Origin: Aggregatimonas sangjinii
Lineage (GTDB): Bacteria; Bacteroidota; Bacteroidia; Flavobacteriales; Flavobacteriaceae
Direction of reading: 5' to 3'
DNA: 64,000 bases
NCBI RefSeq assembly: GCF_005943945.1
Contig: NZ_CP040710.1
Span: 1,003,001-1,067,000 of the forward strand
A program made the translations under genes and the position numbers. A model generated the notes under the pieces. That model made no database searches. It was not told the DNA's origin and saw nothing but the letters and a program-made list of their open reading frames with translations. Positions 1 to 64,000 of this stretch are shown here, piece by piece (the first letter of the stretch is position 1; each line of letters starts with the position of its first letter).

Positions 1-176
1 AGACAGATAAAAACAAACAACGTATCGTAGATGAATATCGAATCGACGCCATTTCGGTCGGTAGTGATTGGAAGGGAAAATATCCGAAGGTAAGCTGTGC
101 CATGGAATACTTCGACTATACTAAAAATGTGAGCAGCACTATACTCAGGGAGGCATTAAAATTGAACCAAGGGTAG
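1..176 (+). CDS. TagD-like cytidylyltransferase, C-terminal part only
   Basis: The reading frame starting at base 3 is open from the window edge to a TAG at 174-176, giving about 57 C-terminal residues. They contain VGSDWKGK and, 20 residues later, VSSTILRE. In glycerol-3-phosphate or ethanolamine-phosphate cytidylyltransferases (TagD/Pect type) a G-D/S-DW-x-G-K segment is followed by the STSDL/ISTTKI-type nucleotide-binding loop, and both are present here in the right order. The enzyme would make a CDP-activated polyol or amino-alcohol. The gene converges with the LicD-like gene, with only two bases between the stop codons, and the adjacent genes encode enzymes that use such donors. The substrate cannot be told from this fragment; the catalytic HxGH motif lies outside the window. 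Confidence 0.7.
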   Translation, partial: TDKNKQRIVDEYRIDAISVGSDWKGKYPKVSCAMEYFDYTKNVSSTILREALKLNQG

Positions 177-178
177 GT

Positions 179-763
179 TTACGCCAGAGCGTTATCATCC
201 GTTGAGGTGTCCCAGTCTTTTACAGGTGTCTGCCAATCGCCGTATCTATAGGTAAGGTAATCGTCGGTATTTTCTGGTATGGGATAATCTTTATCTTTAA
301 AACGAACGTGTTTAAAGCCGGTGTAAAATTTTGCCGGCACGTATTTGGTTTTTTTATCGATTTCCCAATACGTTTTTTCTTCTTTGGTATACTTCACGAA
401 AACATCCAAACAAACTTTACCTTTTAGCAATCCAAAAAATTTCTTAGATCTTATTTTTATCATCCTGAGGTCGCCTTTTCGGAAAAAATCGCTAGTTGTT
501 TCGAAATGACGATGGCGAATTCTAAAACCTTGACTTTTTAGTTCCTTTAATAGCAAAGCTAGTTTAGGGGTCTCACTTGCATGGAGCGAGATGTCCAGAT
601 CATTATCCCACGGCAGAAGCCTATTTTCGCGACGAATGCCCAAGAGCGTGCCGCCTTCGAGCCAATAGTTGACCTGATGCTTTTCAAAAATCGTGGTTGC
701 CTTGGCCAATAGGCTTTCCGCATTTTGAAGATTCTTGCCCTCTAACGTTATATCATATGCCAT
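179..763 (-). CDS. LicD-family phosphotransferase-like protein
   Basis: A 194-residue protein whose residues 33-59 read WLEGGTLLGIRR, a short gap, then PWDNDLDISL. This is the signature of the LicD/FKRP family, which transfers phosphocholine or another phospho-alcohol from a CDP donor to a sugar. The aspartates of DNDLD are the expected metal ligands. There is no signal peptide or membrane segment, so action is on the cytoplasmic side. It is shorter than many LicD proteins (about 270 residues) but has the complete nucleotidyltransferase core. It lies downstream of the TagF/GT2 fusion and the LicC-like gene on the same strand and is probably co-transcribed. The name LicD reflects family membership; phosphocholine as the actual cargo is an inference. 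Confidence 0.75.
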   Translation of the reverse strand: MAYDITLEGKNLQNAESLLAKATTIFEKHQVNYWLEGGTLLGIRRENRLLPWDNDLDISLHASETPKLALLLKELKSQGFRIRHRHFETTSDFFRKGDLRMIKIRSKKFFGLLKGKVCLDVFVKYTKEEKTYWEIDKKTKYVPAKFYTGFKHVRFKDKDYPIPENTDDYLTYRYGDWQTPVKDWDTSTDDNALA

Positions 764-803
764 ACTGAAAATTAAATGTAACCCGATATTCCCCTGGTCA
801 GGT

Positions 804-2627
804 TTAGTTCGTATTGATTTGTCGGAGTCGTTTCAACTCTTTGTAGCGACTATAGACTCCGAGAGCGTTCAAATAGCTAATAATGATGCCCTTTTTACCA
901 TCAAGAAATCCCAGTCTTAAGAAATAATGGTTGAAGAAACGATAGGCTGGTCTTAGCGTGAAATGATAGAGGTTGGGTTTGTAGTTTTTTTCAAATTCTT
1001 CCTGTGCTTTCATCTGCCCATACTTTATCATCTTTCCTTTGTAATCCTCGTAATTCGTATAGGAATAATGAATCAATTTATGATTTAACACGTCCGTTTT
1101 GCCGTCTACATTAAGCGTTTCGTGTACGATACGATCTTTGGTAAAAGATGCTTTGCTTTTTCTGAACAGCCTAAAATTCTTATCGCTTTGCCAACCGCTA
1201 AACCGCAAGATTTTTTTCTGAAACATAAAGGTGCGATAGAACATATAGGCTTCAGCGGCATTTTCGGAATTTACGGTAAGCAATACTTCATTTTTCAAGG
1301 CATCGGTCAGTCGCTCGTCCGCATCCAAAAATAAGATCCAATCATTGGAAGCCTGTTTCATGGCGAACGATTTTTGATTGGTATAATTTATGAAAGGCCG
1401 CTGAAATAATTGCACCCGCGAGTTGGTTTTTATGCGCTCTACAGTACCGTCTGTACTGTAGGAATCGACAACGATAATTTCATCGGCAAATTGAATGTTC
1501 TCCAAAACTTCATCTATGTTGGCGATTTCATTGAAAGTGATGAGAAGTGCGGAAATTTTATTTCGAACTTTACCGTCCCATAGGTTTTTGATGGGCTTGC
1601 CAAAGATGGCGTCTATTTTTAATTTTCTAAATAAGGGTAGATTCCTTTTTTCTGGAACTCCGTTTTTTTTAATATATTCTTTGGCTGCAGCGACCATACG
1701 CTCCGAAGATTTACCGTCGGAATACGGATGGAGCATCGCGTTTAATTCTTTGCGTTGCTTTGAGAACACTTGGCTATTCAGGTTAGTTAAAACATGATCG
1801 ATTAAACCGCTCTTCTCCTTAAAATTATCCCATCTAATATGCTCTGCAATTGTCTTGTATGAAATCGCGGGCTTATCTAAAAGCAAGAACTCGTAGATGA
1901 CAGATGAGGTGTCACTAATCAAGAGGTCGGCCTGGAGCAGGTATTTAATGATGTTTTTTTCTTCCTTGAAAATAATATTCCCATATTTTTCAGAAAGTGT
2001 CTTATAGGCTTCAATGAATTGAACATCCATTAAATCATGAAACTTAATAAAAATCAAATATCCGGTCTGGACCGCCAGCTTTTCGATTTCGCCCAGTAAA
2101 TCTTCCGCAGATGTTAAACTAGGCGAAAAAGTTGGCGCATATAGAATGATTTTGTCGGTATGATGCTCTTTTAAGAGCTGTTCTTTTTCTGCATCATATC
2201 GGTTTCTGTCCGTCCCGTATACATCTAATTTTGGCCATCCCGTCTCGATAACTTCAAAATCTTTGTGTTTAGCTTTCAGCTCATTGAAGCGATTAGTAAA
2301 ATATGGCCCTTGGGTAAGGTACAGGTCAAAGTAATGACGTATCCTAAAATGCCCTTTCTTTTCGCCGGCCAGACCATGAAAAATTTGTGTTTTAAGACCC
2401 CGCAAGTAGTAGGGGACTTCGTTACCTGGAACAAAGATCACATCACTCTTGTAGTATTGCAAGTCTAAAATACTCGTGGTGTGCGGCTCATTCTTGAAGG
2501 GGAATTTGTGAAGCAGTTTTTTAGAAAGGTACCAGATGAAATCATCTTCTTGTGCCACAAGTACTTCACGAATGGGTGCTAAAATACCGAAGGCGTACGC
2601 GTTTTGGCAAAAAAGAATAAATTTCAT
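804..2627 (-). CDS. CDP-glycerol glycerophosphotransferase-like / GT2 glycosyltransferase fusion
   Basis: A 607-residue two-domain protein. Residues 1 to about 335 resemble the TagB/TagF CDP-glycerol glycerophosphotransferase fold: an HG pair in FHGLAGEKKGHFR, then ISDTSSVIYEFLLLDKPAI, the D-x-S-S and E-F-KP donor-binding elements. Residues about 357-600 form a WaaE/KdtX-type family 2 glycosyltransferase (ITFNEIANIDEV, EIIVVDSYSTDGT, FLDADER). The second half is closely similar to the separate glycosyltransferase at 3639-4445. The ATG overlaps the stop of the upstream LicC-like gene in an ATGA arrangement, which implies translational coupling. The fusion suggests that one protein adds a sugar and a phospho-polyol to the same glycan. 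There are no transmembrane segments. The order of reactions and the substrates are unknown. Confidence 0.8.
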   Translation of the reverse strand: MKFILFCQNAYAFGILAPIREVLVAQEDDFIWYLSKKLLHKFPFKNEPHTTSILDLQYYKSDVIFVPGNEVPYYLRGLKTQIFHGLAGEKKGHFRIRHYFDLYLTQGPYFTNRFNELKAKHKDFEVIETGWPKLDVYGTDRNRYDAEKEQLLKEHHTDKIILYAPTFSPSLTSAEDLLGEIEKLAVQTGYLIFIKFHDLMDVQFIEAYKTLSEKYGNIIFKEEKNIIKYLLQADLLISDTSSVIYEFLLLDKPAISYKTIAEHIRWDNFKEKSGLIDHVLTNLNSQVFSKQRKELNAMLHPYSDGKSSERMVAAAKEYIKKNGVPEKRNLPLFRKLKIDAIFGKPIKNLWDGKVRNKISALLITFNEIANIDEVLENIQFADEIIVVDSYSTDGTVERIKTNSRVQLFQRPFINYTNQKSFAMKQASNDWILFLDADERLTDALKNEVLLTVNSENAAEAYMFYRTFMFQKKILRFSGWQSDKNFRLFRKSKASFTKDRIVHETLNVDGKTDVLNHKLIHYSYTNYEDYKGKMIKYGQMKAQEEFEKNYKPNLYHFTLRPAYRFFNHYFLRLGFLDGKKGIIISYLNALGVYSRYKELKRLRQINTN

Positions 2628-3310
2628 TTGTGAAAGATATTGTTCACACTTTCCAAATCTTCCTTAAAATCGACCTCCATACAATCAAATTTTGAAATAT
2701 CGAGAGCGGAAACCTTCAATCCATCCTCAGCAATGGCAATTTCAAGGCCACGTTCAAAATAATCGTTGTCATCGCATTCCTCTAGCCTCTTAATGAAGCA
2801 AGCAACATCGTCCTTAGCGATATAATTGATGCCCACAGCCTCTCCCAAACCGTTTTTCACCTCTTTTGAAAGTGCATGAATATAGCCGTTCTTTAAGGTG
2901 TATTTTACTTCTTCATCCGCTACCTTATCCGTGTTCACGGCTACAAAAGATTTACCTTTCTCAATATATGGTTTAAAAAGGGTCAAAAGTTCATCGTCGA
3001 ATACGACATCGCCATTCAACCAGAGCACAGCGCTATGACGGTTTTTTTTCAAGGCTTTAAGGAGACTTTTTGAAGTGTTGGTACGATCGAAAAATGGATT
3101 ATAAATGTAAATAAGCTCTGGAAAACGTTCCATGATCAGGTCCTTTTTAAAACCTACAACAACATTGATATCATCTACGGAATAATGATTTCCTAGATTT
3201 TCGACTTGCATGCCCATAATTGTCTTTCCGTTTTTTAACGGAGTAAGTGGTTTGGGAAACGGATTTCCTAAACGAGAACCAATACCAGCGGCAAGAATAA
3301 TAATCTTCAA
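2624..3310 (-). CDS. LicC-like sugar/choline-phosphate nucleotidyltransferase
   Basis: A 228-residue nucleotidyltransferase. It begins KIIILAAGIGSRLGNPFPKPL, the N-terminal NTP-binding loop with its signature arginine and lysine, and contains LWLNGDVVFDD, the metal-binding aspartate region. Length and pattern fit the LicC/choline-phosphate cytidylyltransferase and short NDP-sugar pyrophosphorylase group. The start codon is TTG: an in-frame TAG lies two codons upstream, and no ATG precedes the first beta strand, so the start is well constrained. The stop overlaps the next ATG by four bases. With the LicD-like and TagD-like genes it suggests synthesis of a CDP-alcohol donor. A hexose-1-phosphate nucleotidyltransferase role remains possible. 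Confidence 0.7.
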   Translation of the reverse strand: MKIIILAAGIGSRLGNPFPKPLTPLKNGKTIMGMQVENLGNHYSVDDINVVVGFKKDLIMERFPELIYIYNPFFDRTNTSKSLLKALKKNRHSAVLWLNGDVVFDDELLTLFKPYIEKGKSFVAVNTDKVADEEVKYTLKNGYIHALSKEVKNGLGEAVGINYIAKDDVACFIKRLEECDDNDYFERGLEIAIAEDGLKVSALDISKFDCMEVDFKEDLESVNNIFHK

Positions 3311-3638
3311 AATCTATATCGTTTTAAATTGAACTTTTGTTCTACGGACACAATATAAGGGGATTATGAACTTAATAAAAAAATATCGGAAGTTTTAAAT
3401 GCAAAACCAATCGTGAATTGCTCGAAGGCACTTTTTATGAAAATTGCAGGAAGTCTTACAAAACTTTGTTTTGCTGACCTTTCAAGAGTCTGGAGAGAAT
3501 AATTTTAGGGGTCAACTTCAATATTACCTCCGTGCTAAAGGAATATTTAAGGAGCGTTTGTTTTTAGAATGAATGGATGCGTAATTGAAATAGAATAGCA
3601 ATTGAAACCCCGCGAAATATACGTTGGGAAGAACCCTC
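3311..3638. other. Intergenic stretch without a recognisable gene
   Basis: About 330 AT-rich bases separate the GT2 gene from the start of the three-gene glycan operon; both lie on the minus strand. Reading frames are short and show no family resemblance. The minus-strand promoter of the LicC-like operon should lie near 3315-3360. A loose -7-like element, TAGATTTTG, sits just at the TTG start but has a three-base rather than two-base spacer, so it is not called. Confidence 0.5.
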
Positions 3639-4445
3639 TTAATTTCCAGTTTGCCGCACTGGCTTTAGACTTGGAACTTTTTGTTCATGCTCCAGTCTTC
3701 TCAGCTCCAAGTAGCGTTCCCAATCACCGAGCGCTCCCAGGTAACATATCGTCATACCTTTAAAACCATCTAAAATACCTAGACGTACGATATAGTTATA
3801 AAGAAAAGTAAAGGTTGGTTTTAAAAGTAAAAGCGCAACACTAAAGGGTTTACCTTTTTGAAAGGCCTCTTTGGCCTTTAGTCTTCCATAGAGCACCATT
3901 TTGTGCTTGTAATTCGCAAAATCGCGATAGCAGTAGTGGGTCAGTTTTGATTTTAAGATACCCGATGTACCATTGACCTCCAAGGTCTCGTGTACGATAC
4001 GTTTCTCTGAAAATCTAACCTTGCTCTTTCGGAAGAGTCTATAATTTTTATCTGTTTGCCATCCACTGAAACGTAGTAATTCCCTCTTGAACATGAATTT
4101 TCTACGAAACCAATAGGCGGCATGGGTCGCCGAGGAGTTTGTGGTGGCGATGATTTCTTCCCTTAGTGCTGCGGTAATCACCTCATCGGCATCGACGAAA
4201 ACTACCCAATCGTTCGAAGCCTGGTTGAGCGTGAACGCTTTTTGCGCAGTATAATTTTTAAAAGGATGCTGAATTACCTTCACCTTGGGGTGGGCAACTA
4301 AATATTCATAGGTTCCATCTGTACTGTAAGAATCTACAACGATAATTTCATCTGCGAATTCTACCGATTTCAAGCACTTTTCGATGTACCCGACTTCGTT
4401 GAAAGTTATAATTAATGCTGATATTCTTGCGCGCTGAAACTCCAT
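3639..4445 (-). CDS. WaaE/KdtX-like family 2 glycosyltransferase
   Basis: A 268-residue GT-A enzyme. The motifs are ITFNEVGYIEKCL at the N-terminus, ADEIIVVDSYSTDGT, and VFVDADEV, the metal-binding DxD equivalent. LRFSGWQTDKNYRLFRKSK followed by RIVHETLEV is the conserved acceptor-side block of lipopolysaccharide-core glucosyltransferases such as WaaE. It is clearly paralogous to the C-terminal half of the 804-2627 fusion, sharing long blocks in the same order. It is soluble and probably associates with the inner face of the membrane. It is separated from the glycan operon by 330 bases, so it may be transcribed alone. Its acceptor could be the lipopolysaccharide core or the same glycan as the fusion protein. 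Confidence 0.8.
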   Translation of the reverse strand: MEFQRARISALIITFNEVGYIEKCLKSVEFADEIIVVDSYSTDGTYEYLVAHPKVKVIQHPFKNYTAQKAFTLNQASNDWVVFVDADEVITAALREEIIATTNSSATHAAYWFRRKFMFKRELLRFSGWQTDKNYRLFRKSKVRFSEKRIVHETLEVNGTSGILKSKLTHYCYRDFANYKHKMVLYGRLKAKEAFQKGKPFSVALLLLKPTFTFLYNYIVRLGILDGFKGMTICYLGALGDWERYLELRRLEHEQKVPSLKPVRQTGN

Positions 4446-4541
4446 AGTAAGATATGCGTAGGTTATTCATTTTAGGAGTGGTCTGGTATTAGAACTTTAA
4501 AAAGCGCAAAATAGTATGCGTTACTATAAAATTCTTACAAA

Positions 4542-5357
4542 TTAAACAGCTACATTGTGTTCCCTTAGCGCATCGTTTAGCGATGTCTTCTTATTGGTGC
4601 TTTCTTTTCTTGTGCCGATGATCAATGCACAGGGCACTTGAAAATCCCCTGCAGGAAATTTCTTCGTGTAACTCCCTGGTATAACAACTGAACGGGCAGG
4701 AACCCTACCTTTGCGTTCAATTGGTTTGTTGCCAGTAACATCTATGATTTTTGTAGAGGCGGTAAGCACCACATTGGCACCTAGGACGGCTTCCTTTTCG
4801 ACGCGAACTCCTTCGACGACGATGCAACGCGATCCTACAAAGGCATCATCTTCGATAATGACGGGTGCGGCTTGCAAAGGCTCCAAAACACCACCGATAC
4901 CCACACCCCCGCTAAGGTGCACGTTTTTGCCGATTTGGGCGCAACTACCTACCGTTGCCCAGGTGTCGACCATGGTTCCCTCATCTACGTATGCCCCGAT
5001 ATTCACATAACTGGGCATTAAGATAGTCCCCTTGGAAATATAGGCGCCATGTCTGGCCACGGCGTGCGGGACGACACGTATGCCCTTTTCGGCATACCCT
5101 CTCTTCAGGGGAATCTTATCATGGTATTCAAATATACCCGCTTCAAGGGTTTCCATTTTTTGAATCGGAAAATACAAGACAACACCTTTCTTGACCCATT
5201 CGTTGATTTTCCATCCGTCGGATGTGGGTTCGGCGCAACGCAATGTTCCGGAGTCCAATAAATCGATAACCTCCCGAATGGCATTTTGGGTATGCTGTTC
5301 CTTTAAAAGTTCCCTGTTATCCCAGGCGTTTTCAATGGTGTCTTGTAATGCTGTCAT
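4542..5357 (-). CDS. dapD: 2,3,4,5-tetrahydropyridine-2,6-dicarboxylate N-succinyltransferase
   Basis: A 271-residue enzyme of the lysine and diaminopimelate pathway that succinylates tetrahydrodipicolinate. The left-handed beta-helix is visible as repeated hexapeptides: GAYVDEGTMVDTWATVG, CAQIGKNVHLSGGVGIGG, then EDDAFVGSRCIVVEGV. The start is set at MTALQDTIE (5357), because an upstream in-frame candidate at 5378 lies inside a -7 promoter box and so cannot be in the transcript. The resulting length matches the family norm. It is divergent from ruvX across about 100 bases. No neighbouring lysine genes are present. Confidence 0.93.
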   Translation of the reverse strand: MTALQDTIENAWDNRELLKEQHTQNAIREVIDLLDSGTLRCAEPTSDGWKINEWVKKGVVLYFPIQKMETLEAGIFEYHDKIPLKRGYAEKGIRVVPHAVARHGAYISKGTILMPSYVNIGAYVDEGTMVDTWATVGSCAQIGKNVHLSGGVGIGGVLEPLQAAPVIIEDDAFVGSRCIVVEGVRVEKEAVLGANVVLTASTKIIDVTGNKPIERKGRVPARSVVIPGSYTKKFPAGDFQVPCALIIGTRKESTNKKTSLNDALREHNVAV

Positions 5358-5377
5358 GCTCCAATTTAAGATTTGCA

Positions 5378-5385
5378 CAAATATA
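5378..5385 (-). promoter_or_regulatory. Probable dapD -7 box (TATATTTG)
   Basis: Read on the minus strand the bases are TATATTTG, an exact match to the Bacteroidota TAnnTTTG element. Transcription would begin about 15 bases before the ATG at 5357. A CAA (TTG on the minus strand) at 5411-5413 lies 25 bases away, slightly beyond the usual spacing. Confidence 0.6.
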
Positions 5386-5439
5386 AGTTGCCCCCGATGA
5401 ATATGCCTTTCAAATTTAGAGATATAACAATTTATAGGT

Positions 5440-5447
5440 TATTTTTG
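5440..5447 (+). promoter_or_regulatory. Probable ruvX -7 box (TATTTTTG)
   Basis: An exact TAnnTTTG match lies ten bases before the GTG at 5457. No TTG is present at the expected upstream position. If used, the leader would be only a few bases long. Confidence 0.45.
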
Positions 5448-5456
5448 CCAAAAAAG

Positions 5457-5867
5457 GTGAGTAGGGTTTTGGCATTGGATTTTGGAAAGAAACGCACGGG
5501 GATAGCCGTGACCGACGAATTACAATTGATAGCGTCCGGGTTGACTACGGTAAATACTTTTGAGTTGATTCCGTTTTTGACAGCATATATCAAAAAGGAA
5601 AATGTATCCTGTATCGTGGTCGGGGAACCAAAACAGATGGACAATACCCCATCGGAATCAGAAGCGATGATCCAACCCCTCATCAATAGATTACGTAAAC
5701 TATTCCCCGCAATAATTCTTGAGCGACAGGATGAGCGCTTTACCTCAAAAATGGCGGTACAAGCAATGATCGCAGGGGGCATAAAAAAGAGTAAAAGAAG
5801 AAACAAGGCTTTGGTAGATGAGATTAGTGCGACACTTATTTTACAGGCCTATTTAAACAGATTTTGA
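5457..5867 (+). CDS. ruvX: RuvX/YqgF Holliday junction resolvase-like nuclease
   Basis: A 136-residue RNase H-fold protein of the YqgF family, implicated in 16S rRNA 5' maturation and proposed as a Holliday junction resolvase. Near the N-terminus VLALDFGKKRTGIAVTD carries the first catalytic aspartate; IVVGEPKQMDNT gives the central strand and the conserved glutamate region, and QDERFTS the third motif; the final helix holds the last acidic residue (LVDEISATLIL). A GTG start at 5457 gives the usual family length of about 136-138 residues. An earlier in-frame start would add 28 unrelated residues and overlap the dapD promoter. The stop overlaps the def ATG by one base (TGATG), so the two are co-translated. 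Confidence 0.88.
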   Translation: MSRVLALDFGKKRTGIAVTDELQLIASGLTTVNTFELIPFLTAYIKKENVSCIVVGEPKQMDNTPSESEAMIQPLINRLRKLFPAIILERQDERFTSKMAVQAMIAGGIKKSKRRNKALVDEISATLILQAYLNRF

Positions 5868-6457
5868 TGATATTACCCATTGTAGCTTATGGTGATCCGG
5901 TACTTCGAAAGAAATCGACCGATATTGATAAGAACTACCCCAAATTGGATAACCTACTGGATAATATGTGGGAAACGATGTACAATGCAAATGGAGTCGG
6001 CTTGGCCGCCCCACAAATCGGCCTTTCGATTCGATTGTTTTTGGTCGATACGAGTCCTTTCGCAGACGATGAGGAATTATCCGAGGAAGAACAAAAAAGC
6101 CTTGGCAGTTTTAAAAAGGCCTTTCTAAATGCGAAAATCTCCGAGGAAACCGGCGAGGAATGGGCCTTTAACGAAGGATGTTTGAGTATTCCCGATGTAA
6201 GGGAAGACATCAAACGAAAGGATACGATTACGATTACCTATCAAGACGAAAATTTCAAGCCCCATACCGAAACGTATGATGGCTTGCTCGCGCGTGTCAT
6301 TCAACATGAGTACGATCATATCGAGGGAATCCTGTTTACCGATAAGTTGTCGACTTTGAAAAAACGCCTTTTAAAAGGGCGATTGAAAAATATAGCCCAA
6401 GGTAAGATTCAAGTAGATTATCGCATGCGTTTTCCAGAAATGAAAAAAGCGCGCTAG
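5867..6457 (+). CDS. def: Peptide deformylase
   Basis: A 196-residue metalloenzyme that removes the formyl group from nascent proteins. All three motifs are present: GVGLAAPQIG, EGCLSIP with the metal-binding cysteine, and QHEYDHIEGILF (HExxH). An acidic insertion between the first and second motifs (about residues 66-85, rich in Asp and Glu) is seen in other Bacteroidota deformylases. The ATG at 5867 overlaps the ruvX stop. A 10-base palindrome, GCGCTAGCGC, spans the stop codon region near 6450; its role is unknown. Confidence 0.95.
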   Translation: MILPIVAYGDPVLRKKSTDIDKNYPKLDNLLDNMWETMYNANGVGLAAPQIGLSIRLFLVDTSPFADDEELSEEEQKSLGSFKKAFLNAKISEETGEEWAFNEGCLSIPDVREDIKRKDTITITYQDENFKPHTETYDGLLARVIQHEYDHIEGILFTDKLSTLKKRLLKGRLKNIAQGKIQVDYRMRFPEMKKAR

Positions 6458-6510
6458 CGCTGCTGAAATCAAAGTAAAAGTATAATATTTGTGCTTGCAA
6501 TTAAAGATAT

Positions 6511-6966
6511 ATGAGTTTAGAGAAAATTTTGGCCATAGGCGGTAAACCCGGGCTTTTCAAATTGATTACCCAAACCAGGGCAGGTTTTGTTGCGGAATCA
6601 TTGTTAGATGGTAAAAAGGTCTCGGTGGGACTTCGAAGTAACGTGAGCGTGCTCTCGGAAATCGCCATCTATACCTTGGAAGAGGAGCTTCCCCTGCGCC
6701 AGGTTTTTCTGAACATTCAGGTAAAGGAAAAAGGAGGCAAAACCAGTGTAGGCCACAAAGCGGATAAGCTGGAATTGGAAGAATACTTTTTCGAAGTGTT
6801 GCCCAATTACGATGAAGATCGGGTCTACGCCAGCGATATCAAAAAAGTAATCCAATGGTATAATATTCTGCACGAGCAGGGCATCACCGATTTTACGGAG
6901 GATAGCGACTCAAAGAATGACAAGGCTAATGATGAAGCATCTAAAAGTGACGATTCGGAAGAATAA
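6511..6966 (+). CDS. DUF5606 domain protein
   Basis: A 151-residue cytoplasmic protein with N-terminal sequence SLEKILAIGGKPGLFKLI, characteristic of the DUF5606 family restricted to Bacteroidota. The core runs to about residue 125 and the last 25 residues are a charged, disordered tail rich in Asp, Ser and Lys. No function is established. It follows def by 53 bases on the same strand and is closed by a strong terminator, so it is likely the last gene of the ruvX-def transcript. The sequence ATAATATTTG about 25 bases upstream could also act as a weak internal promoter. Confidence 0.8.
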   Translation: MSLEKILAIGGKPGLFKLITQTRAGFVAESLLDGKKVSVGLRSNVSVLSEIAIYTLEEELPLRQVFLNIQVKEKGGKTSVGHKADKLELEEYFFEVLPNYDEDRVYASDIKKVIQWYNILHEQGITDFTEDSDSKNDKANDEASKSDDSEE

Positions 6967-6992
6967 TCGTTTTGGAATTGTGTAACTTAACA

Positions 6993-7023
6993 AAACCGCG
7001 GACTGTTCTGTTCGCGGTTTTTT
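6993..7023 (+). terminator. Rho-independent terminator after the DUF5606 gene
   Basis: AAACCGCG pairs with CGCGGTTT across a 12-base loop, followed directly by a T-run. It closes the ruvX-def-DUF5606 unit. Confidence 0.85.
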
Positions 7024-7128
7024 CGTATGACATATTTTACCAAAATGACCAAACCGATGAATACGAAGTTCACTAGAAAACCGAAACAATTGGTTATATT
7101 TAGGCGACTACTTAAAACCAGTATTCCG

Positions 7129-10100
7129 ATGCAAAATTCAATTCTAAAAAAGCTGTTAATTTGTGCCCTGCTTTTTTTATTTTTCCCACTCCTAGCACAG
7201 GAAACGGCCAAGGATTCCACTAAAAAAGCCACCAAAGAACTTCCCCTCGAACCCGAGCGCACCATCGAATTCGCAACGGATAGGGGTACTTGGATTTCCT
7301 TGGACGTGAGCCCCGACGGACAAACCATTGCCTTCGATTTAATGGGCGACATTTACACCATGCCCATCACCGGAGGAAAAGCTAAAGCACTGACTAATGG
7401 CCTGCAATATGATGTGCATCCGAGGTATAGTCCGGACGGCAAATCATTGGTCTTTATTTCCGATAAGAGCGGTTCCGATAACATTTGGACCATCGACCTG
7501 GCTTCTAAAAAAGAGACCCAGGTGACCGAAGAAAAGAAGCATAATTTCTTTTCTGCCGAATGGACACCTGATGGGGAATATTTGGTCGGGGCCAAAGGTC
7601 GCCGAAATATCAAACCGCATATCTATCATAAAGATGGAGGTTCGGGAAGTCAGTTGGTCGATAAACCTAAGGAGATTAAATTAATAGACCCTGCCTTCAG
7701 TGCCGATGGCAAACTCCTTTATTTTTCCCAACGAAAAAGTTCTTGGAACTATAATGCCCAATTACCACAATATCAAATCGGCGCCTACGATATGGAAGAT
7801 GGCGATATGGCCGTAGTAACCTCTCGCTATGGTTCTGCCTTTACCCCAACTTTATCCAATGACGGTAACTGGTTGGTCTATGGTACGCGGTTCGAGGCCG
7901 AAACCGGACTGGTACTACGAAACCTTAAAACCGGTAAAGAACGCTGGTTGGCCTATCCCGTGCAGCGGGATGAACAAGAATCCATTGCTCCACTTGGGGT
8001 GTTGCCCGCCATGTCGTTTACGCCCGATAGTAAAAGTGTAATTGCCTCTTATGGGGGTAAGATTTACTCGATTTCCGTGGACGATAATGTGGCTAGGGAA
8101 ATTCCGTTTCAAGTGGATGTAAAATTGGAATTGGGTCCACAATTGAAATTCAAATACCCTATTGAAGATACGACCGAAGCCTTGGTCACACAGATTCGCG
8201 ATGCGAAGCCCTCCCCAGATGGTTCGCGATTGGCTTTTACAGCTTTAAATCGCTTATATGTGATGGCTTTGCCCAATGGGACACCTAAACGACTCACCAC
8301 CAACGACTTTACCGAAGCACAACCTTCTTGGTCGCCTGACGGAACTTCCGTAGTATTTACCACTTGGAAGCAGGGCGGGGGTCATCTATACAAAATTAAT
8401 GTTGACGGAAGGCCGAAACCCGTACGGCTGACCAAGGAACCGGGAATCTATACCCATCCCGCCTGGTCGTATAAAAGTAATCGTATCGTGTTTCACCGCG
8501 GCACGGCGCAAAGCTATGACGATGCCATAGGCCCTTTCGCTCAAGGAAGTCAGGTAGATTTGGCCTGGGTGTCCTCGAATGGTGGGGAGATTCAATTTAT
8601 CGACAAGTCCAAAGGGCGGCAAATCCCCCATTTTACGAAAATAGACGACCGTATTTACCTAAGCCAAAATGAAAAGGGGCTTTTGTCCATTAGATGGGAC
8701 GGCTCCGATGAAAAGGAGCATTTAAAACTGACAGGTATAGAAACCTTTGGTTCACAAGATATTTTTGGTAAAGACCATGATGGAGCGTACGGGATACCCT
8801 CAGCCTTACCGACCGCTGAAGACGGCTGGCGGGAAAATAAAAAAGCTTCGAAACCGACGGAAATTCATATTTCCCCGGACGGCAAAACGGCCTTGGCCTT
8901 GATCAACAACGATTTATATACAGTGACTATTCCCCGATATGGGAAAACGCCCAGCGTTTCTTTGGCAAAGGCGGATAAGGCCGCTTTTCCGGCCATGAAG
9001 CTTACCGTGATGGGCGGAGAGTTTCCAGTCTGGTCCCACGATAGTAAAAAGGTGCACTGGTCATTAGGGGCAAGTCACTTCAGGTACGACCTTTTGGCTG
9101 GAAAGAAGTTTCAGGACAGCCTGGACCTCATCAAAAAAGAGAAAGAAAAAATGAAGGGCAAGGAAACCGAAACGGATTCCACCGAGGTAGATAAGAAAGA
9201 GGACAAGGACAAGAAAGACCCAAAATTCCTTGCCGAGGAATTCAAGATAAAAGTGCGTTACGGCAAAGACATCCCACAGGGGATGGTCTTGTTGCGAGGG
9301 GGACGGCTGATTACGATGAAAGGTGATGAGGTTATCGAAAATGGGGATATACTCCTCGAAAACAACCGCATTAAGGCGATAGGCGCTTCGGGCAGCCTAA
9401 CGGTTCCTGAAAACACCGTAATCATCGATGTTTCCGGAAAGACGCTCACCCCGGGTTTTGTAGATACGCACGCCCATATGTGGCCCAATTGGGGCGTACA
9501 CAAGAACCAGATATGGATGTATTCGGCCAATCTGGCTTATGGCGTGACTACTACAAGAGATCCCCAAACCGCGACTACCGACGTGTTGACCTATGCCGAT
9601 ATGGTAGAGGCCGGAATGCTTCACGGACCACGTGTCTACAGTACAGGCCCGGGCGTAGGTTTTTGGAAGTATCAAATCGAGAGTCTGGACCACGCGAAAG
9701 AGGTGTTGAAACAATACAGCGAGTATTACAATACCAAAAGCATAAAGATGTATTTGGTCGGGAACCGCCAACAACGCCAATGGGTCATTATGGCTGCAAA
9801 GGAATTAGAACTCATGCCGACCACAGAAGGCGGACTCGATTTCAAATTGAACATGACCCAGCTACTCGACGGTTACCCGGGCCATGAACACTCCTTACCC
9901 ATTTACCCCATTTACAATGATGTGGTCAAAACCATTGCGGATTCCAAGATGGCGGTTACACCAACCTTACTGGTTTCTTACGGAGGGCCTTGGGCAGAGA
10001 ATTATTATTATTCCAGAGAGAAGGTATGGGATGATGCAAAACTGCAATACTTTACACCCTACGAAGAACTGGCCCAGAAATCAAGAAGAAGACCGGGCTG

Positions 10101-10536
10101 GTTTATGGACGAGGAACATGTATTCAAAAAACACGCCGAGTTTATGAAGGACTTGGTGGGGGCCGGTGGATTGGCCGGCGTAGGAAGCCATGGACAACTA
10201 CAGGGACTGGGCTTTCATTGGGAACTATGGTCTGTAAGCAGCGGTGGAATGAACAACCACGATGCCCTTAAAGTCGCCACGACATTAGGTGCAGAGGCCT
10301 TAGGACTGGATGGGGATTTGGGAAGCTTGCGGGTGGGCATGTTGGCGGACATCCTTGTGATGGATGAAAACCCTTTAAATGACATTCGAAACACCAATAC
10401 GTTAACGCATGTCGTAAAGAACGGGAGGGTGTATAAAGCGGATACTTTAGACGAGGTCTGGCCTACGGAGAAAAAGGCCGAAGTCTTTCACTGGCAGACC
10501 AAGAAACCGGAGGGGCTACCAGGGATGAAGAACTAG
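7129..10536 (+). CDS. Secreted TolB-like propeller / amidohydrolase protein
   Basis: An 1135-residue exported protein. The start at 7129 places a signal peptide first (KKLLICALLFLFFPLLAQ). An in-frame extension to 7027 would begin right after the terminator and add 34 unconserved residues. Residues about 30-680 contain PD40/WD40-like propeller repeats, seen as recurring SPDG and SADGK turns. A Lys/Glu-rich linker (about 660-705) precedes an amidohydrolase domain at 707-1120, with TPGFVDTHAHMW near residue 780 as the metal-binding HxH motif and HDALKVATTLGAEALG near the end. Related proteins are annotated as propeller-linked amidohydrolases or prolidase-like enzymes; the substrate is unknown. 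A TATATTTA element at about 7095 is one mismatch from the -7 consensus. Confidence 0.85.
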   Translation: MQNSILKKLLICALLFLFFPLLAQETAKDSTKKATKELPLEPERTIEFATDRGTWISLDVSPDGQTIAFDLMGDIYTMPITGGKAKALTNGLQYDVHPRYSPDGKSLVFISDKSGSDNIWTIDLASKKETQVTEEKKHNFFSAEWTPDGEYLVGAKGRRNIKPHIYHKDGGSGSQLVDKPKEIKLIDPAFSADGKLLYFSQRKSSWNYNAQLPQYQIGAYDMEDGDMAVVTSRYGSAFTPTLSNDGNWLVYGTRFEAETGLVLRNLKTGKERWLAYPVQRDEQESIAPLGVLPAMSFTPDSKSVIASYGGKIYSISVDDNVAREIPFQVDVKLELGPQLKFKYPIEDTTEALVTQIRDAKPSPDGSRLAFTALNRLYVMALPNGTPKRLTTNDFTEAQPSWSPDGTSVVFTTWKQGGGHLYKINVDGRPKPVRLTKEPGIYTHPAWSYKSNRIVFHRGTAQSYDDAIGPFAQGSQVDLAWVSSNGGEIQFIDKSKGRQIPHFTKIDDRIYLSQNEKGLLSIRWDGSDEKEHLKLTGIETFGSQDIFGKDHDGAYGIPSALPTAEDGWRENKKASKPTEIHISPDGKTALALINNDLYTVTIPRYGKTPSVSLAKADKAAFPAMKLTVMGGEFPVWSHDSKKVHWSLGASHFRYDLLAGKKFQDSLDLIKKEKEKMKGKETETDSTEVDKKEDKDKKDPKFLAEEFKIKVRYGKDIPQGMVLLRGGRLITMKGDEVIENGDILLENNRIKAIGASGSLTVPENTVIIDVSGKTLTPGFVDTHAHMWPNWGVHKNQIWMYSANLAYGVTTTRDPQTATTDVLTYADMVEAGMLHGPRVYSTGPGVGFWKYQIESLDHAKEVLKQYSEYYNTKSIKMYLVGNRQQRQWVIMAAKELELMPTTEGGLDFKLNMTQLLDGYPGHEHSLPIYPIYNDVVKTIADSKMAVTPTLLVSYGGPWAENYYYSREKVWDDAKLQYFTPYEELAQKSRRRPGWFMDEEHVFKKHAEFMKDLVGAGGLAGVGSHGQLQGLGFHWELWSVSSGGMNNHDALKVATTLGAEALGLDGDLGSLRVGMLADILVMDENPLNDIRNTNTLTHVVKNGRVYKADTLDEVWPTEKKAEVFHWQTKKPEGLPGMKN

Positions 10537-10574
10537 ATTGTAATGATTCTTTTAGACAAGATAAAATGCCGCAG

Positions 10575-11696
10575 CTACCATCCTCGAGCAATCAAATTAT
10601 CCTGAATTATTGAAAATGCTTCTTTTTCTGTACCATCGCCATCATATGTGCGAATGCCTAGTGTTCTGAGATATTCAATAAATACTATGTCTGAAATATC
10701 ATAAGGTCTCGCGCCTTCTTGGGCCGCCGTTATCGAATAGTCATGCAGTCGTACCAAATTGGCGGAAAATATAGCATCTCTTTGACTATCCCATGCGGCA
10801 AAAAAATTACAGTAAAATTCCGCCTGTTTACTTTCTGAACTATTATTGGTAGGACTACTTTGATAGCCCACCTCTTGAAGATAAATTGGTTTGCTCGGAA
10901 AGGCTGCTACCAGCGCATTTAAATCTTCGAAAACGACTGTGGGGTGCTTTACATTAAAATCGCTGTTTAATGGATAGTACGTGGCGCCGAGAATATCTAC
11001 ATTCTGCAACAAATCATTAAAAACGGCTGGGTTCTCCAACAGCCCTGGTATCGTTCCGGTAAAACCAATCTGGAGTGAAGGATACTTTAGATGAATATGA
11101 TGTGCAATTGCGCCTAAAAAGATTCCGTAATCCTGCCAAAAGTCAGGAGCTTCGCTGGCCGTATCGTAACCGTCTATTTCATTCCCTATCTGCAGATTTT
11201 GCAATACTGAGGGGTCTACTTTAGTGAACACAAAGTCCATTAGCTTATCGAATCGATTGCTCATTTCAGGCACATTGAATCGTTTGTTTTCCAAATCTTT
11301 CGGTACTGTTTTGCCTGTAAGGTCAATTGGACGAATGGTGAGGCTGAATTTAAGATTATTGTCTATAGCTATTTTTGCCAAGCTGGCGAGAGCGTCATCA
11401 GGGTCTATGAAGACATTAGGGGAAGTCTCTATGGCTGTCCAATTGATATGGAGTGCAATAAAATCGATGCCCATTTGTTTGGCAAGGTCGATATTGTCAT
11501 TAAAACTACCTGTCTGGGAAAGGTCTAAAATATCCAATCCAACAACGCGTTTTCCCTTTGGGTTCGCAACATGAGATGTACATTCAAAGGCCGTGGGAGC
11601 TGGGGCGTCCATTACTTCTTCGGAGCAAAACGAAAGTGATGCCACAGTTATAATAGCAATGAAAAGCGTTTTTCTTAATGTGCTTCTAATACGCAA
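10575..11696 (-). CDS. Glycoside hydrolase-like (clan A TIM barrel) lipoprotein
   Basis: A 373-residue exported protein. The N-terminus has an Arg/Lys-rich start, a hydrophobic stretch and SLSFCSEE, a plausible lipobox. The rest reads as a TIM barrel of the GH-A type: NLQIGNEIDG supplies the expected acid/base glutamate after strand 4 and IYLQEVGYQSS the expected nucleophile glutamate at strand 7. That makes a retaining glycosidase likely, but the GH family (5, 53 or another) cannot be set by eye. The start codon is TTG, as no in-frame ATG precedes the signal sequence. It is the last gene of a minus-strand carbohydrate set, 103 bases after the GH20 gene. Confidence 0.65.
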   Translation of the reverse strand: MRIRSTLRKTLFIAIITVASLSFCSEEVMDAPAPTAFECTSHVANPKGKRVVGLDILDLSQTGSFNDNIDLAKQMGIDFIALHINWTAIETSPNVFIDPDDALASLAKIAIDNNLKFSLTIRPIDLTGKTVPKDLENKRFNVPEMSNRFDKLMDFVFTKVDPSVLQNLQIGNEIDGYDTASEAPDFWQDYGIFLGAIAHHIHLKYPSLQIGFTGTIPGLLENPAVFNDLLQNVDILGATYYPLNSDFNVKHPTVVFEDLNALVAAFPSKPIYLQEVGYQSSPTNNSSESKQAEFYCNFFAAWDSQRDAIFSANLVRLHDYSITAAQEGARPYDISDIVFIEYLRTLGIRTYDGDGTEKEAFSIIQDNLIARGW

Positions 11697-11799
11697 AGTT
11701 TGTTTCGTTTTGTACAGAAAAAAACGCTGCGAGCGTAAATGTATTGTCCATTTGATACTGGAGAAGCTACGGCTGGTTTGTAATTTTTTTTAAACTTCC

Positions 11800-13413
11800 T
11801 TAATCCTTCTTTATCTCTTCGTAGCTATACTTGCTTTTTTTCCAGTCGATTAAAGGAGAAGGATAGTATTTTACGTCCATACGGTCAAGAAACGGCGCTT
11901 GGTTGGCTAGCCTGACTTTGTAGTTCTCCCAATCCCTATTTTCCTCGGTAGTCCAGCTTAGTTCGGAATAGCCGATGGCTCTGGGGAAAGCAAGGTATTC
12001 CAATTCGTCGATATCGCTGATGGTCTCTGACCAAAGTGGTGCTTCAATGCCCAGAATATTTTTTAGGGGAATACCTTCATAGGCCTCAGGAGTCCAATTG
12101 TAAGCTGTATCCGTAGGAATATAGGCCGCCCAATGCAGGCCGTGCTTGGAGAGGGTGTCGTATTGCATATCCAGATAGGTCTTTACTGCCGGAGACATGA
12201 TGATTTTCATATCCTGTTCTATGGCTTCGTTGGCAAAATCGGTATGTCTCCAAAATTGTGATATCGAAGTGGAATCTAAATCGGCCTGTGCGATTTCATC
12301 CCAACCGATCATCCGCTTGCCATATTTCTGAACGATTTTTTCGACTTTTTCTACGAAGTAGATATAATCGCTCTTTTTGGTCGCATCGCTCTCATCACCA
12401 CCGATATGAAAATAGGGGCCGGGGGTCATGGCCGAAATCTCGCGAATCACATCATCGATAAAAGTGTAGACGGTATCCTTTCGGGTATCCAAAGTACTAA
12501 AGCCTACGCGCATGCCTTCGTACAGCTTCGGCGTCTTACCATTTCCATTGAGAATGGGGTAGGAGACCGATGCCGCATTGGTATGCCCGGGCATATCCAC
12601 CTCGGGAACTATGGTAATATGATGTTGCGCCGCATAGGCCACTAGCTCTTTATACTCTTCTTGGGTGTAAAATCCACCTGCTTCTCCACCAACTTCGGTA
12701 CTTCCTCCCACCTCGGTCAGTTTGGGCCATGACTTGATTTCTATGCGCCATCCTTGGTCATCTGTCAAATGAAGATGCAGGACATTGTACTTGTAATAGG
12801 CGAGCAGGTCGATGAATTTTTTAACGTCACCCACATCAAAGAAATGTCGGGCTACGTCCAGCATGGCACCTCGGTATTCAAATTGCGGACCATCGATTAT
12901 CTTTCCCGTAGGAATGGTCCAAACAGGATAGGCCGCCAAGGTATCGTTCGATGTCTCCGAAATAATCTGTCGCAATGTCTGTACTCCGCGAAAGGCGCCC
13001 GCAGCGGAGTTCGAATTTAAAATAACCGAATCGGGGGTTATGTACAATTGATAGGATTCCGGTGCCTGCAGGTCAATACTATCAGATTGGTTGATGTAAA
13101 TGACACCCTCCCGATTCGGAACTTCCGCTATATTCACAGGAATATCCAATTCTGTTTTCCCTTTTATTTTAGCTGCTAGGAATTTCCCAATTTCTTGAAA
13201 ATCCTGCGCATTGGTAGTGTAAATGGCCGCAAATTCGTCTAGGGCGAACCCACCTTCCGTTGGGATTACTTTTACCGGTTTCGGAATCATGTTTTCCGCG
13301 GCCAAATCCGTTTTTGGAAAATTAAGGACCCGCTTCTTTTTTTCTTCAGTGCAGGCAAGAATGGCGATGCAGATACAGCAAACAAGGAGGCTATGAATTA
13401 AAGTTCTGGACAT
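11800..13413 (-). CDS. Beta-N-acetylhexosaminidase, GH20, lipoprotein
   Basis: A 537-residue enzyme that removes terminal N-acetylglucosamine or N-acetylgalactosamine. A lipoprotein signal ends in AILACTEE. Residues about 40-165 are the GH20b alpha/beta domain; the catalytic barrel follows with HLHLTDDQGWRIEIKSWP, PEVDMPGHTNAA and HIGGDESDA, where Asp340 and Glu341 form the substrate-assisted catalytic pair. GWDEIAQADL and the late tryptophans of the sugar pocket are present. Length is normal for the family. It lies between the SGNH hydrolase and the GH-A-like lipoprotein on the same strand, which suggests joint breakdown of amino-sugar glycans such as chitin oligomers or glycoproteins. Confidence 0.92.
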   Translation of the reverse strand: MSRTLIHSLLVCCICIAILACTEEKKKRVLNFPKTDLAAENMIPKPVKVIPTEGGFALDEFAAIYTTNAQDFQEIGKFLAAKIKGKTELDIPVNIAEVPNREGVIYINQSDSIDLQAPESYQLYITPDSVILNSNSAAGAFRGVQTLRQIISETSNDTLAAYPVWTIPTGKIIDGPQFEYRGAMLDVARHFFDVGDVKKFIDLLAYYKYNVLHLHLTDDQGWRIEIKSWPKLTEVGGSTEVGGEAGGFYTQEEYKELVAYAAQHHITIVPEVDMPGHTNAASVSYPILNGNGKTPKLYEGMRVGFSTLDTRKDTVYTFIDDVIREISAMTPGPYFHIGGDESDATKKSDYIYFVEKVEKIVQKYGKRMIGWDEIAQADLDSTSISQFWRHTDFANEAIEQDMKIIMSPAVKTYLDMQYDTLSKHGLHWAAYIPTDTAYNWTPEAYEGIPLKNILGIEAPLWSETISDIDELEYLAFPRAIGYSELSWTTEENRDWENYKVRLANQAPFLDRMDVKYYPSPLIDWKKSKYSYEEIKKD

Positions 13414-13531
13414 GGTAAATGAAATTATCGGTTTAAAAATTACTGGTCATTGGAATTAGGATACCATCCCGTGTTGATACAGCGTGTTAATAAATGGCCC
13501 TGAGCATTGGTTTAAACTGGCAGTAGTGGTA

Positions 13532-14179
13532 TCATTCTTCAACAAAGCCTTTAATGGTATCGTACCAAATGCGATAGCCTTTCTCGTTCATATGCAAACC
13601 ATCCTCAATAAAAATATCCTTTTTTACCTTTCTACCGTCTAGCATGGGTTTCCAAACATCTACGTAGTCGATAAAGTCATCATTCTGGCTCAACCTTCTG
13701 AATTTGCGGTTCAGGCGTTTGTAGTTCCTGCGGTAATTCCATCGAGCAAGACTCGGTTTGGCCGCAATCAGTACTATTTTGGTTTCTGGATTGTGAGCGC
13801 GGATGCCGGCGATGATAAGCTGCATATCGCTGATGATCTTTTTCGGTCTTTTCTTGGAATTGATATCGTTATCCCCTTCATAAATAAATACTTTTTTAGG
13901 TTGAAATCGATAAATCAATTCATTTGAATAAGCCAACAAATCGGAAGCCTCAGAGCCCCCGAAACCGGAATTCACGATTTGGTGGTTCGGAAAGCTGCTT
14001 TCCAGGGTTTTCCAGATACGAACACTTGAACTGCCGGTAAAAACGATTGTCTCCTTTGAGGCATCCCATAAAGTATCGTACTTCTGTTGAATGCTGGCGA
14101 TTTCTTCGGCAAACCGAGCCGGATCTTGAGCTCGGGAGGCCAGTGGTAATAGTAGTAAGAATAAAACAAACTTTTTCAT
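13532..14179 (-). CDS. Secreted SGNH/GDSL-type hydrolase
   Basis: A 215-residue protein with a signal peptide (KKFVLFLLLLPLASRAQ). The SGNH blocks are all there: VFTGSSSVRIW (block I serine), NSGFGGSEASDLL (block II glycine), YEGDNDIN (block III, Asn), and EDGLHMNEKGYRIW (block V, Asp and His). Such enzymes remove acetyl or acyl groups from glycans or lipids. The ATG at 14179 lies one base after the stop of the upstream esterase (TAG-T-ATG), so the two are translationally coupled. An in-frame TTG three codons earlier was discarded because it would sit inside the esterase frame. A carbohydrate de-acetylating role is inferred from the neighbours. Confidence 0.85.
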   Translation of the reverse strand: MKKFVLFLLLLPLASRAQDPARFAEEIASIQQKYDTLWDASKETIVFTGSSSVRIWKTLESSFPNHQIVNSGFGGSEASDLLAYSNELIYRFQPKKVFIYEGDNDINSKKRPKKIISDMQLIIAGIRAHNPETKIVLIAAKPSLARWNYRRNYKRLNRKFRRLSQNDDFIDYVDVWKPMLDGRKVKKDIFIEDGLHMNEKGYRIWYDTIKGFVEE

Positions 14180-14180
14180 A

Positions 14181-15068
14181 CTATTCAATGGTTGGTGCAG
14201 TGGTCAGGCCTTCGGCAATGGCCCAATCGTGAAAGCGTGCTATCCAATTATCGCTGGGCAGATTCTGTGCCTTCATTCCAAAGCCATGCCCGCCCTTGGA
14301 AAACATCTGTAGCGCGACCGATTTGTTCGCTTTGAGCCATGAGGTGTAGAGTTCGATACTGCCCGGTGCGAGACCCAAAGGATCATTACTGGCACAAATC
14401 ACTAACATCGGGGGGGCATCGGCTGGAACCTCCTGTACCGGGTACACCGTTGTCCAAGGATAAACGGGGACCAAAAAGTCGGGTCTATTCTCGGGGGTAT
14501 AATTATAGCCCACTCCCATGGTCACCGCTCCGCCAGCGGAGAAACCCATAAAGCCTACCTTATCGGTATCGATTTTGAAGTCCTCGGCGTTCTTCCGCAC
14601 ATGATCGATAGCGGCGAGGGCGTCGGCAATGGAATAGGGCATGACCGGAGATACCCGTTCAACGATTCTGGCTGGGTTTGTCATCCCGTCTTTGGTAATT
14701 TCCTGAACCCCATCTTCGCCAGTGGGTACCAGTCGATATTTTAAAACGAACGCGGTAATGCCTTTTTGAGCGAGCCACTCGGCAACGTCTGTGCCTTCAC
14801 TTTTGATACTTAGCGCATAAAGGCCACCCCCTGGAGCGACAATAACTGCAGTTCCGTTTGGTTTTTCCGGTCGAAACACCTGCATACTAGGAACCGATAC
14901 ATTCGTCACCACCGGATTATTCCATATTTTGGAATAATATTCTTTTTCACCACCTACCCAGATGGTTTCCGCTGGTTTTTCAAAGGGTAACTCGATAATT
15001 TCTTGGGCCAGCGCGAAATGCAGCGAGAGGGCTGTTAGTAGGATAAGGGCAATTAAATTTTTCAACAT
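14181..15068 (-). CDS. Secreted alpha/beta-hydrolase, acetyl-xylan-esterase-like
   Basis: A 295-residue exported hydrolase. The signal peptide is LIALILLTALSLHFALAQ. The oxyanion-hole region reads VIVAPGGGLYAL, the nucleophile elbow is GFSAGGAVTM, the acid is near CASNDPLGL, and the histidine is in SKGGHGFGM. This arrangement is typical of BD-FAE/Axe-like esterases that deacetylate xylan or other sugars. It is coupled to the SGNH hydrolase downstream and lies 34 bases after the aquaporin gene, so the three probably form an operon. Specificity cannot be derived from sequence alone. Confidence 0.85.
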   Translation of the reverse strand: MLKNLIALILLTALSLHFALAQEIIELPFEKPAETIWVGGEKEYYSKIWNNPVVTNVSVPSMQVFRPEKPNGTAVIVAPGGGLYALSIKSEGTDVAEWLAQKGITAFVLKYRLVPTGEDGVQEITKDGMTNPARIVERVSPVMPYSIADALAAIDHVRKNAEDFKIDTDKVGFMGFSAGGAVTMGVGYNYTPENRPDFLVPVYPWTTVYPVQEVPADAPPMLVICASNDPLGLAPGSIELYTSWLKANKSVALQMFSKGGHGFGMKAQNLPSDNWIARFHDWAIAEGLTTAPTIE

Positions 15069-15102
15069 TTTTCTTAGTTTTCAATGTCCACGGTAAGGAA
15101 AT

Positions 15103-15828
15103 TCAGTTTCCGATCAGCATATACACCAAAGCGGCCAAGAGTGCTCCGACGATAGGGCCAAATACTGGAATCCAAGCATAGTACCAATGGCTGTGTCCCT
15201 TTGATTTTATGGGCAGAAGTGCATGCATGATTCTTGGCCCCAAATCCCGGGCGGGATTGATGGCATAACCGGTCGGGCCTCCAAGACTGATACCGATCGC
15301 TAAGACCAACAAGGCGACGGGAAGCGCATCTAGCGACCCCAGAGAAATATTTTCCTCGGCCATTTTCCCGCCAGCGATATAAAAGATGGCCAACATGAAA
15401 GCAAAGGTGGCAATCGCTTCCGTAAGGAAGTTCCAAAACGGACTCCTAATCGCCGGGGTGTTCGCAAAGGTGTTCAGGATACCTTCTTGATTTTCGGTTA
15501 TTTCATACTGCTTTTTATAGGTAAGCCAAACCAGGACCGAGCCCACCATGGCCCCTAAAAATTGTGCTAGAATATAACCGGGAACCAATTGCCATTCAAA
15601 TTTGCCGGCCGCCGCAAAACCTAGTGTGACAGCAGGATTTAAATGGGCTCCACTGATATCCGCCGATACAAATACCCCAACAAATACGGCAACGCCCCAA
15701 CCGATGGTAATGCCGACCCAGCCGGCATCGGAGCCCTTTGTACCCTTCAGCACCACATTGGCAACGATTCCGTTCCCGAGCAGCAGAAGGAGTGCTGTTC
15801 CGATAAACTCAAAAAGATATACCATCAT
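15103..15828 (-). CDS. Aquaglyceroporin-type MIP channel
   Basis: A 241-residue membrane channel with six transmembrane helices and two half-helices. Both NPA boxes are intact: GAHLNPAVTLG and GYAINPARDLGPR. The Asp after the second NPA-Arg is the hallmark of glycerol-conducting members (GlpF), so glycerol or another small polyol is the likely solute. No glycerol kinase or dehydrogenase gene is adjacent; it instead heads the esterase, SGNH and GH20 genes. Two tandem ATG codons (MM) start the protein and either could be used. Confidence 0.88.
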   Translation of the reverse strand: MMVYLFEFIGTALLLLLGNGIVANVVLKGTKGSDAGWVGITIGWGVAVFVGVFVSADISGAHLNPAVTLGFAAAGKFEWQLVPGYILAQFLGAMVGSVLVWLTYKKQYEITENQEGILNTFANTPAIRSPFWNFLTEAIATFAFMLAIFYIAGGKMAEENISLGSLDALPVALLVLAIGISLGGPTGYAINPARDLGPRIMHALLPIKSKGHSHWYYAWIPVFGPIVGALLAALVYMLIGN

Positions 15829-15938
15829 TGGCGAACGTTTAAGAAGGTCTGAAAATAAATAAAATTAATGAGAAACGATTTGTTAATGAACCCGCTATAC
15901 AGTTCCTTCCACTATGGCCCATGGCCTTCGAACTCTTG

Positions 15939-15980
15939 AGTCAACAATCAAGAGCCAAGAATCAAGAGCCAAGAACCAAG
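15939..15980. repeat. Heptanucleotide tandem array, locus 1
   Basis: Six consecutive 7-base units in phase: AGTCAAC, AATCAAG, AGCCAAG, AATCAAG, AGCCAAG, AACCAAG, all fitting A-R-Y-C-A-A-G apart from the final C of the first. A seventh degenerate unit, AATAATA, follows. It lies between the 3' end of the frameshifted hydrolase gene and the 5' end of the aquaporin gene, both on the minus strand. CTCTTGA at 15933-15939 and TCAAGAG at 15948-15954 form an inverted repeat, and CAAGAATCA at 15956-15964 can pair with TGATTCTTG at 16008-16016. It shares its period with the arrays at 18048 and 23113. Confidence 0.8.
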
Positions 15981-16064
15981 AATAATAACGAAAAGGGGTT
16001 TGTTTGCTGATTCTTGTAGGAGCGTGGTCATATTCGGTGGCTTCGTTGTCACCACTTGCGGTAT

Positions 16065-17299
16065 TCATTTTAGCAAGGATTGGTATATGAGCTGTCGCAT
16101 CATCGCACCGTAGTAGTTGTGGTAGGGTTGTACCTGCGTCATCAGGATTGCGATCAACTCTTCTTCAGGGTCGATAAAAAAGTAGGTGCAATAGGCACCG
16201 CTCCAATAATACTGACCGACGGAACCAAGCCTTTGCTTTCCGCAACATCAGTTGTAATTCCGAAACCGAGCCCGAAGCCTTGGCCAGGTGCCTGATAGAG
16301 ATTACCGACCTGATTCATCGTCATAAGTTCTACGGTCTTTGGGCTGAGGTATTGCCTTCCTTTCCAGATCCCCTTGTTCAAAAGCATTTGGCTAAAAACC
16401 ATATAATCGGTAGCGGTAGAAAAAAGTCCATGCGAACCCCCGTAGACCGTATTGCCCTCGATAGGCAATTGTTGATCAGAATTGACCATCTTCCCTTCAT
16501 CATTTCTATTGTGTACAGGGCCCCAACGGTTGTGCTTTTCCTGCGGGATATTATACCCGGTGTCCTTCATTCCTAAAGGGTCGAATAGGCGGATCTGTAG
16601 AAATTCTGCGGACGTCATTCCTGAAAAGTGTTCGATAAGCAAAGACAACACATCGGGAGAGGCGCTATAGTACCATTGTTCTCCCGGTTGACTTACCAAG
16701 GGCAGGCCGACCAAGGTGTTCACGCGACTCTCGATATTCTTTTGCGGATCAACATATAGGGCTTTGGCAATGGCGTTATCAAGTTCCGTTCCACCCAAGC
16801 CATGTGAAAAACCTGCCGTATGGGTCAATATTTGATGAATGGTCACTTTATTTTCGGCTGGCACGGTTGGGCTATCGAGACCTTTGTTTACGTCAGCCGC
16901 TACCTTGAGATCTTTGAATTCCGGCAGGTATTTCGAGACCGGATCGGTAAGCTGAAAATGCCCTTCCTCATAAAGCATCATAAAGGCTACGCTAACGATA
17001 GGCTTGGTCATAGACATGATATGAAGAATCTGATTTTCCTGCATTGGTGTGTTATCATTCATACTGCTTAAACCATAGGCTTTTTGGTGAACTACTTCAC
17101 CATTGAGCATAACGTAAGATACCGCTCCGGGTATGTTCCCTTCTTTCACCTCATTTTTGAGAAAAGTATCGTATCTGCCAAGCCGCTTCTTTGAAATGTT
17201 TTCTACCTTGGATTCCAACGCAATGGCTTGTGCTTGAGCTGTATATTGAAACGTAAATAGCAGAAGAGAAATGAAAAGTAAAGTGATTGTTTTTTGCAT
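16065..17299 (-). pseudogene. Serine hydrolase (class C beta-lactamase family), frameshifted near the C-terminus
   Basis: A secreted serine hydrolase with a signal peptide (ITLLFISLLLFTFQYTAQAQA). It has the SxxK motif (HIMSMTKPIVS), a Tyr motif (WYYSASPD) and a late HxG-like motif (GGSHGLFS), as in penicillin-binding-protein-like esterases. The uninterrupted frame ends at 16154 with an odd tail. One base missing at 16225-16226 (CC on the plus strand where CCC would keep the frame) explains it: in the restored frame the protein continues SVGQYYWSGAYCTYFF, then DPEEELIAILMTQVQPY, and ends in YQSLLK with TGA at 16065-16067. That tail is typical of the family and would give about 410 residues. 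Either the gene is a recent pseudogene or the base is a sequencing error; catalytic motifs lie upstream of the lesion. Confidence 0.85.
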
Positions 17300-17527
17300 T
17301 GGAAATCGTTTTGTTGGGAAGTGTTATATTCCATTGAATCAACTCATACAAGATAACTACTTTTCAACTATTTCGACCGGCTCTGTAAGGTATGTGCATA
17401 ATCGCAAGCCATAATTTCAGGATTTGGCATATTTTAAGGCTGTATCCTGTTCTTTTGTTAAAGAAATTTTTAACTTACGAGGCGAATTGAAAACCTAAAT
17501 AAATAACACCCTTAAAACGAAAGTACT

Positions 17528-17860
17528 ATGAGCGACAGAGATGACAAATTAGCGGCCCTAAAAGCAACAGCCGTATCCCAATTAAAGGAATGTGGCGTAT
17601 CGAACATCGACCATGATCAATTAGACGGCTACGTAAATAGCCTTCGGTCTATGGTAGATAATAAAGATGCCACCTTGGTTTCGGGTTCGGACGAGTCAGA
17701 GTTGGAAACCGTATACAGGAACTTCGTAGAAAAGAAATTAGGCGTTTCCGATAAAGAAAAAGGGATGTCGGCCATTCATAAGGTCGCCGATAAAATGTCC
17801 GGTATTCGTATGAAGAGTAGACCAGCATTCTATTATTTGGTAGCCCATGAGTTGAGCTAG
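17528..17860 (+). CDS. DUF2853 family protein
   Basis: A 110-residue soluble, highly charged protein. The pattern of an N-terminal helix, a TLVSGSDESELETV segment, then FVEKKLGVSDKEK and a closing SRPAFYYLVAHELS is that of DUF2853, a small all-helical family with no established function. The ATG at 17528 follows a long AT-rich leader. The gene stands alone, divergent from the serine hydrolase gene and convergent with the SMP-30 gene, and is closed by a strong terminator. Confidence 0.85.
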   Translation: MSDRDDKLAALKATAVSQLKECGVSNIDHDQLDGYVNSLRSMVDNKDATLVSGSDESELETVYRNFVEKKLGVSDKEKGMSAIHKVADKMSGIRMKSRPAFYYLVAHELS

Positions 17861-17886
17861 TCGAAGAATTTTAATGAATAGTAATC

Positions 17887-17917
17887 AGAGCCACCTTTAT
17901 TGCGTGGCTCTTTTTTT
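17887..17917 (+). terminator. Terminator after the DUF2853 gene
   Basis: AGAGCCAC pairs with GTGGCTCT across a nine-base loop, followed by seven T residues. Confidence 0.9.
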
Positions 17918-18047
17918 GGATAGTACTGTACATCTAAAAATTAGCTTTGGAGCGACAAGACCTGCCTCCGTCAGTCAGGGACAAGTTCACGTTTCAAGTT
18001 CAAAAAAGTTATGGTTCAGCGTAAGAAGTTGCTGGTTTTTTAATTTT

Positions 18048-18103
18048 CATCCAACATCCAACATCCAACATCCAACATCCAACATCCAACATCCAACATC
18101 TAA
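18048..18103. repeat. Heptanucleotide tandem array, locus 2 (CATCCAA)
   Basis: Seven perfect copies of CATCCAA (18048-18096) followed by one copy with a single change, CATCTAA (18097-18103). The change supplies the stop codon of the minus-strand SMP-30 gene: CTA at 18100-18102 reads as TAG. The array therefore starts at the very end of that coding sequence and runs away from it into the gap between two convergent genes. A looser run with GTTCACG, TTTCAAG and TTCAAAA units lies 45-65 bases before it. Confidence 0.95.
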
Positions 18104-19014
18104 TTCCGTACCCCCTTCACATTCATCTGCAGCGTAAACACCGAGTCCATTGCGGTTATGAACAAGAGGTCTTGATTTGGCCCCCCAAAAGTAACGTTGG
18201 CCGTCCATTTTTTCCCGGTGGGAATATGTTCTATTTGCTTTCCATTCTTATCGAATACGGTAACGCCATCCCCGGTCAGGTAGACATTTCCTTGATTGTC
18301 AATCGTCATTCCATCGGAACCCAGCTCGCAAAATAATGTCCCTTCCGATAGCATTCCATCTTCCAATATTTCGTAGGAGTACGTTTTATTGTTTCCCCTG
18401 TCCGAAACAAAAAGAGTTTTACCATCGGCACTACCAATAATGCCGTTAGGCCTGGCAAAATCATCTATCACTACTTTAATGTTGCCCATATCGGGGGAAA
18501 TATAATATACCTGTTCTTTTTTCATTGCACTTTCACTACGTTCCCAATAAGGTCTTTGATAATAAGGATCGGTAAAATAAATGCCACCGTTCGGGTCGAC
18601 CCAAAGATCGTTGGGTCCGTTAAGGTCGAGGCCTTCGAATTGTTCCCAGAGTACCGTAACGTTCTTATCGGAATCGATACGCCACAATTGAAATTTCTCA
18701 TCGGCACAAGCGAGAAGATTTCCTTCGTGATCGAAATAAAGTCCGTTTGCGCGTCCGGAGGGCTGCATAAATACTGAAACCCCTTCGTCGGGAGACCATT
18801 TCAAGATTCGGTTGTTCGGTTGATCTGTAAAAAAGACATTACCCTCGGCATCTACCGCAGGCCCCTCCGTAAAGGTATAATCATCGGCGACCAGAACGAG
18901 TTCGGCACCTTCGGCAATGATATCGGAATGTTGGCTTTGACAAGCGGCAGAAGACATGAGAAGAGCCACCAAGGGTATAAATGTAATTTTTAGATTTAAA
19001 GTCATAAGAATCAT
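18100..19014 (-). CDS. SMP-30/gluconolactonase-family lipoprotein
   Basis: A 304-residue exported protein. The signal segment ends in MSSAACQSQ, a fitting lipobox. The rest is a six-bladed SMP-30/LRE-like propeller: FTEGPAVDAEGNVFFTD, GLDLNGPNDLWVDPNGGIYFTDP and ARPNGIIGSADGKTLFVSD contain the conserved metal-site Glu, Asn and Asp. Members hydrolyse sugar lactones or similar esters. The ATG overlaps the upstream deacylase-like gene by four bases (ATGA), so the two are coupled; a second ATG three codons on is possible. Its stop codon lies inside the last unit of the heptamer array. Confidence 0.88.
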   Translation of the reverse strand: MILMTLNLKITFIPLVALLMSSAACQSQHSDIIAEGAELVLVADDYTFTEGPAVDAEGNVFFTDQPNNRILKWSPDEGVSVFMQPSGRANGLYFDHEGNLLACADEKFQLWRIDSDKNVTVLWEQFEGLDLNGPNDLWVDPNGGIYFTDPYYQRPYWERSESAMKKEQVYYISPDMGNIKVVIDDFARPNGIIGSADGKTLFVSDRGNNKTYSYEILEDGMLSEGTLFCELGSDGMTIDNQGNVYLTGDGVTVFDKNGKQIEHIPTGKKWTANVTFGGPNQDLLFITAMDSVFTLQMNVKGVRN

Positions 19015-20669
19015 TTAGTGTTTTCCTTCCATCCCGGTCCACGAACTACTCTGCCGGGTAAAGCACCTGTATGTTCGCCTTTTTCTAGGACGGGAGTGCC
19101 GTTTACCAATACGTATTGCATTCCAGTGGCGTATTGGTGTGGTTTTTCGAAAGTGGCATTGTCGGTTATGGTATTTGCATCGAAGATAGTAATATCGGCA
19201 TAGTACCCTTCTTTAAGGGCACCCCGTTTCTTTAGTTTAAGATTGGTGGCAGGGAGTGTGGTCAGCTTATATATGGCCTCCTCTAATGAAAGTACCTTTT
19301 CTTCTCGCACGTATTTTCCCAAAAGTCGCGCAAAAGAGCCATACGCCCGGGGATGTGTACTTTGTTCCAAAAATACACCTTCATTGGTGTAGGAACCGGC
19401 ATCGGAGCAAATAGACATATACGGAAGGGCCAATTTTTTCTTTATGTTTTCTTCCGACATCGAAAAATAAACCACTTGTATGCGGCTGTCGTCTTCACGA
19501 ATAAGATCGACAATAGTTTCCGCAGGCGAAATATTGCGCTCCTTGGCAATATCGGCCAGCGTTTTTCCGATGTTGGTGCGCATTGCTTTGTTCCGAAAAC
19601 CGACCATAAGAATATTTTCTGGCGGTACGTGAAAATCGACCTCCTTGATCATTTGTTCCCTCTTCTCTTGTTGACCGATAAGCTTCATGGTCGCGGCATG
19701 TCCGCCTTCCTTGGCCCATGCTGGGAGTAGTACATTCAATCCGGTCGAGCTCGCATTGTACATATACATGTCGGTCGTTATGGGCAACCCTCTTTTTCGA
19801 GCGGTCTCAACAAGGGAAATGGCGGAATCCAATAAGTGCCAATTCGCATCGCCGGATGCCTTAAAATGATAGATTTCGGCTGCTATGTTCGCTTTTTCGG
19901 AAATGGTGATCAGTTCATTTACCGCTTCGAGCAAATCCCCTTCCTCATCGCGAATGTGGGATATGTACATCCCGTCATATTTCGAGACCTCTTTGGCCAA
20001 TTCAATAATTTCATCGGTTGTCGCATGGCCACTGGGCACGTATATCAGAGAAGTAGAAAGACCTACTGCCCCTTCTTCCATAGCTTCTCGCGTCAGGCGT
20101 TTCATGGTTTCCATTTCCGCATCGGTAGGTGGCCTGTTCTCGTAACCAATCGTATGTTTTCGTAAGGTGGCATTTCCGATAAAGGAAGCAATATTCGTAG
20201 AAACGCCTTTATTTTCAAGGTATTCAAGATACTCGCCAAGCGTAGACCATTCGATATCGTAAGTTAGGGTAGACTGGCCCGCTTTCATATCTTCCTTCAT
20301 AGCATCGTTTAAAGGACCCATTGAATTTCCCTCACCAAGTACTTCCAAGGTCACCCCTTGCCTGATATCGCCCTGTGATCTACCGTCGACGATGAGCGAT
20401 TCATTGGCCCAGCTCAGCATATTGATGAACCCTGGCGCGACGGTGAGTCCTGTGGCATCAATTATCGAACGACCTTTTGCATCATCTAATTTCCCGATAG
20501 CCGCAATCGTATCGGCATTGATGCCGATGTCCCCTTGATAGGCTTTTTCGCCGGAGCCATCCAAAATCTCACCGTTTTTGATCAGCACATCGAAGGTGGT
20601 CGCAGGACCGGTACAGCCGATAATCAGAAGGCATAACGGTAGCACGTACTTTAAGATGACAATTTTCAT
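19011..20669 (-). CDS. N-acyl-D-amino-acid deacylase-like amidohydrolase lacking the HxH motif
   Basis: A 552-residue lipoprotein (signal ending LLIIGCTGPA). It follows the D-aminoacylase pattern throughout: an N-terminal beta-sandwich (LIKNGEILDGSGEKAYQGD), QGVTLEVLGEGNSMGP, IYHFKASGDANWHLLDSA, DMYMYNASSTGLNVLLPAW, and SICSDAGSYTNEG with the catalytic aspartate. Where active members have APGFIDxHxHxD, this protein reads APGFINMLSWANESL, so both first-motif histidines and the following Asp are gone. It may use a different metal arrangement or be non-catalytic. It is coupled to the SMP-30 gene, suggesting joint processing of one substrate in the periplasm. Confidence 0.85.
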   Translation of the reverse strand: MKIVILKYVLPLCLLIIGCTGPATTFDVLIKNGEILDGSGEKAYQGDIGINADTIAAIGKLDDAKGRSIIDATGLTVAPGFINMLSWANESLIVDGRSQGDIRQGVTLEVLGEGNSMGPLNDAMKEDMKAGQSTLTYDIEWSTLGEYLEYLENKGVSTNIASFIGNATLRKHTIGYENRPPTDAEMETMKRLTREAMEEGAVGLSTSLIYVPSGHATTDEIIELAKEVSKYDGMYISHIRDEEGDLLEAVNELITISEKANIAAEIYHFKASGDANWHLLDSAISLVETARKRGLPITTDMYMYNASSTGLNVLLPAWAKEGGHAATMKLIGQQEKREQMIKEVDFHVPPENILMVGFRNKAMRTNIGKTLADIAKERNISPAETIVDLIREDDSRIQVVYFSMSEENIKKKLALPYMSICSDAGSYTNEGVFLEQSTHPRAYGSFARLLGKYVREEKVLSLEEAIYKLTTLPATNLKLKKRGALKEGYYADITIFDANTITDNATFEKPHQYATGMQYVLVNGTPVLEKGEHTGALPGRVVRGPGWKENTK

Positions 20670-20762
20670 TTCAAATTAGTATTAGAAGTTTCTAAATATA
20701 GTTAAAATAGAATAATGGACATTTACTCCATACAAGCAACGCACCATAAGCCGACGTATTCG

Positions 20763-20770
20763 TATTTTTG
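20763..20770 (+). promoter_or_regulatory. Probable mazG -7 box (TATTTTTG)
   Basis: An exact TAnnTTTG match 14 bases before the mazG ATG. No TTG is found at the expected upstream spacing. Confidence 0.5.
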
Positions 20771-20784
20771 ATCAAATTTTAAGG

Positions 20785-21558
20785 ATGAATTCCAGGGAAG
20801 AACAACTCAAAGCTTTTGACCGCTTACTCACCATCATGGACGAACTACGTGCGCAATGCCCGTGGGACAAGAAGCAAACGATGCAAAGCTTACGCCATTT
20901 GACCATCGAGGAAACCTATGAACTGGGTGACGCTATTTTGGAGAATGATTTGGAGGAAGTAAAAAAGGAACTTGGCGATGTGCTGCTTCACCTTGTTTTT
21001 TATGCCAAAATAGGCAGTGAGACAAACGATTTTGATATTGCCGATGTCTGCAATGATATCTGTGAAAAGCTCATCAATCGTCATCCGCATATTTATGGAG
21101 ACGTTACCGTAGCCGACGAGGAAGACGTAAAGCGAAATTGGGAGAATATAAAATTATCAGAGGGTAAGAAAAGTGTTTTGGAGGGCGTGCCGAACAGCTT
21201 GCCGGCTTTGGTAAAGGCCAATAGGATTCAGGACAAGGTCGCAGGTGTAGGCTTCGATTGGGAAAGACCGGAACAGGTTTGGGAAAAAGTTCAGGAGGAG
21301 TTGGAAGAGTTTCAAGACGAGGTTAAAAAAGGCGATAGGCTAAAAATGGAAGCCGAATTCGGGGATGTACTCTTTTCTATGGTGAATTATGCCCGTTTTT
21401 TGGATATCAACCCTGAAAATGCCCTAGAGCGGACGAACAAAAAATTCATCAAACGCTTTCAGTATCTGGAAGGTAAGGCGAAAGGTATTGGAAAGTCCCT
21501 AAAGGAAATGACCTTGGCCGAGATGGATGTTTTTTGGGAGGAAGCAAAGAAACAGTAG
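20785..21558 (+). CDS. mazG: Nucleoside triphosphate pyrophosphohydrolase MazG
   Basis: A 257-residue house-cleaning enzyme that hydrolyses NTPs to NMP and pyrophosphate. Two tandem MazG folds are visible. The first has CPWDKKQTMQSLRHLTIEE and ELGDVLLHLVFYAKI, the Mg-binding EExxE...ExxD pattern. The second has ELEEFQDEVKK and EAEFGDVLFSMVNYAR. The central LEGVPNSLPALVKANRIQDKV linker is conserved in the family. It has its own promoter box and no co-directional neighbour. Confidence 0.94.
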   Translation: MNSREEQLKAFDRLLTIMDELRAQCPWDKKQTMQSLRHLTIEETYELGDAILENDLEEVKKELGDVLLHLVFYAKIGSETNDFDIADVCNDICEKLINRHPHIYGDVTVADEEDVKRNWENIKLSEGKKSVLEGVPNSLPALVKANRIQDKVAGVGFDWERPEQVWEKVQEELEEFQDEVKKGDRLKMEAEFGDVLFSMVNYARFLDINPENALERTNKKFIKRFQYLEGKAKGIGKSLKEMTLAEMDVFWEEAKKQ

Positions 21559-21793
21559 GCGGTGGGCATTTGGCAGTACCGGATGGCATGCTCTCTTTTC
21601 TAAATCTCCGGGGTTGCCGTCAAGCCGTACGCAAATCATATTCCAAACCTATCAATCCCTAACCCTTGAATTCCGTTAAGTATTCCGATACGGCTGAAAT
21701 GGGGTTCGCATAATCTGTGCAATTTACATTGCAGTCTTAAATTTTGGGTCTAAAAGCGCAGCGGTCTTACATCTTCAAAGGGATAGTGACGAC

Positions 21794-22321
21794 TTATTTC
21801 CCGAACTTTTCTTTGTTGAATTTTTCCGATTCTCCTTTGGGAATCGATAGCGAAACCCAATCGTTACCTTTAATCATTTTACCCAATAAAACGATTTGTC
21901 CTACGTGGCTTGCATAGTGGGCTAATTGCCGATTGATAGCTTCAATAAGAGTATGCTTTTCATTGCGTATCAGTATAACGGAATCAAAATTGTCTTCATT
22001 GATTGCGTTCAGGGCATCGAAGACGCATTGCCACCCATTTTCCCAAGCATGCAGAATTTCGGTTTTGGTCGTGTAGGGATCGGTGAATTCCGTTTCGCGG
22101 TCGCGCCAGGATTTTTCACCGTCTTCGGTCAAGAAATTAGTCCACCTGCTACGCATATTGCCCACCATGTGCTTAACGATAATGGCGATGGAATTGTCCG
22201 AGTCTGAATGCGTCCAATAAAAATCCTTTTCTGAAAGCTGATCAAAAGTTTTATTGCCGAGCATCCGATATCTCTTAAACTCGAAAAAAGCACTCTTGAT
22301 GTAATTCGCGGCCTGGCTCAT
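21794..22321 (-). CDS. DUF1572 / DinB-like protein
   Basis: A 175-residue four-helix-bundle protein of the DinB/YfiT superfamily, matching the DUF1572 subgroup. Histidines spaced as in a metal-binding triad are visible: IVKHMVGNMRSRW near residue 50 and LAHYASHVGQIVLLGKM near residue 140. The conserved MRSRWTNFLTEDGEK segment follows the first. Members include thiol-dependent transferases, but no activity can be assigned here. It is followed upstream by a terminator from msrB and is likely transcribed alone. Confidence 0.8.
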   Translation of the reverse strand: MSQAANYIKSAFFEFKRYRMLGNKTFDQLSEKDFYWTHSDSDNSIAIIVKHMVGNMRSRWTNFLTEDGEKSWRDRETEFTDPYTTKTEILHAWENGWQCVFDALNAINEDNFDSVILIRNEKHTLIEAINRQLAHYASHVGQIVLLGKMIKGNDWVSLSIPKGESEKFNKEKFGK

Positions 22322-22361
22322 GTGGCAATTTAGTCTCTAAAAAACTGGTTTGTTGAATATA

Positions 22362-22402
22362 CTAAAATAAAAAATCCCAAATCCTTTAAGGACTTGGGAT
22401 TT
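22362..22402 (-). terminator. Terminator after msrB
   Basis: On the minus strand a 13-base stem (AAATCCCAAGTCC, with one mismatch to its partner) is followed by ATTTTTTATTTT. It separates msrB from the DUF1572 gene. Confidence 0.85.
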
Positions 22403-22422
22403 AGAATTTGGTGTATGATGCG

Positions 22423-22923
22423 CTATTTGTTGTCAGGCACGAAATCCAAGGCGACCCCATTGATACAATGGCGAAGCCCCGTAGGTTCCGGCCCGTCGTT
22501 AAAAACATGACCTAAGTGTCCGCCACAAGTGGCACAGTGTTCCTCGGTACGTTCATAACCGGTCTTATAATCGACATCGTAGGCCACATTGCCTTCGATC
22601 TCTTTATAAAAACTAGGCCACCCGGTACCGGAATCGAATTTGGTTTCACTCTTGAACACTGGCGTACCACAACCGGCGCAGACATAGGTGCCTTCGGCCT
22701 TATTGTCGAGTAAATCGCTAGTAAACGGACTCTCGGTTGCTGCTTCCCGCAATACGTAATACTCATCCTCGGCAAGCTCCGCCTTCCATTCCGCCTTCGT
22801 TTTAGTCACTTCAAATGAAGTTTCGGTCTTGGCTTCGGCTTTTGTCGCCATTTCCTCTTTTTGTGCATTGCCCTTACATCCCATAAATACAAGACATAAG
22901 CCTAGTACTATTTGCTTTATCAT
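22423..22923 (-). CDS. msrB: Peptide-methionine (R)-S-oxide reductase, lipoprotein form
   Basis: A 166-residue protein that reduces methionine R-sulfoxide. The start at 22923 puts a lipoprotein signal first (IVLGLCLVFMGCKGNAQ); an in-frame extension upstream would hide it. The zinc-site CxxC pairs are YVCAGCGTPVF and HCATCGGHLGH; FDSGTGWPSFY is the family signature and GLRHCINGVALDF carries the catalytic cysteine. The signal indicates action in the periplasm or at the outer membrane, repairing oxidised envelope proteins. A charged 25-residue linker separates anchor and enzyme. No msrA is adjacent. Confidence 0.93.
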   Translation of the reverse strand: MIKQIVLGLCLVFMGCKGNAQKEEMATKAEAKTETSFEVTKTKAEWKAELAEDEYYVLREAATESPFTSDLLDNKAEGTYVCAGCGTPVFKSETKFDSGTGWPSFYKEIEGNVAYDVDYKTGYERTEEHCATCGGHLGHVFNDGPEPTGLRHCINGVALDFVPDNK

Positions 22924-23112
22924 ATGATTTTGTTTTTCTATTCGTCGCTTTTCGCTGCGTTTCCTTTCAAATTTAAGGCTTTTTCGAACTAATCTGCTCA
23001 TCCTTTCGAAAGGAGTTTGAATTTAATGCGTGAACACACCATTCGCCAGCAGGAAACAAGGAATAAGCGCAAGGTATACCGATTTGGATTTGAATTTTTT
23101 ACTCTAAATTTT

Positions 23113-23252
23113 CTCCATTCTCCATTCTCCATTCTCCATTCTCTTTTCTCTTTTCTCTTTTCTCCATTCTCCATTCTCTGTTCTCTGTTCTCCGCTTTCC
23201 GCATCGAACATACAACATCGAGCACCGCGCATCCAACATCCTGTATCCCGTC
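23113..23252. repeat. Heptanucleotide tandem array, locus 3 (20 units)
   Basis: Exactly twenty 7-base units in unbroken phase over 140 bases. In order: CTCCATT four times, CTCTTTT three times, CTCCATT twice, CTCTGTT twice, then CTCCGCT, TTCCGCA, TCGAACA, TACAACA, TCGAGCA, CCGCGCA, TCCAACA, TCCTGTA, TCCCGTC. The first half is homogeneous and the second keeps the period while the units drift. One unit, TCCAACA, is a rotation of the locus 2 unit. The array lies between the msrB start and the collagen-like gene's terminator. Open frames across it in several phases are a by-product of the period. Confidence 0.9.
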
Positions 23253-23254
23253 CT

Positions 23255-23292
23255 AAAAGAAAAACCCCGCTCTCATAGAAGAAAGCAAGGTT
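23255..23292 (-). terminator. Terminator after the collagen-like gene
   Basis: On the minus strand AACCTTGCTTTC pairs (with G-T wobbles) with GAGAGCGGGGTT, followed by TTTCTTTT. It lies immediately beside the heptamer array. Confidence 0.7.
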
Positions 23293-23319
23293 ATCTCGTT
23301 TTGTATACAACGGAAAGGT

Positions 23320-23877
23320 CTAGTTCACTTTTACCCTTTGAACATCTTTTTCCTTCACGCCCAACAACTGCATCACCGCGTCTACATTACTTCGATCAAA
23401 ACGGGACCCCTGAGCTTGCTCGGCAGGAATAATAGCAATTCGGAAGATTTGGTCATCGGTATCGGCAGCGGGCAGTGTGCCTATATCAAAATCGGCCTCA
23501 AGGAACATGGTCACGTCAAAAAAAGTATGCTCATAATTGTACTGTAAAAGTCCTTGGTCTAAAATTCGGGTCTGCGGCATTAGTCTCCAAATATCTACCG
23601 GGTCGCCATTAGTATCCTCGGTCTGGTCCCATAGTAGATAGACCAGAACGACATCGGTTTCAAAAACCTCTATTGACTGTGGAAACTCATAAAAAATACT
23701 ATAATCACCGTCTGCATCAAATGTTCCCTGTATATCAACCACCTGACCTAGAATGTTAACACCATCAACACCATCCACACCATCCCTACCATCAAAACCG
23801 TCTAGTCCGTCCCGACCGGAACAGGAAATCACTAAAAGCGACAATAACATACTGAGATAAAAAATAGATTTTTTCAT
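23320..23877 (-). CDS. Collagen-like lipoprotein
   Basis: A 185-residue exported protein. The signal ends LLVISCSGRD, a lipobox, and is followed at once by seven Gly-X-Y triplets (GRD GLD GFD GRD GVD GVD GVN). Asp at Y in six of seven makes this a short, acidic collagen-like stalk. The remaining 140 residues form a beta-rich domain (YSIFYEFPQSIEVFETD, LVYLLWDQTE) without a clear family. Similar short-stalk lipoproteins occur in other Flavobacteriaceae; no function is known. Trimerisation through the collagen segment is an inference. Confidence 0.75.
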   Translation of the reverse strand: MKKSIFYLSMLLSLLVISCSGRDGLDGFDGRDGVDGVDGVNILGQVVDIQGTFDADGDYSIFYEFPQSIEVFETDVVLVYLLWDQTEDTNGDPVDIWRLMPQTRILDQGLLQYNYEHTFFDVTMFLEADFDIGTLPAADTDDQIFRIAIIPAEQAQGSRFDRSNVDAVMQLLGVKEKDVQRVKVN

Positions 23878-24037
23878 AATAACTGATTTAAATTTTTGGT
23901 TTCGACAATAATCCGGTCGATTGTGATGAGAGTTTCAAAAAGCGTTCCACTTTTTATTGTGAAACGCATTTTTTTCATTTTAGGTATAAAAACGAAAGGA
24001 ATACCCCGCAAAAAATAGCTTATATCGCAAAGTTGTT

Positions 24038-24045
24038 TAGATTTG
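24038..24045 (+). promoter_or_regulatory. Probable glgB -7 box (TAGATTTG)
   Basis: An exact TAnnTTTG match 17 bases before the ATG at 24063. It rules out an earlier TTG at 24033 as the start, since that codon lies upstream of the box. Confidence 0.55.
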
Positions 24046-24062
24046 TCAAAATACCTAGCCAC

Positions 24063-25961
24063 ATGTCGAACGTTACAGTACATAGTCTTTTTTCCGAATT
24101 TGATATTTCGCTGTTTAAAGCTGGAAAACATTATAAACTTTATGAAAAACTAGGCTCACATCCGCTAATCGTCGATGGGGTAGCCGGAACCTATTTTGCG
24201 GTCTGGGCCCCTTCGGCGCGGTCCGTATCGGTCGTAGGGAACTTTAACCAATGGCAGGATAGTGAACACCGATTGCACGTCAGATGGGATGCCAGTGGTA
24301 TTTGGGAAGGTTTTATTCCTAACATAGGCCACGGGGAAATTTACAAATACAAGATCTATTCGAACAATCATGGTGCCGTAACCGAAAAGGCGGACCCTTT
24401 TGGACGCTATTGCGAACATCCACCGAAAACCGCTTCGGTAATATGGGACTCCAATTACGAATGGAAGGACAAAAAGTGGATGGCCAACCGCAAGGAGAAG
24501 AATGCTTTAGACGCCCCTTATTCGGTCTATGAGGTCCATTTAGGTTCTTGGAAACGGAAAGAAGACAATACATTTCTATCCTATTCGGAACTTGCGGTTG
24601 ATTTGGTGGAATACGTTAAGGAAATGGGTTTTACCCATGTCGAGTTTATGCCTATTATGGAATATCCTTACGACCCTTCTTGGGGATACCAGCTTACTGG
24701 ATACTTTGCACCAACATCGCGATTTGGTGACCCGCAAGGTTTTAAGCAACTAGTCGATGCTCTCCACCAAGCCGATATTGGGGTTATTTTAGATTGGGTA
24801 CCCTCTCATTTTCCGGAAGATGCGCACGGTTTAGGTTTTTTTGATGGCTCGCATCTGTACGAGCATCCCGACAGAAAAAGGGGATACCATCCCGATTGGA
24901 AAAGTCTCATATTCAACTACGGTAGAAACGAGGTACGCGCCTTCTTGATTAGTAACGCGCTATTTTGGTTGGATCAGTTTCATGCCGATGCCCTGAGGGT
25001 CGATGCGGTCGCCTCAATGATTTATTTGGATTATTCACGTGAAGATGGGGAATGGGACCCGAATATGTATGGGAACAACGAAAATCTGGAGGCGATGAGT
25101 CTTCTTCGGGAAATGAACGAGGCGGTCTACGGTATGTTTCCCGATGTACAGACCATCGCAGAGGAGTCAACGGCTTTCTCGGGCGTTTCGAGGCCTGTGC
25201 ATTTGGGGGGTCTTGGTTTTGGTATGAAATGGATGATGGGTTGGATGCACGATACACTCGAGTATTTCAAGAAAGAACCCGTTTACCGTAAGCATCATCA
25301 AAACGATCTGACTTTCAGTATGACCTATGCATTCACCGAAAATTTTATGTTACCCTTTTCACACGATGAGGTGGTATACGGCAAACAATCGTTGGTATAT
25401 CGCATGCCTGGGGATGAATGGCAACGTTTTGCCAATCTTAGGGTACTTTTTGGCTATATGTTCACCCACCCAGGAACCAACCTTATTTTTATGGGCGGGG
25501 AATTCGGACAGACCTCTGAATGGAATTTTCAACAAAGCCTTGATTGGCATTTGACCCAATACGATGGGCATTCCGGTATTCAAGAAACTATAAAAGACTT
25601 GAATAAATTATACAAAAGGTTGCCCGCGCTACATGAGAAACAGTTCAGTAGCGAAGGTTTTCAATGGATAGACTATGGCGATCACGAAAATTCGGTCTTA
25701 ACGTACATCAGAAAAGGGAACGAGCCTAAGAATGATATTTATATTGCCTTGAACCTGACGCCGGTACCCCGCGAGAACTATCGTATCGGACTACCGAAAA
25801 AATCCGGGCAGGTTAAGGAAATCTTCAACAGTGACGCTAAAAAATATGGTGGCTCCGGAATGTCGAGTGCTATTTCTAAATTGACTGCAAAAGAATGGCA
25901 TGGGCATAAAAAATCTATCGAAATTACCATCCCGCCTTTGAGTATTGTCATTTTTAAATAG
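24063..25961 (+). CDS. glgB: 1,4-alpha-glucan (glycogen) branching enzyme
   Basis: A 632-residue enzyme that makes the alpha-1,6 branches of glycogen. An N-terminal CBM48 domain (about 20-110: TYFAVWAPSARSVSVVGNFN) precedes a GH13 barrel (150-500) with DWVPSHF, ALRVDAVASM (nucleophile Asp314), TIAEESTAF (acid/base Glu367) and MLPFSHDEVVYG. A C-terminal beta domain closes it. Length matches the GlgB family. The GH31 glucosidase gene follows on the same strand. No glgA or glgC is present in the window. Confidence 0.95.
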   Translation: MSNVTVHSLFSEFDISLFKAGKHYKLYEKLGSHPLIVDGVAGTYFAVWAPSARSVSVVGNFNQWQDSEHRLHVRWDASGIWEGFIPNIGHGEIYKYKIYSNNHGAVTEKADPFGRYCEHPPKTASVIWDSNYEWKDKKWMANRKEKNALDAPYSVYEVHLGSWKRKEDNTFLSYSELAVDLVEYVKEMGFTHVEFMPIMEYPYDPSWGYQLTGYFAPTSRFGDPQGFKQLVDALHQADIGVILDWVPSHFPEDAHGLGFFDGSHLYEHPDRKRGYHPDWKSLIFNYGRNEVRAFLISNALFWLDQFHADALRVDAVASMIYLDYSREDGEWDPNMYGNNENLEAMSLLREMNEAVYGMFPDVQTIAEESTAFSGVSRPVHLGGLGFGMKWMMGWMHDTLEYFKKEPVYRKHHQNDLTFSMTYAFTENFMLPFSHDEVVYGKQSLVYRMPGDEWQRFANLRVLFGYMFTHPGTNLIFMGGEFGQTSEWNFQQSLDWHLTQYDGHSGIQETIKDLNKLYKRLPALHEKQFSSEGFQWIDYGDHENSVLTYIRKGNEPKNDIYIALNLTPVPRENYRIGLPKKSGQVKEIFNSDAKKYGGSGMSSAISKLTAKEWHGHKKSIEITIPPLSIVIFK

Positions 25962-26061
25962 AATTGACCGATAAAAATGCAAATTTTATCAAATGTTGCA
26001 TGGCTGGTTTCGTAAATGAATTCTAATGTGTTTCTTTTGTTGTGGTTAAAAAATTGCTCCT

Positions 26062-28461
26062 ATGATTACCAATACCGAACTTGAATACAAGGGTAACCTA
26101 TACCCCAACCAAATCGTCGATTTTTCACAAGACGTAGATAAACTATATTTTACCTCTGAAAATGGTGTGGTGCTGCAAATAACGGTACTACGCAATAGTG
26201 CGCTACGGTTTCGCTACGCGACCGAGTACAACTTCGAGCCCGACTTTTCCTATGCCATTAGTGAAAAAGGCATTCGAGGGTACGACAAATTGGTTGTTTC
26301 CGAAACGAAGACCGAATATCTATTGGAAACGATTCGGATGAAGATACTGGTCGATAAAAAAACCATGCGTATCCAGATTTCGGACCCGGAAGGAAACATC
26401 ATCAACGAAGATGAAATAGGTTTTCATTGGGAGGAGAACTATGAGTATGGTGGCAATACCGTGAAAATGAGCAAAATCACCCAAACTGGCGAGAGTTTTT
26501 ACGGTTTGGGCGATAAGGCGATGCATTCCAATCTCAAGGGCAAACGCGTGAGCAATTGGGTAACCGATCAATACGCCTATGGTAAAGATCAGGACCCTTT
26601 GTACAAGGCCGTTCCTTTTTATGTAGGGTTGACGGAAAATAAGGCATACGGAATCTTTTTCGACAATACGTTCAAGACCCATTTCGATTTTGCGCACGAG
26701 CGTCGTAATACGACCAGTTTTTGGGCCGATGGAGGCGAAATGAATTATTATTTCATCTACGGCCCGGATGTTTCGAAGGTAGTACGCCTATATACCGATC
26801 TCACAGGAAAACCAGAACTTCCTCCTTTATGGGCCTTAGGATTTCAACAATCGAAATGGAGTTATTTTCCCGAGAGTAATGTGAAGGAAATCGCCAAGAA
26901 ATTCAGGGATTTGAACATTCCCTGCGATGCGATTTATTTGGATATCGATTATATGGATGGTTTTCGCTGTTTCACTTGGGACAAAACGAAATTTCCAGAC
27001 CCAAAACGAATGATTTCCGAGCTCGAGGAAGACGGCTTCAAGACGGTGGTCATGATCGATCCGGGAATTAAAGTGGATCGTGACTACTGGGTGTACCAAG
27101 AGGCCATGGAGAACGACTACTTTTGTAAACGTGGCGATGGGCCTTACATGAACGGTAAAGTATGGCCAGGAAAATGCAATTTCCCTGATTTTACCAATCC
27201 CGAAGTGCGTCAGTGGTGGGCGGAATTATACAAGGAATTTATGACCGAGCTGGGCGTACACGCCGTTTGGAACGATATGAACGAACCTGCCGTGATGGAA
27301 GTTCCTTCGAAAACCGCGCCTTTGGATACGCGCCACTACTACGAGGGGAATCCGACGACACATCGCAAGGCCCATAATATCTACGGCATGCAAATGGTGA
27401 GGGCAACATATAACGGTGTTAAAAAGCATTCGTACCCCAAACGTCCTTTTGTCATTACCAGGGCGGCCTATTCCGGAACCCAACGTTATGCGTGCACGTG
27501 GACGGGCGATAACGTGGCCACATGGGAGCATTTGTGGCTCGCCAACGTGCAGATGCAGCGCATGTGCATGAGCGGCTATTCGTTCGTCGGTTCCGATATC
27601 GGTGGTTTTGCAGAGCAACCCAACGGCGAACTGTTCGCAAGATGGATTCAACTCGGTATTTTTCATCCTTTTTGTAGAGTACACTCAAGTGGCGACCACG
27701 GTGATCAAGAACCATGGTCTTTCGATAGTGGCGTAACGGACGTAGTACGTAAATTTATTGAATTACGGTACCAATTGTTGCCTTATCTCTATACCATGTT
27801 CTATGAGTATTCGAACAATGGTATCGCCATGCTCAAGTCTTTGGTCATGTTCGATCAAGAAGACCCACAGACGCATTTCAGGACCGATGAATTTATTTTT
27901 GGGCACCAAATTTTGGTCTGTCCGATACAGGAGCCTAATGCCCAAGGCCGAAGAATGTATGTACCTAGGGGCAACTGGTATAATTTCTGGACAGATGAAT
28001 TGATCAAAGGCGGTCGGGAAATGTGGGTAGATGCCGATATTGATAGTATTCCTTTATTTGTGAAGGAAGGTGCAATGATTCCGAAATACCCGGTGCAACA
28101 GTATGTAGGGGAAAAGGATATCGACCAATTGCGAATCGAAGTCTATTATAAAAATGGAATAGAGAATTCTACGGTGTACGAAGATGGCCAAGATGGCTAT
28201 GACTACACCAAAGGGCGCTATAGCTTGCGTAATTTTAAACTACAGGGAAAACCGGCCCAATTGTCCATTCAGCAATATAAGGATGGTACGTTCGTAACGG
28301 ACTATGAAACCATCGAATTCAAGTTTCATGGTTTGTCATTTGAAATTGGTGGCATAGAGATTGATAGTGAAAAGGTGAGTTTAGAGGACGTAAAATACGG
28401 CGAGGACCTCTCCATTCAAGTGAGCAAAAACTTTACGGTATTGCGTGTTCTCGGAAAATGA
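26062..28461 (+). CDS. Family 31 alpha-glucosidase
   Basis: A 799-residue GH31 enzyme without a signal peptide. The N-terminal beta-sandwich (1-240) contains GESFYGLGDKAMHSNLKG. The barrel has IPCDAIYLDIDYMDGFRCF and WNDMNEPAVME with nucleophile Asp405. TWTGDNVATWEHL supplies the acid/base aspartate and FVGSDIGGF follows, with HPFCRVHSSGDHGDQEPW near the active site. The proximal C-terminal domain has GNWYNFWTDE. It probably releases glucose from alpha-glucans in the cytoplasm, consistent with the adjacent glgB. Specificity between alpha-1,4 and other linkages cannot be told. Confidence 0.92.
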   Translation: MITNTELEYKGNLYPNQIVDFSQDVDKLYFTSENGVVLQITVLRNSALRFRYATEYNFEPDFSYAISEKGIRGYDKLVVSETKTEYLLETIRMKILVDKKTMRIQISDPEGNIINEDEIGFHWEENYEYGGNTVKMSKITQTGESFYGLGDKAMHSNLKGKRVSNWVTDQYAYGKDQDPLYKAVPFYVGLTENKAYGIFFDNTFKTHFDFAHERRNTTSFWADGGEMNYYFIYGPDVSKVVRLYTDLTGKPELPPLWALGFQQSKWSYFPESNVKEIAKKFRDLNIPCDAIYLDIDYMDGFRCFTWDKTKFPDPKRMISELEEDGFKTVVMIDPGIKVDRDYWVYQEAMENDYFCKRGDGPYMNGKVWPGKCNFPDFTNPEVRQWWAELYKEFMTELGVHAVWNDMNEPAVMEVPSKTAPLDTRHYYEGNPTTHRKAHNIYGMQMVRATYNGVKKHSYPKRPFVITRAAYSGTQRYACTWTGDNVATWEHLWLANVQMQRMCMSGYSFVGSDIGGFAEQPNGELFARWIQLGIFHPFCRVHSSGDHGDQEPWSFDSGVTDVVRKFIELRYQLLPYLYTMFYEYSNNGIAMLKSLVMFDQEDPQTHFRTDEFIFGHQILVCPIQEPNAQGRRMYVPRGNWYNFWTDELIKGGREMWVDADIDSIPLFVKEGAMIPKYPVQQYVGEKDIDQLRIEVYYKNGIENSTVYEDGQDGYDYTKGRYSLRNFKLQGKPAQLSIQQYKDGTFVTDYETIEFKFHGLSFEIGGIEIDSEKVSLEDVKYGEDLSIQVSKNFTVLRVLGK

Positions 28462-28496
28462 TTTTTTTGTACTTTGACCGGACAAAATTATAGATA

Positions 28497-29306
28497 ATGA
28501 AAAAAGGACTTTTAATTATAGCTATTTTTCTAGGAGTTACGGCTTGTAAAACAAATCCGTTTACAGGAAAGAGCACTTTGAACTTTTTCCCTAATAGTCA
28601 GATTTTCCCGACTGCCTTTGCACAATATGATCAGTTCTTAACGGAAAATAAGGTAGTAAAAGGTGGAGAAGATGCCGCGACCATCAAAAAAGTGGGGCAA
28701 CGCATATCTTCTGCTGCTGAAAGATGGTTGACGGCCAATGGGTACGCCGGATATCTGAAAGACTACCAATGGGAATACAATCTGGTACAGGACGAAAATG
28801 TAAACGCTTGGTGTATGCCCGGTGGTAAAATCGTTTTCTATACGGGTATATTGCCCATTACGCAGACCGAGACCGGTATTGCCGTGGTCATGGGACACGA
28901 AGTGGCGCATGCCTTGGCGGACCACGGGGCACAGCGTATGAGTGCAGGAACCTTACAACAGTTGGGTGCAGTCGCCGGTAACATCGCCATAAAGGACGAG
29001 CGTACCAGAAATACCTTCAATCAGGCGTATGGTCTTGGTTCTACCGTTGGGCTCATGTTACCCTTTAGCCGAAGTCACGAGACCGAGGCAGACCGTATAG
29101 GTTTGCAGATTATGGCCATAGCCGGTTATGATCCCGCCGAAGCCTCCGAGCTCTGGAAACGAATGAAAGCTAAAAGTGGTGGTCAAGCTCCCCCGGAGTT
29201 TTTGAGTACGCACCCTTCTAACGATACACGTATCGCCAATCTGGCCAGCTGGGCACCAGCCGCTCGGGAAGAGGCGAAAAAATTCGGGGTTACCACCTTC
29301 AAATAG
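28497..29306 (+). CDS. M48-family metallopeptidase, lipoprotein
   Basis: A 269-residue zinc peptidase anchored by a lipoprotein signal (LLIIAIFLGVTACKTN). The HEVAH zinc motif is at 134-138 (VVMGHEVAHALADHGAQRM) and the third ligand is in SHETEADRIGLQIM. The sequence NAWCMPGGKIVFYTGIL upstream is typical of the BepA/LoiP/YcaL group, which removes misfolded outer-membrane proteins. It is placed 35 bases after the GH31 gene and is followed by a terminator. Confidence 0.9.
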   Translation: MKKGLLIIAIFLGVTACKTNPFTGKSTLNFFPNSQIFPTAFAQYDQFLTENKVVKGGEDAATIKKVGQRISSAAERWLTANGYAGYLKDYQWEYNLVQDENVNAWCMPGGKIVFYTGILPITQTETGIAVVMGHEVAHALADHGAQRMSAGTLQQLGAVAGNIAIKDERTRNTFNQAYGLGSTVGLMLPFSRSHETEADRIGLQIMAIAGYDPAEASELWKRMKAKSGGQAPPEFLSTHPSNDTRIANLASWAPAAREEAKKFGVTTFK

Positions 29307-29334
29307 TAAATTCAAAGACATATTGCGTATATTT

Positions 29335-29368
29335 AAAACCGTTCACATAGTTGAGCGGTTTTTATTTT
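29335..29368 (+). terminator. Terminator after the M48 peptidase gene
   Basis: AAAACCGTTCA pairs with TGAGCGGTTTT (one wobble) over a six-base loop, followed by TATTTT. Confidence 0.85.
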
Positions 29369-29375
29369 AAAGCGC

Positions 29376-30731
29376 ATGGCGAAAACAGTTGCGGTAAAAG
29401 GAAGTAAGAAGTTACTGAATGCTTGGGCTTTTTACGATTGGGCCAACTCGGTCTATACGCTTACCATCGCCTCCTCAATATTCCCCATATTTTATTCTTC
29501 ATTGTTCGCTACTGACGAAGAGTTGGTTTCGGCATTTGGTTATGAGATGAAGCAAACCGTGCTCATTTCGGTGATAACCGCCTTTACATTTTTGGTAGTT
29601 GCAATTTTGTCACCGCTACTTTCCGGAATCGCCGATTATGTGGGGAATAAGAAAAACTTTATGCAATTCTTCTGCTATATGGGCAGTTTTGGTTGTATTG
29701 GGCTGTATTGGTTCGATTTGGATTTCATTCATACCAGTCTTTTGTTCTATTTTATGGGCTTGTTGGGTTACTGGGGAAGTCTTGTCTTTTACAACTCTTA
29801 TTTACCCGATATCGCCTATGAGGAACAACAGGATGCCATTAGTGCAAAGGGGTTTTCCTTGGGTTATTTTGGAAGCGTGCTTTTGCTGGTGCTGAATTTA
29901 GCCATGGTGATGAAACCGGAGTGGTTCGGTTTTGATATCGGCCTTACGGAACAGGAAAATAATCTGGCAAAAGTAAGGGCGATGAAGGTTTCCTTCATAA
30001 CGGTCGGCCTTTGGTGGGCCCTTTTTAGCCAATATACGTTTATGGTGCTGCCCAAAGGTGTTTCTTCAGGACATAAGGTTAATAAGGATGTCGTTTTCAA
30101 CGGATTTCGAGAATTGAAATCCGTATGGACACAACTGAAAGGCAATTTAAGACTCAAACGCTATTTAAATGCCTTCTTCGTATTCAGTATGGCGGTACAG
30201 ACCATCATGTTGATGGCTGTTTATTTTGGTGAAAAGGAAGTAGCCTGGGCCGATGATGGGGAAAAGACCACCGGTCTTATTATCAGTATTCTCGTCATTC
30301 AGTTAGTGGCCATTCTGGGTGCTATCATCACTTCTAAGATATCGGCCAAAATCGGAAACATAAAAACGCTGATTTTGGTCAATGCCATTTGGATGTGTCT
30401 CTGCTTTTATGCCTTTTTTATGGTTACGCCAATGCAATTTTATATAGCCGCGGGATTGGTAGGGCTGGTTATGGGTGGGGTTCAAGCTTTGGCACGCTCT
30501 ACTTATTCAAAATTTTTACCGGATACGGAAGACACCACATCGTACTTTAGCTTTTATGATGTTGCCGAAAAAATAGGTATCGTTATTGGTATGGTCATTT
30601 TTGCAGTCGTCGACCAGATCAGCACCATGAGATACGCCATTCTATTCTTATTCGTATTCTTTTTGATGGGAATTCTTTTGTTATTGCGCGTCCCGCAAAA
30701 AGAAAAAGCCCCTTTGACGAAAGAGGCTTGA
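29376..30731 (+). CDS. UMF1-type MFS transporter
   Basis: A 451-residue integral membrane protein with about 12 hydrophobic segments. The N-terminus NAWAFYDWANSVYTLTI is the signature of the UMF1 (Atg22-like) branch of the major facilitator superfamily. GIADYVGNKKNFMQFFCYMG is the loop after helix 2, and GLVMGGVQALARSTYSKFLP marks the second half. The exported or imported solute is unknown; fungal relatives export amino acids from vacuoles. The ATG follows the previous terminator by only seven bases, so its promoter probably overlaps that hairpin (TATATTTA at about 29328). Confidence 0.88.
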   Translation: MAKTVAVKGSKKLLNAWAFYDWANSVYTLTIASSIFPIFYSSLFATDEELVSAFGYEMKQTVLISVITAFTFLVVAILSPLLSGIADYVGNKKNFMQFFCYMGSFGCIGLYWFDLDFIHTSLLFYFMGLLGYWGSLVFYNSYLPDIAYEEQQDAISAKGFSLGYFGSVLLLVLNLAMVMKPEWFGFDIGLTEQENNLAKVRAMKVSFITVGLWWALFSQYTFMVLPKGVSSGHKVNKDVVFNGFRELKSVWTQLKGNLRLKRYLNAFFVFSMAVQTIMLMAVYFGEKEVAWADDGEKTTGLIISILVIQLVAILGAIITSKISAKIGNIKTLILVNAIWMCLCFYAFFMVTPMQFYIAAGLVGLVMGGVQALARSTYSKFLPDTEDTTSYFSFYDVAEKIGIVIGMVIFAVVDQISTMRYAILFLFVFFLMGILLLLRVPQKEKAPLTKEA

Positions 30732-30735
30732 TTTT
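30706..30735 (+). terminator. Possible terminator overlapping the MFS stop codon
   Basis: AAGCCCCTTT pairs with AAAGAGGCTT (one mismatch), followed by GATTTT. The stem covers the last codons of the transporter gene. Confidence 0.5.
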
Positions 30736-30770
30736 GCTGTAAAGGGTATTTCGATTGATGGCTAAACTCC

Positions 30771-31496
30771 CTATCCCTTTGTAATATCCCCAGACCCGGA
30801 GGCCTTCGTGTCTACTTTTGAAGGATTACCACGATAACTAATGTCACCAGAACCGGAAACCCGTGCTTTAAGCATTTTGTTGGCAGTAACCTTAATATCG
30901 GCAGAGCCTGAAATGGTGGCGTCTACATTGTCGGCCTGCAGGTCATAAGCCTTTATGTCTCCAGAACCTGAAATGCTGACCTCGAAATCTTTGGCGGAAC
31001 CACTCAGGTTAATATCCCCTGAACCTGACATGGAAGTATCCAATGCATCGCACTCGATCGCCAAGGTAATGTCGCCCGAGCCCGACATCGCTGTTTTAAA
31101 GTTTCTAGCCTTTAGTGTCGTCTTGCCCACGATATCGCCGGAACCGGATAATTTCACCGCCTCGATATTTTCCACAGGAACGGTAATGCGAATCCCATCC
31201 TCCCACGAGGAAGGTCTCAAATTCACTCCTTTTTTTACTTTGATGTTCAACTGGCCGTCCTTCACCTCGGTGATAATATATTCCAATAGATTCGATTCTC
31301 CTTCCAAAGTAAGTTCACCTTCATTACCATCAACCAGGTCTACATCGAACCAACCTGCCAGCGCTACCCCGTCGTAGTCGCCAACACTTCGGTTTATTGA
31401 GACGTTATTTCCGTCTCCTTTAATTTTTTTGCCCCACTGTGCTGTGCAGGAAGCTGTTATCATTAGTACTAAACTTAGGCTCAATAGTTTTTTCAT
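30771..31496 (-). CDS. Head-GIN (DUF2807) exported repeat protein
   Basis: A 241-residue protein starting with a signal peptide (KLLSLSLVLMITASCTAQ, possibly a lipobox). The start is at 31496, because the in-frame extension adds ten residues before an evident signal. From about residue 110 a solenoid repeats the motif SGSGDI six times and SGSADI once, spaced 16-21 residues apart, as in DUF2807/GIN beta-helix proteins. Residues 30-110 form the conserved head (SVGDYDGVALAGWFDVDLVDG). It is the last gene of the sigma-factor unit. Its role at the envelope is unknown. Confidence 0.88.
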   Translation of the reverse strand: MKKLLSLSLVLMITASCTAQWGKKIKGDGNNVSINRSVGDYDGVALAGWFDVDLVDGNEGELTLEGESNLLEYIITEVKDGQLNIKVKKGVNLRPSSWEDGIRITVPVENIEAVKLSGSGDIVGKTTLKARNFKTAMSGSGDITLAIECDALDTSMSGSGDINLSGSAKDFEVSISGSGDIKAYDLQADNVDATISGSADIKVTANKMLKARVSGSGDISYRGNPSKVDTKASGSGDITKG

Positions 31497-31584
31497 GATG
31501 AATGATTTTAGTGTTGTCCCGGTCATTTCGGAACTTGTTGATTAGTTGCCAAGAATCTATTTCCGGGCGATATTTAATTCTGAT

Positions 31585-32673
31585 TTAATTTTTATGGAAT
31601 GAAACGCCACCATAGTCGCTGGAAATGGATACTGAATTTCCAGTGTTCGCCGACCCATAGTGCCCCTTGTAATATTTGCTCGTGTTCTTTACTTCACTGA
31701 TATTCATTTCAAATTCATCTTTTCCACTAACCCCGGCGTAAGAGGTTCTGATTTCAAAGCTAAAATGGTATTCGGAGTCGTAACCGACTTTTATTCCGGT
31801 ATAATCTGATTTGATAAGCAGGTTTCCGGCATCGGCTGCCATTTGATCGATACGAACCGACCCGTAGTCGGCATTAATATCCACGTTGCCATGCAGTGTA
31901 CCCAGATTTACATTAATGTAATCTCCGTTACCTTGAACGTTGCCCGCCTCCCCAATCTCAATTTTGCCATAATCGCTGCTATAGACCAAATTTCCCATTT
32001 TTTCTACTGCGGAATTCGTATAATCGGCATTTATGGTCAAATCTCCTGCTTTCTCTATGGTAAAGTCCGAATAATCGGCAGAAATTTTACCGCTGTTCAT
32101 ATATCCGATTCGTGATTTAGAGGTATAGTCGAAGTTCAGCTGATTGTTTCTTCCCCGCAATTCGCCAATGTCTAACCGACCGTAATCGCAATTGATCTTG
32201 GCATGCCCGTCAATTCTGTCGAGAATGATGCTTCCATAATCGTTATTCAAATGCACGTTGTTTTTTACGGGTACCTTTATAGTATAGTTGATTTGCATGT
32301 TCACCTTGGTGTTGTTTCCCCAACCCCAACTGCTCCTGTTGTTGTCAAAAATGGTTTTTGCCGAGACCATGCTGGCACTATTATCAAAATTAACGGTAAT
32401 CTCATCCAATTTTCGTTGTACTTTTTCCTCGTTATTGCCATTGGTCTTGATGTGCACTTCGATCAATACACGATTCTCGGTCCAAGAGGTGATGTTCAGG
32501 TTGCCGTAGCTATTATCTACTTTGAGCAGGGCATCGGCATTTACGTTAAATTCTTTTTTGATTGTTTTCTCCTTAGTATACTTGCCCTTAGGTTTGCCAT
32601 TGTGGGCAAATAGGGTTATCGGCGCTACCAAGAAAAGTACGGTCGCAATTTTAAATAGTAAAATTCGTATCAT
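31585..32673 (-). CDS. DUF4097-like beta-solenoid exported protein
   Basis: A 362-residue protein with a signal peptide (ILLFKIATVLFLVAPITLFA). Residues about 35-110 match the DUF4097 head (KEFNVNADALLKVDNSYGNLNI, read in two parts). From about 135 a repeat of roughly 20 residues is visible through recurring DYG, DYT or DYS tripeptides (NNDYGSIIL, NCDYGRLDI, NADYTNSAV, SSDYGKIEI, NADYGSVRI, SSDYGGVSF and others), at least nine copies. This is a beta-solenoid. Its ATG lies 23 bases inside the upstream membrane-protein gene, implying coupled expression. Confidence 0.82.
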   Translation of the reverse strand: MIRILLFKIATVLFLVAPITLFAHNGKPKGKYTKEKTIKKEFNVNADALLKVDNSYGNLNITSWTENRVLIEVHIKTNGNNEEKVQRKLDEITVNFDNSASMVSAKTIFDNNRSSWGWGNNTKVNMQINYTIKVPVKNNVHLNNDYGSIILDRIDGHAKINCDYGRLDIGELRGRNNQLNFDYTSKSRIGYMNSGKISADYSDFTIEKAGDLTINADYTNSAVEKMGNLVYSSDYGKIEIGEAGNVQGNGDYINVNLGTLHGNVDINADYGSVRIDQMAADAGNLLIKSDYTGIKVGYDSEYHFSFEIRTSYAGVSGKDEFEMNISEVKNTSKYYKGHYGSANTGNSVSISSDYGGVSFHKN

Positions 32674-33208
32674 TTTGTTTTTTTAAATTTTTTATGGTTT
32701 CCGTCTTGTTCAAGACATCTTGTAAAAGGTCTATCCGGGTTTGAAAATTGGTAATCATCGCACTTAAGATTAATTTGCTGTTTCCACCGTCCAGTAAATC
32801 CTTTTCCAATTTTTTGTAATCGACTTTCAGTTTTTGCAACTGTTTCATGGTGTCATCGATCAATTGCTCGGTCTCAGGCGTACTCTGGCTTTGTAAACTT
32901 GTTATCCGCTCTTCTATAAGGCTGGCGAAATAATATTCGGTATTGGCTACCTCCGGCGAAATGTTGGCCACTTGCTCTTCCAATGTCGGGGGCGTACGAT
33001 TGAATATACCGATACCTATTGCGATGAGCACTGCAAAAGATGCCGCGATCGATAAGGGTTTGTACCATTTCTTGGTCCTACGTATTGGTGTCGCTTCCCC
33101 TACGGTTTCCAATCGTCGCAGGAACCGTTCTCTATGCCCTGTTTCCGGTGTTTCCGTATCAAGAGCACCATTAGCCTTGTTCAATAATCGTTCTATTTCC
33201 TTATACAT
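32651..33208 (-). CDS. Membrane protein, putative anti-sigma factor
   Basis: A 185-residue protein with one transmembrane segment at about 49-68 (LSIAASFAVLIAIGIGIF). The N-terminal 45 residues are cytoplasmic and charged (HRERFLRRLETVGE); the C-terminal half, predicted periplasmic, is a long alpha-helical, probably coiled-coil region (EQLIDDTMKQLQKLKVDYKK). It lies two bases after the ECF sigma gene, where anti-sigma factors are usually encoded. No zinc-type anti-sigma motif is visible, so the role comes from position and topology, not homology. It overlaps the following gene by 23 bases. Confidence 0.65.
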   Translation of the reverse strand: MYKEIERLLNKANGALDTETPETGHRERFLRRLETVGEATPIRRTKKWYKPLSIAASFAVLIAIGIGIFNRTPPTLEEQVANISPEVANTEYYFASLIEERITSLQSQSTPETEQLIDDTMKQLQKLKVDYKKLEKDLLDGGNSKLILSAMITNFQTRIDLLQDVLNKTETIKNLKKQNDTNFTI

Positions 33209-33210
33209 AA

Positions 33211-33762
33211 CTAAACAGTTGTTAATCTCTTACGCAAACTTTCTTTGGCCCTTGAAATCGTTGTTCTGCAATTGGCGTAACTAATGTTCATGATCGAACT
33301 TATTTCTTCATAGTCATACCCTTCCACTAAATGTAAGGTCAAAGAAAGTCTGTAATTGTCTTTAAGCGAACGCATGGTTTCCATCACTTTTTGAGCCTTC
33401 AGTTCAGTCACCATATGATCTGAGACGACTGCGTCATTATCTTCGACCTTGTACATTAGATCATCCAGTGCAACTTCGTTTTTCTTTCGTTGTTTTCTGT
33501 AATGATAAATACTGTTGTTTATTACGATTCGCTTTAACCAAGCCCCGAAGGTTACTTCGCCTTTGAACGTGTGCAGTTTCGTAAACGCGTTTAAAAACGA
33601 TTCCTGCATGACATCTTCGGCTTCGGCGCTGTCTTTTACGATTCGTAGCGATGTATTGTACATTGCCTTGTAATAGCGATCGTAAATTTCTAATTGTGCA
33701 CTTTGTTTTCCTTTTAAACACAATTGCAATAAAACATCAATATGTTCTTTTTTGTGGCTCAA
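33211..33762 (-). CDS. ECF-type RNA polymerase sigma factor
   Basis: A 183-residue sigma-70-family protein. Region 2 runs from about residue 25 to 95 (RYYKAMYNTSLRIVKD, EDVMQESFLNAFTKLHTF, GAWLKRIVINNSIYHYR) and region 4 from about 130 (LTLHLVEGYDYEEISSIMN, NCRTTISRAKESLRKRL). The start codon is TTG; no in-frame ATG precedes region 2. The bases just before it (TATTTTTTG) resemble a -7 box with one extra T, so the leader may be very short or the box may be fortuitous. It heads a four-gene unit of sigma, membrane protein and two exported solenoid proteins. Confidence 0.92.
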   Translation of the reverse strand: MSHKKEHIDVLLQLCLKGKQSAQLEIYDRYYKAMYNTSLRIVKDSAEAEDVMQESFLNAFTKLHTFKGEVTFGAWLKRIVINNSIYHYRKQRKKNEVALDDLMYKVEDNDAVVSDHMVTELKAQKVMETMRSLKDNYRLSLTLHLVEGYDYEEISSIMNISYANCRTTISRAKESLRKRLTTV

Positions 33763-34332
33763 AAAATAGATGGTTTGTTAAAAAGAGAAGACAATGTATG
33801 GATTGTTACAGTTTTAATCGAAAAAATATGAGCTACCGAGTATTTTGATGTTTGAAATATTCGGAATTAGCCCGCAAATGCTTCGTTTTTACGAGTAACA
33901 CTGCTGTACGCTTTATCGCAACTAGCGGTGAATGCCTTGTTTTTATTCTTCGAATTGGGGCAAAGCTATTTGAAATACGGTTTACAGGGAAATGTATTTT
34001 TTTGGATGTAAGGAATCCGAGATGAACTTGGCGGATACTGAAATTTTATCGAAACTATGACAAAGTGCTATTCTTCATTTCGATATAGAGTGGTTCGTTT
34101 CAATAAACTCAAATTTTATTTGTGGGAAATACATGATTCGGTTTTCGGATAACTCACACGTAAAAATGAATGGACTTCCAATGGATGTTAAGAAATGTTA
34201 ATTTTTAATGGTTTTCATCGAATAATTTAACTAATCAGAAATCCGAAACATCCTTTTCGTGTATTTCAACGTATTAAATATGTATTTAATCGACTATTCG
34301 AGAATCCCCCAACTATATTGAAACCCCACATT
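33763..34332. other. Long divergent intergenic region
   Basis: About 570 AT-rich bases separate the sigma-factor gene (minus) from the T9SS protein gene (plus). It must hold both promoters. No open frame of convincing length, exact TAnnTTTG box near the plus-strand gene, RNA motif or repeat was recognised. Several runs such as AATTTTTAATGG and ATTAAATATGTATTTAAT give it strong local AT bias; the last is an imperfect palindrome at about 34270-34290. Confidence 0.5.
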
Positions 34333-37300
34333 ATGAAAAAAATTACTTTGTTGATTGCCCTGGTTGTGTGTGCCCTAAACTCACTAAACGCCCAGGACCC
34401 GGTAACCTATGAACAAGCTTTCCCTAATCTCTCCTTTGAATATCCAGTTGAAATCCAAAACGCAAAAGACGGTAGTAATCGGATTTTTGTGGTGGAGCAA
34501 TCCGGTAGGATAAAGGTATTTCAGAACACGAGCAGCACTACGCAGCAGCAGGTCTTTTTGGACCTTCGTAGTCAAATTAGTTTTTCGGCCGGTCAGGAAA
34601 TCGGTCTTTTAGGCCTTGCCTTTCATCCGAATTACTCATCGAACGGATATTTTTACGTATACCACACGCGTAGCAGTAGTATTTCCGGTATCAACACCGA
34701 AATGGTATTGGCGCGGTATCAGGTAAGCTCTAATTCGAACGCTGCCAACCCCTCAAGTAGGGTCGAGATTTTTAGTTTTGATAAAAATCAGGTGCATTCG
34801 AACCACAACGGTGGAAAAATAGAATTTGGCCCTGATGGGTACCTTTACGTGTCCATAGGTGATGGTGGCGGTGGCGGTGATCCTCAGGGAAATGCGCAGA
34901 ACTTGAACTCTATTTTCGGGAGTATTCTTAGAATAGATATAGATGTTGATGGAAATAATCCTTTGGAGAACAATCCCGATGCACCGAATGGCCGATATGA
35001 AATTCCTTCCGATAATCCGAGGGTAGGACAAAGCGGACTTGATGAGCTTTATGCTTGGGGTATTCGCAACACTTGGAAATTTTCTTTCGACAACGCTACC
35101 AACCGTCTCTGGGGCGGCGACGTAGGACAAGGTTTGGAGGAAGAAATCAATATCATACAAAAGGGCGGTAATTACGGCTGGCGCAGGTACGAAGGCACGA
35201 GGACGTACAGCAGCTCCAGCTTGGTAACCTCACCTGATATCAAGCCTGTTTACAGATATACCCATAGTAATGGGGATTTATCGATTACGGGGGGGTACGT
35301 GTATCGCGGGAGCAGTACGAATACTGCGCTTCAGGGCAAATATGTGTATGGGGACTTCGTTTCCGGTAGGGTTTGGGCGTTGGACTATAATGGCAGTACG
35401 GCATCTTCAAGTCTATTGTTCAGGACAAGTGGGCTAAATGTCAGTAGTTTCGGTTTGGATGAAGCGGGTGAACTTTATTTTAGTAGCTACGGAACTTCTG
35501 CAAAGATCTATAAAATAGTTGGTGGAAACGAGCCCGTTGGACCCACTACCGTGGCGGTAGATGGCGTCGGTGATTGGAAGGAACTCGATAATGGAACCAA
35601 TGGCATCGTTGAAGCAGTCGTTACTAAAGGTGATAATATATATGTAGGAGGTAGCTTTTCTTCCGCGGGAGGTACAAGTGCAAGCAATATTGCTTGGTAT
35701 AACAAGAACAGTGGATGGCGAAACTTATCCAGTGGTGCCAACGGCACGATCTACGCTTTGGCAATCGCGTCCGATGGAAAACTTTACGTCGGTGGAACAT
35801 TCACATCCATAGGAGGTGTCGCTGCTCGGAATGTAGCCGTCTGGAATGGTTCTTCATGGTCTGCTTTGAGTTCGGGAACGAATGGAAAGGTAGCCAAAAT
35901 CGGGATTGATGGAAACAATAACATGTATGTCGGGGGTGCTTTTAGCACGGCCGGGGGAATCTCGGTCAATAACATTGCCCGGTGGAGCAGTGGTAGTTGG
36001 GCTGCTTTGACCGATTCGGGTACTTCGGTGTCGGGAACGAACAATGAAATCAGGGCGATTGCTTTTGACACCAACAATACGTTGTATGTCGGTGGAAATT
36101 TTGATAATGCCGGGGGTAGGACCGCAAATCGTATTGCAACGTGGAATGGCAGTAATTGGGGTACTTTAGGGTCAGGCACCAGTGGGTTTGTTCAGGCCAT
36201 AGTAGTCACTTCACAATCCATCTATGCAGGGGGTAATTTTACTCAGGCCGGAGGTAAAACGGTGAATAGAATCGCGAGATGGGTTAGAAGTTCCAGCACG
36301 TGGAACGCCATGGGTAACGGGGTAAGTGGAAATGTAAATGCGTTGGATTTTGATGGTACTTACGTCTACGTCGGTGGTAATTTCGAGACAGCGGCAAACG
36401 ATGCGAGTACTAATTTCATTATGAAGGGCATGGCTCGTTGGAGTGCCGGTCAAGCTTGGCAGGCCTTAGGCCCCGGCAAGAGTGTGGGTACGAATAATAT
36501 TGTCAATGATTTAGACCTATCCGATACCAATGAGCGCCTGTATGTAGGCGGGAATTATGGTGTAGCGGGGAATGTTTCCGCGAGCAATATGGGTATTTGG
36601 TCTTCTCAAGGTTTTGATTGTAGCGATGAGGCATTGACTACGGAATACCGAATTAACGGCACATGGTCCAGCGGAGAAGCTACCATTACGGTTGATGAAG
36701 GGGATACGGTAGTTCTTAGCCTGTTACCGAACGACTTGAGTTTTACGGTAACTTCACCCAGTGGTAATTCGGTAAGCGGGGATTATGACTTGGGTACCGT
36801 TACCGAAAGTGAAGCAGGAAGCTACACGTTTACGACCTCCGGAGGTTGTACTACATCTTTAAACCTAGTGGTGAACAATAATAATCCTTGTACTGAAGAC
36901 AGTGTTCGTCCGGAATACCGTTTGAACGGGGGTTCATGGACTGCTGCAGGCTCCAAAATAATTGTTGATGAAGGTGATATTGTCGTTTTAGGCATAAAGC
37001 CGGATGGCACTAGTTTTACAATCACCTTGCCTAATGGTCAATCAGTTAATAATGACTATTCGATAGACGGCATAACCCCGGCTCAAGAGGGAATATATGC
37101 ATTTACGACAACAGAGGGTTGCACGGCCAATTTGGAAATAGAGGTTAATGAGGATACCACTGTCAATTGTACGGCCTCTAGTGTCATTCCCGAATACAGA
37201 ATTGGAAGCGGCTCTTGGATTTCGGGTGATGGCCAAGTAAGTGTTGATAAAGGCACTTCTCTATCCTTAGGTATAAAACCGGACGACACAAGCTTTAGCA

Positions 37301-39105
37301 TCTTGTTACCAAACGGGACCACCGTTAACGGCGATTACACCATAACGGATATTCAGCCTTCCCAGGCGGGAAATTATGTTTTTACCACCGATGCGGGTTG
37401 TAGTGCTACTTTCGCTATTTCCGTAATCGATGATGGCGTCGTTTGTGATGCTGGCAGTATAATTACGGAATACCAAATCAATGGTATTTGGCAGGACGGT
37501 CTTAGTAAAATAGATGTACCTGTAGGAACGCCGGTAGTACTAAGTATGCTACCCAATAATATTGGTCTTGTAATCACTAGACCCGATGGTACTACTGTAG
37601 GTGATAATTACAGTTTAGGTAACGCAACGACTGAGCAAAGTGGTATTTATACGCTGACCTCTTCCGAAGGATGTACGACTACCTTAGAAGTGAATGTATT
37701 CGACGACTCCGCTTGTGCACCAGGTACCGTTATACCCGAATATAGGCTTAACGGAGTTTGGGCTAGTGGTGAAACGAGTATAACCGTAGATGAGGGTACC
37801 GATGTTATGTTGAGCATCCTCCCGAATAGTATTGATGTTGTGATTACACTACCCAATGGAGCCAAGGTTGGGGATGATTACAGTTTAGGAAACATCACCG
37901 TTGCCAATGCAGGCACTTATCTTTTTGAAACTCCCGACGGGTGTACTGCGAGCCTATTACTTGTAGTACCGGATAATGAGAATTGTCCTGAAGGTAGTAT
38001 AATTAACGAGTATCGAATCGATGGTACATGGGCCAGCGGAAATGAAATTTTAAATGTCACCGAAGGTACCGAGGTCGCTTTGAGCATGTTGCCAAACAAT
38101 GTTCCGGTAACGATAACTACACCTAGTGGAGAGGAATTTGGAGATAACTATGATTTAGGGGCTGTTGTGATGGAGCAGAGTGGAATTTATGTTTTAGAGA
38201 CTAGAGACGGTTGTGTTAGTACTATTACCCTTGTAGTTAGAGAAGATATCGATCCTTGTGCAAGTAGCGGTATCATTCCAGAATATCGGATTGATGGTGT
38301 ATGGCTCGATGGGGACGACCAAATTACTGTTGATGAGGGTACGAATGTTATGTTAAGTATGTTACCGAATTATGTGGATGTTACCATTACGACGCCCAAT
38401 GGAGCTATAGTCGGAGATGACTATGCACTCGGGAACGTTACACCTAGTCAAAGCGGTGTTTACACATTGGATACCGGCGACGGTTGTACCCAGACCATAA
38501 CATTGAATGTTCGGGACTTACCAAATTGTGACGCCGACAGTGTCGTCCCGGAATACCGGTTAAATGGCGTTTGGCAAAGTGGAGCGAATTATCTTAATAT
38601 TAAACAAGGTACTGAGGTAGTGCTGAGCATCCTTAACAATGATGTGGGCATGACGATTACCTTACCAGACGGACGTAAATTTGGAAATGACTATAATTTA
38701 GGAAACTTTACCTCGGCGAAAAATGGTATTTATGTACTTACCTCTTCCTTAGGTTGCAAAACTACTTTAGAACTGTACGCTACTGCCGAGCCAGGTTCTA
38801 GAATAATTGTACCGAATAGCTCTTCTGTAGATTTTTTACCATCAAATGACGCGGGTAGTGCCATCAGTGCATTCCCGAATCCTACGACTGATTTAGTTAC
38901 GGTTGGTGTCAGGGGTCTTTCAAATAAAGGATTTACGCTTATCGTATCCGATATGGGTCAGCAACAATTGATGACGGAGGAATATGATGCGAATCATGCC
39001 GACCAGATACAGGTCGATTTGAGTAATTTCAGTTCTGGTATCTATATTTTGAATTTTAAGGAAACGGATGGCAGGGTACGAACGCAAAGAGTAATTAAAA
39101 ATTGA
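34333..39105 (+). CDS. T9SS-secreted multidomain protein: sugar dehydrogenase-like, Rax2-like and Ig-like repeats
   Basis: A 1590-residue secreted protein with a signal peptide (KKITLLIALVVCALNSLNAQ). The start is 34333; an upstream TTG would only lengthen the n-region. Residues about 20-400 match the PQQ-type glucose/sorbosone dehydrogenase fold (GLLGLAFHPNYSSNGYFYVY, HNGGKIEFGPDGYLYVSIGD, GNYGWRRYEG). Residues 413-760 hold about seven repeats of LYVGGxF-xx-AGG then IAxWxGSxW, as in Rax2-like propellers. Residues 761-1486 contain eight tandem repeats of about 90 residues, each starting C-x5-PEYR and ending near a GCTT cysteine. The last 80 residues (AFPNPTTDLVTV to RTQRVIKN) form a type A sorting domain for export by T9SS. 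Surface sugar oxidation or binding is inferred. Confidence 0.9.
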   Translation: MKKITLLIALVVCALNSLNAQDPVTYEQAFPNLSFEYPVEIQNAKDGSNRIFVVEQSGRIKVFQNTSSTTQQQVFLDLRSQISFSAGQEIGLLGLAFHPNYSSNGYFYVYHTRSSSISGINTEMVLARYQVSSNSNAANPSSRVEIFSFDKNQVHSNHNGGKIEFGPDGYLYVSIGDGGGGGDPQGNAQNLNSIFGSILRIDIDVDGNNPLENNPDAPNGRYEIPSDNPRVGQSGLDELYAWGIRNTWKFSFDNATNRLWGGDVGQGLEEEINIIQKGGNYGWRRYEGTRTYSSSSLVTSPDIKPVYRYTHSNGDLSITGGYVYRGSSTNTALQGKYVYGDFVSGRVWALDYNGSTASSSLLFRTSGLNVSSFGLDEAGELYFSSYGTSAKIYKIVGGNEPVGPTTVAVDGVGDWKELDNGTNGIVEAVVTKGDNIYVGGSFSSAGGTSASNIAWYNKNSGWRNLSSGANGTIYALAIASDGKLYVGGTFTSIGGVAARNVAVWNGSSWSALSSGTNGKVAKIGIDGNNNMYVGGAFSTAGGISVNNIARWSSGSWAALTDSGTSVSGTNNEIRAIAFDTNNTLYVGGNFDNAGGRTANRIATWNGSNWGTLGSGTSGFVQAIVVTSQSIYAGGNFTQAGGKTVNRIARWVRSSSTWNAMGNGVSGNVNALDFDGTYVYVGGNFETAANDASTNFIMKGMARWSAGQAWQALGPGKSVGTNNIVNDLDLSDTNERLYVGGNYGVAGNVSASNMGIWSSQGFDCSDEALTTEYRINGTWSSGEATITVDEGDTVVLSLLPNDLSFTVTSPSGNSVSGDYDLGTVTESEAGSYTFTTSGGCTTSLNLVVNNNNPCTEDSVRPEYRLNGGSWTAAGSKIIVDEGDIVVLGIKPDGTSFTITLPNGQSVNNDYSIDGITPAQEGIYAFTTTEGCTANLEIEVNEDTTVNCTASSVIPEYRIGSGSWISGDGQVSVDKGTSLSLGIKPDDTSFSILLPNGTTVNGDYTITDIQPSQAGNYVFTTDAGCSATFAISVIDDGVVCDAGSIITEYQINGIWQDGLSKIDVPVGTPVVLSMLPNNIGLVITRPDGTTVGDNYSLGNATTEQSGIYTLTSSEGCTTTLEVNVFDDSACAPGTVIPEYRLNGVWASGETSITVDEGTDVMLSILPNSIDVVITLPNGAKVGDDYSLGNITVANAGTYLFETPDGCTASLLLVVPDNENCPEGSIINEYRIDGTWASGNEILNVTEGTEVALSMLPNNVPVTITTPSGEEFGDNYDLGAVVMEQSGIYVLETRDGCVSTITLVVREDIDPCASSGIIPEYRIDGVWLDGDDQITVDEGTNVMLSMLPNYVDVTITTPNGAIVGDDYALGNVTPSQSGVYTLDTGDGCTQTITLNVRDLPNCDADSVVPEYRLNGVWQSGANYLNIKQGTEVVLSILNNDVGMTITLPDGRKFGNDYNLGNFTSAKNGIYVLTSSLGCKTTLELYATAEPGSRIIVPNSSSVDFLPSNDAGSAISAFPNPTTDLVTVGVRGLSNKGFTLIVSDMGQQQLMTEEYDANHADQIQVDLSNFSSGIYILNFKETDGRVRTQRVIKN

Positions 39106-39155
39106 TAGATTCATCTAAATTCCAATAATTTCAGCGAGCGGCGTTCAAATAAGCT

Positions 39156-39189
39156 AACCCCTTTCGGATAATATCCGGAAGGGGTTTTT
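39156..39189 (+). terminator. Terminator after the T9SS protein gene
   Basis: AACCCCTTTCGGAT pairs with ATCCGGAAGGGGTT (one mismatch), followed by TTTG and more T residues. Confidence 0.9.
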
Positions 39190-39491
39190 GTTTCTGTTTT
39201 AGGTTCGATATTCAAAATGATTACTTGCCTCCAAAAAACACTTCCTTAATATTTACGAGGCAAGACCTATAATCGCTGGATGGATTTACTGGAATATGAC
39301 CACTAAAATGCTAGATAAGAAAACAGGGATTCTTCGAAATAGCTTTGAATGGCACAACAATTGTCCTTATTGTTTTGTGTCGGTGTTCTATACCCCTGTT
39401 CACGTTGGTATTTAGGGCATATGACTTCAAAAAATATAAAAAGCGTTTAATGGATTTCTGTTTTTAATGACAGAATGACCGAAATATACTT
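39190..39491. other. Intergenic region before lon
   Basis: About 300 bases with no convincing gene. The lon promoter should be in the last 80 bases, but no exact TAnnTTTG box was found, and no heat-shock-type inverted repeat (CIRCE) was seen. Confidence 0.5.
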
Positions 39492-41942
39492 ATGGGAAAT
39501 TCTAAATTTTCAAATTTTGACAATTTGTCTTTGCATACCTTCGATGAAGATGCAGAATTGATTCCTTTGCTTACTGCGGAGGATGAAGAGCAGATGAACA
39601 ACGAGAATCTACCGGAAACTTTACCGATACTTCCATTACGGAATACGGTCTTGTTTCCAGGCGTGGTCATTCCTATTACGGCGGGCAGGGATAAATCCAT
39701 TAATCTGATCAAAGATGCGAACAATGGTTCGAAGGTCATCGGGGTGGTTTCCCAAAAAGACGAGGACACTGAAAATCCAGATGTAGACGATATCAATACG
39801 TTGGGTACGGTGGCCAAAATATTAAGAGTGCTGCAAATGCCCGATGGCAATACTACGGTCATCATACAAGGTAAAAAACGTTTCGAAGTCGCAGAAGTGC
39901 TCACAAAAAAGCCATATCTGACTGCTACCGTTAGAGATACGAAAGAAGAGAGACCTGCGGAGAACGATCAGGAATTTTTGGCGATTATCGAAACTATAAA
40001 AGATCTGTCGCTCAAAATCATCAAGAACAACCCGAATATACCGAGCGAGGCTTCCTTCGCCATAAAGAATATTCAAAGCAATTCGTTTCTGATCAATTTT
40101 GTTTCTTCTAACCTGAATTTGAATGTTAAGGAAAAGCAGCGTCTGTTGGAAATCGGAAGCCTTCAGGATAGGGCGCTGGCTACCCTCAAGTACATGAATG
40201 TTGAGTTGCAGCAGTTAAAACTGAAGAACGATATCCAATCCAAGGTTCGGAACGATATGGATCAGCAGCAACGGGAGTACTTTCTTCACCAACAAATGAA
40301 GACGATTCAGGAAGAGCTGGGCGGGGTATCCTATGATGAGGAAATCGACGAAATGCGGGCACGCGGCAAGAAGAAGAAATGGGGCAAAAAGGTGTCGGAA
40401 CACTTTTACAAGGAGTTGTCTAAAATGCAACGGATGAATCCGCAAGTTGCGGAATACTCCATCCAAAGAAATTATTTGGACCTATTTTTAGATTTGCCAT
40501 GGAACGAGTTTTCCAAGGATAAGTTCGACCTTAAACGCGCTCAAAAAATATTGGACCGAGACCATTACGGTCTGGAGGACGTAAAAAGAAGAATTATAGA
40601 ATATTTGGCCGTGTTGAAGCTCCGAAACGACATGAAATCGCCTATTTTATGCTTATACGGCCCACCTGGGGTCGGTAAGACCTCATTAGGTAAATCGGTC
40701 GCCGAAGCACTCGGAAGGGAATATGTACGCATGTCCTTAGGTGGCCTAAGGGATGAGGCAGAAATTCGTGGGCACCGAAAAACCTATATCGGGGCCATGC
40801 CGGGTAGGATCATTCAGAGTCTGAAAAAAGCGGGTACTTCCAACCCCGTGTTCATTTTGGATGAAATAGATAAGTTGAGCAACAGCCATCAAGGGGACCC
40901 TTCTTCGGCGATGTTGGAAGTACTGGATCCGGAACAAAATAGCGAGTTTCATGACAATTTCCTTGAAATGGGCTACGACCTGTCGAAGGTAATGTTCATC
41001 GCTACCGCAAACAATCTGTCTACCATTCAACCGGCGCTTCGGGACCGTATGGAAATCATAAATGTCACGGGCTATACCATAGAGGAAAAAGTTGAAATTG
41101 CAAAAAGGCACTTGTTACCCAAACAATTGAAAGAACACGGGTTGGCACCCAAGCATTTGAAAATCGCCAAACCCCAAATGGAGAAAATAGTAGAGGGCTA
41201 CACGAGGGAATCTGGTGTACGATCGCTCGAAAAGCAAATTGCGAAAATGGTTCGCTATGCGGCTAAGTCCATTGCCTTTGAAGAGGAATACGATCTTAAG
41301 GTAAGCAATGCTATTATTGAAAAAGTATTGGGCCCTGCGCGCTTAGAACGGGATAAATACGAAAATAATCAGGTTGCCGGTGTCGTTACGGGATTGGCTT
41401 GGACCAGCGTGGGCGGAGACATTCTCTTTATTGAATCGATTCTTTCGAAAGGGAAGGGGCAACTAAATATCACCGGAAACCTGGGTAAGGTGATGAAGGA
41501 GTCGGCAACCATTGCTATGGAATACATTAAATCGAATGCGGAGCGTTTTCAAATAGACTCAGAAATTTTTGGCAAATATAATGTGCACGTGCATGTGCCC
41601 GAAGGCGCTACCCCAAAAGACGGCCCTAGTGCGGGTGTTACCATGCTCACCTCATTGGTATCGCTCTTTACGCAGCGCAAGGTTAAAAAGAGTCTGGCGA
41701 TGACGGGAGAAATCACATTGAGAGGCAAAGTACTTCCAGTAGGGGGTATCAAGGAAAAGATTCTCGCTGCAAAAAGAGCGCGGATAAAAGAAATTATCCT
41801 ATGTAAGGATAATGAGAAGGATGTTCTCGAAATCAAGGAAGATTATCTGAAAGGGCTAACTTTTCACTACGTGTCCGATATGCACGAGGTCATCGACATC
41901 GCCATCCTAGATCAAAAAGTGAAGAAGGCTAAGAAACTTTAA
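39492..41942 (+). CDS. lon: ATP-dependent protease Lon
   Basis: An 816-residue cytoplasmic protease that degrades misfolded and regulatory proteins. The N-terminal LON substrate domain (about 40-235) includes [20 protein letters not shown] coiled linker follows, then the AAA+ module with Walker A GPPGVGKT from residue 390, Walker [10 protein letters not shown], and the C-terminal protease domain with Ser713 ([11 protein letters not shown]) and Lys756 ([11 protein letters not shown]) forming the catalytic dyad. The acidic N-terminal extension of about 35 residues is usual in Bacteroidota. It is followed 36 bases later by cmk. Confidence 0.97.
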
Positions 41943-41977
41943 TTCCGAATTCAGGATTTTAAGGGTATTTTTAAGTC

Positions 41978-42673
41978 ATGGGAAAAATCACCATAGCCAT
42001 AGATGGCTATTCTTCTACGGGAAAGAGCACATTGGCCAAACAGCTGGCGAAATCCTTGGGCTATATTTATGTAGACACGGGTGCCATGTATAGGGCAGTC
42101 ACACTTTTTGCATTGCGCAAGAAGTATATAAATGAGAAAGGTACCGATGAAGATGCGCTCATTACCTCATTGCCGCAGATACGGCTTCAGTTTAAATTCA
42201 ATGACGATTTGGGCTATGCCGAAATGTACTTGAACGGAGAGAATGTAGAGCAGGAAATTCGAAAGCTTGAGGTTTCTAGATATGTCAGTAAAATTTCCGT
42301 TGTCGAAGCGGTGCGGGACAAATTAGTGGCAATGCAACGCGAAATGGGAAAGGAAAAAGGCCTGGTTATGGATGGTCGCGATATCGGTACCGTTGTATTT
42401 CCCGACGCGGAACTTAAAATTTTTATGACCGCCTCGGCGGACGCCAGGGCGGCAAGACGTTACAAAGAGCTGTTGGACAAAGGAGAAGAAATCACGTATG
42501 CCGATGTACTGAAAAATGTAAGGGAGCGTGATCATATCGACTCTAATAGAAAACATTCCCCACTGAGAAAGGGAGACGATGCCATTGAATTGGACAATAC
42601 CGACATGGGGCTTCAAGAGCAATTCGAACGCATTCTGAACTTCGCGAAACGGGTTATTGAAAAGGCACCATAA
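41978..42673 (+). CDS. cmk: Cytidylate kinase
   Basis: A 231-residue kinase that phosphorylates CMP and dCMP. The P-loop is GYSSTGKST at residues 10-18, followed by YVDTGAMYRAVTLFAL. LVMDGRDIGTVVFPDAELKIF is the conserved core (two arginine-containing segments) and RDHIDSNRKHSPLRK the lid region. It follows lon on the same strand. A TATTTTTA element 12 bases upstream is one mismatch from a -7 box, so it may also have its own promoter. CMP-activated Kdo synthesis elsewhere in the window recycles CMP, its substrate. Confidence 0.95.
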   Translation: MGKITIAIDGYSSTGKSTLAKQLAKSLGYIYVDTGAMYRAVTLFALRKKYINEKGTDEDALITSLPQIRLQFKFNDDLGYAEMYLNGENVEQEIRKLEVSRYVSKISVVEAVRDKLVAMQREMGKEKGLVMDGRDIGTVVFPDAELKIFMTASADARAARRYKELLDKGEEITYADVLKNVRERDHIDSNRKHSPLRKGDDAIELDNTDMGLQEQFERILNFAKRVIEKAP

Positions 42674-42674
42674 G

Positions 42675-42706
42675 AAATACCGGCGCAAAATAGGATGCGC
42701 CGGTAT
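42675..42706. terminator. Bidirectional terminator between cmk and the LysM gene
   Basis: A perfect 11-base stem, AATACCGGCGC with GCGCCGGTATT, across a ten-base loop. T-rich bases follow on the plus strand and the arrangement serves both convergent genes. Confidence 0.85.
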
Positions 42707-42752
42707 TCTTGTTCTTGTAGATTACCTAATTAAAGGCGAATAATCCAGCGGA

Positions 42753-43133
42753 TTACGGATTCGGAATGACCAGAACTTGGTCCGGATGAATCACATCTGC
42801 ACTTTTAAGGATATTGGTGTTCGCCTCAAAAATTTTCTGATATTTCATAGCGTCGCCATAATAATGCTTGGCGATTTTGCTCAACGATTCCCCACTAGCC
42901 ACGGTATGTCTGTGATATACAGAACTATCCGAGACAGTTATGTTGGCTTTGATATCGGAGGCATTTTCACCACCCAATTGTTTTATTTTGTCCCATAGAA
43001 GATCTTTTTCGTATGGGGTGTTGGCCTCTCCTTTTATTTTAAGCACACCATTTTCCTCGGTAACGTTACCATCCTTTATTCCTAGTTGCTCGCCAAGGTT
43101 CAAAACCCCTTGGTACTTTGCTTTAACACTCAT
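42753..43133 (-). CDS. BON-LysM protein, Kbp (YgaU)-like
   Basis: A 126-residue protein without signal peptide. Residues 1-65 form a BON-like domain (VTEENGVLKIKGEANTPYEK) and residues 74-125 a LysM domain (HTVASGESLSKIAKHYYGDAMK and HPDQVLVIP). This architecture and size match the E. coli cytoplasmic potassium-binding protein Kbp/YgaU. It is convergent with cmk. A potassium-sensing role is known for the E. coli protein and only inferred here. Confidence 0.85.
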   Translation of the reverse strand: MSVKAKYQGVLNLGEQLGIKDGNVTEENGVLKIKGEANTPYEKDLLWDKIKQLGGENASDIKANITVSDSSVYHRHTVASGESLSKIAKHYYGDAMKYQKIFEANTNILKSADVIHPDQVLVIPNP

Positions 43134-43247
43134 AAGTAATTTGTTTATTAACGGTTATTAAATGAAAAGGTAATATAGTGATTCTTACAGAATTTACGGA
43201 TAAAATCGGTAAAATAGTCCGGTAGATTCAACCTTATCGTTAATTGA

Positions 43248-43278
43248 TTGGTAAAACGAAGGAAATAATGTATTTTTG
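43248..43278 (+). promoter_or_regulatory. rpsA promoter, TTG-N20-TATTTTTG
   Basis: TTG at 43248-43250 and TATTTTTG at 43271-43278 with a 20-base spacer, a full match to the Bacteroidota sigma-A consensus. Transcription should start near 43284, giving a leader of about 112 bases before the rpsA ATG. Confidence 0.85.
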
Positions 43279-43283
43279 CACTC

Positions 43284-43395
43284 CTTTTTTACGGCAGCGT
43301 CAAGAGAAAAAGGGAAATTAAAAAGAAACTTATAACAACTTCTATGGTTGCCGTTTAGCTCTTGGGAAATCGTAGAATACAAAAATTAATCAGCA
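43284..43395 (+). promoter_or_regulatory. rpsA 5' leader with possible pseudoknot pairing
   Basis: An unusually long leader for this window. ACGGCA at 43291-43296 can pair with TGCCGT at 43349-43354, and CAAGAG at 43301-43306 with CTCTTG at 43360-43365. The two stems interleave, the arrangement of an H-type pseudoknot. Known S1 autoregulation acts on the rpsA leader in enterobacteria, so a similar role is possible. Two six-base complementarities in 110 bases are not far above chance. Confidence 0.35.
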
Positions 43396-45234
43396 ATGGC
43401 TGAAGAAAACAAAGAGGCCCAAGTAGAGGAAACTACTGCGGCACCAGCAGAAAAAGTAGCAGAAGCTCCTGCTCAAGACCCACAGGAATTTTTAGAAAAT
43501 TTTAATTGGGAAAAATACGAGCAGGGTATCGAACGTGTCGAGGATTCCAAATTGGAAGAGTTCGAAAAGTTGGTTACCGAGAATTTCGTGGATACTGCCG
43601 ATGAAGAGGTCGTAACGGGAACGGTAGTTTACTTGACCGATCGTGAAGCGATCATTGATATCAACGCAAAATCGGAAGGGGTTATCTCCTTGAATGAATT
43701 TCGATACAATCCAGACCTCAAGGTTGGTGACAACGTAGAGGTACTTATAGATATTCGTGAAGACAAAAGCGGCCAGTTGGTACTTTCGCATAGAAAAGCG
43801 AGAACTATCATGGCTTGGGAACGCGTAAACAAGGCACATGACAACGAAGAAGTGGTCAGTGGTTTTGTGAAATGTAGAACGAAAGGAGGAATGATCGTCG
43901 ATGTATTTGGTATCGAGGCGTTCTTGCCCGGTTCGCAGATCGATGTAAAACCGATTCGTGACTACGATCAGTACGTTAACAAAACCATGGAATTCAAAGT
44001 GGTGAAAATAAACCATGAATTCAAAAACGTGGTCGTATCGCACAAAGCGTTGATCGAGGCTGATATCGAAGAGCAGAAAAAAGAAATCATCAGTCAGCTT
44101 GAAAAAGGACAGGTACTGGAAGGTGTTGTGAAAAACATCACTTCTTACGGCGTCTTTATCGATTTGGGTGGTGTTGACGGTTTGGTTCACATTACCGATC
44201 TTTCTTGGAGCAGAATCAATCACCCGAACGAGGTTGTTGATCTAGACCAGAAATTGAATGTGGTCATCCTTGACTTTGATGAGAACAAATCAAGAATCCA
44301 ATTAGGATTGAAGCAGCTTGAAAAGCATCCGTGGGAGGCATTGAGCGATGAGATTAAAATAGGTGACAAGGTGAAAGGTAAAGTAGTCGTTATTGCCGAT
44401 TACGGTGCATTTATCGAAGTGGTTGAAGGTGTAGAAGGATTGGTACACGTTTCTGAAATGTCTTGGTCTACCCACTTGCGTTCGGCACAAGACTTTGTAA
44501 AAGTTGGTGACGAGATCGAAGCGGTAGTATTGACCTTGGATCGCGAAGATCGGAAGATGTCGTTGGGTGTGAAACAATTAACACCAGACCCATGGACTGA
44601 TATTACTACGAAGTATCCTGTAGGTTCTAGACATGAAGGTATTGTGAGAAACTTTACCAACTTTGGCGTTTTCGTAGAGTTGGAAGAAGGTATCGACGGT
44701 TTGATTTACATTTCTGACCTTTCATGGACCAAGAAAATAAAACACCCATCTGAATTTGTTACCGTTGGTGACAAAATCGAGGTTGAGGTATTGGAATTGG
44801 ATGTTGATGGTCGTAAGTTGAGTTTGGGCCATAAACAAACCACCGAAAACCCTTGGGACAAGTATGAAACCGAGTTTGCTTTAGGTACGGTTCACAAAGG
44901 ATCGCTTACCGAGATTGTTGATAAAGGTGCGACTATAGATTTCAACGATGACATTACGGCATTTATCCCGCAACGTCATTTAGAGAAAGAAGATGGTAAG
45001 AAGCTTGGAAAAGGCGAAGAAGCCGAATTCAAGATTATCGAATTCAACAAAGACTTTAAACGTGTGGTTGCGAGTCATACAGCAATTTTCCGAGAGGAAG
45101 AAGAGCGAAATGTACGCTCAGCGGTCAAACGTCAGTCAAAAGCAAGTGACGAAGCGAAACCTACTTTGGGTGACGCAAACGAAGCGTTGCAAGCATTGAA
45201 AGAAAAAATGGAGGCCGGCGCTAAGAAAAAGTAA
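43396..45234 (+). CDS. rpsA: 30S ribosomal protein S1
   Basis: A 612-residue translation factor with six S1 (OB-fold) domains after an acidic, Ala-rich N-terminal extension of about 65 residues. Recognisable domain cores are EGVISLNEFR, VDVFGIEAFLPGSQ, YGVFIDLGGVDGLVHITDL, YGAFIEVVEGVEGLVHVSEM, FGVFVELEEGIDGLIYISDL, and ITAFIPQRHLEKED. Domains three to five are the best conserved, as usual. The C-terminus is Lys-rich. In organisms without strong Shine-Dalgarno sequences S1 is important for mRNA binding. It has its own strong promoter and terminator. Confidence 0.95.
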   Translation: MAEENKEAQVEETTAAPAEKVAEAPAQDPQEFLENFNWEKYEQGIERVEDSKLEEFEKLVTENFVDTADEEVVTGTVVYLTDREAIIDINAKSEGVISLNEFRYNPDLKVGDNVEVLIDIREDKSGQLVLSHRKARTIMAWERVNKAHDNEEVVSGFVKCRTKGGMIVDVFGIEAFLPGSQIDVKPIRDYDQYVNKTMEFKVVKINHEFKNVVVSHKALIEADIEEQKKEIISQLEKGQVLEGVVKNITSYGVFIDLGGVDGLVHITDLSWSRINHPNEVVDLDQKLNVVILDFDENKSRIQLGLKQLEKHPWEALSDEIKIGDKVKGKVVVIADYGAFIEVVEGVEGLVHVSEMSWSTHLRSAQDFVKVGDEIEAVVLTLDREDRKMSLGVKQLTPDPWTDITTKYPVGSRHEGIVRNFTNFGVFVELEEGIDGLIYISDLSWTKKIKHPSEFVTVGDKIEVEVLELDVDGRKLSLGHKQTTENPWDKYETEFALGTVHKGSLTEIVDKGATIDFNDDITAFIPQRHLEKEDGKKLGKGEEAEFKIIEFNKDFKRVVASHTAIFREEEERNVRSAVKRQSKASDEAKPTLGDANEALQALKEKMEAGAKKK

Positions 45235-45257
45235 GTCGTTTCATTTTCTGAAATAGT

Positions 45258-45290
45258 AAAGCCTCGACCATTTGGTTGGGGCTTTTTGTT
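45258..45290 (+). terminator. rpsA terminator
   Basis: AAGCCTCGACC pairs with GGTTGGGGCTT (two wobbles) over a short loop, followed by TTTTG. Confidence 0.85.
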
Positions 45291-45333
45291 TGTTGAAACC
45301 CATAAGGAGTTTCCAATAGAAGTCTTTTATATC

Positions 45334-45364
45334 TTGTGGCGAAGCGGTCTTTTGTCTATTTTTG
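45334..45364 (+). promoter_or_regulatory. pyrR promoter, TTG-N20-TATTTTTG
   Basis: TTG at 45334-45336 and TATTTTTG at 45357-45364 with a 20-base spacer, the same geometry as the rpsA promoter. The leader to the pyrR ATG would be about 23 bases, too short to hold a classical PyrR attenuator. Confidence 0.8.
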
Positions 45365-45392
45365 CTCTACTAAAGTATCGATGTCATAACCC

Positions 45393-45932
45393 ATGGGTCA
45401 AAAAGTACTCCTTTCTTCCAAAGAAATCAACATCATACTCCATCGTTTGGCTTGCCAGCTTCTCGAAAACCACCTCGACTTTAAGGACACTGTATTAATA
45501 GGTATTCAGCCCCGAGGCACCTTCGTTGCCCAAAGGTTGGTAAAGATTTTACGGGAAGAATACAAGGTAAAAGAGGTGAAAGCGGGTTTTTTGGATATTA
45601 CCTTCTACAGGGATGATTTTCGGAGAGGGGATAAGCCGTTGGAAGCAACGCAGACCAAAATAGATTTTATTATAGAGGATAAGAATGTCGTTCTGATCGA
45701 CGATGTACTGTATACCGGTAGGAGTATAAATGCCGCTTTGACGGCGATACAATCTTTCGGAAGACCCAAGGACGTAGAACTGCTCACCTTGATCGATAGG
45801 CGATTTAGCAGGCACCTGCCCATTCAACCCAATTATAGGGGACGACAGGTTGATGCGATCAACAATGAAAAAGTAAGGGTGATGTGGAAGGAAAACGACG
45901 GTAAGGATGAAATATACCTGATTGATAGATGA
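45393..45932 (+). CDS. pyrR: PyrR, pyrimidine regulator / uracil phosphoribosyltransferase
   Basis: A 179-residue type I phosphoribosyltransferase. The PRPP loop is NVVLIDDVLYTGRSINAAL; the N-terminal GIQPRGTFVAQRL and the LLTLIDRRFSRHLPIQPNYRG segment near residue 140 are PyrR hallmarks. In Bacillus PyrR binds pyr mRNA and causes termination. Here pyrB follows by 97 bases, but the gap shows no anti-terminator or terminator pair, so regulation may differ or PyrR may act mainly as an enzyme. Confidence 0.93.
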   Translation: MGQKVLLSSKEINIILHRLACQLLENHLDFKDTVLIGIQPRGTFVAQRLVKILREEYKVKEVKAGFLDITFYRDDFRRGDKPLEATQTKIDFIIEDKNVVLIDDVLYTGRSINAALTAIQSFGRPKDVELLTLIDRRFSRHLPIQPNYRGRQVDAINNEKVRVMWKENDGKDEIYLIDR

Positions 45933-46029
45933 GCTTGAAATTTGGTCCGTATGAGCGAGTATCTAGAAGAGCAATTGGGATAGAATCCATAATATACAAT
46001 TGGTTAAAACAACAACTAATCGGTAACCG

Positions 46030-46962
46030 ATGAGCAACGAATTAAGTGTAAAACACTTACTAGGGATAAAGTATCTGAAAGAATCGGATATTCAGCTCAT
46101 TTTCGAAACTGCCGATCATTTTAAGGAGGTCATCAACAGGTCGATTAAAAAAGTACCTTCCTTAAGGGATATTACGATCGCCAATATCTTTTTTGAAAAC
46201 AGTACCCGTACCAAGCTTTCTTTTGAACTTGCCGAAAAACGACTTTCTGCCGATGTCATTAATTTTTCGGCTTCGCAATCGTCGGTTAAGAAAGGGGAAA
46301 CGTTGATCGATACGGTGAGTAATATCCTTTCAATGAAAGTAGATATGGTCGTTATGCGGCATCCTAATCCAGGGGCCGGCATCTTTTTGTCGAAACATGT
46401 CGAGGCTTCCATTATCAATGCTGGGGATGGTGCACACGAACACCCCACCCAAGCCCTACTTGATTCGTATTCCATTCGTGAAAAATTAGGCGGAGTATCA
46501 GGAAAAAATGTCGTTATAGTTGGCGATATCTTGCATTCAAGAGTTGCATTGTCCAATATTTTTGCCCTAAAACTGCAAGGTGCCAATGTGAAGGTATGCG
46601 GTCCCAAAACCCTGATTCCAAAGCACATAGAATCACTTGGGGTAGAAGTTGAAACCAACCTGAAGAAGGCTCTAAATTGGTGCGACGTTGCCAATATGCT
46701 GCGTATTCAGAACGAACGGCTTGACATTAGTTATTTTCCGACAACACGCGAATACACCCAACAGTTCGGGGTCAATAAAAAGTTATTGAATGAACTCGAT
46801 AAAGAAATCGTGATCATGCATCCAGGTCCCATTAATCGCGGCGTAGAGATTACCAGTGATGTTGCCGATTCGAAACAGTCCATTATTTTAGACCAAGTAG
46901 AAAATGGAGTAGCCATTCGCATGGCGGTTATTTACCTATTGGCCTCCAAAATTAAACAGTAA
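46030..46962 (+). CDS. pyrB: Aspartate carbamoyltransferase catalytic chain
   Basis: A 310-residue enzyme of pyrimidine synthesis. The carbamoyl-phosphate motif is FFENSTRTKLSFELAEKRL, with GDGAHEHPTQALLD, the mid-chain GDILHSRVALSN and IMHPGPINRGVEI in the expected order. Length equals the catalytic chain of other bacteria. No regulatory chain (pyrI) is present. The next gene begins four bases after the stop, so pyrB heads a run of close genes to rnz. Confidence 0.96.
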   Translation: MSNELSVKHLLGIKYLKESDIQLIFETADHFKEVINRSIKKVPSLRDITIANIFFENSTRTKLSFELAEKRLSADVINFSASQSSVKKGETLIDTVSNILSMKVDMVVMRHPNPGAGIFLSKHVEASIINAGDGAHEHPTQALLDSYSIREKLGGVSGKNVVIVGDILHSRVALSNIFALKLQGANVKVCGPKTLIPKHIESLGVEVETNLKKALNWCDVANMLRIQNERLDISYFPTTREYTQQFGVNKKLLNELDKEIVIMHPGPINRGVEITSDVADSKQSIILDQVENGVAIRMAVIYLLASKIKQ

Positions 46963-46966
46963 GCCC

Positions 46967-47299
46967 ATGATTTTTGACAAAAAAGGAACAACGACGATTG
47001 TTTCACAGGAAAATACAGCGCTGGCGAGGTTTTTGCAAAACCTAGAAAAGGAGTACCCCAAGATTGCCAACGACAATATTATCTTAAATTTATTTTCGTT
47101 CGGCAAACTTTCTTCAGGAGACGTATTGGAGTTTCTTGAATTGGCCGATACCCATAGAAATGCCAACAAATCTTTCGTACTTGTCACCGAACAAGTAGGT
47201 TATGAGGATGTGCCCGATAGCATTATCGTAGTACCTACTGTTCAAGAGGCCCATGATATTATCGAAATGGAGGAAATAGAACGGGACCTAGGAATCTAA
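46967..47299 (+). CDS. Conserved small cytoplasmic protein, unknown function
   Basis: A 110-residue protein without signal or membrane segments. The order of predicted strands and helices (IILNLFSF, a helix, SFVLVTEQV, SIIVVPTVQEAHDII) resembles a STAS-like fold, but no diagnostic motif is present. The ending MEEIERDLGI is similar to that of small proteins encoded beside ribonuclease Z in other Flavobacteriaceae. It starts four bases after pyrB and overlaps the next ATG by one base (TAATG). Confidence 0.7.
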   Translation: MIFDKKGTTTIVSQENTALARFLQNLEKEYPKIANDNIILNLFSFGKLSSGDVLEFLELADTHRNANKSFVLVTEQVGYEDVPDSIIVVPTVQEAHDIIEMEEIERDLGI

Positions 47300-47775
47300 T
47301 GGAGCAACCTCACTATTTATCACAGGTTAATATCGCTAGGATGATCGCTCCTATAGACAGCCCGATGATGGCCGACTTTGTCGATAATCTAGACCGCATC
47401 AATGAGATTGCCGAAAAACATCAGGGCTTTGTATGGCGTTTGAAAGGCGAGCAGAACGATGCGACGGCCATGCGGGTTTTCGAAGATGATTTTTTGATTA
47501 TCAATATGTCGGTATGGAAGTCTATGGATGCGCTTTTCAAGTTTACCTATTCATCGGAACATGTTGCCATCCTGAAAAGGAAAAAGGAATGGTTTTCCGC
47601 AATGAAAGACATGCACATGGCCTTTTGGTATCTGCCCCTAGGACATCTCCCGACTCCCGATGAAGCTAAGGCCCGATTGCAATATTTGAATCAAAATGGG
47701 GAAACCCCTTATGCGTTCACCTTCAAAAGTAAGTATACATCCGAAGACGCGCTTCATTTCAACCCCGAGATTTAA
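47299..47775 (+). CDS. DUF3291 protein
   Basis: A 158-residue protein matching DUF3291, an antibiotic-biosynthesis-monooxygenase-like ferredoxin fold. Typical parts are the opening YLSQVNIARMIAPIDSP, HQGFVWRLKGEQNDATAM and SVWKSMDALFKFTYSSEH, with a late MAFWYLPLGHLPTPDEAKARL. No activity is established. It is translationally linked to the genes on both sides: a one-base overlap before and one base between its stop and the rnz ATG. Confidence 0.8.
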   Translation: MEQPHYLSQVNIARMIAPIDSPMMADFVDNLDRINEIAEKHQGFVWRLKGEQNDATAMRVFEDDFLIINMSVWKSMDALFKFTYSSEHVAILKRKKEWFSAMKDMHMAFWYLPLGHLPTPDEAKARLQYLNQNGETPYAFTFKSKYTSEDALHFNPEI

Positions 47776-47776
47776 T

Positions 47777-48682
47777 ATGAAGCTTCATATCCTAGGTTGT
47801 TATGCCGCGACTCCCAGAACGTTGACCAACCCGACATCGCAGGTCTTGGAAATTAGAAACCATATGTTCTTGATCGATTGCGGAGAGGGTACCCAAGTTC
47901 AACTGCGCAAGCAAAAAATAAAATTTTCGCGAATCAACCATATTTTCATTTCGCATTTGCACGGCGACCACTTTTTTGGACTACCGGGATTGATATCTAC
48001 TTTTCGCCTTTTGGGAAGGAACAAAGAAATGCACATCTACGGGCCCAAAGGCATCAAGGAAGCCATCACACTACTTTTGAAATTAGGGGATTCATGGACC
48101 AACTACCCCTTGGTATTCCATGAACTTACCGCAAAGACACCCAAATTGGTCTATGAAGATGACAAGGTATCGGTCACTACCATTCCTTTAGATCACAGGG
48201 TATACACCAACGGATTTTTGTTTAGGGAAAAACCAGGAGAGCGACAATTGAACATTGAAGCTGCTACTGAATACGGCATTGAGCCCGTTTATTTTCGAAA
48301 CATCAAAAAGGGGAAGGATGTTACCTTGGATGATGGTACCATTGTACCGAACCAGGCGCTTTCTTTCGACCCAAAACCGCCAAAGAGTTATGCCTATTGT
48401 AGCGATACCGCCTATAAGCCATCTATGGTAGATCAAATTTCAGAGGTGGACTGGCTCTACCACGAATCCACTTTTTTAGATTCCGAAGAGCATCTTTCGG
48501 CAAAGACGAAACATTCTACTGCGAAAGAAGCTGCCAAAATCGCGAAAGCTGCCCAAGTCGGTACGCTGCTTCTGGGTCATTATTCTACACGCTATAAATC
48601 CATAGTACTTTTCAAGGAAGAAGCGGCTACCATTTTCGACAATGTTGAGCTTGCGGATGATGGTAAAGTTTTCGAGTGGTAA
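47777..48682 (+). CDS. rnz: Ribonuclease Z
   Basis: A 301-residue metallo-beta-lactamase nuclease that trims tRNA 3' ends. The start at 47777 (MKLHILGCYAATPR) is one base after the preceding stop; an earlier in-frame start would overlap that gene by 80 bases. The zinc motif is FISHLHGDHFFGLPG, with GEGTQVQLRKQKIK before it and YCSDTAYKP and HSTAKEAAKIAKAA later, followed by LLLGHYSTRYK. All ligands are present. Length is that of the short RNase Z form. Confidence 0.95.
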   Translation: MKLHILGCYAATPRTLTNPTSQVLEIRNHMFLIDCGEGTQVQLRKQKIKFSRINHIFISHLHGDHFFGLPGLISTFRLLGRNKEMHIYGPKGIKEAITLLLKLGDSWTNYPLVFHELTAKTPKLVYEDDKVSVTTIPLDHRVYTNGFLFREKPGERQLNIEAATEYGIEPVYFRNIKKGKDVTLDDGTIVPNQALSFDPKPPKSYAYCSDTAYKPSMVDQISEVDWLYHESTFLDSEEHLSAKTKHSTAKEAAKIAKAAQVGTLLLGHYSTRYKSIVLFKEEAATIFDNVELADDGKVFEW

Positions 48683-48744
48683 AATGCAGAAAACAGTTCC
48701 GAAACTTCCATTCTTTTCCTAACTTGAAAACTAGATTCAATAGC

Positions 48745-49389
48745 ATGCAGAAAGACCTTGGCGATTATAGAAAATCTTACGAAAAAAGCGCCCTGATGGA
48801 AGATTCCATCTCAGACAACCCTATGCAACTTTTTCAAACTTGGTTTTACGAGGTCGAGGCGTCGGAAGGCGTTGATGAGCCAAACGCAATGACGGTCAGC
48901 ACTATAGGTATTGACGGTTTTCCAAAAAGCCGGGTAGTACTATTGAAAAAATATACCGAGGAAGGTTTTATTTTCTATACCAATTATGAGAGTGAGAAAG
49001 GAAAGGCCATTACGACGAACCCTAATGTTTGTATTTCTTTTTTTTGGCCCAATATGGAGAGGCAGGTCATTATAAAAGGTAGGGCGGAAAAAATTCCTGA
49101 GAATCTTTCCGATGGTTATTTTGAATCCAGACCCAAGGGAAGTAGGTTGGGTGCCGTTGTGTCCGATCAAAGTACGGTCATCGCTTCGAGGGAGGTATTG
49201 GAGAAGAATTTGAAAATCTTGGAGGAAAAGTACCGAGATAAGGAAGTAAAACGACCAAAGTCCTGGGGAGGGTATATCGTAAAGCCCGTTTCGCTTGAGT
49301 TTTGGCAAGGAAGGCCGAACAGGTTACACGATAGAATACGCTATACTTTAGTGGACCTGGATTGGAAAATGGAACGACTAGCCCCTTAA
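48745..49389 (+). CDS. pdxH: Pyridoxamine 5'-phosphate oxidase
   Basis: A 214-residue FMN enzyme making pyridoxal phosphate. The start at MQKDLGDYR (48745) gives the usual length; an earlier in-frame start overlaps rnz by seven bases and adds 23 unconserved residues. FMN-binding blocks are SRVVLLKKYTEEGFIFYTNY and VCISFFWPNMERQVIIKGRAE (split around the dimer contact). The signature at the C-terminus is EFWQGRPNRLHDRIRY. It lies 62 bases after rnz. Confidence 0.94.
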   Translation: MQKDLGDYRKSYEKSALMEDSISDNPMQLFQTWFYEVEASEGVDEPNAMTVSTIGIDGFPKSRVVLLKKYTEEGFIFYTNYESEKGKAITTNPNVCISFFWPNMERQVIIKGRAEKIPENLSDGYFESRPKGSRLGAVVSDQSTVIASREVLEKNLKILEEKYRDKEVKRPKSWGGYIVKPVSLEFWQGRPNRLHDRIRYTLVDLDWKMERLAP

Positions 49390-49478
49390 GGTAAAGGCTA
49401 CTACAAATGGAAGTCCTTTAATATATTTTTTGAAGTGGACTGCCACTGCCGATCGAATACTAATTTTAAGCTAAACAA

Positions 49479-49964
49479 ATGAAGACACTCATCTTAGTTC
49501 GCCATGGCAAATCTTCTTGGGAATATAATGTAAGCGATCGTGATCGCCCCCTATTGCCCAGAGGTATCAATGATGGATTATTGATATCGGAAAAATGGAT
49601 GCTTGAAAATACCAAGATCGACTTCCTGTATTCCAGTCCGGCGAATAGGGCACTGCATACCGCCACTATTTTTTTGCGGCAGCTCGATTTTCCATTAGAA
49701 CAATTTCAATTGAGTGATATGTTATATGATTTTTCGGGAGATAGCGTACTCCAATTTATTAAAGAACTCGATAACGATCTGGAGACGGTCATGATATTCG
49801 GTCACAACCATGCCTTTACCCATATTGCCAATTCTTTGGGAAATACTTATATTGACAATGTCCCCACTACCGGTCTGGTACAATTGCAATTCGGTATCGA
49901 TAGATGGGATGAAACGGATAAGGGCACAACGGTGAAAACAATTTTTCCAAAGCATTTTAGATAA
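49479..49964 (+). CDS. sixA: SixA-type phosphohistidine phosphatase
   Basis: A 161-residue histidine phosphatase. It starts KTLILVRHGKSSW, with the catalytic RHG, followed by DRPLLPRGINDGLLI, SSPANRALHTA and a second catalytic histidine in MIFGHNHAFT. Members remove phosphate from phosphohistidine proteins. The ppk1 ATG follows its stop codon with no gap, so the two are coupled; a link to the phosphohistidine intermediate of polyphosphate kinase is an attractive guess only. Confidence 0.88.
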   Translation: MKTLILVRHGKSSWEYNVSDRDRPLLPRGINDGLLISEKWMLENTKIDFLYSSPANRALHTATIFLRQLDFPLEQFQLSDMLYDFSGDSVLQFIKELDNDLETVMIFGHNHAFTHIANSLGNTYIDNVPTTGLVQLQFGIDRWDETDKGTTVKTIFPKHFR

Positions 49965-52043
49965 ATGATCAAGACAAAGAACCAATACATAAATAGGGAA
50001 ATCAGCTGGCTATGGTTTAATGAGCGCGTGTTGCAAGAAAGTGCCGATAAGAAAGTGCCGTTAATCGAAAGACTCCGTTTTCTTGGGATTTTCTCCAATA
50101 ATCTGGACGAGTTTTACAAGGTGCGCTATGCCACCGTGAAGCGCATAGTTGATGCCGGTAAAACGGGGAAGAGCGTGCTCGGGGGAGAAATCGCCAAGGA
50201 TCTTTTGGAGGAGATAACCAAAATCGCCATCAAACATCAGGCGAAGAGTGTTGAGATTCTGAAAGGTATTCAAAAAGAGCTTGAGGGACAGAATATCTTT
50301 ATCATCAAGGAAACCCAATTGAACGAGGGTCAAATAGAGTTTGTTAAAAAATATTTTGTTCAAAAGGTGAGTCCGCAATTGATGACCATCATCTTGAGCG
50401 ATCTTACCGAATTCCCAACCTTGAAAGATACGGCTGCATATTTGGCCGTAAAGATGATTATTGTCGGGGATCAGAAAGCGAAAGAAAAAGAGAAAAGGTA
50501 TGCGCTGATAGAAATTCCCAAGGGAATAGATCGTTTCGTGGTCTTGCCTCAAGAAGGGGATAAAAATTATATTATCATATTGGATGACCTGATTCGGTAT
50601 TGTCTGCGCAATATTTTTACCATGTTCGAATATGAATCCATATCCGCGCACATGATTAAAATTACAAGGGATGCGGAATTGGATATGGACAATGACTTGA
50701 GTAAAAGTTTTATCGAAAAAATATCTTCTAGTGTAGAGCATCGAAAGGTTGGCGATCCCGTACGTTTTGTCTATGACAAAAGTATTGGAAAGGATACGCT
50801 TAGTTTCTTAAAGGAAAAAATGAACATAGAGGATACCGATAGCGTTATTCCCGGAGGGCGGTATCACAACCGACGGGATTATATGGGTTTCCCAAGCCTA
50901 GGGAGACAAGATTTGTTGTACGATACCATAATGCCCTTGCCGGTAAAGGGGTTGAGTATGGAGGGTAGTCTTTTTGAGCAAATTTCCCAGAAAGATTTCT
51001 TACAGTATACGCCCTATCATACGTTTTCATATATCATTCGCTTCCTTAGGGAAGCGGCGCTAGACCCAAAGGTAAAAACCATAAAGATTACCGTATATCG
51101 GTTGGCGAATAACTCTCAGGTAGCGGCCTCTTTGATCAATGCCGTAAAGAATGGAAAACAGGTTACCGTACAAATAGAATTACAAGCTCGTTTTGACGAA
51201 CAGGCGAATATCGAATATGCTGAACAACTGCAGGCCGAAGGCGTGAAGCTTATTTTTGGGGTACCCGGACTTAAAGTACACAGTAAAATATGTGTAATCG
51301 AGCGAGAAGAGGAAAACGGCCTCAAGCGTTACGGTTTCGTAAGTACCGGTAACTTTAGCGAGGCCACCGCGCGGATTTACAGTGATTATACCCTGTTTAC
51401 CGCCCACGAGGCGATTTTAAAGGAACTGAACAAGGTTTTTGATTTTTTCGAGACCACCTATAAAATTAATAAATACAAGCACCTTATCGTCTCACCGCAC
51501 TATACCAAAAGTAACTTTATAAAACTCATCGATAACGAAATCGCCAATGCGATTTTGGGCAAAGAAGCGTTCATTAAGATTAAGATGAATAGCTTTACGA
51601 GTTATAAAATGGTCGATAAGCTATACGAGGCGAGTAGGGCCGGGGTAAAGATCCAGCTCATAGTTCGCGGTATTTGTTGCTTGGTCCCCGGGGTGAAAGG
51701 CATGAGCGAGAACATCGAGGCCATCAGTATCGTAGACAAGTTTCTTGAACATCCCCGTATCTTTATATTCGGCAACGACGGGAATCCAAAAATGTATATT
51801 TCTTCGGCCGACTGGATGACCCGTAATTTAGATTATCGCGTCGAGGTCGGATGCCCAATATATGACGCCGATGTCAAACAGGAACTACTGGATACTTTTG
51901 AAATGTCTTGGAGCGATAATGTGAAGGCTAGGGTATTCAATGAGGCGCAGGATAACGCCTATAGAAAAAACGGCAACGCCAAAGTGCGTTCGCAATTTGC
52001 CATGTACGATTACTATCTGGAGAAGTTAGGAATGGAAAAGTAG
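49965..52043 (+). CDS. ppk1: Polyphosphate kinase 1
   Basis: A 692-residue enzyme that makes polyphosphate from ATP. Four domains are recognisable: an N-terminal helical domain (NREISWLWFNERVLQE), a head domain, and two phospholipase-D-like catalytic domains. His439 (KVHSKICVIE) is the expected autophosphorylated residue, VSPHYTKSNF contains the second catalytic histidine, and SSADWMTRNLDYRVEVGCPI is the late signature. It abuts sixA. No exopolyphosphatase gene follows in the window. Confidence 0.95.
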   Translation: MIKTKNQYINREISWLWFNERVLQESADKKVPLIERLRFLGIFSNNLDEFYKVRYATVKRIVDAGKTGKSVLGGEIAKDLLEEITKIAIKHQAKSVEILKGIQKELEGQNIFIIKETQLNEGQIEFVKKYFVQKVSPQLMTIILSDLTEFPTLKDTAAYLAVKMIIVGDQKAKEKEKRYALIEIPKGIDRFVVLPQEGDKNYIIILDDLIRYCLRNIFTMFEYESISAHMIKITRDAELDMDNDLSKSFIEKISSSVEHRKVGDPVRFVYDKSIGKDTLSFLKEKMNIEDTDSVIPGGRYHNRRDYMGFPSLGRQDLLYDTIMPLPVKGLSMEGSLFEQISQKDFLQYTPYHTFSYIIRFLREAALDPKVKTIKITVYRLANNSQVAASLINAVKNGKQVTVQIELQARFDEQANIEYAEQLQAEGVKLIFGVPGLKVHSKICVIEREEENGLKRYGFVSTGNFSEATARIYSDYTLFTAHEAILKELNKVFDFFETTYKINKYKHLIVSPHYTKSNFIKLIDNEIANAILGKEAFIKIKMNSFTSYKMVDKLYEASRAGVKIQLIVRGICCLVPGVKGMSENIEAISIVDKFLEHPRIFIFGNDGNPKMYISSADWMTRNLDYRVEVGCPIYDADVKQELLDTFEMSWSDNVKARVFNEAQDNAYRKNGNAKVRSQFAMYDYYLEKLGMEK

Positions 52044-52177
52044 ACAAGCAGTGGTATATGCATGACAATAAAAAAGTTCAATCACCTTTTATTGAAGTGT
52101 CTGTGCCCGGAAGTATTGCAGGTTGATTTGAAAAGGCTGTATTTGCGGTGTATAGTATTTGGTATCCCTTTGGGAAA

Positions 52178-52216
52178 ATCAGTAGATTGAATTGTATATT
52201 TCAATTTACCACTGAT
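52178..52216. other. Imperfect hairpin between ppk1 and miaE
   Basis: ATCAGT at 52178-52183 and ACTGAT at 52211-52216 enclose a second stem (ATTGAA with TTCAAT) with small bulges. It lies between two convergent genes and could end either transcript, but lacks a T-run. Confidence 0.35.
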
Positions 52217-52264
52217 GTTCATCTGTAAAATGAGACTTCTTCCCACCCGATAAAAAACTGATTC

Positions 52265-52846
52265 TTACCCATGAATTGATTCGCTCTTACCAAGATTTTT
52301 CATAACCTCTGCCTCAAAAGCCAATAGCTGCTGCCACTTTTCATCCACCTCGCTTCTTTCACCATATTGGCGTGCAAACTGAAGGAACATGGTATAATGG
52401 CCAGCTTCGCTTACCATCAATTTTCTATAGAATTCCGCTAGTTTTTTATCGGTGAGTTCTTCGGAAAGCAATCGAAACCGTTCGCAACTTCTCGCTTCTA
52501 TCAAAGCGGCATAGAGTAGGCGGTGAACCAGCTGGGTAGTTCGGCTACCGCCCTTAGGGAAAAAGTTAACGATTTGAATGACATATTCGTCCTTTCGATC
52601 TCTGCCTAAGGTATTGCCTCGGGATAGAATAAGGTCGTGCACCATTTTAAAGTGCCCCATTTCCTCTCTCGAAAGAGCAATCATTTCCTGTACCAAGTCT
52701 GGATATTCAGGAAAACTGACAATCAGGGAAATCGCGGTACTGGCCGCTTTTTGCTCGCAATACGCATGATCCGTTAGGATTTCATCGATATTCTTTTCCA
52801 CGATATTAACCCATCGGGGATCGGTCGGTAGTTTTAGGCCTAGCAT
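52265..52846 (-). CDS. miaE: tRNA-(2-methylthio-N6-isopentenyl-A37) hydroxylase
   Basis: A 193-residue di-iron protein. The ferritin-like ligand motifs are visible: AYCEQKAASTA, SREEMGHFKMVHDL, EARSCERFRLLSEEL and SEAGHYTMFLQFAR. It hydroxylates the isopentenyl group of a modified adenosine next to the anticodon, using oxygen. Length and motif order match MiaE. It is divergent from the TMEM220-like gene across 70 bases, with a promoter on each strand. Confidence 0.9.
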   Translation of the reverse strand: MLGLKLPTDPRWVNIVEKNIDEILTDHAYCEQKAASTAISLIVSFPEYPDLVQEMIALSREEMGHFKMVHDLILSRGNTLGRDRKDEYVIQIVNFFPKGGSRTTQLVHRLLYAALIEARSCERFRLLSEELTDKKLAEFYRKLMVSEAGHYTMFLQFARQYGERSEVDEKWQQLLAFEAEVMKNLGKSESIHG

Positions 52847-52864
52847 TTGTTCCGTTTATGGCAT

Positions 52865-52894
52865 CAAAAATAACCCGATTCGAATAGCAATCAA
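52865..52894 (-). promoter_or_regulatory. miaE promoter, TTG-N19-TATTTTTG
   Basis: On the minus strand TTG (52894-52892) and TATTTTTG (52872-52865) are 19 bases apart. The leader to the miaE ATG would be about 12 bases. Confidence 0.7.
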
Positions 52895-52904
52895 AATAAG
52901 GCCA

Positions 52905-52912
52905 TATATTTG
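52905..52912 (+). promoter_or_regulatory. -7 box directly before the TMEM220-like gene (TATATTTG)
   Basis: An exact TAnnTTTG match ending four bases before the ATG at 52917. The transcript would begin at or next to the A of ATG, so the mRNA may have no leader. No TTG lies at the usual upstream distance. Confidence 0.55.
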
Positions 52913-52916
52913 TATT

Positions 52917-53270
52917 ATGAATCTACTGGTAAAAGGTTTTGCATATATTTTTGGTGTGCTGAGTATCGTATCGGCCGTACTACAGTATAATGATCCGGAT
53001 CCCCTAATGTGGATAGTTATCTATGGTGTCGCCGCAGTTCTAAGTTTTGGTTTTGCGCTGGAGAGAATCCCTTTTGGTATCCTGCTGGTGGCGGGCATTG
53101 TGGCTTTGGCCAGCGGGTGGTATCTCTTTCCGGAACAATTTCAAGGTTTTGAAGTGGGCAATGGGGATATTGGCAATGTTGAGGAAGCGCGAGAAGCGGT
53201 TGGTCTATTTATCGTGGGGGTAGTGCATCTGTTCTTTGCTATCTGGACGCGGTACTGGAGAAAATCATAG
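52917..53270 (+). CDS. TMEM220-like membrane protein
   Basis: A 117-residue protein with four hydrophobic helices. The sequence VLQYNDPDPLMWIVIYG after the first helix is the signature of the TMEM220 family, found in bacteria and animals and without known function. It is transcribed from a box four bases upstream and its last six bases overlap the end of the convergent dnaX gene. Confidence 0.85.
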   Translation: MNLLVKGFAYIFGVLSIVSAVLQYNDPDPLMWIVIYGVAAVLSFGFALERIPFGILLVAGIVALASGWYLFPEQFQGFEVGNGDIGNVEEAREAVGLFIVGVVHLFFAIWTRYWRKS

Positions 53271-55103
53271 GTCCAGATCAAAGGTTTTCCGAAGCAAATC
53301 GATGGTAGGATTCTTTTCCCGTAATTTTTCATATTTCTCCTCCGGTGTAAAGGCGAACTTTTTAGCCGTTTCTTCGTTTACCGAAATCTTCAGACTGATA
53401 GAATGATTATTTAGGTTCGCACGTAAATGCTCCATTAAACCGAATTGCTCCCGCTCAACTTCTTTTTTCATCGTATCGTTCGGAAGCTCGATAGCTATTA
53501 CAAAATCGTCCTTTAATTTAGGGATATCCGTTGCAAGGCTAGAGGCCAAAATTTTCTGCCCATTGGCGTCTATTTTAGCGACGAATTCGTTCCAGTGCTT
53601 ATGCAGTTCTTCTTCGGTAAACGGATGCTTCGGCAAGTTGTCAACATCGATACCTTCCCCTTTTCGCGCCGATTCGTGTAATTTTTTCGCCTTAAGACTG
53701 GAAATCGAAAGGGCCGATACCCTTTTAGAAGCAATATCGAGTTGAATTTTTTTAGCGGGCGTTGGTACTGGAACCTCTTCCGGAGCTGATAATTGCTCGG
53801 CTTCGGGTTCCGCTACAGCGGTGGCTAACGCCGTTTCGACCTGCTCTTCCTGTTTTGAAGTACTTGCCGCTTGCCGGGGAGCTTCCGCAATCGGTGTTTT
53901 TTCGACTAGCGCGGGTTCTTTCACAACTTTATTAGATGGACTCGCTTCCGCTCTAACTTTCGACTTGTTTTCATAGAATGAAGCCGGTGCGATAAAATCT
54001 TCCGTTTTATTGGCAAATGCTACGGACTCAGGATTTTTTTTTTCACCATCGAAATCAATGGAGGCCAGCTTCATAAGGGTCAATTCGACCAAGAGACGCT
54101 GGTTCTTGCTGGTCTTGTACTTTAAATCGCAATCGTTGGCGATTTCCAATGCTCTGATCAAAAAAGGACCACTGGTTTTTTTCGATTGCTCGAGATAATT
54201 TTGTTTGGCGTTTTCACCGACTTCCAATAATTCGATTGTTTGTTGGTGTTTGCAAACCATCAAATCCCTGAAATGAGATGCTAGGCCGCTAATAAAATGA
54301 TGCCCGTCAAATCCTAACGCAAGCGTAGTGTTCAGCAATACCAACAGCTCGGGAATGGCATGGGATAAAATAAGGTCCGTTGCCGAAAAATAGGTGTCGT
54401 AATCGAGAACGTTCAGATTTTCGGTCACCGCTTTTCTAGTCAAGTCCGCACCTGAGAAACTCACGACCCTATCGAAAATAGACAGCGCATCGCGCATGGC
54501 ACCGTCGGCTTTTTGCGCTATAATGTGCAGGGCATCATCTTCGGCGTTTATCCCTTGATTTTCCGCAATATATTTTAAGTAGTTTGCCGCATCTTTAACG
54601 GTGATACGCTTGAAATCGAAAATCTGGCACCTGCTTAATATCGTTGGAATAATTTTGTGCTTCTCGGTGGTGGCTAAAATAAAAATAGCATGCTTTGGAG
54701 GCTCTTCCAAGGTTTTTAAAAAGGCATTAAAGGCCGACTGTGAGAGCATATGCACCTCGTCAATAATATAGACCTTGTACTTTCCGGTTTGCGGTGGTAT
54801 GCGTACCTGATCGATAAGACTTCTGATATCATCTACCGAATTGTTCGAGGCGGCGTCGAGTTCAAAAATATTAAAGGCGAAATCTTCATCAGGATCGTTC
54901 GTGCCGTCGTCGTTGATCCGTTTTGCCAAAATACGTGCACAGGTAGTCTTTCCGACACCTCTAGGCCCACAGAACAGTAAGGCCTGCGCCAAGTGATTGT
55001 TTTCGATGGCATTGGTGAGCGTATTGGTAATCGACTGCTGGCCCACCACATCTTTGAATGTTTGGGGTCTGTACTTTCGTGCCGATACGATAAATGGTTC
55101 CAA
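53265..55103 (-). CDS. dnaX: DNA polymerase III subunit gamma/tau
   Basis: A 612-residue clamp-loader subunit. The AAA+ core has GPRGVGKT at 46-53, ELDAASNNSVDDIR, IIDEVHMLS, the arginine finger region EEPPKHAIFILATTEKHKI with a following SRCQIFDF, and a collar domain to about residue 360. The rest is a low-complexity linker and a tau-like C-terminus. The Cys-rich zinc insertion after the P-loop helix, seen in many bacteria, is absent: residues 60-75 read ARILAKRINDDGTNDPDED. It has a -7 box at 55138-55145. The stop overlaps the convergent TMEM220-like gene by six bases. Confidence 0.95.
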   Translation of the reverse strand: MEPFIVSARKYRPQTFKDVVGQQSITNTLTNAIENNHLAQALLFCGPRGVGKTTCARILAKRINDDGTNDPDEDFAFNIFELDAASNNSVDDIRSLIDQVRIPPQTGKYKVYIIDEVHMLSQSAFNAFLKTLEEPPKHAIFILATTEKHKIIPTILSRCQIFDFKRITVKDAANYLKYIAENQGINAEDDALHIIAQKADGAMRDALSIFDRVVSFSGADLTRKAVTENLNVLDYDTYFSATDLILSHAIPELLVLLNTTLALGFDGHHFISGLASHFRDLMVCKHQQTIELLEVGENAKQNYLEQSKKTSGPFLIRALEIANDCDLKYKTSKNQRLLVELTLMKLASIDFDGEKKNPESVAFANKTEDFIAPASFYENKSKVRAEASPSNKVVKEPALVEKTPIAEAPRQAASTSKQEEQVETALATAVAEPEAEQLSAPEEVPVPTPAKKIQLDIASKRVSALSISSLKAKKLHESARKGEGIDVDNLPKHPFTEEELHKHWNEFVAKIDANGQKILASSLATDIPKLKDDFVIAIELPNDTMKKEVEREQFGLMEHLRANLNNHSISLKISVNEETAKKFAFTPEEKYEKLREKNPTIDLLRKTFDLDL

Positions 55104-55137
55104 AAATGGTGTTTTTAGTAAAACGAACTGCCTTGTA

Positions 55138-55145
55138 CAAATATA
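55138..55145 (-). promoter_or_regulatory. dnaX -7 box (TATATTTG)
   Basis: An exact match on the minus strand, about 35 bases before the dnaX ATG. No TTG stands at the expected spacing. Confidence 0.5.
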
Positions 55146-55210
55146 GAAATCGCTTTTGTTTATGCTTTTGATAAAAGGCGTATTAAACTCTTTTTTATCA
55201 ACAATTGACC

Positions 55211-55218
55211 TAACTTTG
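55211..55218 (+). promoter_or_regulatory. Possible rnpB -7 box (TAACTTTG)
   Basis: An exact TAnnTTTG match about 60 bases before the first pairing region of rnpB. If used, the precursor would have a 5' leader of about 50 bases that must be trimmed. Confidence 0.45.
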
Positions 55219-55277
55219 TCCTCAGCAGGTCACCCTATCGTTTTATGCTGAACTTGTTTCAGCACCTTTTGAATTTC

Positions 55278-55614
55278 AAGAGGTCTCGAATCAAGTTCGG
55301 GATAAAGAGGAAAGTCCGGACACCGTAGTGCAACATAGCGGGTAACACCCGTCTCCGTCCACCATTTGGCGGACGGACGGACAAGTGCAACAGAAAGAAT
55401 GTACAGTTCGGCTGTAGTGAAATCAGGTAAACTCTATGTGGTGAAACGTCATGTAAACCGGTGTTTGAGGGCTGCACGCCCGAGCCGAAGGGTAGACGGT
55501 TAGAGCCTTTGGGCAACCTAAGGCCTAGATAAATGATAGGGAACCTTTGGTAGTGCTTTGGGGTTTAACCTGAAACAAGACCAGGGTGTACAGAATCCGG
55601 CTTATGGCCTGCTT
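55278..55614 (+). ncRNA. rnpB: RNase P RNA (type A)
   Basis: About 337 bases with the universally conserved segments in order: GAGGAAAGTCCGGACACC near the 5' side, ACAGAAAGAATG, GGTAAACTCTATG then GTGGTGAAACG, and finally ACAGAATCCGGCTTAT near the 3' end. The 5' AAGAGGTC pairs with the 3' GGCCTGCTT to form P1 (one bulged G), which sets both ends; a T-run follows at 55613-55619. GTCCGTC-type repeats near 55360-55383 form an extended stem. RNase P cuts the 5' leaders of tRNA precursors. It is divergent from dnaX and converges on rsmD. Confidence 0.95.
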
Positions 55615-55741
55615 TTTTTATTATTTGAGGTGGCGTTTGAAATACCGGCATTTGTGGAGTTGAAAAATGGCTCTGGTATTTCGAATTTCAGGAGACGCGA
55701 TAAAAGTATGCTCCTTCCAGAGTGGGGTGACACCTCGATTT

Positions 55742-56290
55742 TCAGTTGGCGTTTTCTTGCTCGAAGAAGCTGAACAAACTACTACCATATTTTCGTTGGT
55801 TATTGAAGTACGGCAGGGACGAAAGGTCTGTTTGTACCGAATGCTCTACGACCAATACTCCGTTCTCGTGCAAAAGTTCTTTTTCAAATACCAAGGAAGG
55901 AATTGAAGCGAAGGACTCGAACGAAATTCCATAAGGTGGGTCCGCAAAAATAATGTCCGATTTGGAAGGTACCTTTTTGAGATAGGTGAATACATCGCTC
56001 TTTATCGGGGTAATTTCCATAGCCATCTCCCGAGCGATTCTGGCAACAAAGGCTACACAGCCTGCATCGGAATCTACAGCGGTAATAGCGGTTGTTCCCC
56101 GCGATGCGAACTCGTAACTGATGTTGCCCGTCCCTGTAAAAAGGTCTAGAACGGTAAGTTCATCAAAGTAAAAGCGATTGTTTAGGATATTGAACAAGGC
56201 CTCCTTTGCCATATCGGTCGTTGGCCGTACGGGAAGTTTTTTTGGTGCCATAATGCGCCTACCTTTGTGTTTTCCGGAAACGATTCGCAT
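55742..56290 (-). CDS. rsmD: 16S rRNA (guanine966-N2)-methyltransferase
   Basis: A 182-residue methyltransferase. It begins RIVSGKHKGRRIMAPK and has RPTTDMAKEALFNIL, the SAM-binding VLDLFTGTGNISYEFASRG and the catalytic DIIFADPPYGIS. These are RsmD signatures. It is the last gene of a three-gene minus-strand operon; its ATG directly abuts the stop of the DUF3822 gene. Confidence 0.93.
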   Translation of the reverse strand: MRIVSGKHKGRRIMAPKKLPVRPTTDMAKEALFNILNNRFYFDELTVLDLFTGTGNISYEFASRGTTAITAVDSDAGCVAFVARIAREMAMEITPIKSDVFTYLKKVPSKSDIIFADPPYGISFESFASIPSLVFEKELLHENGVLVVEHSVQTDLSSLPYFNNQRKYGSSLFSFFEQENAN

Positions 56291-57124
56291 TTATAGGGCA
56301 TTTAAAACGGTAAAGTCGATCGATTCTTGATCAACGGCAGCGAGAAGCTCCGCATTATGGGTGGGAGTGAAAATTGCAATGTTCTTTATATAATCGTAGC
56401 AAAGCTTATAGATGGTATCGTTTTCTTCCACTTCCCCAAAAAGCCGCAACTTTATTGTTTCAGGGTTTAGTTTCAATTGTTCCAGGGTGAACAGTAGATA
56501 ATATAAAAAGTCTTCTTGTGTCGAATAGTCGAAGTTGTTGAACAATTGTAATTTTTGGCCCGCCACAACGGTAATATCCAATTGTTGCTCTGATAGGTGT
56601 GCGTAGCAAATGGGGGATTCTCCGGAGCCTTGTTCACTCAGCAAAGACTGCACCATAACCGTACCGTGGTGTTTGTAAACAAATTCCCCGAAAAGGCCGT
56701 AGAGGTAGTTATTGATGTTAACGAAAGGCACGTAAACGTTCATCAATTCGTAGCCCTCTATCTCATCATGGGCAATATGGTCGTTCGCTAGTATTTTGGC
56801 GTTAAATTTCAGGTAGTTGGCCAATTCATCTGCATGAAAAAGGGGTTTTGGCACCAAAGTGAACAGGTTATTTCGATGAATGACGACTACCTCGGAAAAT
56901 GCTGTTTTTTGTATGTTGTTTTTCTCTACAAGCTGCTTTAGCTCTTCAAGTACTTGATAGGGGGTGAGTTCTTTATGGAAAAGAACGTGCTCTGAGGATA
57001 TGACCGTATGTGACACGGTATCCAGCATACAAAAAGAAAGTCCATTCAAACTTATTTGAATGGACAGTCTATAAAAATCGTTTTCAGCGTTTTTTGCGCT
57101 CTTAATTGTCGTCACTTCTGTCAT
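56291..57124 (-). CDS. DUF3822 protein
   Basis: A 277-residue protein of the DUF3822 family, typical of Bacteroidota and regularly encoded before rsmD. It has an actin/RNase H-like strand pattern (RLSIQISLNGLSFCMLDT, IHRNNLFTLVPKPLF, ELMNVYVPFVNINNYLYGLFG) but no clear catalytic residues. No signal peptide. The start overlaps the preceding gene by 23 bases and the stop touches rsmD. No function is known. Confidence 0.82.
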   Translation of the reverse strand: MTEVTTIKSAKNAENDFYRLSIQISLNGLSFCMLDTVSHTVISSEHVLFHKELTPYQVLEELKQLVEKNNIQKTAFSEVVVIHRNNLFTLVPKPLFHADELANYLKFNAKILANDHIAHDEIEGYELMNVYVPFVNINNYLYGLFGEFVYKHHGTVMVQSLLSEQGSGESPICYAHLSEQQLDITVVAGQKLQLFNNFDYSTQEDFLYYLLFTLEQLKLNPETIKLRLFGEVEENDTIYKLCYDYIKNIAIFTPTHNAELLAAVDQESIDFTVLNAL

Positions 57125-57752
57125 ATACTACAGGCCAGTTACCGCTTGTACTAACTTCTTCTAATGAGCCTACAGTTATTGCGTCGCCATTTACCTCCTC
57201 TACGCTCTTTTCTGTAATTTCCTTTGCGATAAGGTCTTTTGGTTGATCATAGAGTAAAACTTCCTTCTTTACCCAGGCTTTGAAAACCGGTGCTTTATAA
57301 CCACTTTTTTCAATAATGTCCGCTTTCATTTCAATCTTTTCCCCATTAGGGGCACCAGGAATATCGGCAAGGGATTTGTAGCGGTTGTCTTTTTTGAAAA
57401 GTGAATCTTTTACCGAAACAAAATTAAGGGTATCAATAATAGTGATTTCCTTCAACTGATCGATTTTGTACACATCGTCAAAATACATGTAAGAAGAGTC
57501 ACGTTGCTGCGTAATTACATATTTACCGGTATCGATAAACTTGATAAGGGCATTAAAATCACTTGTATACTTTGAATTGACGCTTTTGTATGCTTCTTGG
57601 GCATTTCTGATATCCTTTAGCTTCGAAACAACTTTTGCGAAGCGTTCTTGCTTTACCTTATTGAACTCAATAGGTCCGGTTACGGACTTGTAAATCAAGT
57701 ATCCCAAAAAGATACAAGCAATCCAAAGAACTATTTGTATTACGGTCTTCAT
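57102..57752 (-). CDS. Membrane-anchored protein of unknown function
   Basis: A 216-residue protein with one N-terminal transmembrane helix (VIQIVLWIACIFLGYLIY). A basic, helical segment then carries KLKDIRNAQEAYKSVNSKY, which resembles the N-terminal stem of pilin-like or major-pseudopilin proteins but lacks a prepilin cleavage motif. The rest is beta-rich and faces the periplasm. It overlaps the DUF3822 gene by 23 bases, so the three genes are expressed together. The pilin-like reading is speculative. Confidence 0.6.
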   Translation of the reverse strand: MKTVIQIVLWIACIFLGYLIYKSVTGPIEFNKVKQERFAKVVSKLKDIRNAQEAYKSVNSKYTSDFNALIKFIDTGKYVITQQRDSSYMYFDDVYKIDQLKEITIIDTLNFVSVKDSLFKKDNRYKSLADIPGAPNGEKIEMKADIIEKSGYKAPVFKAWVKKEVLLYDQPKDLIAKEITEKSVEEVNGDAITVGSLEEVSTSGNWPVVYDRSDDN

Positions 57753-57788
57753 TTCCTAAGTGGTATTAGTTAAATTTAGTGGTTCACA

Positions 57789-57796
57789 CAAATCTA
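57789..57796 (-). promoter_or_regulatory. -7 box of the three-gene operon ending in rsmD (TAGATTTG)
   Basis: An exact TAnnTTTG match on the minus strand, 36 bases before the ATG at 57752. No TTG was seen at the expected spacing. Confidence 0.5.
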
Positions 57797-57973
57797 CAAT
57801 TTTTTTGCAAACCGCCTAATTTTTCTCTATCGTAATTAAGACGGCGGAAGGGAATGCTTTAAGAGCTTCAAAATCCGTTCCAAACGTGTATGAAATGGGT
57901 GTTTTACTTGTATTTTGAATAGGGAATTTCCGAGTTTTCAGTCCATAAGATAAGTGTAAAGTAAATTCCTGTC

Positions 57974-57981
57974 TATCTTTG
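57974..57981 (+). promoter_or_regulatory. -7 box of the RecD-like helicase gene (TATCTTTG)
   Basis: An exact TAnnTTTG match ending seven bases before the ATG at 57989, so the leader would be very short or absent. Confidence 0.5.
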
Positions 57982-57988
57982 AAATTCT

Positions 57989-59428
57989 ATGGCCACTCTT
58001 ACCGACGCTTCATTCTACAAAATCCTTAGGAACAAATTTCCGCACGATCCCACCGTTAAGCAGGATTTGGCGCTCCAGCAATTGGCCAAATTTCTGCTGT
58101 CAAAGGGAAAAGATGAGGTCTTTTTATTAAAAGGATTTGCTGGTACGGGGAAGACGACGATCGTAGGTACGCTGGTAACGAATTTGTGGAATACCCAATT
58201 GAAGTCCGTTTTAATGGCCCCCACGGGCCGTGCGGCCAAAGTAATGTCGAATTACTCGAAAACCAAGTCCTTTACCATTCACAGAAAAATTTATTTTCCT
58301 AAAAAGCAGAGCGGGGGTGCCGTGCAGTTTGTTTTGGCCCCGAATAAACATCGCGATACGGTATTCATCGTTGATGAGGCCTCTATGATTCCCGATACGC
58401 CTACGAATACTAAACTAATGGACAATGGCTCGCTGCTAGACGACCTTTTGATGTTCGTGTACTCCGGTCATAATTGCAAATTGATCTTGATTGGGGATAC
58501 TGCCCAGTTACCCCCGGTGCACTTGGATTTAAGCCCTGCCCTGGACGCCGATAAAATTAGTTTGAATTATAATAAAGAGGTGACCAGAATGGAGTTGGAC
58601 GAGGTAGTACGTCAGGCCGAGGATTCGGGCATACTTATGAATGCGACCAACTTACGGGGGCAATTACAGTCCGAATTTTTCGACAGTTTTCAATTCGATG
58701 TTGCTCCTTACAAAGACATTGTTCGTCTGATCGACGGCCACGAAATTCTCGAGGCCATAGAAACTTCATATTCCGAAAACGGAAAGGAAGAGACCACTTT
58801 TATCGTACGGTCGAATAAGCGTGCTAATCTGTACAATGAAAATATTCGTAATCGCATCCTGTATTTAGAGAACGAACTATCGGTCGGGGATTACATGATG
58901 GTCGTAAAGAACAACTATTTTTGGCTAGAACCGAATACCGAAGCAGGTTTTATTGCCAACGGGGACATTATAGAAGTGCTTGAGATTTTTGCGATAAAGG
59001 AACTGTATACGTTTCGATTTGCAGAAGTGAAGGTAAAAATGGTTGATTATCCCAACCAAAAACCTTTTGAAACCGTATTATTGCTCGATACGATAACGGC
59101 AGAAGCACCTTCGTTACCTTATGAGGATTCTAACCGCTTGTACCAAGAGGTGATGAAGGATTACGACGATGTAAAATCGAAATACAAAAAGTTCATGTCG
59201 GTCAAGGGCAACAAATTTTTCAATGCGCTACAGGTAAAATTTTCCTACGCCATTACGTGTCACAAATCACAAGGCGGGCAGTGGAACACGGTGTTCGTTG
59301 AGCAGCCCTATTTACCCAACGGAGTGGATAAAGAGTACTTGCGCTGGCTCTATACCGCGGTAACAAGGGCCAAAACCAGTTTGTATCTCATCGGCTTTAA
59401 GAACGATTTTTTTGTTGATGGGGATTAG
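57989..59428 (+). CDS. RecD-like ATP-dependent DNA helicase
   Basis: A 479-residue superfamily 1 helicase. Motif I is GFAGTGKT at 49-56, followed by VLMAPTGRAAKVMSNY (Ia), FIVDEASMI (II), LILIGDTAQLPPV (III), and near the C-terminus ITCHKSQGGQWNTVFVEQP (V) and LYTAVTRAKTSLYLIG (VI). This order matches the RecD/TraA subgroup, without the N-terminal RecD2 domain, so it is a short single-subunit form. It probably acts in repair or replication restart. Confidence 0.88.
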   Translation: MATLTDASFYKILRNKFPHDPTVKQDLALQQLAKFLLSKGKDEVFLLKGFAGTGKTTIVGTLVTNLWNTQLKSVLMAPTGRAAKVMSNYSKTKSFTIHRKIYFPKKQSGGAVQFVLAPNKHRDTVFIVDEASMIPDTPTNTKLMDNGSLLDDLLMFVYSGHNCKLILIGDTAQLPPVHLDLSPALDADKISLNYNKEVTRMELDEVVRQAEDSGILMNATNLRGQLQSEFFDSFQFDVAPYKDIVRLIDGHEILEAIETSYSENGKEETTFIVRSNKRANLYNENIRNRILYLENELSVGDYMMVVKNNYFWLEPNTEAGFIANGDIIEVLEIFAIKELYTFRFAEVKVKMVDYPNQKPFETVLLLDTITAEAPSLPYEDSNRLYQEVMKDYDDVKSKYKKFMSVKGNKFFNALQVKFSYAITCHKSQGGQWNTVFVEQPYLPNGVDKEYLRWLYTAVTRAKTSLYLIGFKNDFFVDGD

Positions 59429-59508
59429 TGTAAATTCGTTTTGGTAAAAGCAAGGCGCCGCTCGGTAATTATATCCTCCTGTATCGGGCAGCTTAGAATT
59501 TCAATCAT

Positions 59509-60084
59509 ATGACTTCGGAGACCATTATCAGTATTTTTTTGGGTATAGGCTTAGCCGCCTCCGTTGGCTTCCGGGTTTTTCTTCCTTTGTTCGCGTTGAG
59601 TTTGGCTTCTTACTTTAATATATGGGATTTAAACGATAGTTGGCAATGGATCGGCAGCTTGGCGGCAGTGGTTACCTTAGGTGTGGCCACGGTAATCGAG
59701 ATATTCGCCTATTTTATTCCTTGGGTGGATAATCTATTGGATAGCGTTTCGGTACCGCTGGCGGCCATTGCGGGTACTGCGGTAATGGTCTCCACCGTCG
59801 CTGATCTAGACCCTGTAGTAACTTGGTCGTTGGCCATCATCGCAGGTGGGGGTACCGCTACGGCCATCAAAGGAGCGGGCGCGGCAAGTAGATTGGCCTC
59901 AACCACTACGACGGGCGGTCTCGGCAACCCGATAGTATCCACTGTTGAAACGGGAACGGCGGTCGTAGTGACCACGGCCTCTATTTTCGCGCCAATACTG
60001 GCGGCCGTTCTCGTCATCATCATATTGGCCTTTATTTTTTGGATTTATAGAAAGCTTCGACCGAGAAGGAGGGATAGTCAATAG
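59509..60084 (+). CDS. DUF4126 membrane protein
   Basis: A 191-residue integral membrane protein with four or five hydrophobic segments, matching DUF4126. The opening LGIGLAASVGFRVFLPLFAL is the family signature, and WVDNLLDSVSVPLAAIAGT and GGGTATAIKGAGAASRLAST are the conserved loops. The C-terminus is basic (RKLRPRRRDSQ). No function is established. It is 80 bases after the helicase gene and 115 bases before kdsB. Confidence 0.85.
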   Translation: MTSETIISIFLGIGLAASVGFRVFLPLFALSLASYFNIWDLNDSWQWIGSLAAVVTLGVATVIEIFAYFIPWVDNLLDSVSVPLAAIAGTAVMVSTVADLDPVVTWSLAIIAGGGTATAIKGAGAASRLASTTTTGGLGNPIVSTVETGTAVVVTTASIFAPILAAVLVIIILAFIFWIYRKLRPRRRDSQ

Positions 60085-60199
60085 GGGCAGTGTGATAGTA
60101 ACGAATTTGATGGTAAGGTTGATACTTATTTTAAGAGGATTGGCTTTAGATTTCTATAAGTGCCCTTAGTTCGGTTTAAATTTAATATCGATAATAATA

Positions 60200-60928
60200 G
60201 TGAAGATAATAGCAATGATTCCGGCCCGATATGCGGCAAGTCGTTTTCCCGCCAAGTTAATGCAGGATTTAGGCGGAAAGCCTGTTATTGTTCGTACGTA
60301 TGAGGCAGCGGTAAAGACAGGGTTGTTCGATGCGGTATATGTGGTAACCGACAGCGAAGTGATATTCAGTACCATAGTCAAGGCGAATGGAAATGCCATG
60401 ATGAGTAAAACTGACCATGACTGTGGCAGCGATCGTATTGCGGAAGCCGTCACGGATATGGATGTGGATATTATCGTAAATGTGCAAGGTGACGAACCTT
60501 TTACCGAAAAGGAAAGCCTTAAAAGTGTGCTGGAGGTATTCGAAGAGGATACGACCGGTGAAATCGATTTGGCATCATTAATGGTCAGGATTACCGATTG
60601 GGACGAGATAAACAACCCCAATACAGTAAAGGTAATCGTAGATAACCGTAATTTCGCGTTGTATTTTTCCAGGTCTCCAATTCCTTTTCCGCGCGAAAAG
60701 GAAGCCAATGCCAAATATTACAAGCATAAAGGTATTTATGCGTTTCGCAAACGCGCTCTGATGGATTTTCAGCGCCTACCGATGTTGACATTGGAAGCCA
60801 CCGAAAAAATAGAGGCGATACGGTATTTGGAATACGGTAAAAAAATAAAAATGGTAGAGACCAATGTTACGGGGATTGAAATCGACACCCCCGAAGACCT
60901 CAAAAGGGCCCAGCAAGCATGGAGATAG
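60200..60928 (+). CDS. kdsB: 3-deoxy-manno-octulosonate cytidylyltransferase
   Basis: A 242-residue enzyme that makes CMP-Kdo (or CMP-8-amino-Kdo) for lipopolysaccharide. It begins [20 protein letters not shown] and has [31 protein letters not shown] and [12 protein letters not shown] in the right order. The start codon is GTG; the next ATG would cut into the first beta strand. Its end overlaps the HAD gene by ten bases, and a KdnB-like gene follows. Confidence 0.94.
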
Positions 60929-61617
60929 ATTATAGCGACATTACGACTATTGGCCTTGACGCCGACGACACCTTATGGGTCAATGAAACATATTTCAGGG
61001 ATGCGGAGGAAAAGTTCTCGGCCTTGTTGGAGGGTTACGAGACCAAGAACAAAATAGACCAAGAGTTGTTCAAGATGGAAATGAAGAACCTTGAGCTATA
61101 CGGTTACGGGATTAAAGGTTTCATGCTATCTATGATCGAATCGGCCTTAGAGCTGTCGAATAATTCGGTTTCCCAAGCAACGTTGCAGAAGATACTGCAT
61201 CTTGGTAAGGAGATGATCTCACATCCGGTGGAAGTGTTGGACGGAGTGGAGGAAGTACTAGAGCGATTATTTGGAACATACAGACTGCTTGTGTTGACCA
61301 AAGGGGATCTACTCGATCAAGAACGTAAGCTGGCGCGGTCGGGCTTATCGAAGTATTTTCACCACGTCGAGGTCTTGAGTGATAAAAAAGAACAAAATTA
61401 CCAACAGCTATTGAACCATTTGAAGGTAGATGCGAAGGAGTTTTTAATGATCGGGAATTCATTGAAATCAGATGTGTTACCTTTGATTAAAATTGGGGCT
61501 CGGGCGGTTCACGTACCTTTTCATACCACTTGGCAACATGAAGAAGTATCAATAGAGAATAAAGATTATAACTATTTAACGGTCAATAAGTTGAATAGGA
61601 TACTGGATTACTTGTAA
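60919..61617 (+). CDS. HAD-superfamily hydrolase
   Basis: A 232-residue hydrolase with [13 protein letters not shown] (nucleophile motif I, DxD), [15 protein letters not shown] (motif II), and [20 protein letters not shown] (motif IV). The helical cap between motifs I and II places it near YjjG/haloacid dehalogenase-type phosphatases rather than the capless KdsC (Kdo-8-phosphate phosphatase). It overlaps kdsB by ten bases and is seven bases before the kdnB-like gene, so it is part of that operon; its substrate is unknown. Confidence 0.85.
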
Positions 61618-61624
61618 AATTTGT

Positions 61625-62752
61625 ATGGATATTAAAAAGGAAAAGATTTCTACGCCTATAAGTATCAAGGAAAAATCGGATTACCGTAACTTTCCCATGG
61701 TGCCCAGAGTCGTGTACGGTAAGGGTAGTTTTGATCAATTGGGCGATATATTGATGCCCCATCGAAAAAATGCCGACGCCCCATGTATTTTTCTGGTCGA
61801 TGATGTATTTGAAGGTACCGATCTGATTTCCAGAATACCTTTGATTTTTAATGACCAATTGATATTCATTTCCGCAGAAGAAGAGCCGAAAACCGTACAG
61901 GTAGATGTGCTTGTAAGTAAAATCAGAAACGATTTTACCGAGCCCCCTTCTGGCATTATTGGTATAGGTGGGGGTACGCTACTCGATTTGGCCAAGGCTG
62001 TCGCCATCATGTTAAATAATCCAGGAACCTCATGTGCCTATCAAGGTTGGGATCTGGTGCGAAAGCCATCGTTATATCACGTTGGTATACCTACGATCAG
62101 TGGAACGGGCGCAGAGGTATCAAGAACTACGGTATTGCTAGGTCCAGAGAAGAAATTAGGCATCAATTCGGATTATACCATTTTCGACCAAGTGATCATG
62201 GATCCCGAACTTACCAAAGGGGTGCCCAAAGAGCAGTGGTTCTATACCGGTATGGATTGTTTTATACATTGCATCGAGTCTCTGAACGGGACCTATCTGA
62301 ATGCTTTTAGTCAAAGTTATGGTGAAAAGGCCCTCGCGTTATGCAAGGAAGTCTATTTGCAGGATATCGATGCTTCGGAATCCCGCGAAAAATTAATGAT
62401 GGCCTCCTGGCACGGCGGTATGAGTATAGCGTATTCCCAAGTGGGGGTCGCTCATGCCATGAGTTATGGCCTTTCCTACCTATTAGGCGTGCGGCATGGT
62501 TTGGGCAATTGCCTTGTCTTTCAACACTTGAACGAATTCTATCCTGATGGTGTGGCTTTGTTCCATAAAATGCTGAAGCGGCATAATATCACACTTCCGA
62601 AAGGTATTACTGCAAAGCTTACCGATTCCGATTTCGATACGATGATTACTGTAAGTCTAGGGATGGTACCACTGTGGGAAAATGCACTCGGTACCGATTG
62701 GATGAAAATTATGACTCCGGAAAAATTAAAATCCATTTATCAAAAAATCTAA
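61625..62752 (+). CDS. KdnB-like metal-dependent alcohol dehydrogenase (Kdo 8-oxidase)
   Basis: A 375-residue group III alcohol dehydrogenase. The nucleotide fold has GIIGIGGGTLLDLAKAVAIM; TISGTGAEVSRTTVL is the glycine-rich turn. Metal ligands are expected in GMDCFIHCIESLNG and AHAMSYGLSYLLGVRHGLGN. The N-terminus PRVVYGKGSFDQLGDIL is typical. Placement beside kdsB recalls Shewanella, where KdnB oxidises Kdo at C8 and KdnA adds an amino group before KdsB activation. That function is inferred; no KdnA-type aminotransferase is in the window. Confidence 0.75.
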   Translation: MDIKKEKISTPISIKEKSDYRNFPMVPRVVYGKGSFDQLGDILMPHRKNADAPCIFLVDDVFEGTDLISRIPLIFNDQLIFISAEEEPKTVQVDVLVSKIRNDFTEPPSGIIGIGGGTLLDLAKAVAIMLNNPGTSCAYQGWDLVRKPSLYHVGIPTISGTGAEVSRTTVLLGPEKKLGINSDYTIFDQVIMDPELTKGVPKEQWFYTGMDCFIHCIESLNGTYLNAFSQSYGEKALALCKEVYLQDIDASESREKLMMASWHGGMSIAYSQVGVAHAMSYGLSYLLGVRHGLGNCLVFQHLNEFYPDGVALFHKMLKRHNITLPKGITAKLTDSDFDTMITVSLGMVPLWENALGTDWMKIMTPEKLKSIYQKI

Positions 62753-62782
62753 CGAACATCGTTATGGTATGTTCGTATTTTC
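62752..62782 (+). terminator. Terminator after the kdnB-like gene
   Basis: ACGAACAT pairs with ATGTTCGT over a nine-base loop, followed by ATTTT. The stem begins at the last base of the stop codon. Confidence 0.75.
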
Positions 62783-62815
62783 CCTGATTTATTTCAACCC
62801 ATCTAATTTACATTG

Positions 62816-63370
62816 ATGCATACACTTGCCAAGTTTATCTATTATAAGTTGATGGGGTGGGCCGTAAACGGTGAATTTCCTTCGTATTTGGATAAATTTG
62901 TCATTGCCGTTGTGCCACATACGAGTTGGTGGGATTTTCCGTTGGGTATTATCATTCGGAATGTATGGAAGGCCGAAATAAATTTCGTCGGCAAAAAAAG
63001 TTTGTTCAAACCACCTTTCGGATGGTATTTTAGATGGATGGGCGGTGCCCCGGTAGACCGAAGCAAGAAAAGTGATACCGTAACGGCAACGGCGGAGGTC
63101 TTTAAAACACGGAAGGTATTCAGGCTAACCTTGGCACCCGAAGGTACCCGTAAAAAAGTAAGTTCTTGGAAAAGTGGCTTCTATTACATTGCGAAAAAGG
63201 CGGAAGTGCCCATAGTCTTAATCGCCTTCGATTTTGGTAAAAAGGAAATCAAGGTTTCGAAGCCGAGGTGGCCGACAGCCGATAAGGAAGCCGACTTTAA
63301 AACCTATGAAGCGTTTTTCGAAGGGGTGGTGGGTAAAGTAGCCGAATACAGCTATTCGCCCGCCAAATAA
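62816..63370 (+). CDS. 1-acyl-glycerol-3-phosphate acyltransferase-like protein
   Basis: A 184-residue acyltransferase of the PlsC type. Motif I is HTSWWDFPLGI (HX4D), motif II lies in GWYFRWMGGAPVDRSKK and motif III in LAPEGTRKKVSSWKSG (EGT). It has no membrane segment and is shorter than true PlsC. It may acylate a lysophospholipid or another lipid. The start is the ATG at 62816; a TTG one codon earlier is in frame. It ends five bases from the convergent last gene. Confidence 0.85.
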   Translation: MHTLAKFIYYKLMGWAVNGEFPSYLDKFVIAVVPHTSWWDFPLGIIIRNVWKAEINFVGKKSLFKPPFGWYFRWMGGAPVDRSKKSDTVTATAEVFKTRKVFRLTLAPEGTRKKVSSWKSGFYYIAKKAEVPIVLIAFDFGKKEIKVSKPRWPTADKEADFKTYEAFFEGVVGKVAEYSYSPAK

Positions 63371-63375
63371 GCAGG

Positions 63376-63879
63376 CTATATTTTTTTTCTTTCAATCAGT
63401 TTTTTGGGTACTTCTTTCTTCTTGGTATTTCCCGGAAACACCAAGGAGGTACTGGAATACGAGGTGCCAAAAGTGGCCGCGGCAGCATACACTTGGTGAA
63501 TAGCATCCAATACCTGGTGGTCTGCCAATTCCTTCAGCGGATGAATAAAAACCGACCAAATAATTTCGTCGCTCAAGGCGTATTTTACATCCAAAGCGGA
63601 ATGAAAGTTCGCCACCAGTGCGTTCAATAATTGTTCTTCTTCCAAATCCTCTTTTTTGACAACAGGACTAATGATACGCATGCGATTGGCGTTTTCGTCG
63701 TATACGCAGATTAACAAAGTCTCTTTATATACGAACTGAATAGAATTGCCACTGGTATCTGTAGTGTCAGCTACTTGTACAATGAGTTCTTTCAATCGCT
63801 CTGGAGTCATATCCTGTGCGGATGTTGTAAAATTGGTAAGCGTTAACGCGAACAGCAGCGGTAGCCAATAGACTTTCAT
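63376..63879 (-). CDS. Exported protein of unknown function
   Basis: A 167-residue protein with a signal peptide (VYWLPLLFALTLTNFTTSAQ). The mature part is mixed alpha/beta with FVYKETLLICVYDENANRMR and DEIIWSVFIHPLKELAD, and a basic C-terminus (KKKEVPKKLIERKKI). No family was recognised. It converges with the acyltransferase gene, and the 121 bases after its start to the window edge show no further gene. Confidence 0.65.
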   Translation of the reverse strand: MKVYWLPLLFALTLTNFTTSAQDMTPERLKELIVQVADTTDTSGNSIQFVYKETLLICVYDENANRMRIISPVVKKEDLEEEQLLNALVANFHSALDVKYALSDEIIWSVFIHPLKELADHQVLDAIHQVYAAAATFGTSYSSTSLVFPGNTKKKEVPKKLIERKKI

Positions 63880-64000
63880 GGGTGTTGTTTAATTTATTTG
63901 TCGGCTTTATGATGCGGTAATTACAAGGGTCGCGGAAATCAATAAAACACTTCTGATAAGCTTGTATAGTGTAGGCGCCATCGAAATAAAAATAATAATA

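Follow-up and report, generated by a model that had tools for sequence, protein, structure and literature searches.

The three arrays of seven-base tandem repeats found in a 64,000-nucleotide stretch of the Aggregatimonas sangjinii genome (hereafter the window; contig NZ_CP040710.1, positions 1,003,001 to 1,067,000) look like representatives of a known bacterial repeat class that grows by copying errors, rather than components of a new working device. Specifically, they are probably heptanucleotide simple-sequence repeats that have grown in this lineage by slipped-strand replication within intergenic spacer. Such heptanucleotides are reported to be the most abundant long-unit repeats in most of the genomes surveyed (Mrazek 2007, via PMC4679880 and PMC4692102), and they are over-represented in many genomes (PMC4692102).

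Repeats in the window were called with TRF and the array sequences were then read directly. The three period-7 arrays described in a first-pass annotation proved to be real, two of them strong (18048-18100 and 23111-23202) and one short and imperfect (15938-15982); all are given here on the minus strand. The array at 18048..18100 is a perfect (CATCCAA)7.6 (TRF: period 7, 7.6 copies, 100% match) that abuts the stop codon of an SMP-30/gluconolactonase-like gene, and three tandem units of CATCCAA occur at no other site in this genome or in nine congeners. The array at 23111..23202, delimited by TRF and a lag scan, is composed of the units TTCTCCA, TTCTCTT and TTCTCTG (TRF at 23111-23193: period 7, 11.9 copies, 90% match). 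Direct reading adds a degenerate in-phase continuation at 23202..23251, minus strand (CATCGAA CATACAA CATCGAG CACCGCG CATCCAA CATCCTG TATCCCG); judged by eye, the phase is unbroken and free of indels out to 23251 while the unit sequence drifts. The reported sharing of a unit also held: CATCCAA of the 18048 array reappears in phase at 23230-23236, and 23232-23238 is its rotation TCCAACA. The weak array at 15938..15982 (unit CAAGARY) lies between an aquaporin gene and a serine-hydrolase gene; TRF gives it period 14 at 15938-15981 (3.1 copies, 90% match) and period 7 at 15949-15982 (4.9 copies, 81% match), and it scores 12 at lag 7 and 21 at lag 14. There are eight segments with scores of 12-13 at lag 7 in 2.83 Mb versus 0-2 for each of lags 5, 6, 8, 9 and 10, and therefore this array is probably real but eroded. 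Second-order Markov surrogates, one for each of 20 stretches of this genome (444 kb), contained 0 segments scoring at least 14 at periods 5-9; hence the observed arrays exceed chance.

The same annotation had placed all three arrays in intergenic DNA, as they indeed are, and next to accessory genes, a description which the neighbors do not support well: these are an aquaporin-family gene (MIP; 15103..15828, minus strand, Pfam PF00230), a PF00144 serine hydrolase, DUF2853, the SMP-30 gene (18100..19014, minus strand, Pfam PF08450), an amidohydrolase and the methionine sulfoxide reductase B gene msrB (22423..22923, minus strand, start assumed at 22923; Pfam PF01641, SelR), and their order is partly kept in several relatives. 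The 15938 array is missing in all three relatives that conserve the aquaporin/serine-hydrolase gene pair, none of the eight congeners that have an SMP-30 orthologue carries the 18048 array next to it, and the 23111 array is missing in 7 of 7 relatives with the conserved msrB neighbor pair. By sequence comparison, the window arrays thus look like lineage-specific repeats. The msrB gap is 396 bp long here and 123-205 bp in the relatives. Its layout comprises, in order, a terminator-like hairpin of the upstream gene (23263..23292, minus strand; a predicted 12-bp stem with G-U pairs followed by a U run, the fold of 23246-23312 that spans it having -23 kcal/mol and z -4.09), the array, which starts ~12 bp downstream of the hairpin, and, ~135 bp from the array, a promoter-like motif, TANNTTTGAAAGGA (22962..22975, minus strand), that recurs in every one of the eight gaps compared (the one in the window and those of seven relatives). 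As to arrays lying inside a promoter or a reading frame, the three in the window are outside genes and the msrB array stands at the distance just given, msrB being the one of the three sites at which a promoter-like motif was mapped.

The preference for seven extends over the genome, of which 2.83 Mb (2.832) out of 4.72 Mb was scanned, with segments scoring at least 18 taken as strong. Period 7 accounts for 26 such segments (22 loci), compared with 0, 0, 1, 1, 2 and 1 for periods 4, 5, 6, 8, 9 and 10, and the maximum for any non-7 period within 2-13 is two. The refuting condition named in the first-pass annotation, that period 7 be no commoner than periods 6 or 8, thus does not hold in the scanned DNA (26 versus 1 and 1). 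Besides 18048 in the window, perfect arrays are located at 3348255, 3227231 and 3380989. The lengths of the strong segments are bimodal: 22 of the 26 score at least 25, a level reached at lag 7 by 22 segments and at lags 5, 6, 8, 9 and 10 by 0-1 in all the sampled DNA. The low-score bins display a slight lag-7 excess, with 240 segments at scores 7-8 and 36 at 9-11, as against 185-198 and 17-27 for lags 5, 8 and 10. Exact two-copy intergenic duplications, counted after exclusion of the period-7 arrays, numbered 135, 41 and 10 for periods 6, 7 and 8, that is, 1.26, 1.43 and 1.45 times the expectation of an order-3 Markov model (10 surrogates). Duplications therefore show no special excess at seven, and the bias acts on their expansion. 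Among 80 loci of other Flavobacteriaceae scored at the same threshold of 18, period 7 is again the largest class (7), followed by period 9 (3) and by periods 4, 6, 14 and 18 (1 each).

In a sample that is 87% coding, all but one of the 32 merged arrays are located outside ORFs, once ORFs with more than 15% of their length overlapped by arrays had been discarded as spurious; before this filter 7 of 38 scan rows fell inside greedy ORFs of 87-215 aa, among which a 163-aa ORF was retained and the 215-aa one is doubtful. Divergent gaps are under-used (2 of 31 arrays, as opposed to 253 of 1122 gaps; p 0.018), and a hand count places 7 of 35 arrays at most 50 bp from a called start, the starts being greedy calls and uncertain. 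Divided into four sectors, in which the sampled DNA came to 812, 689, 771 and 560 kb, the genome has 12, 0, 19 and 1 array loci (chi-square p 1.3e-5, for bins picked after the data were seen). Merging the 38 scan rows by hand left 35 arrays, of which 25 have more C than G on the inferred leading strand (p 0.017), while the intergenic background has G exceeding C. A hand tally of leading-strand C-rich to G-rich arrays gives 8:7 between two leading-strand genes and 8:1 between two lagging-strand genes; since the bias is left confounded with gene direction, we retain it as modest only. The origin and terminus were deduced from the GC skew of the sampled stretches (minimum ~4.35 Mb, maximum ~1.93 Mb) together with rRNA gene direction. 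The dnaA gene is located at 2.25 Mb, away from the skew-inferred origin. A polarity of unit decay along the arrays, striking by eye on a few of them, amounted overall to 16 of 23 (p 0.09) and was dropped. The 578 kb mosaic and the tail of the window array, judged by eye, also hinted at units with four fixed and three free positions, a rule that we do not put forward.

If the arrays grew by slippage, a short duplication would initially arise by chance, without favor for seven; once about three 7-bp copies were present, to judge from the length distribution, 7-nt slippage would far outpace any other step size; and point mutations would subsequently alter the units while leaving their phase intact, as is seen in the in-phase tails. 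Mismatch repair, which is expected to erase slippage of 1-4 nt and not 7-nt loops, would remove the former products and spare the latter, and MutS-type genes are present (three MutS_V matches). The arrays would remain where nothing is disturbed, for example in spacer that follows a terminator and precedes the next promoter, and would require no present function. The choice of 7 over 5, 6 or 8 would lean on a published suggestion: the favor for seven bases among long-unit repeats was noted in 2007, and papers of 2015 offer the polymerase footprint as a suggestion. The present genome parts two steps that the footprint idea lumps together, the birth of duplications and the strongly 7-biased growth of arrays, and a flavobacterium with dozens of arrays would be a convenient place for the direct measurement of slippage step size. 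For slippage we count the period spectrum, the two-copy result, the intergenic location, the empty homologous sites, the msrB layout, the scarcity of arrays in divergent gaps, the leading-strand excess of C, the MutS_V matches and the family-wide period-7 class. Against it we count the identical units at separate loci, which plain slippage does not predict; the bimodal lengths, which need either a growth threshold or the arrival of pre-formed arrays; and the sector unevenness, the modest and confounded strand bias and the folding of the 18048 sense RNA (see below).

The likeness of units across loci is beyond chance, hinting at spread within the genome, and gives spread in trans a signature that can be tested. 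Among 23 units there are 9 identical pairs (mean 0.57, maximum 3, in 300 within-unit shuffles) and 23 near-identical pairs with at most one mismatch, identical ones included (mean 5.4, maximum 11, in 300 shuffles), and an earlier set of 22 units likewise had 7 identical pairs where random intergenic 7-mers gave a maximum of 3 in 300. One explanation is that an array, or its single strand, templates others elsewhere, either through ectopic recombination or by switching of templates where short homologies occur, making the unit families genome-specific, with length adjusted by slippage afterwards. In agreement with this, no unit families match between this genome and its relatives, whose units are no nearer to those found here than shuffles are (8 units, p 0.74); AGGTTTC is present at three loci here and at none in nine congeners; and an identical 21-bp element lies 8 bp from both the 578 kb and the 3381 kb arrays, these two being its sole exact copies among 12 near-copies (at most four substitutions) in 2.83 Mb. 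However, all nine identical pairs come from just two families, GGTGCTC with four loci and AGGTTTC with three; the flanks of the three AGGTTTC arrays have no match elsewhere in the sample; the GGTGCTC x3 arrays, four in number, include a single one with a shared flank, that at 3380989, whose flank recurs at the 578 kb mosaic and at one other site; GGTGCTC is also a 3-copy site in one of nine congeners (G003) and at one locus of one of 298 other family genomes (G088); and the shuffle control, although it preserves unit composition, does not capture all the preferences that slippage may have for particular sequences. We consider such templating unlikely. Also unlikely, and slightly less credible still, is a spreading satellite in which arrays would be copied in trans into further intergenic sites, each lineage would thereby have related heptamers of its own, 7-nt stepping would operate only at growth and not at duplication birth, and C-rich units would be favored on the leading strand against the genome skew.

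Functional readings fare worse than slippage. The first-pass annotation had taken the shared period to suggest a mechanism copying seven bases at a time or a structure requiring a 7-base pitch. A genome-wide period-7 preference, with many different units, is borne out, but the required structure is not supported, because the units fold like shuffles and the window arrays are missing in relatives. As DNA, 26 units compared with 60 shuffles each folded no better than these (on average a fraction of 0.55 of the shuffles was more stable on one strand and 0.59 on the other), and a 7-base-pitch structure was rejected; the 18048 array read as sense RNA, which folds better than its shuffles (-13.2 kcal/mol, z -6.26), counts against that rejection. 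This RNA, which adjoins a stop codon, could also be cited for a regulatory role in which copy number sets the transcription or RNA stability of a neighboring gene, as with the heptanucleotide tracts upstream of the Haemophilus hmw genes, where they mediate phase variation (PMC2651432), and the arrays within 50 bp of called starts point the same way. Yet the window arrays are missing from homologous sites, the msrB array lies well beyond the conserved promoter motif, divergent gaps are under-used and the units as DNA are no more structured than shuffles, all of which makes regulation improbable. Least credible of all, and in our opinion very improbable, is a sequence-directed device with a 7-base pitch, whether a protein that binds the repeats or a reverse transcriptase that, similarly to DRT10 or telomerase, adds them from an RNA template. 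A period common to arrays whose units change would suit it, as would the fact that the genome's sole RVT_1 match sits ~7.5 kb away from its largest array region, and DRT10 does produce tandem-repeat DNA (PMC12632851). What the studied DRT10 adds to cDNA, however, is a 9-nt repeat with a single templated sequence (PMC12632851), whereas the units here are many. The best PADLOC match of the RVT_1 gene is to a retron type II-A reverse transcriptase (407.8 bits), beside a bSEFIR match, and the UG17-type reverse transcriptase that DRT10 combines with a SLATT partner was not encountered, this being the single RVT_1 match in the genome. RNA-templated repeat addition was accordingly rejected, and the nearness to the largest array region is regarded as coincidence.

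Among known systems, the cyanobacterial STRR elements, of which CCCCAGT is one unit, are similarly tandem heptanucleotides; CCCCAGT two-copy sites number 0 in the sampled genome. Gramella forsetii, Aequorivita sublithincola and Elizabethkingia anophelis belong to the Flavobacteriia, a group for which the annotation knew of no such system. That belief has to be abandoned, for TAACTGA and other heptamer repeats are reported from all three (MacGregor 2015, PMC4679880); passages of PMC4060949 make no mention of flavobacteria, and PMC4692102 names Calothrix as having tandem heptanucleotides. The TAACTGA repeats of Beggiatoaceae, Cyanobacteria and some Bacteroidetes (PMC4679880) resemble ours in forming intergenic heptamer arrays, accompanied by other heptamers in flavobacteria, and in being lacking from close relatives at some sites. 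They differ in that the majority are described as lying just upstream of start codons, compared with the 7 of 35 counted here from greedy starts, and TAACTGATAACTGA occurs 0 times in our sample (2.83 Mb, both strands). The GGGAATC and GGGGA(T/C)T repeats of Xanthomonas and Nostoc (PMC4692102) are also many-copy intergenic heptamer arrays, but a single unit dominates among them and they are described as putatively forming G-quadruplexes, whereas units vary here, and two copies of GGGAATC or GGGGATT were found 0 times in 2.83 Mb. There is a likeness, too, to the heptanucleotide long simple sequence repeats (LSSR) of prokaryotes (Mrazek 2007, via PMC4679880 and PMC4692102), in which, as here, many different 7-nt units dominate the long-unit tandem repeats. 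A possible difference is that units across loci of this genome are related beyond composition. As in the LSSR, the present arrays are longer than chance, mainly non-coding, and more numerous at period 7 than at periods 4-6 and 8-11.

All three heptanucleotide arrays that the first-pass annotation had described were recovered by TRF and are real features of the genome from which the 64-kb window is taken, a single contig of 4.72 Mb whose MazG protein has relatives that mark it as flavobacterial. The CATCCAA array at 18048-18100, beside an SMP-30 gene, has 7.6 perfect copies and the array at 23111-23193, near msrB, has 11.9 copies at 90%; the one at 15938-15981, beside aquaporin and serine-hydrolase genes, is weaker and is best fitted by a period of 14. 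By eye, the array from 23111 stays in phase up to 23251 with a shifting unit, and CATCCAA is met at 23230 within this run. The PF00144 serine-hydrolase gene at 16065-17299 (minus strand) appears to be frameshifted near its 3' end, its expected C-terminal sequence carrying on in another frame, as in a pseudogene or through a sequencing error.

A preference for seven was confirmed on a larger scale. Ungapped self-matches (match +1, mismatch -2) were scored at lags 2-30 in the window and in 140 stretches across the genome, together 2.832 Mb of its 4.724 Mb; units consisting of near-repeats of a shorter one were discarded. At a score of at least 18, lag 7 gave 26 segments (22 loci once two mosaics are merged), lag 9 gave two, lags 6, 8 and 10 one each, and lags 2-5 and 11-13 none. 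Lags 14, 21 and 28 gave 4, 3 and 2 segments, partly identical with the period-7 arrays, and lags 15, 18, 22, 24 and 27 gave 2, 4, 1, 3 and 2; no segment in the 2.832 Mb reached 18 at lags 16, 17, 19, 20, 23, 25, 26, 29 or 30. Among 80 loci of other Flavobacteriaceae (1.6 Mb, lags 2-21, score at least 18), seven segments fell at lag 7, three at lag 9, one each at lags 4, 6, 14 and 18, and none at lag 8. The first-pass annotation would have abandoned its reading were period 7 no commoner than 6 or 8; the excess at lag 7, both here (26 versus 1 and 1) and in the relatives, therefore does not refute that reading. Of the arrays with other periods that were listed for the relatives, the top-scoring is a perfect 9-bp one, TCTAACAAG in 6.6 copies, in a Kordia sp. 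locus (L063:2419-2477).

The division between the birth of an array and its growth merits a second look. Exact two-copy duplications give seven no special place: outside the period-7 arrays, intergenic DNA holds 135, 41 and 10 of them for units of 6, 7 and 8, the order-3 Markov expectations being 107, 28.6 and 6.9. In the low-score bins of all sampled DNA (scores 7-8 and 9-11), the counts at lag 7 (240 and 36) are slightly above those at lags 5, 8 and 10 (185-198 and 17-27) and below those at lag 6 (439 and 74) and lag 9 (409 and 51). At scores of at least 25 there are 22 segments at lag 7 versus 0 or 1 at lags 5, 6, 8, 9 and 10; the preference therefore acts mainly at the growth or retention of arrays, not at the first duplication.

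Where they could be compared, the array sites are not conserved. Eight of nine congeners carry an orthologue of the SMP-30 gene, and within about 1.5 kb either side of these eight orthologues there is no segment of period 5-9 scoring at least 11. Three of the 80 loci retain the aquaporin/hydrolase pair and seven retain the msrB pair, all without an array. The msrB gap measures 396 bp here versus 123-205 bp in relatives (between tblastn ends), and a TANNTTTGAAAGGA motif, which we take to resemble the Bacteroidota -7 element, is kept in all eight gaps. The 23111 array follows a hairpin that resembles a terminator (-23 kcal/mol, z -4.09) and thus occupies the spacer between a predicted terminator and promoter.

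Of the 32 merged arrays scoring at least 12, all but one lie between genes (called as greedy ORFs of 100 aa or longer, any ORF being removed when arrays covered more than 15% of it). The gaps that hold these 31 are co-directional in 21 cases, convergent in 8 and divergent in 2, the corresponding totals for gaps of 80 bp or more being 712, 157 and 253; divergent gaps hold fewer arrays than expected (p 0.018) and convergent gaps perhaps more (p 0.059). When the overlap filter is omitted and ORFs of at least 80 aa are admitted, 7 of 38 rows fall inside ORFs of 87-215 aa, most of them frames within the array itself. GC skew and rRNA direction place the origin near 4.35 Mb and the terminus near 1.93 Mb. 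For 25 of 35 arrays, merged by hand from the 38 rows, the C-richer array strand is the leading one (p 0.017), the leading strand of the intergenic background being G-richer; this bias is modest and confounded with gene direction. In four sector bins picked after the data were seen, there were 12 arrays between 0 and 1.07 Mb (812 kb sampled), none between 1.07 and 2.3 Mb (689 kb), 19 between 2.3 and 3.4 Mb (771 kb) and 1 between 3.4 and 4.72 Mb (560 kb), so that few lie near the inferred terminus and origin.

The heptamers are many, yet they are not randomly used. The 23 units of strong arrays form 9 identical pairs (rotation and strand allowed) and 23 pairs with at most one mismatch, identical ones included; in 300 within-unit shuffles the corresponding counts averaged 0.57 and 5.4 and never exceeded 3 and 11. 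The identical pairs stem from two families, GGTGCTC, with at least three exact copies at four loci in the whole genome, and AGGTTTC, at three loci. Three copies of AGGTTTC occur in none of the nine congeners, three of GGTGCTC once in one congener and at one locus in one of 298 other genomes of the family, and three of CATCCAA only in the window's array among ten genomes. Eight units from relatives were no closer to those of this genome than shuffles were. Such likeness inside one genome, itself worth a second look, therefore suggests a genome-specific component, for example ectopic spread, added to slippage. Array flanks are generally unshared; the exception is a 21-bp element common to the array at 3381 kb and the one at 578 kb, the latter a mosaic with single GGTGCTC units. 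This element, TTCGACTGCGCTCAGTGTGAC, has two exact copies (G000:C1:578186 and 3380960, on this genome's contig), both at a distance of 8 bp from a period-7 array that contains GGTGCTC units; the ten degenerate copies in 2.83 Mb all lie farther than 2.6 kb from any array. The 578 kb mosaic (L094:12052-13080, in a sampled stretch of this genome; G000:C1:578052-579080) is about 1 kb of period-7 DNA adjoining the stop codon of a gene. Its G-rich part (TGCTCGG-like) precedes a C-rich one, made of ACCTCAA and after that of CTTCNNN units, and by eye the mosaic is the largest region of its sort in the sample.

The first-pass annotation had also envisaged a structure that requires a 7-base pitch. Compared with its shuffles, the RNA of the 18048 array is the better folder, via G-U pairs (z -6.26), and that of the 23111 array has a modest advantage (z -2.57; 4 of 200 shuffles equally good); as DNA, the units fold no better than shuffles, and a special structure or device is not supported. 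An enzyme of the DRT10 type, which adds repeats (PMC12632851), was considered and rejected: the single RVT_1 match of the genome has as its best PADLOC match a retron type II-A reverse transcriptase, not DRT10. Three MutS_V matches are also present. The arrays are heptanucleotide simple-sequence repeats, a class already recorded (PMC4679880) and described as over-represented in many genomes (PMC4692102), and they are best read as lineage-specific slippage repeats. General-term queries of the open-licence literature returned no paper on the unit set of this genome. In Flavivirga rizhaonensis, L040:10850-10868 carries 2.7 copies of rotated TAACTGA, the published Beggiatoaceae heptamer; two copies of TAACTGA occur at one site in the 80 loci.

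At L094:2058-4637 the type II-A-like retron reverse transcriptase lies next to a small gene with no PADLOC match and a gene that matches bSEFIR, and by eye an IS3-like transposase stands beside these genes. In the same stretch, residues 448-554 of a B12-dependent methionine synthase frame (L094:7600-10818) form a DUF559 (endonuclease-like) domain that separates its two B12-binding domains. Short peptide motifs that resemble each other (APPSGAGGA) occur close to where the frame begins and again where the insert ends, and the arrangement resembles a mobile element inserted in frame into a housekeeping gene.
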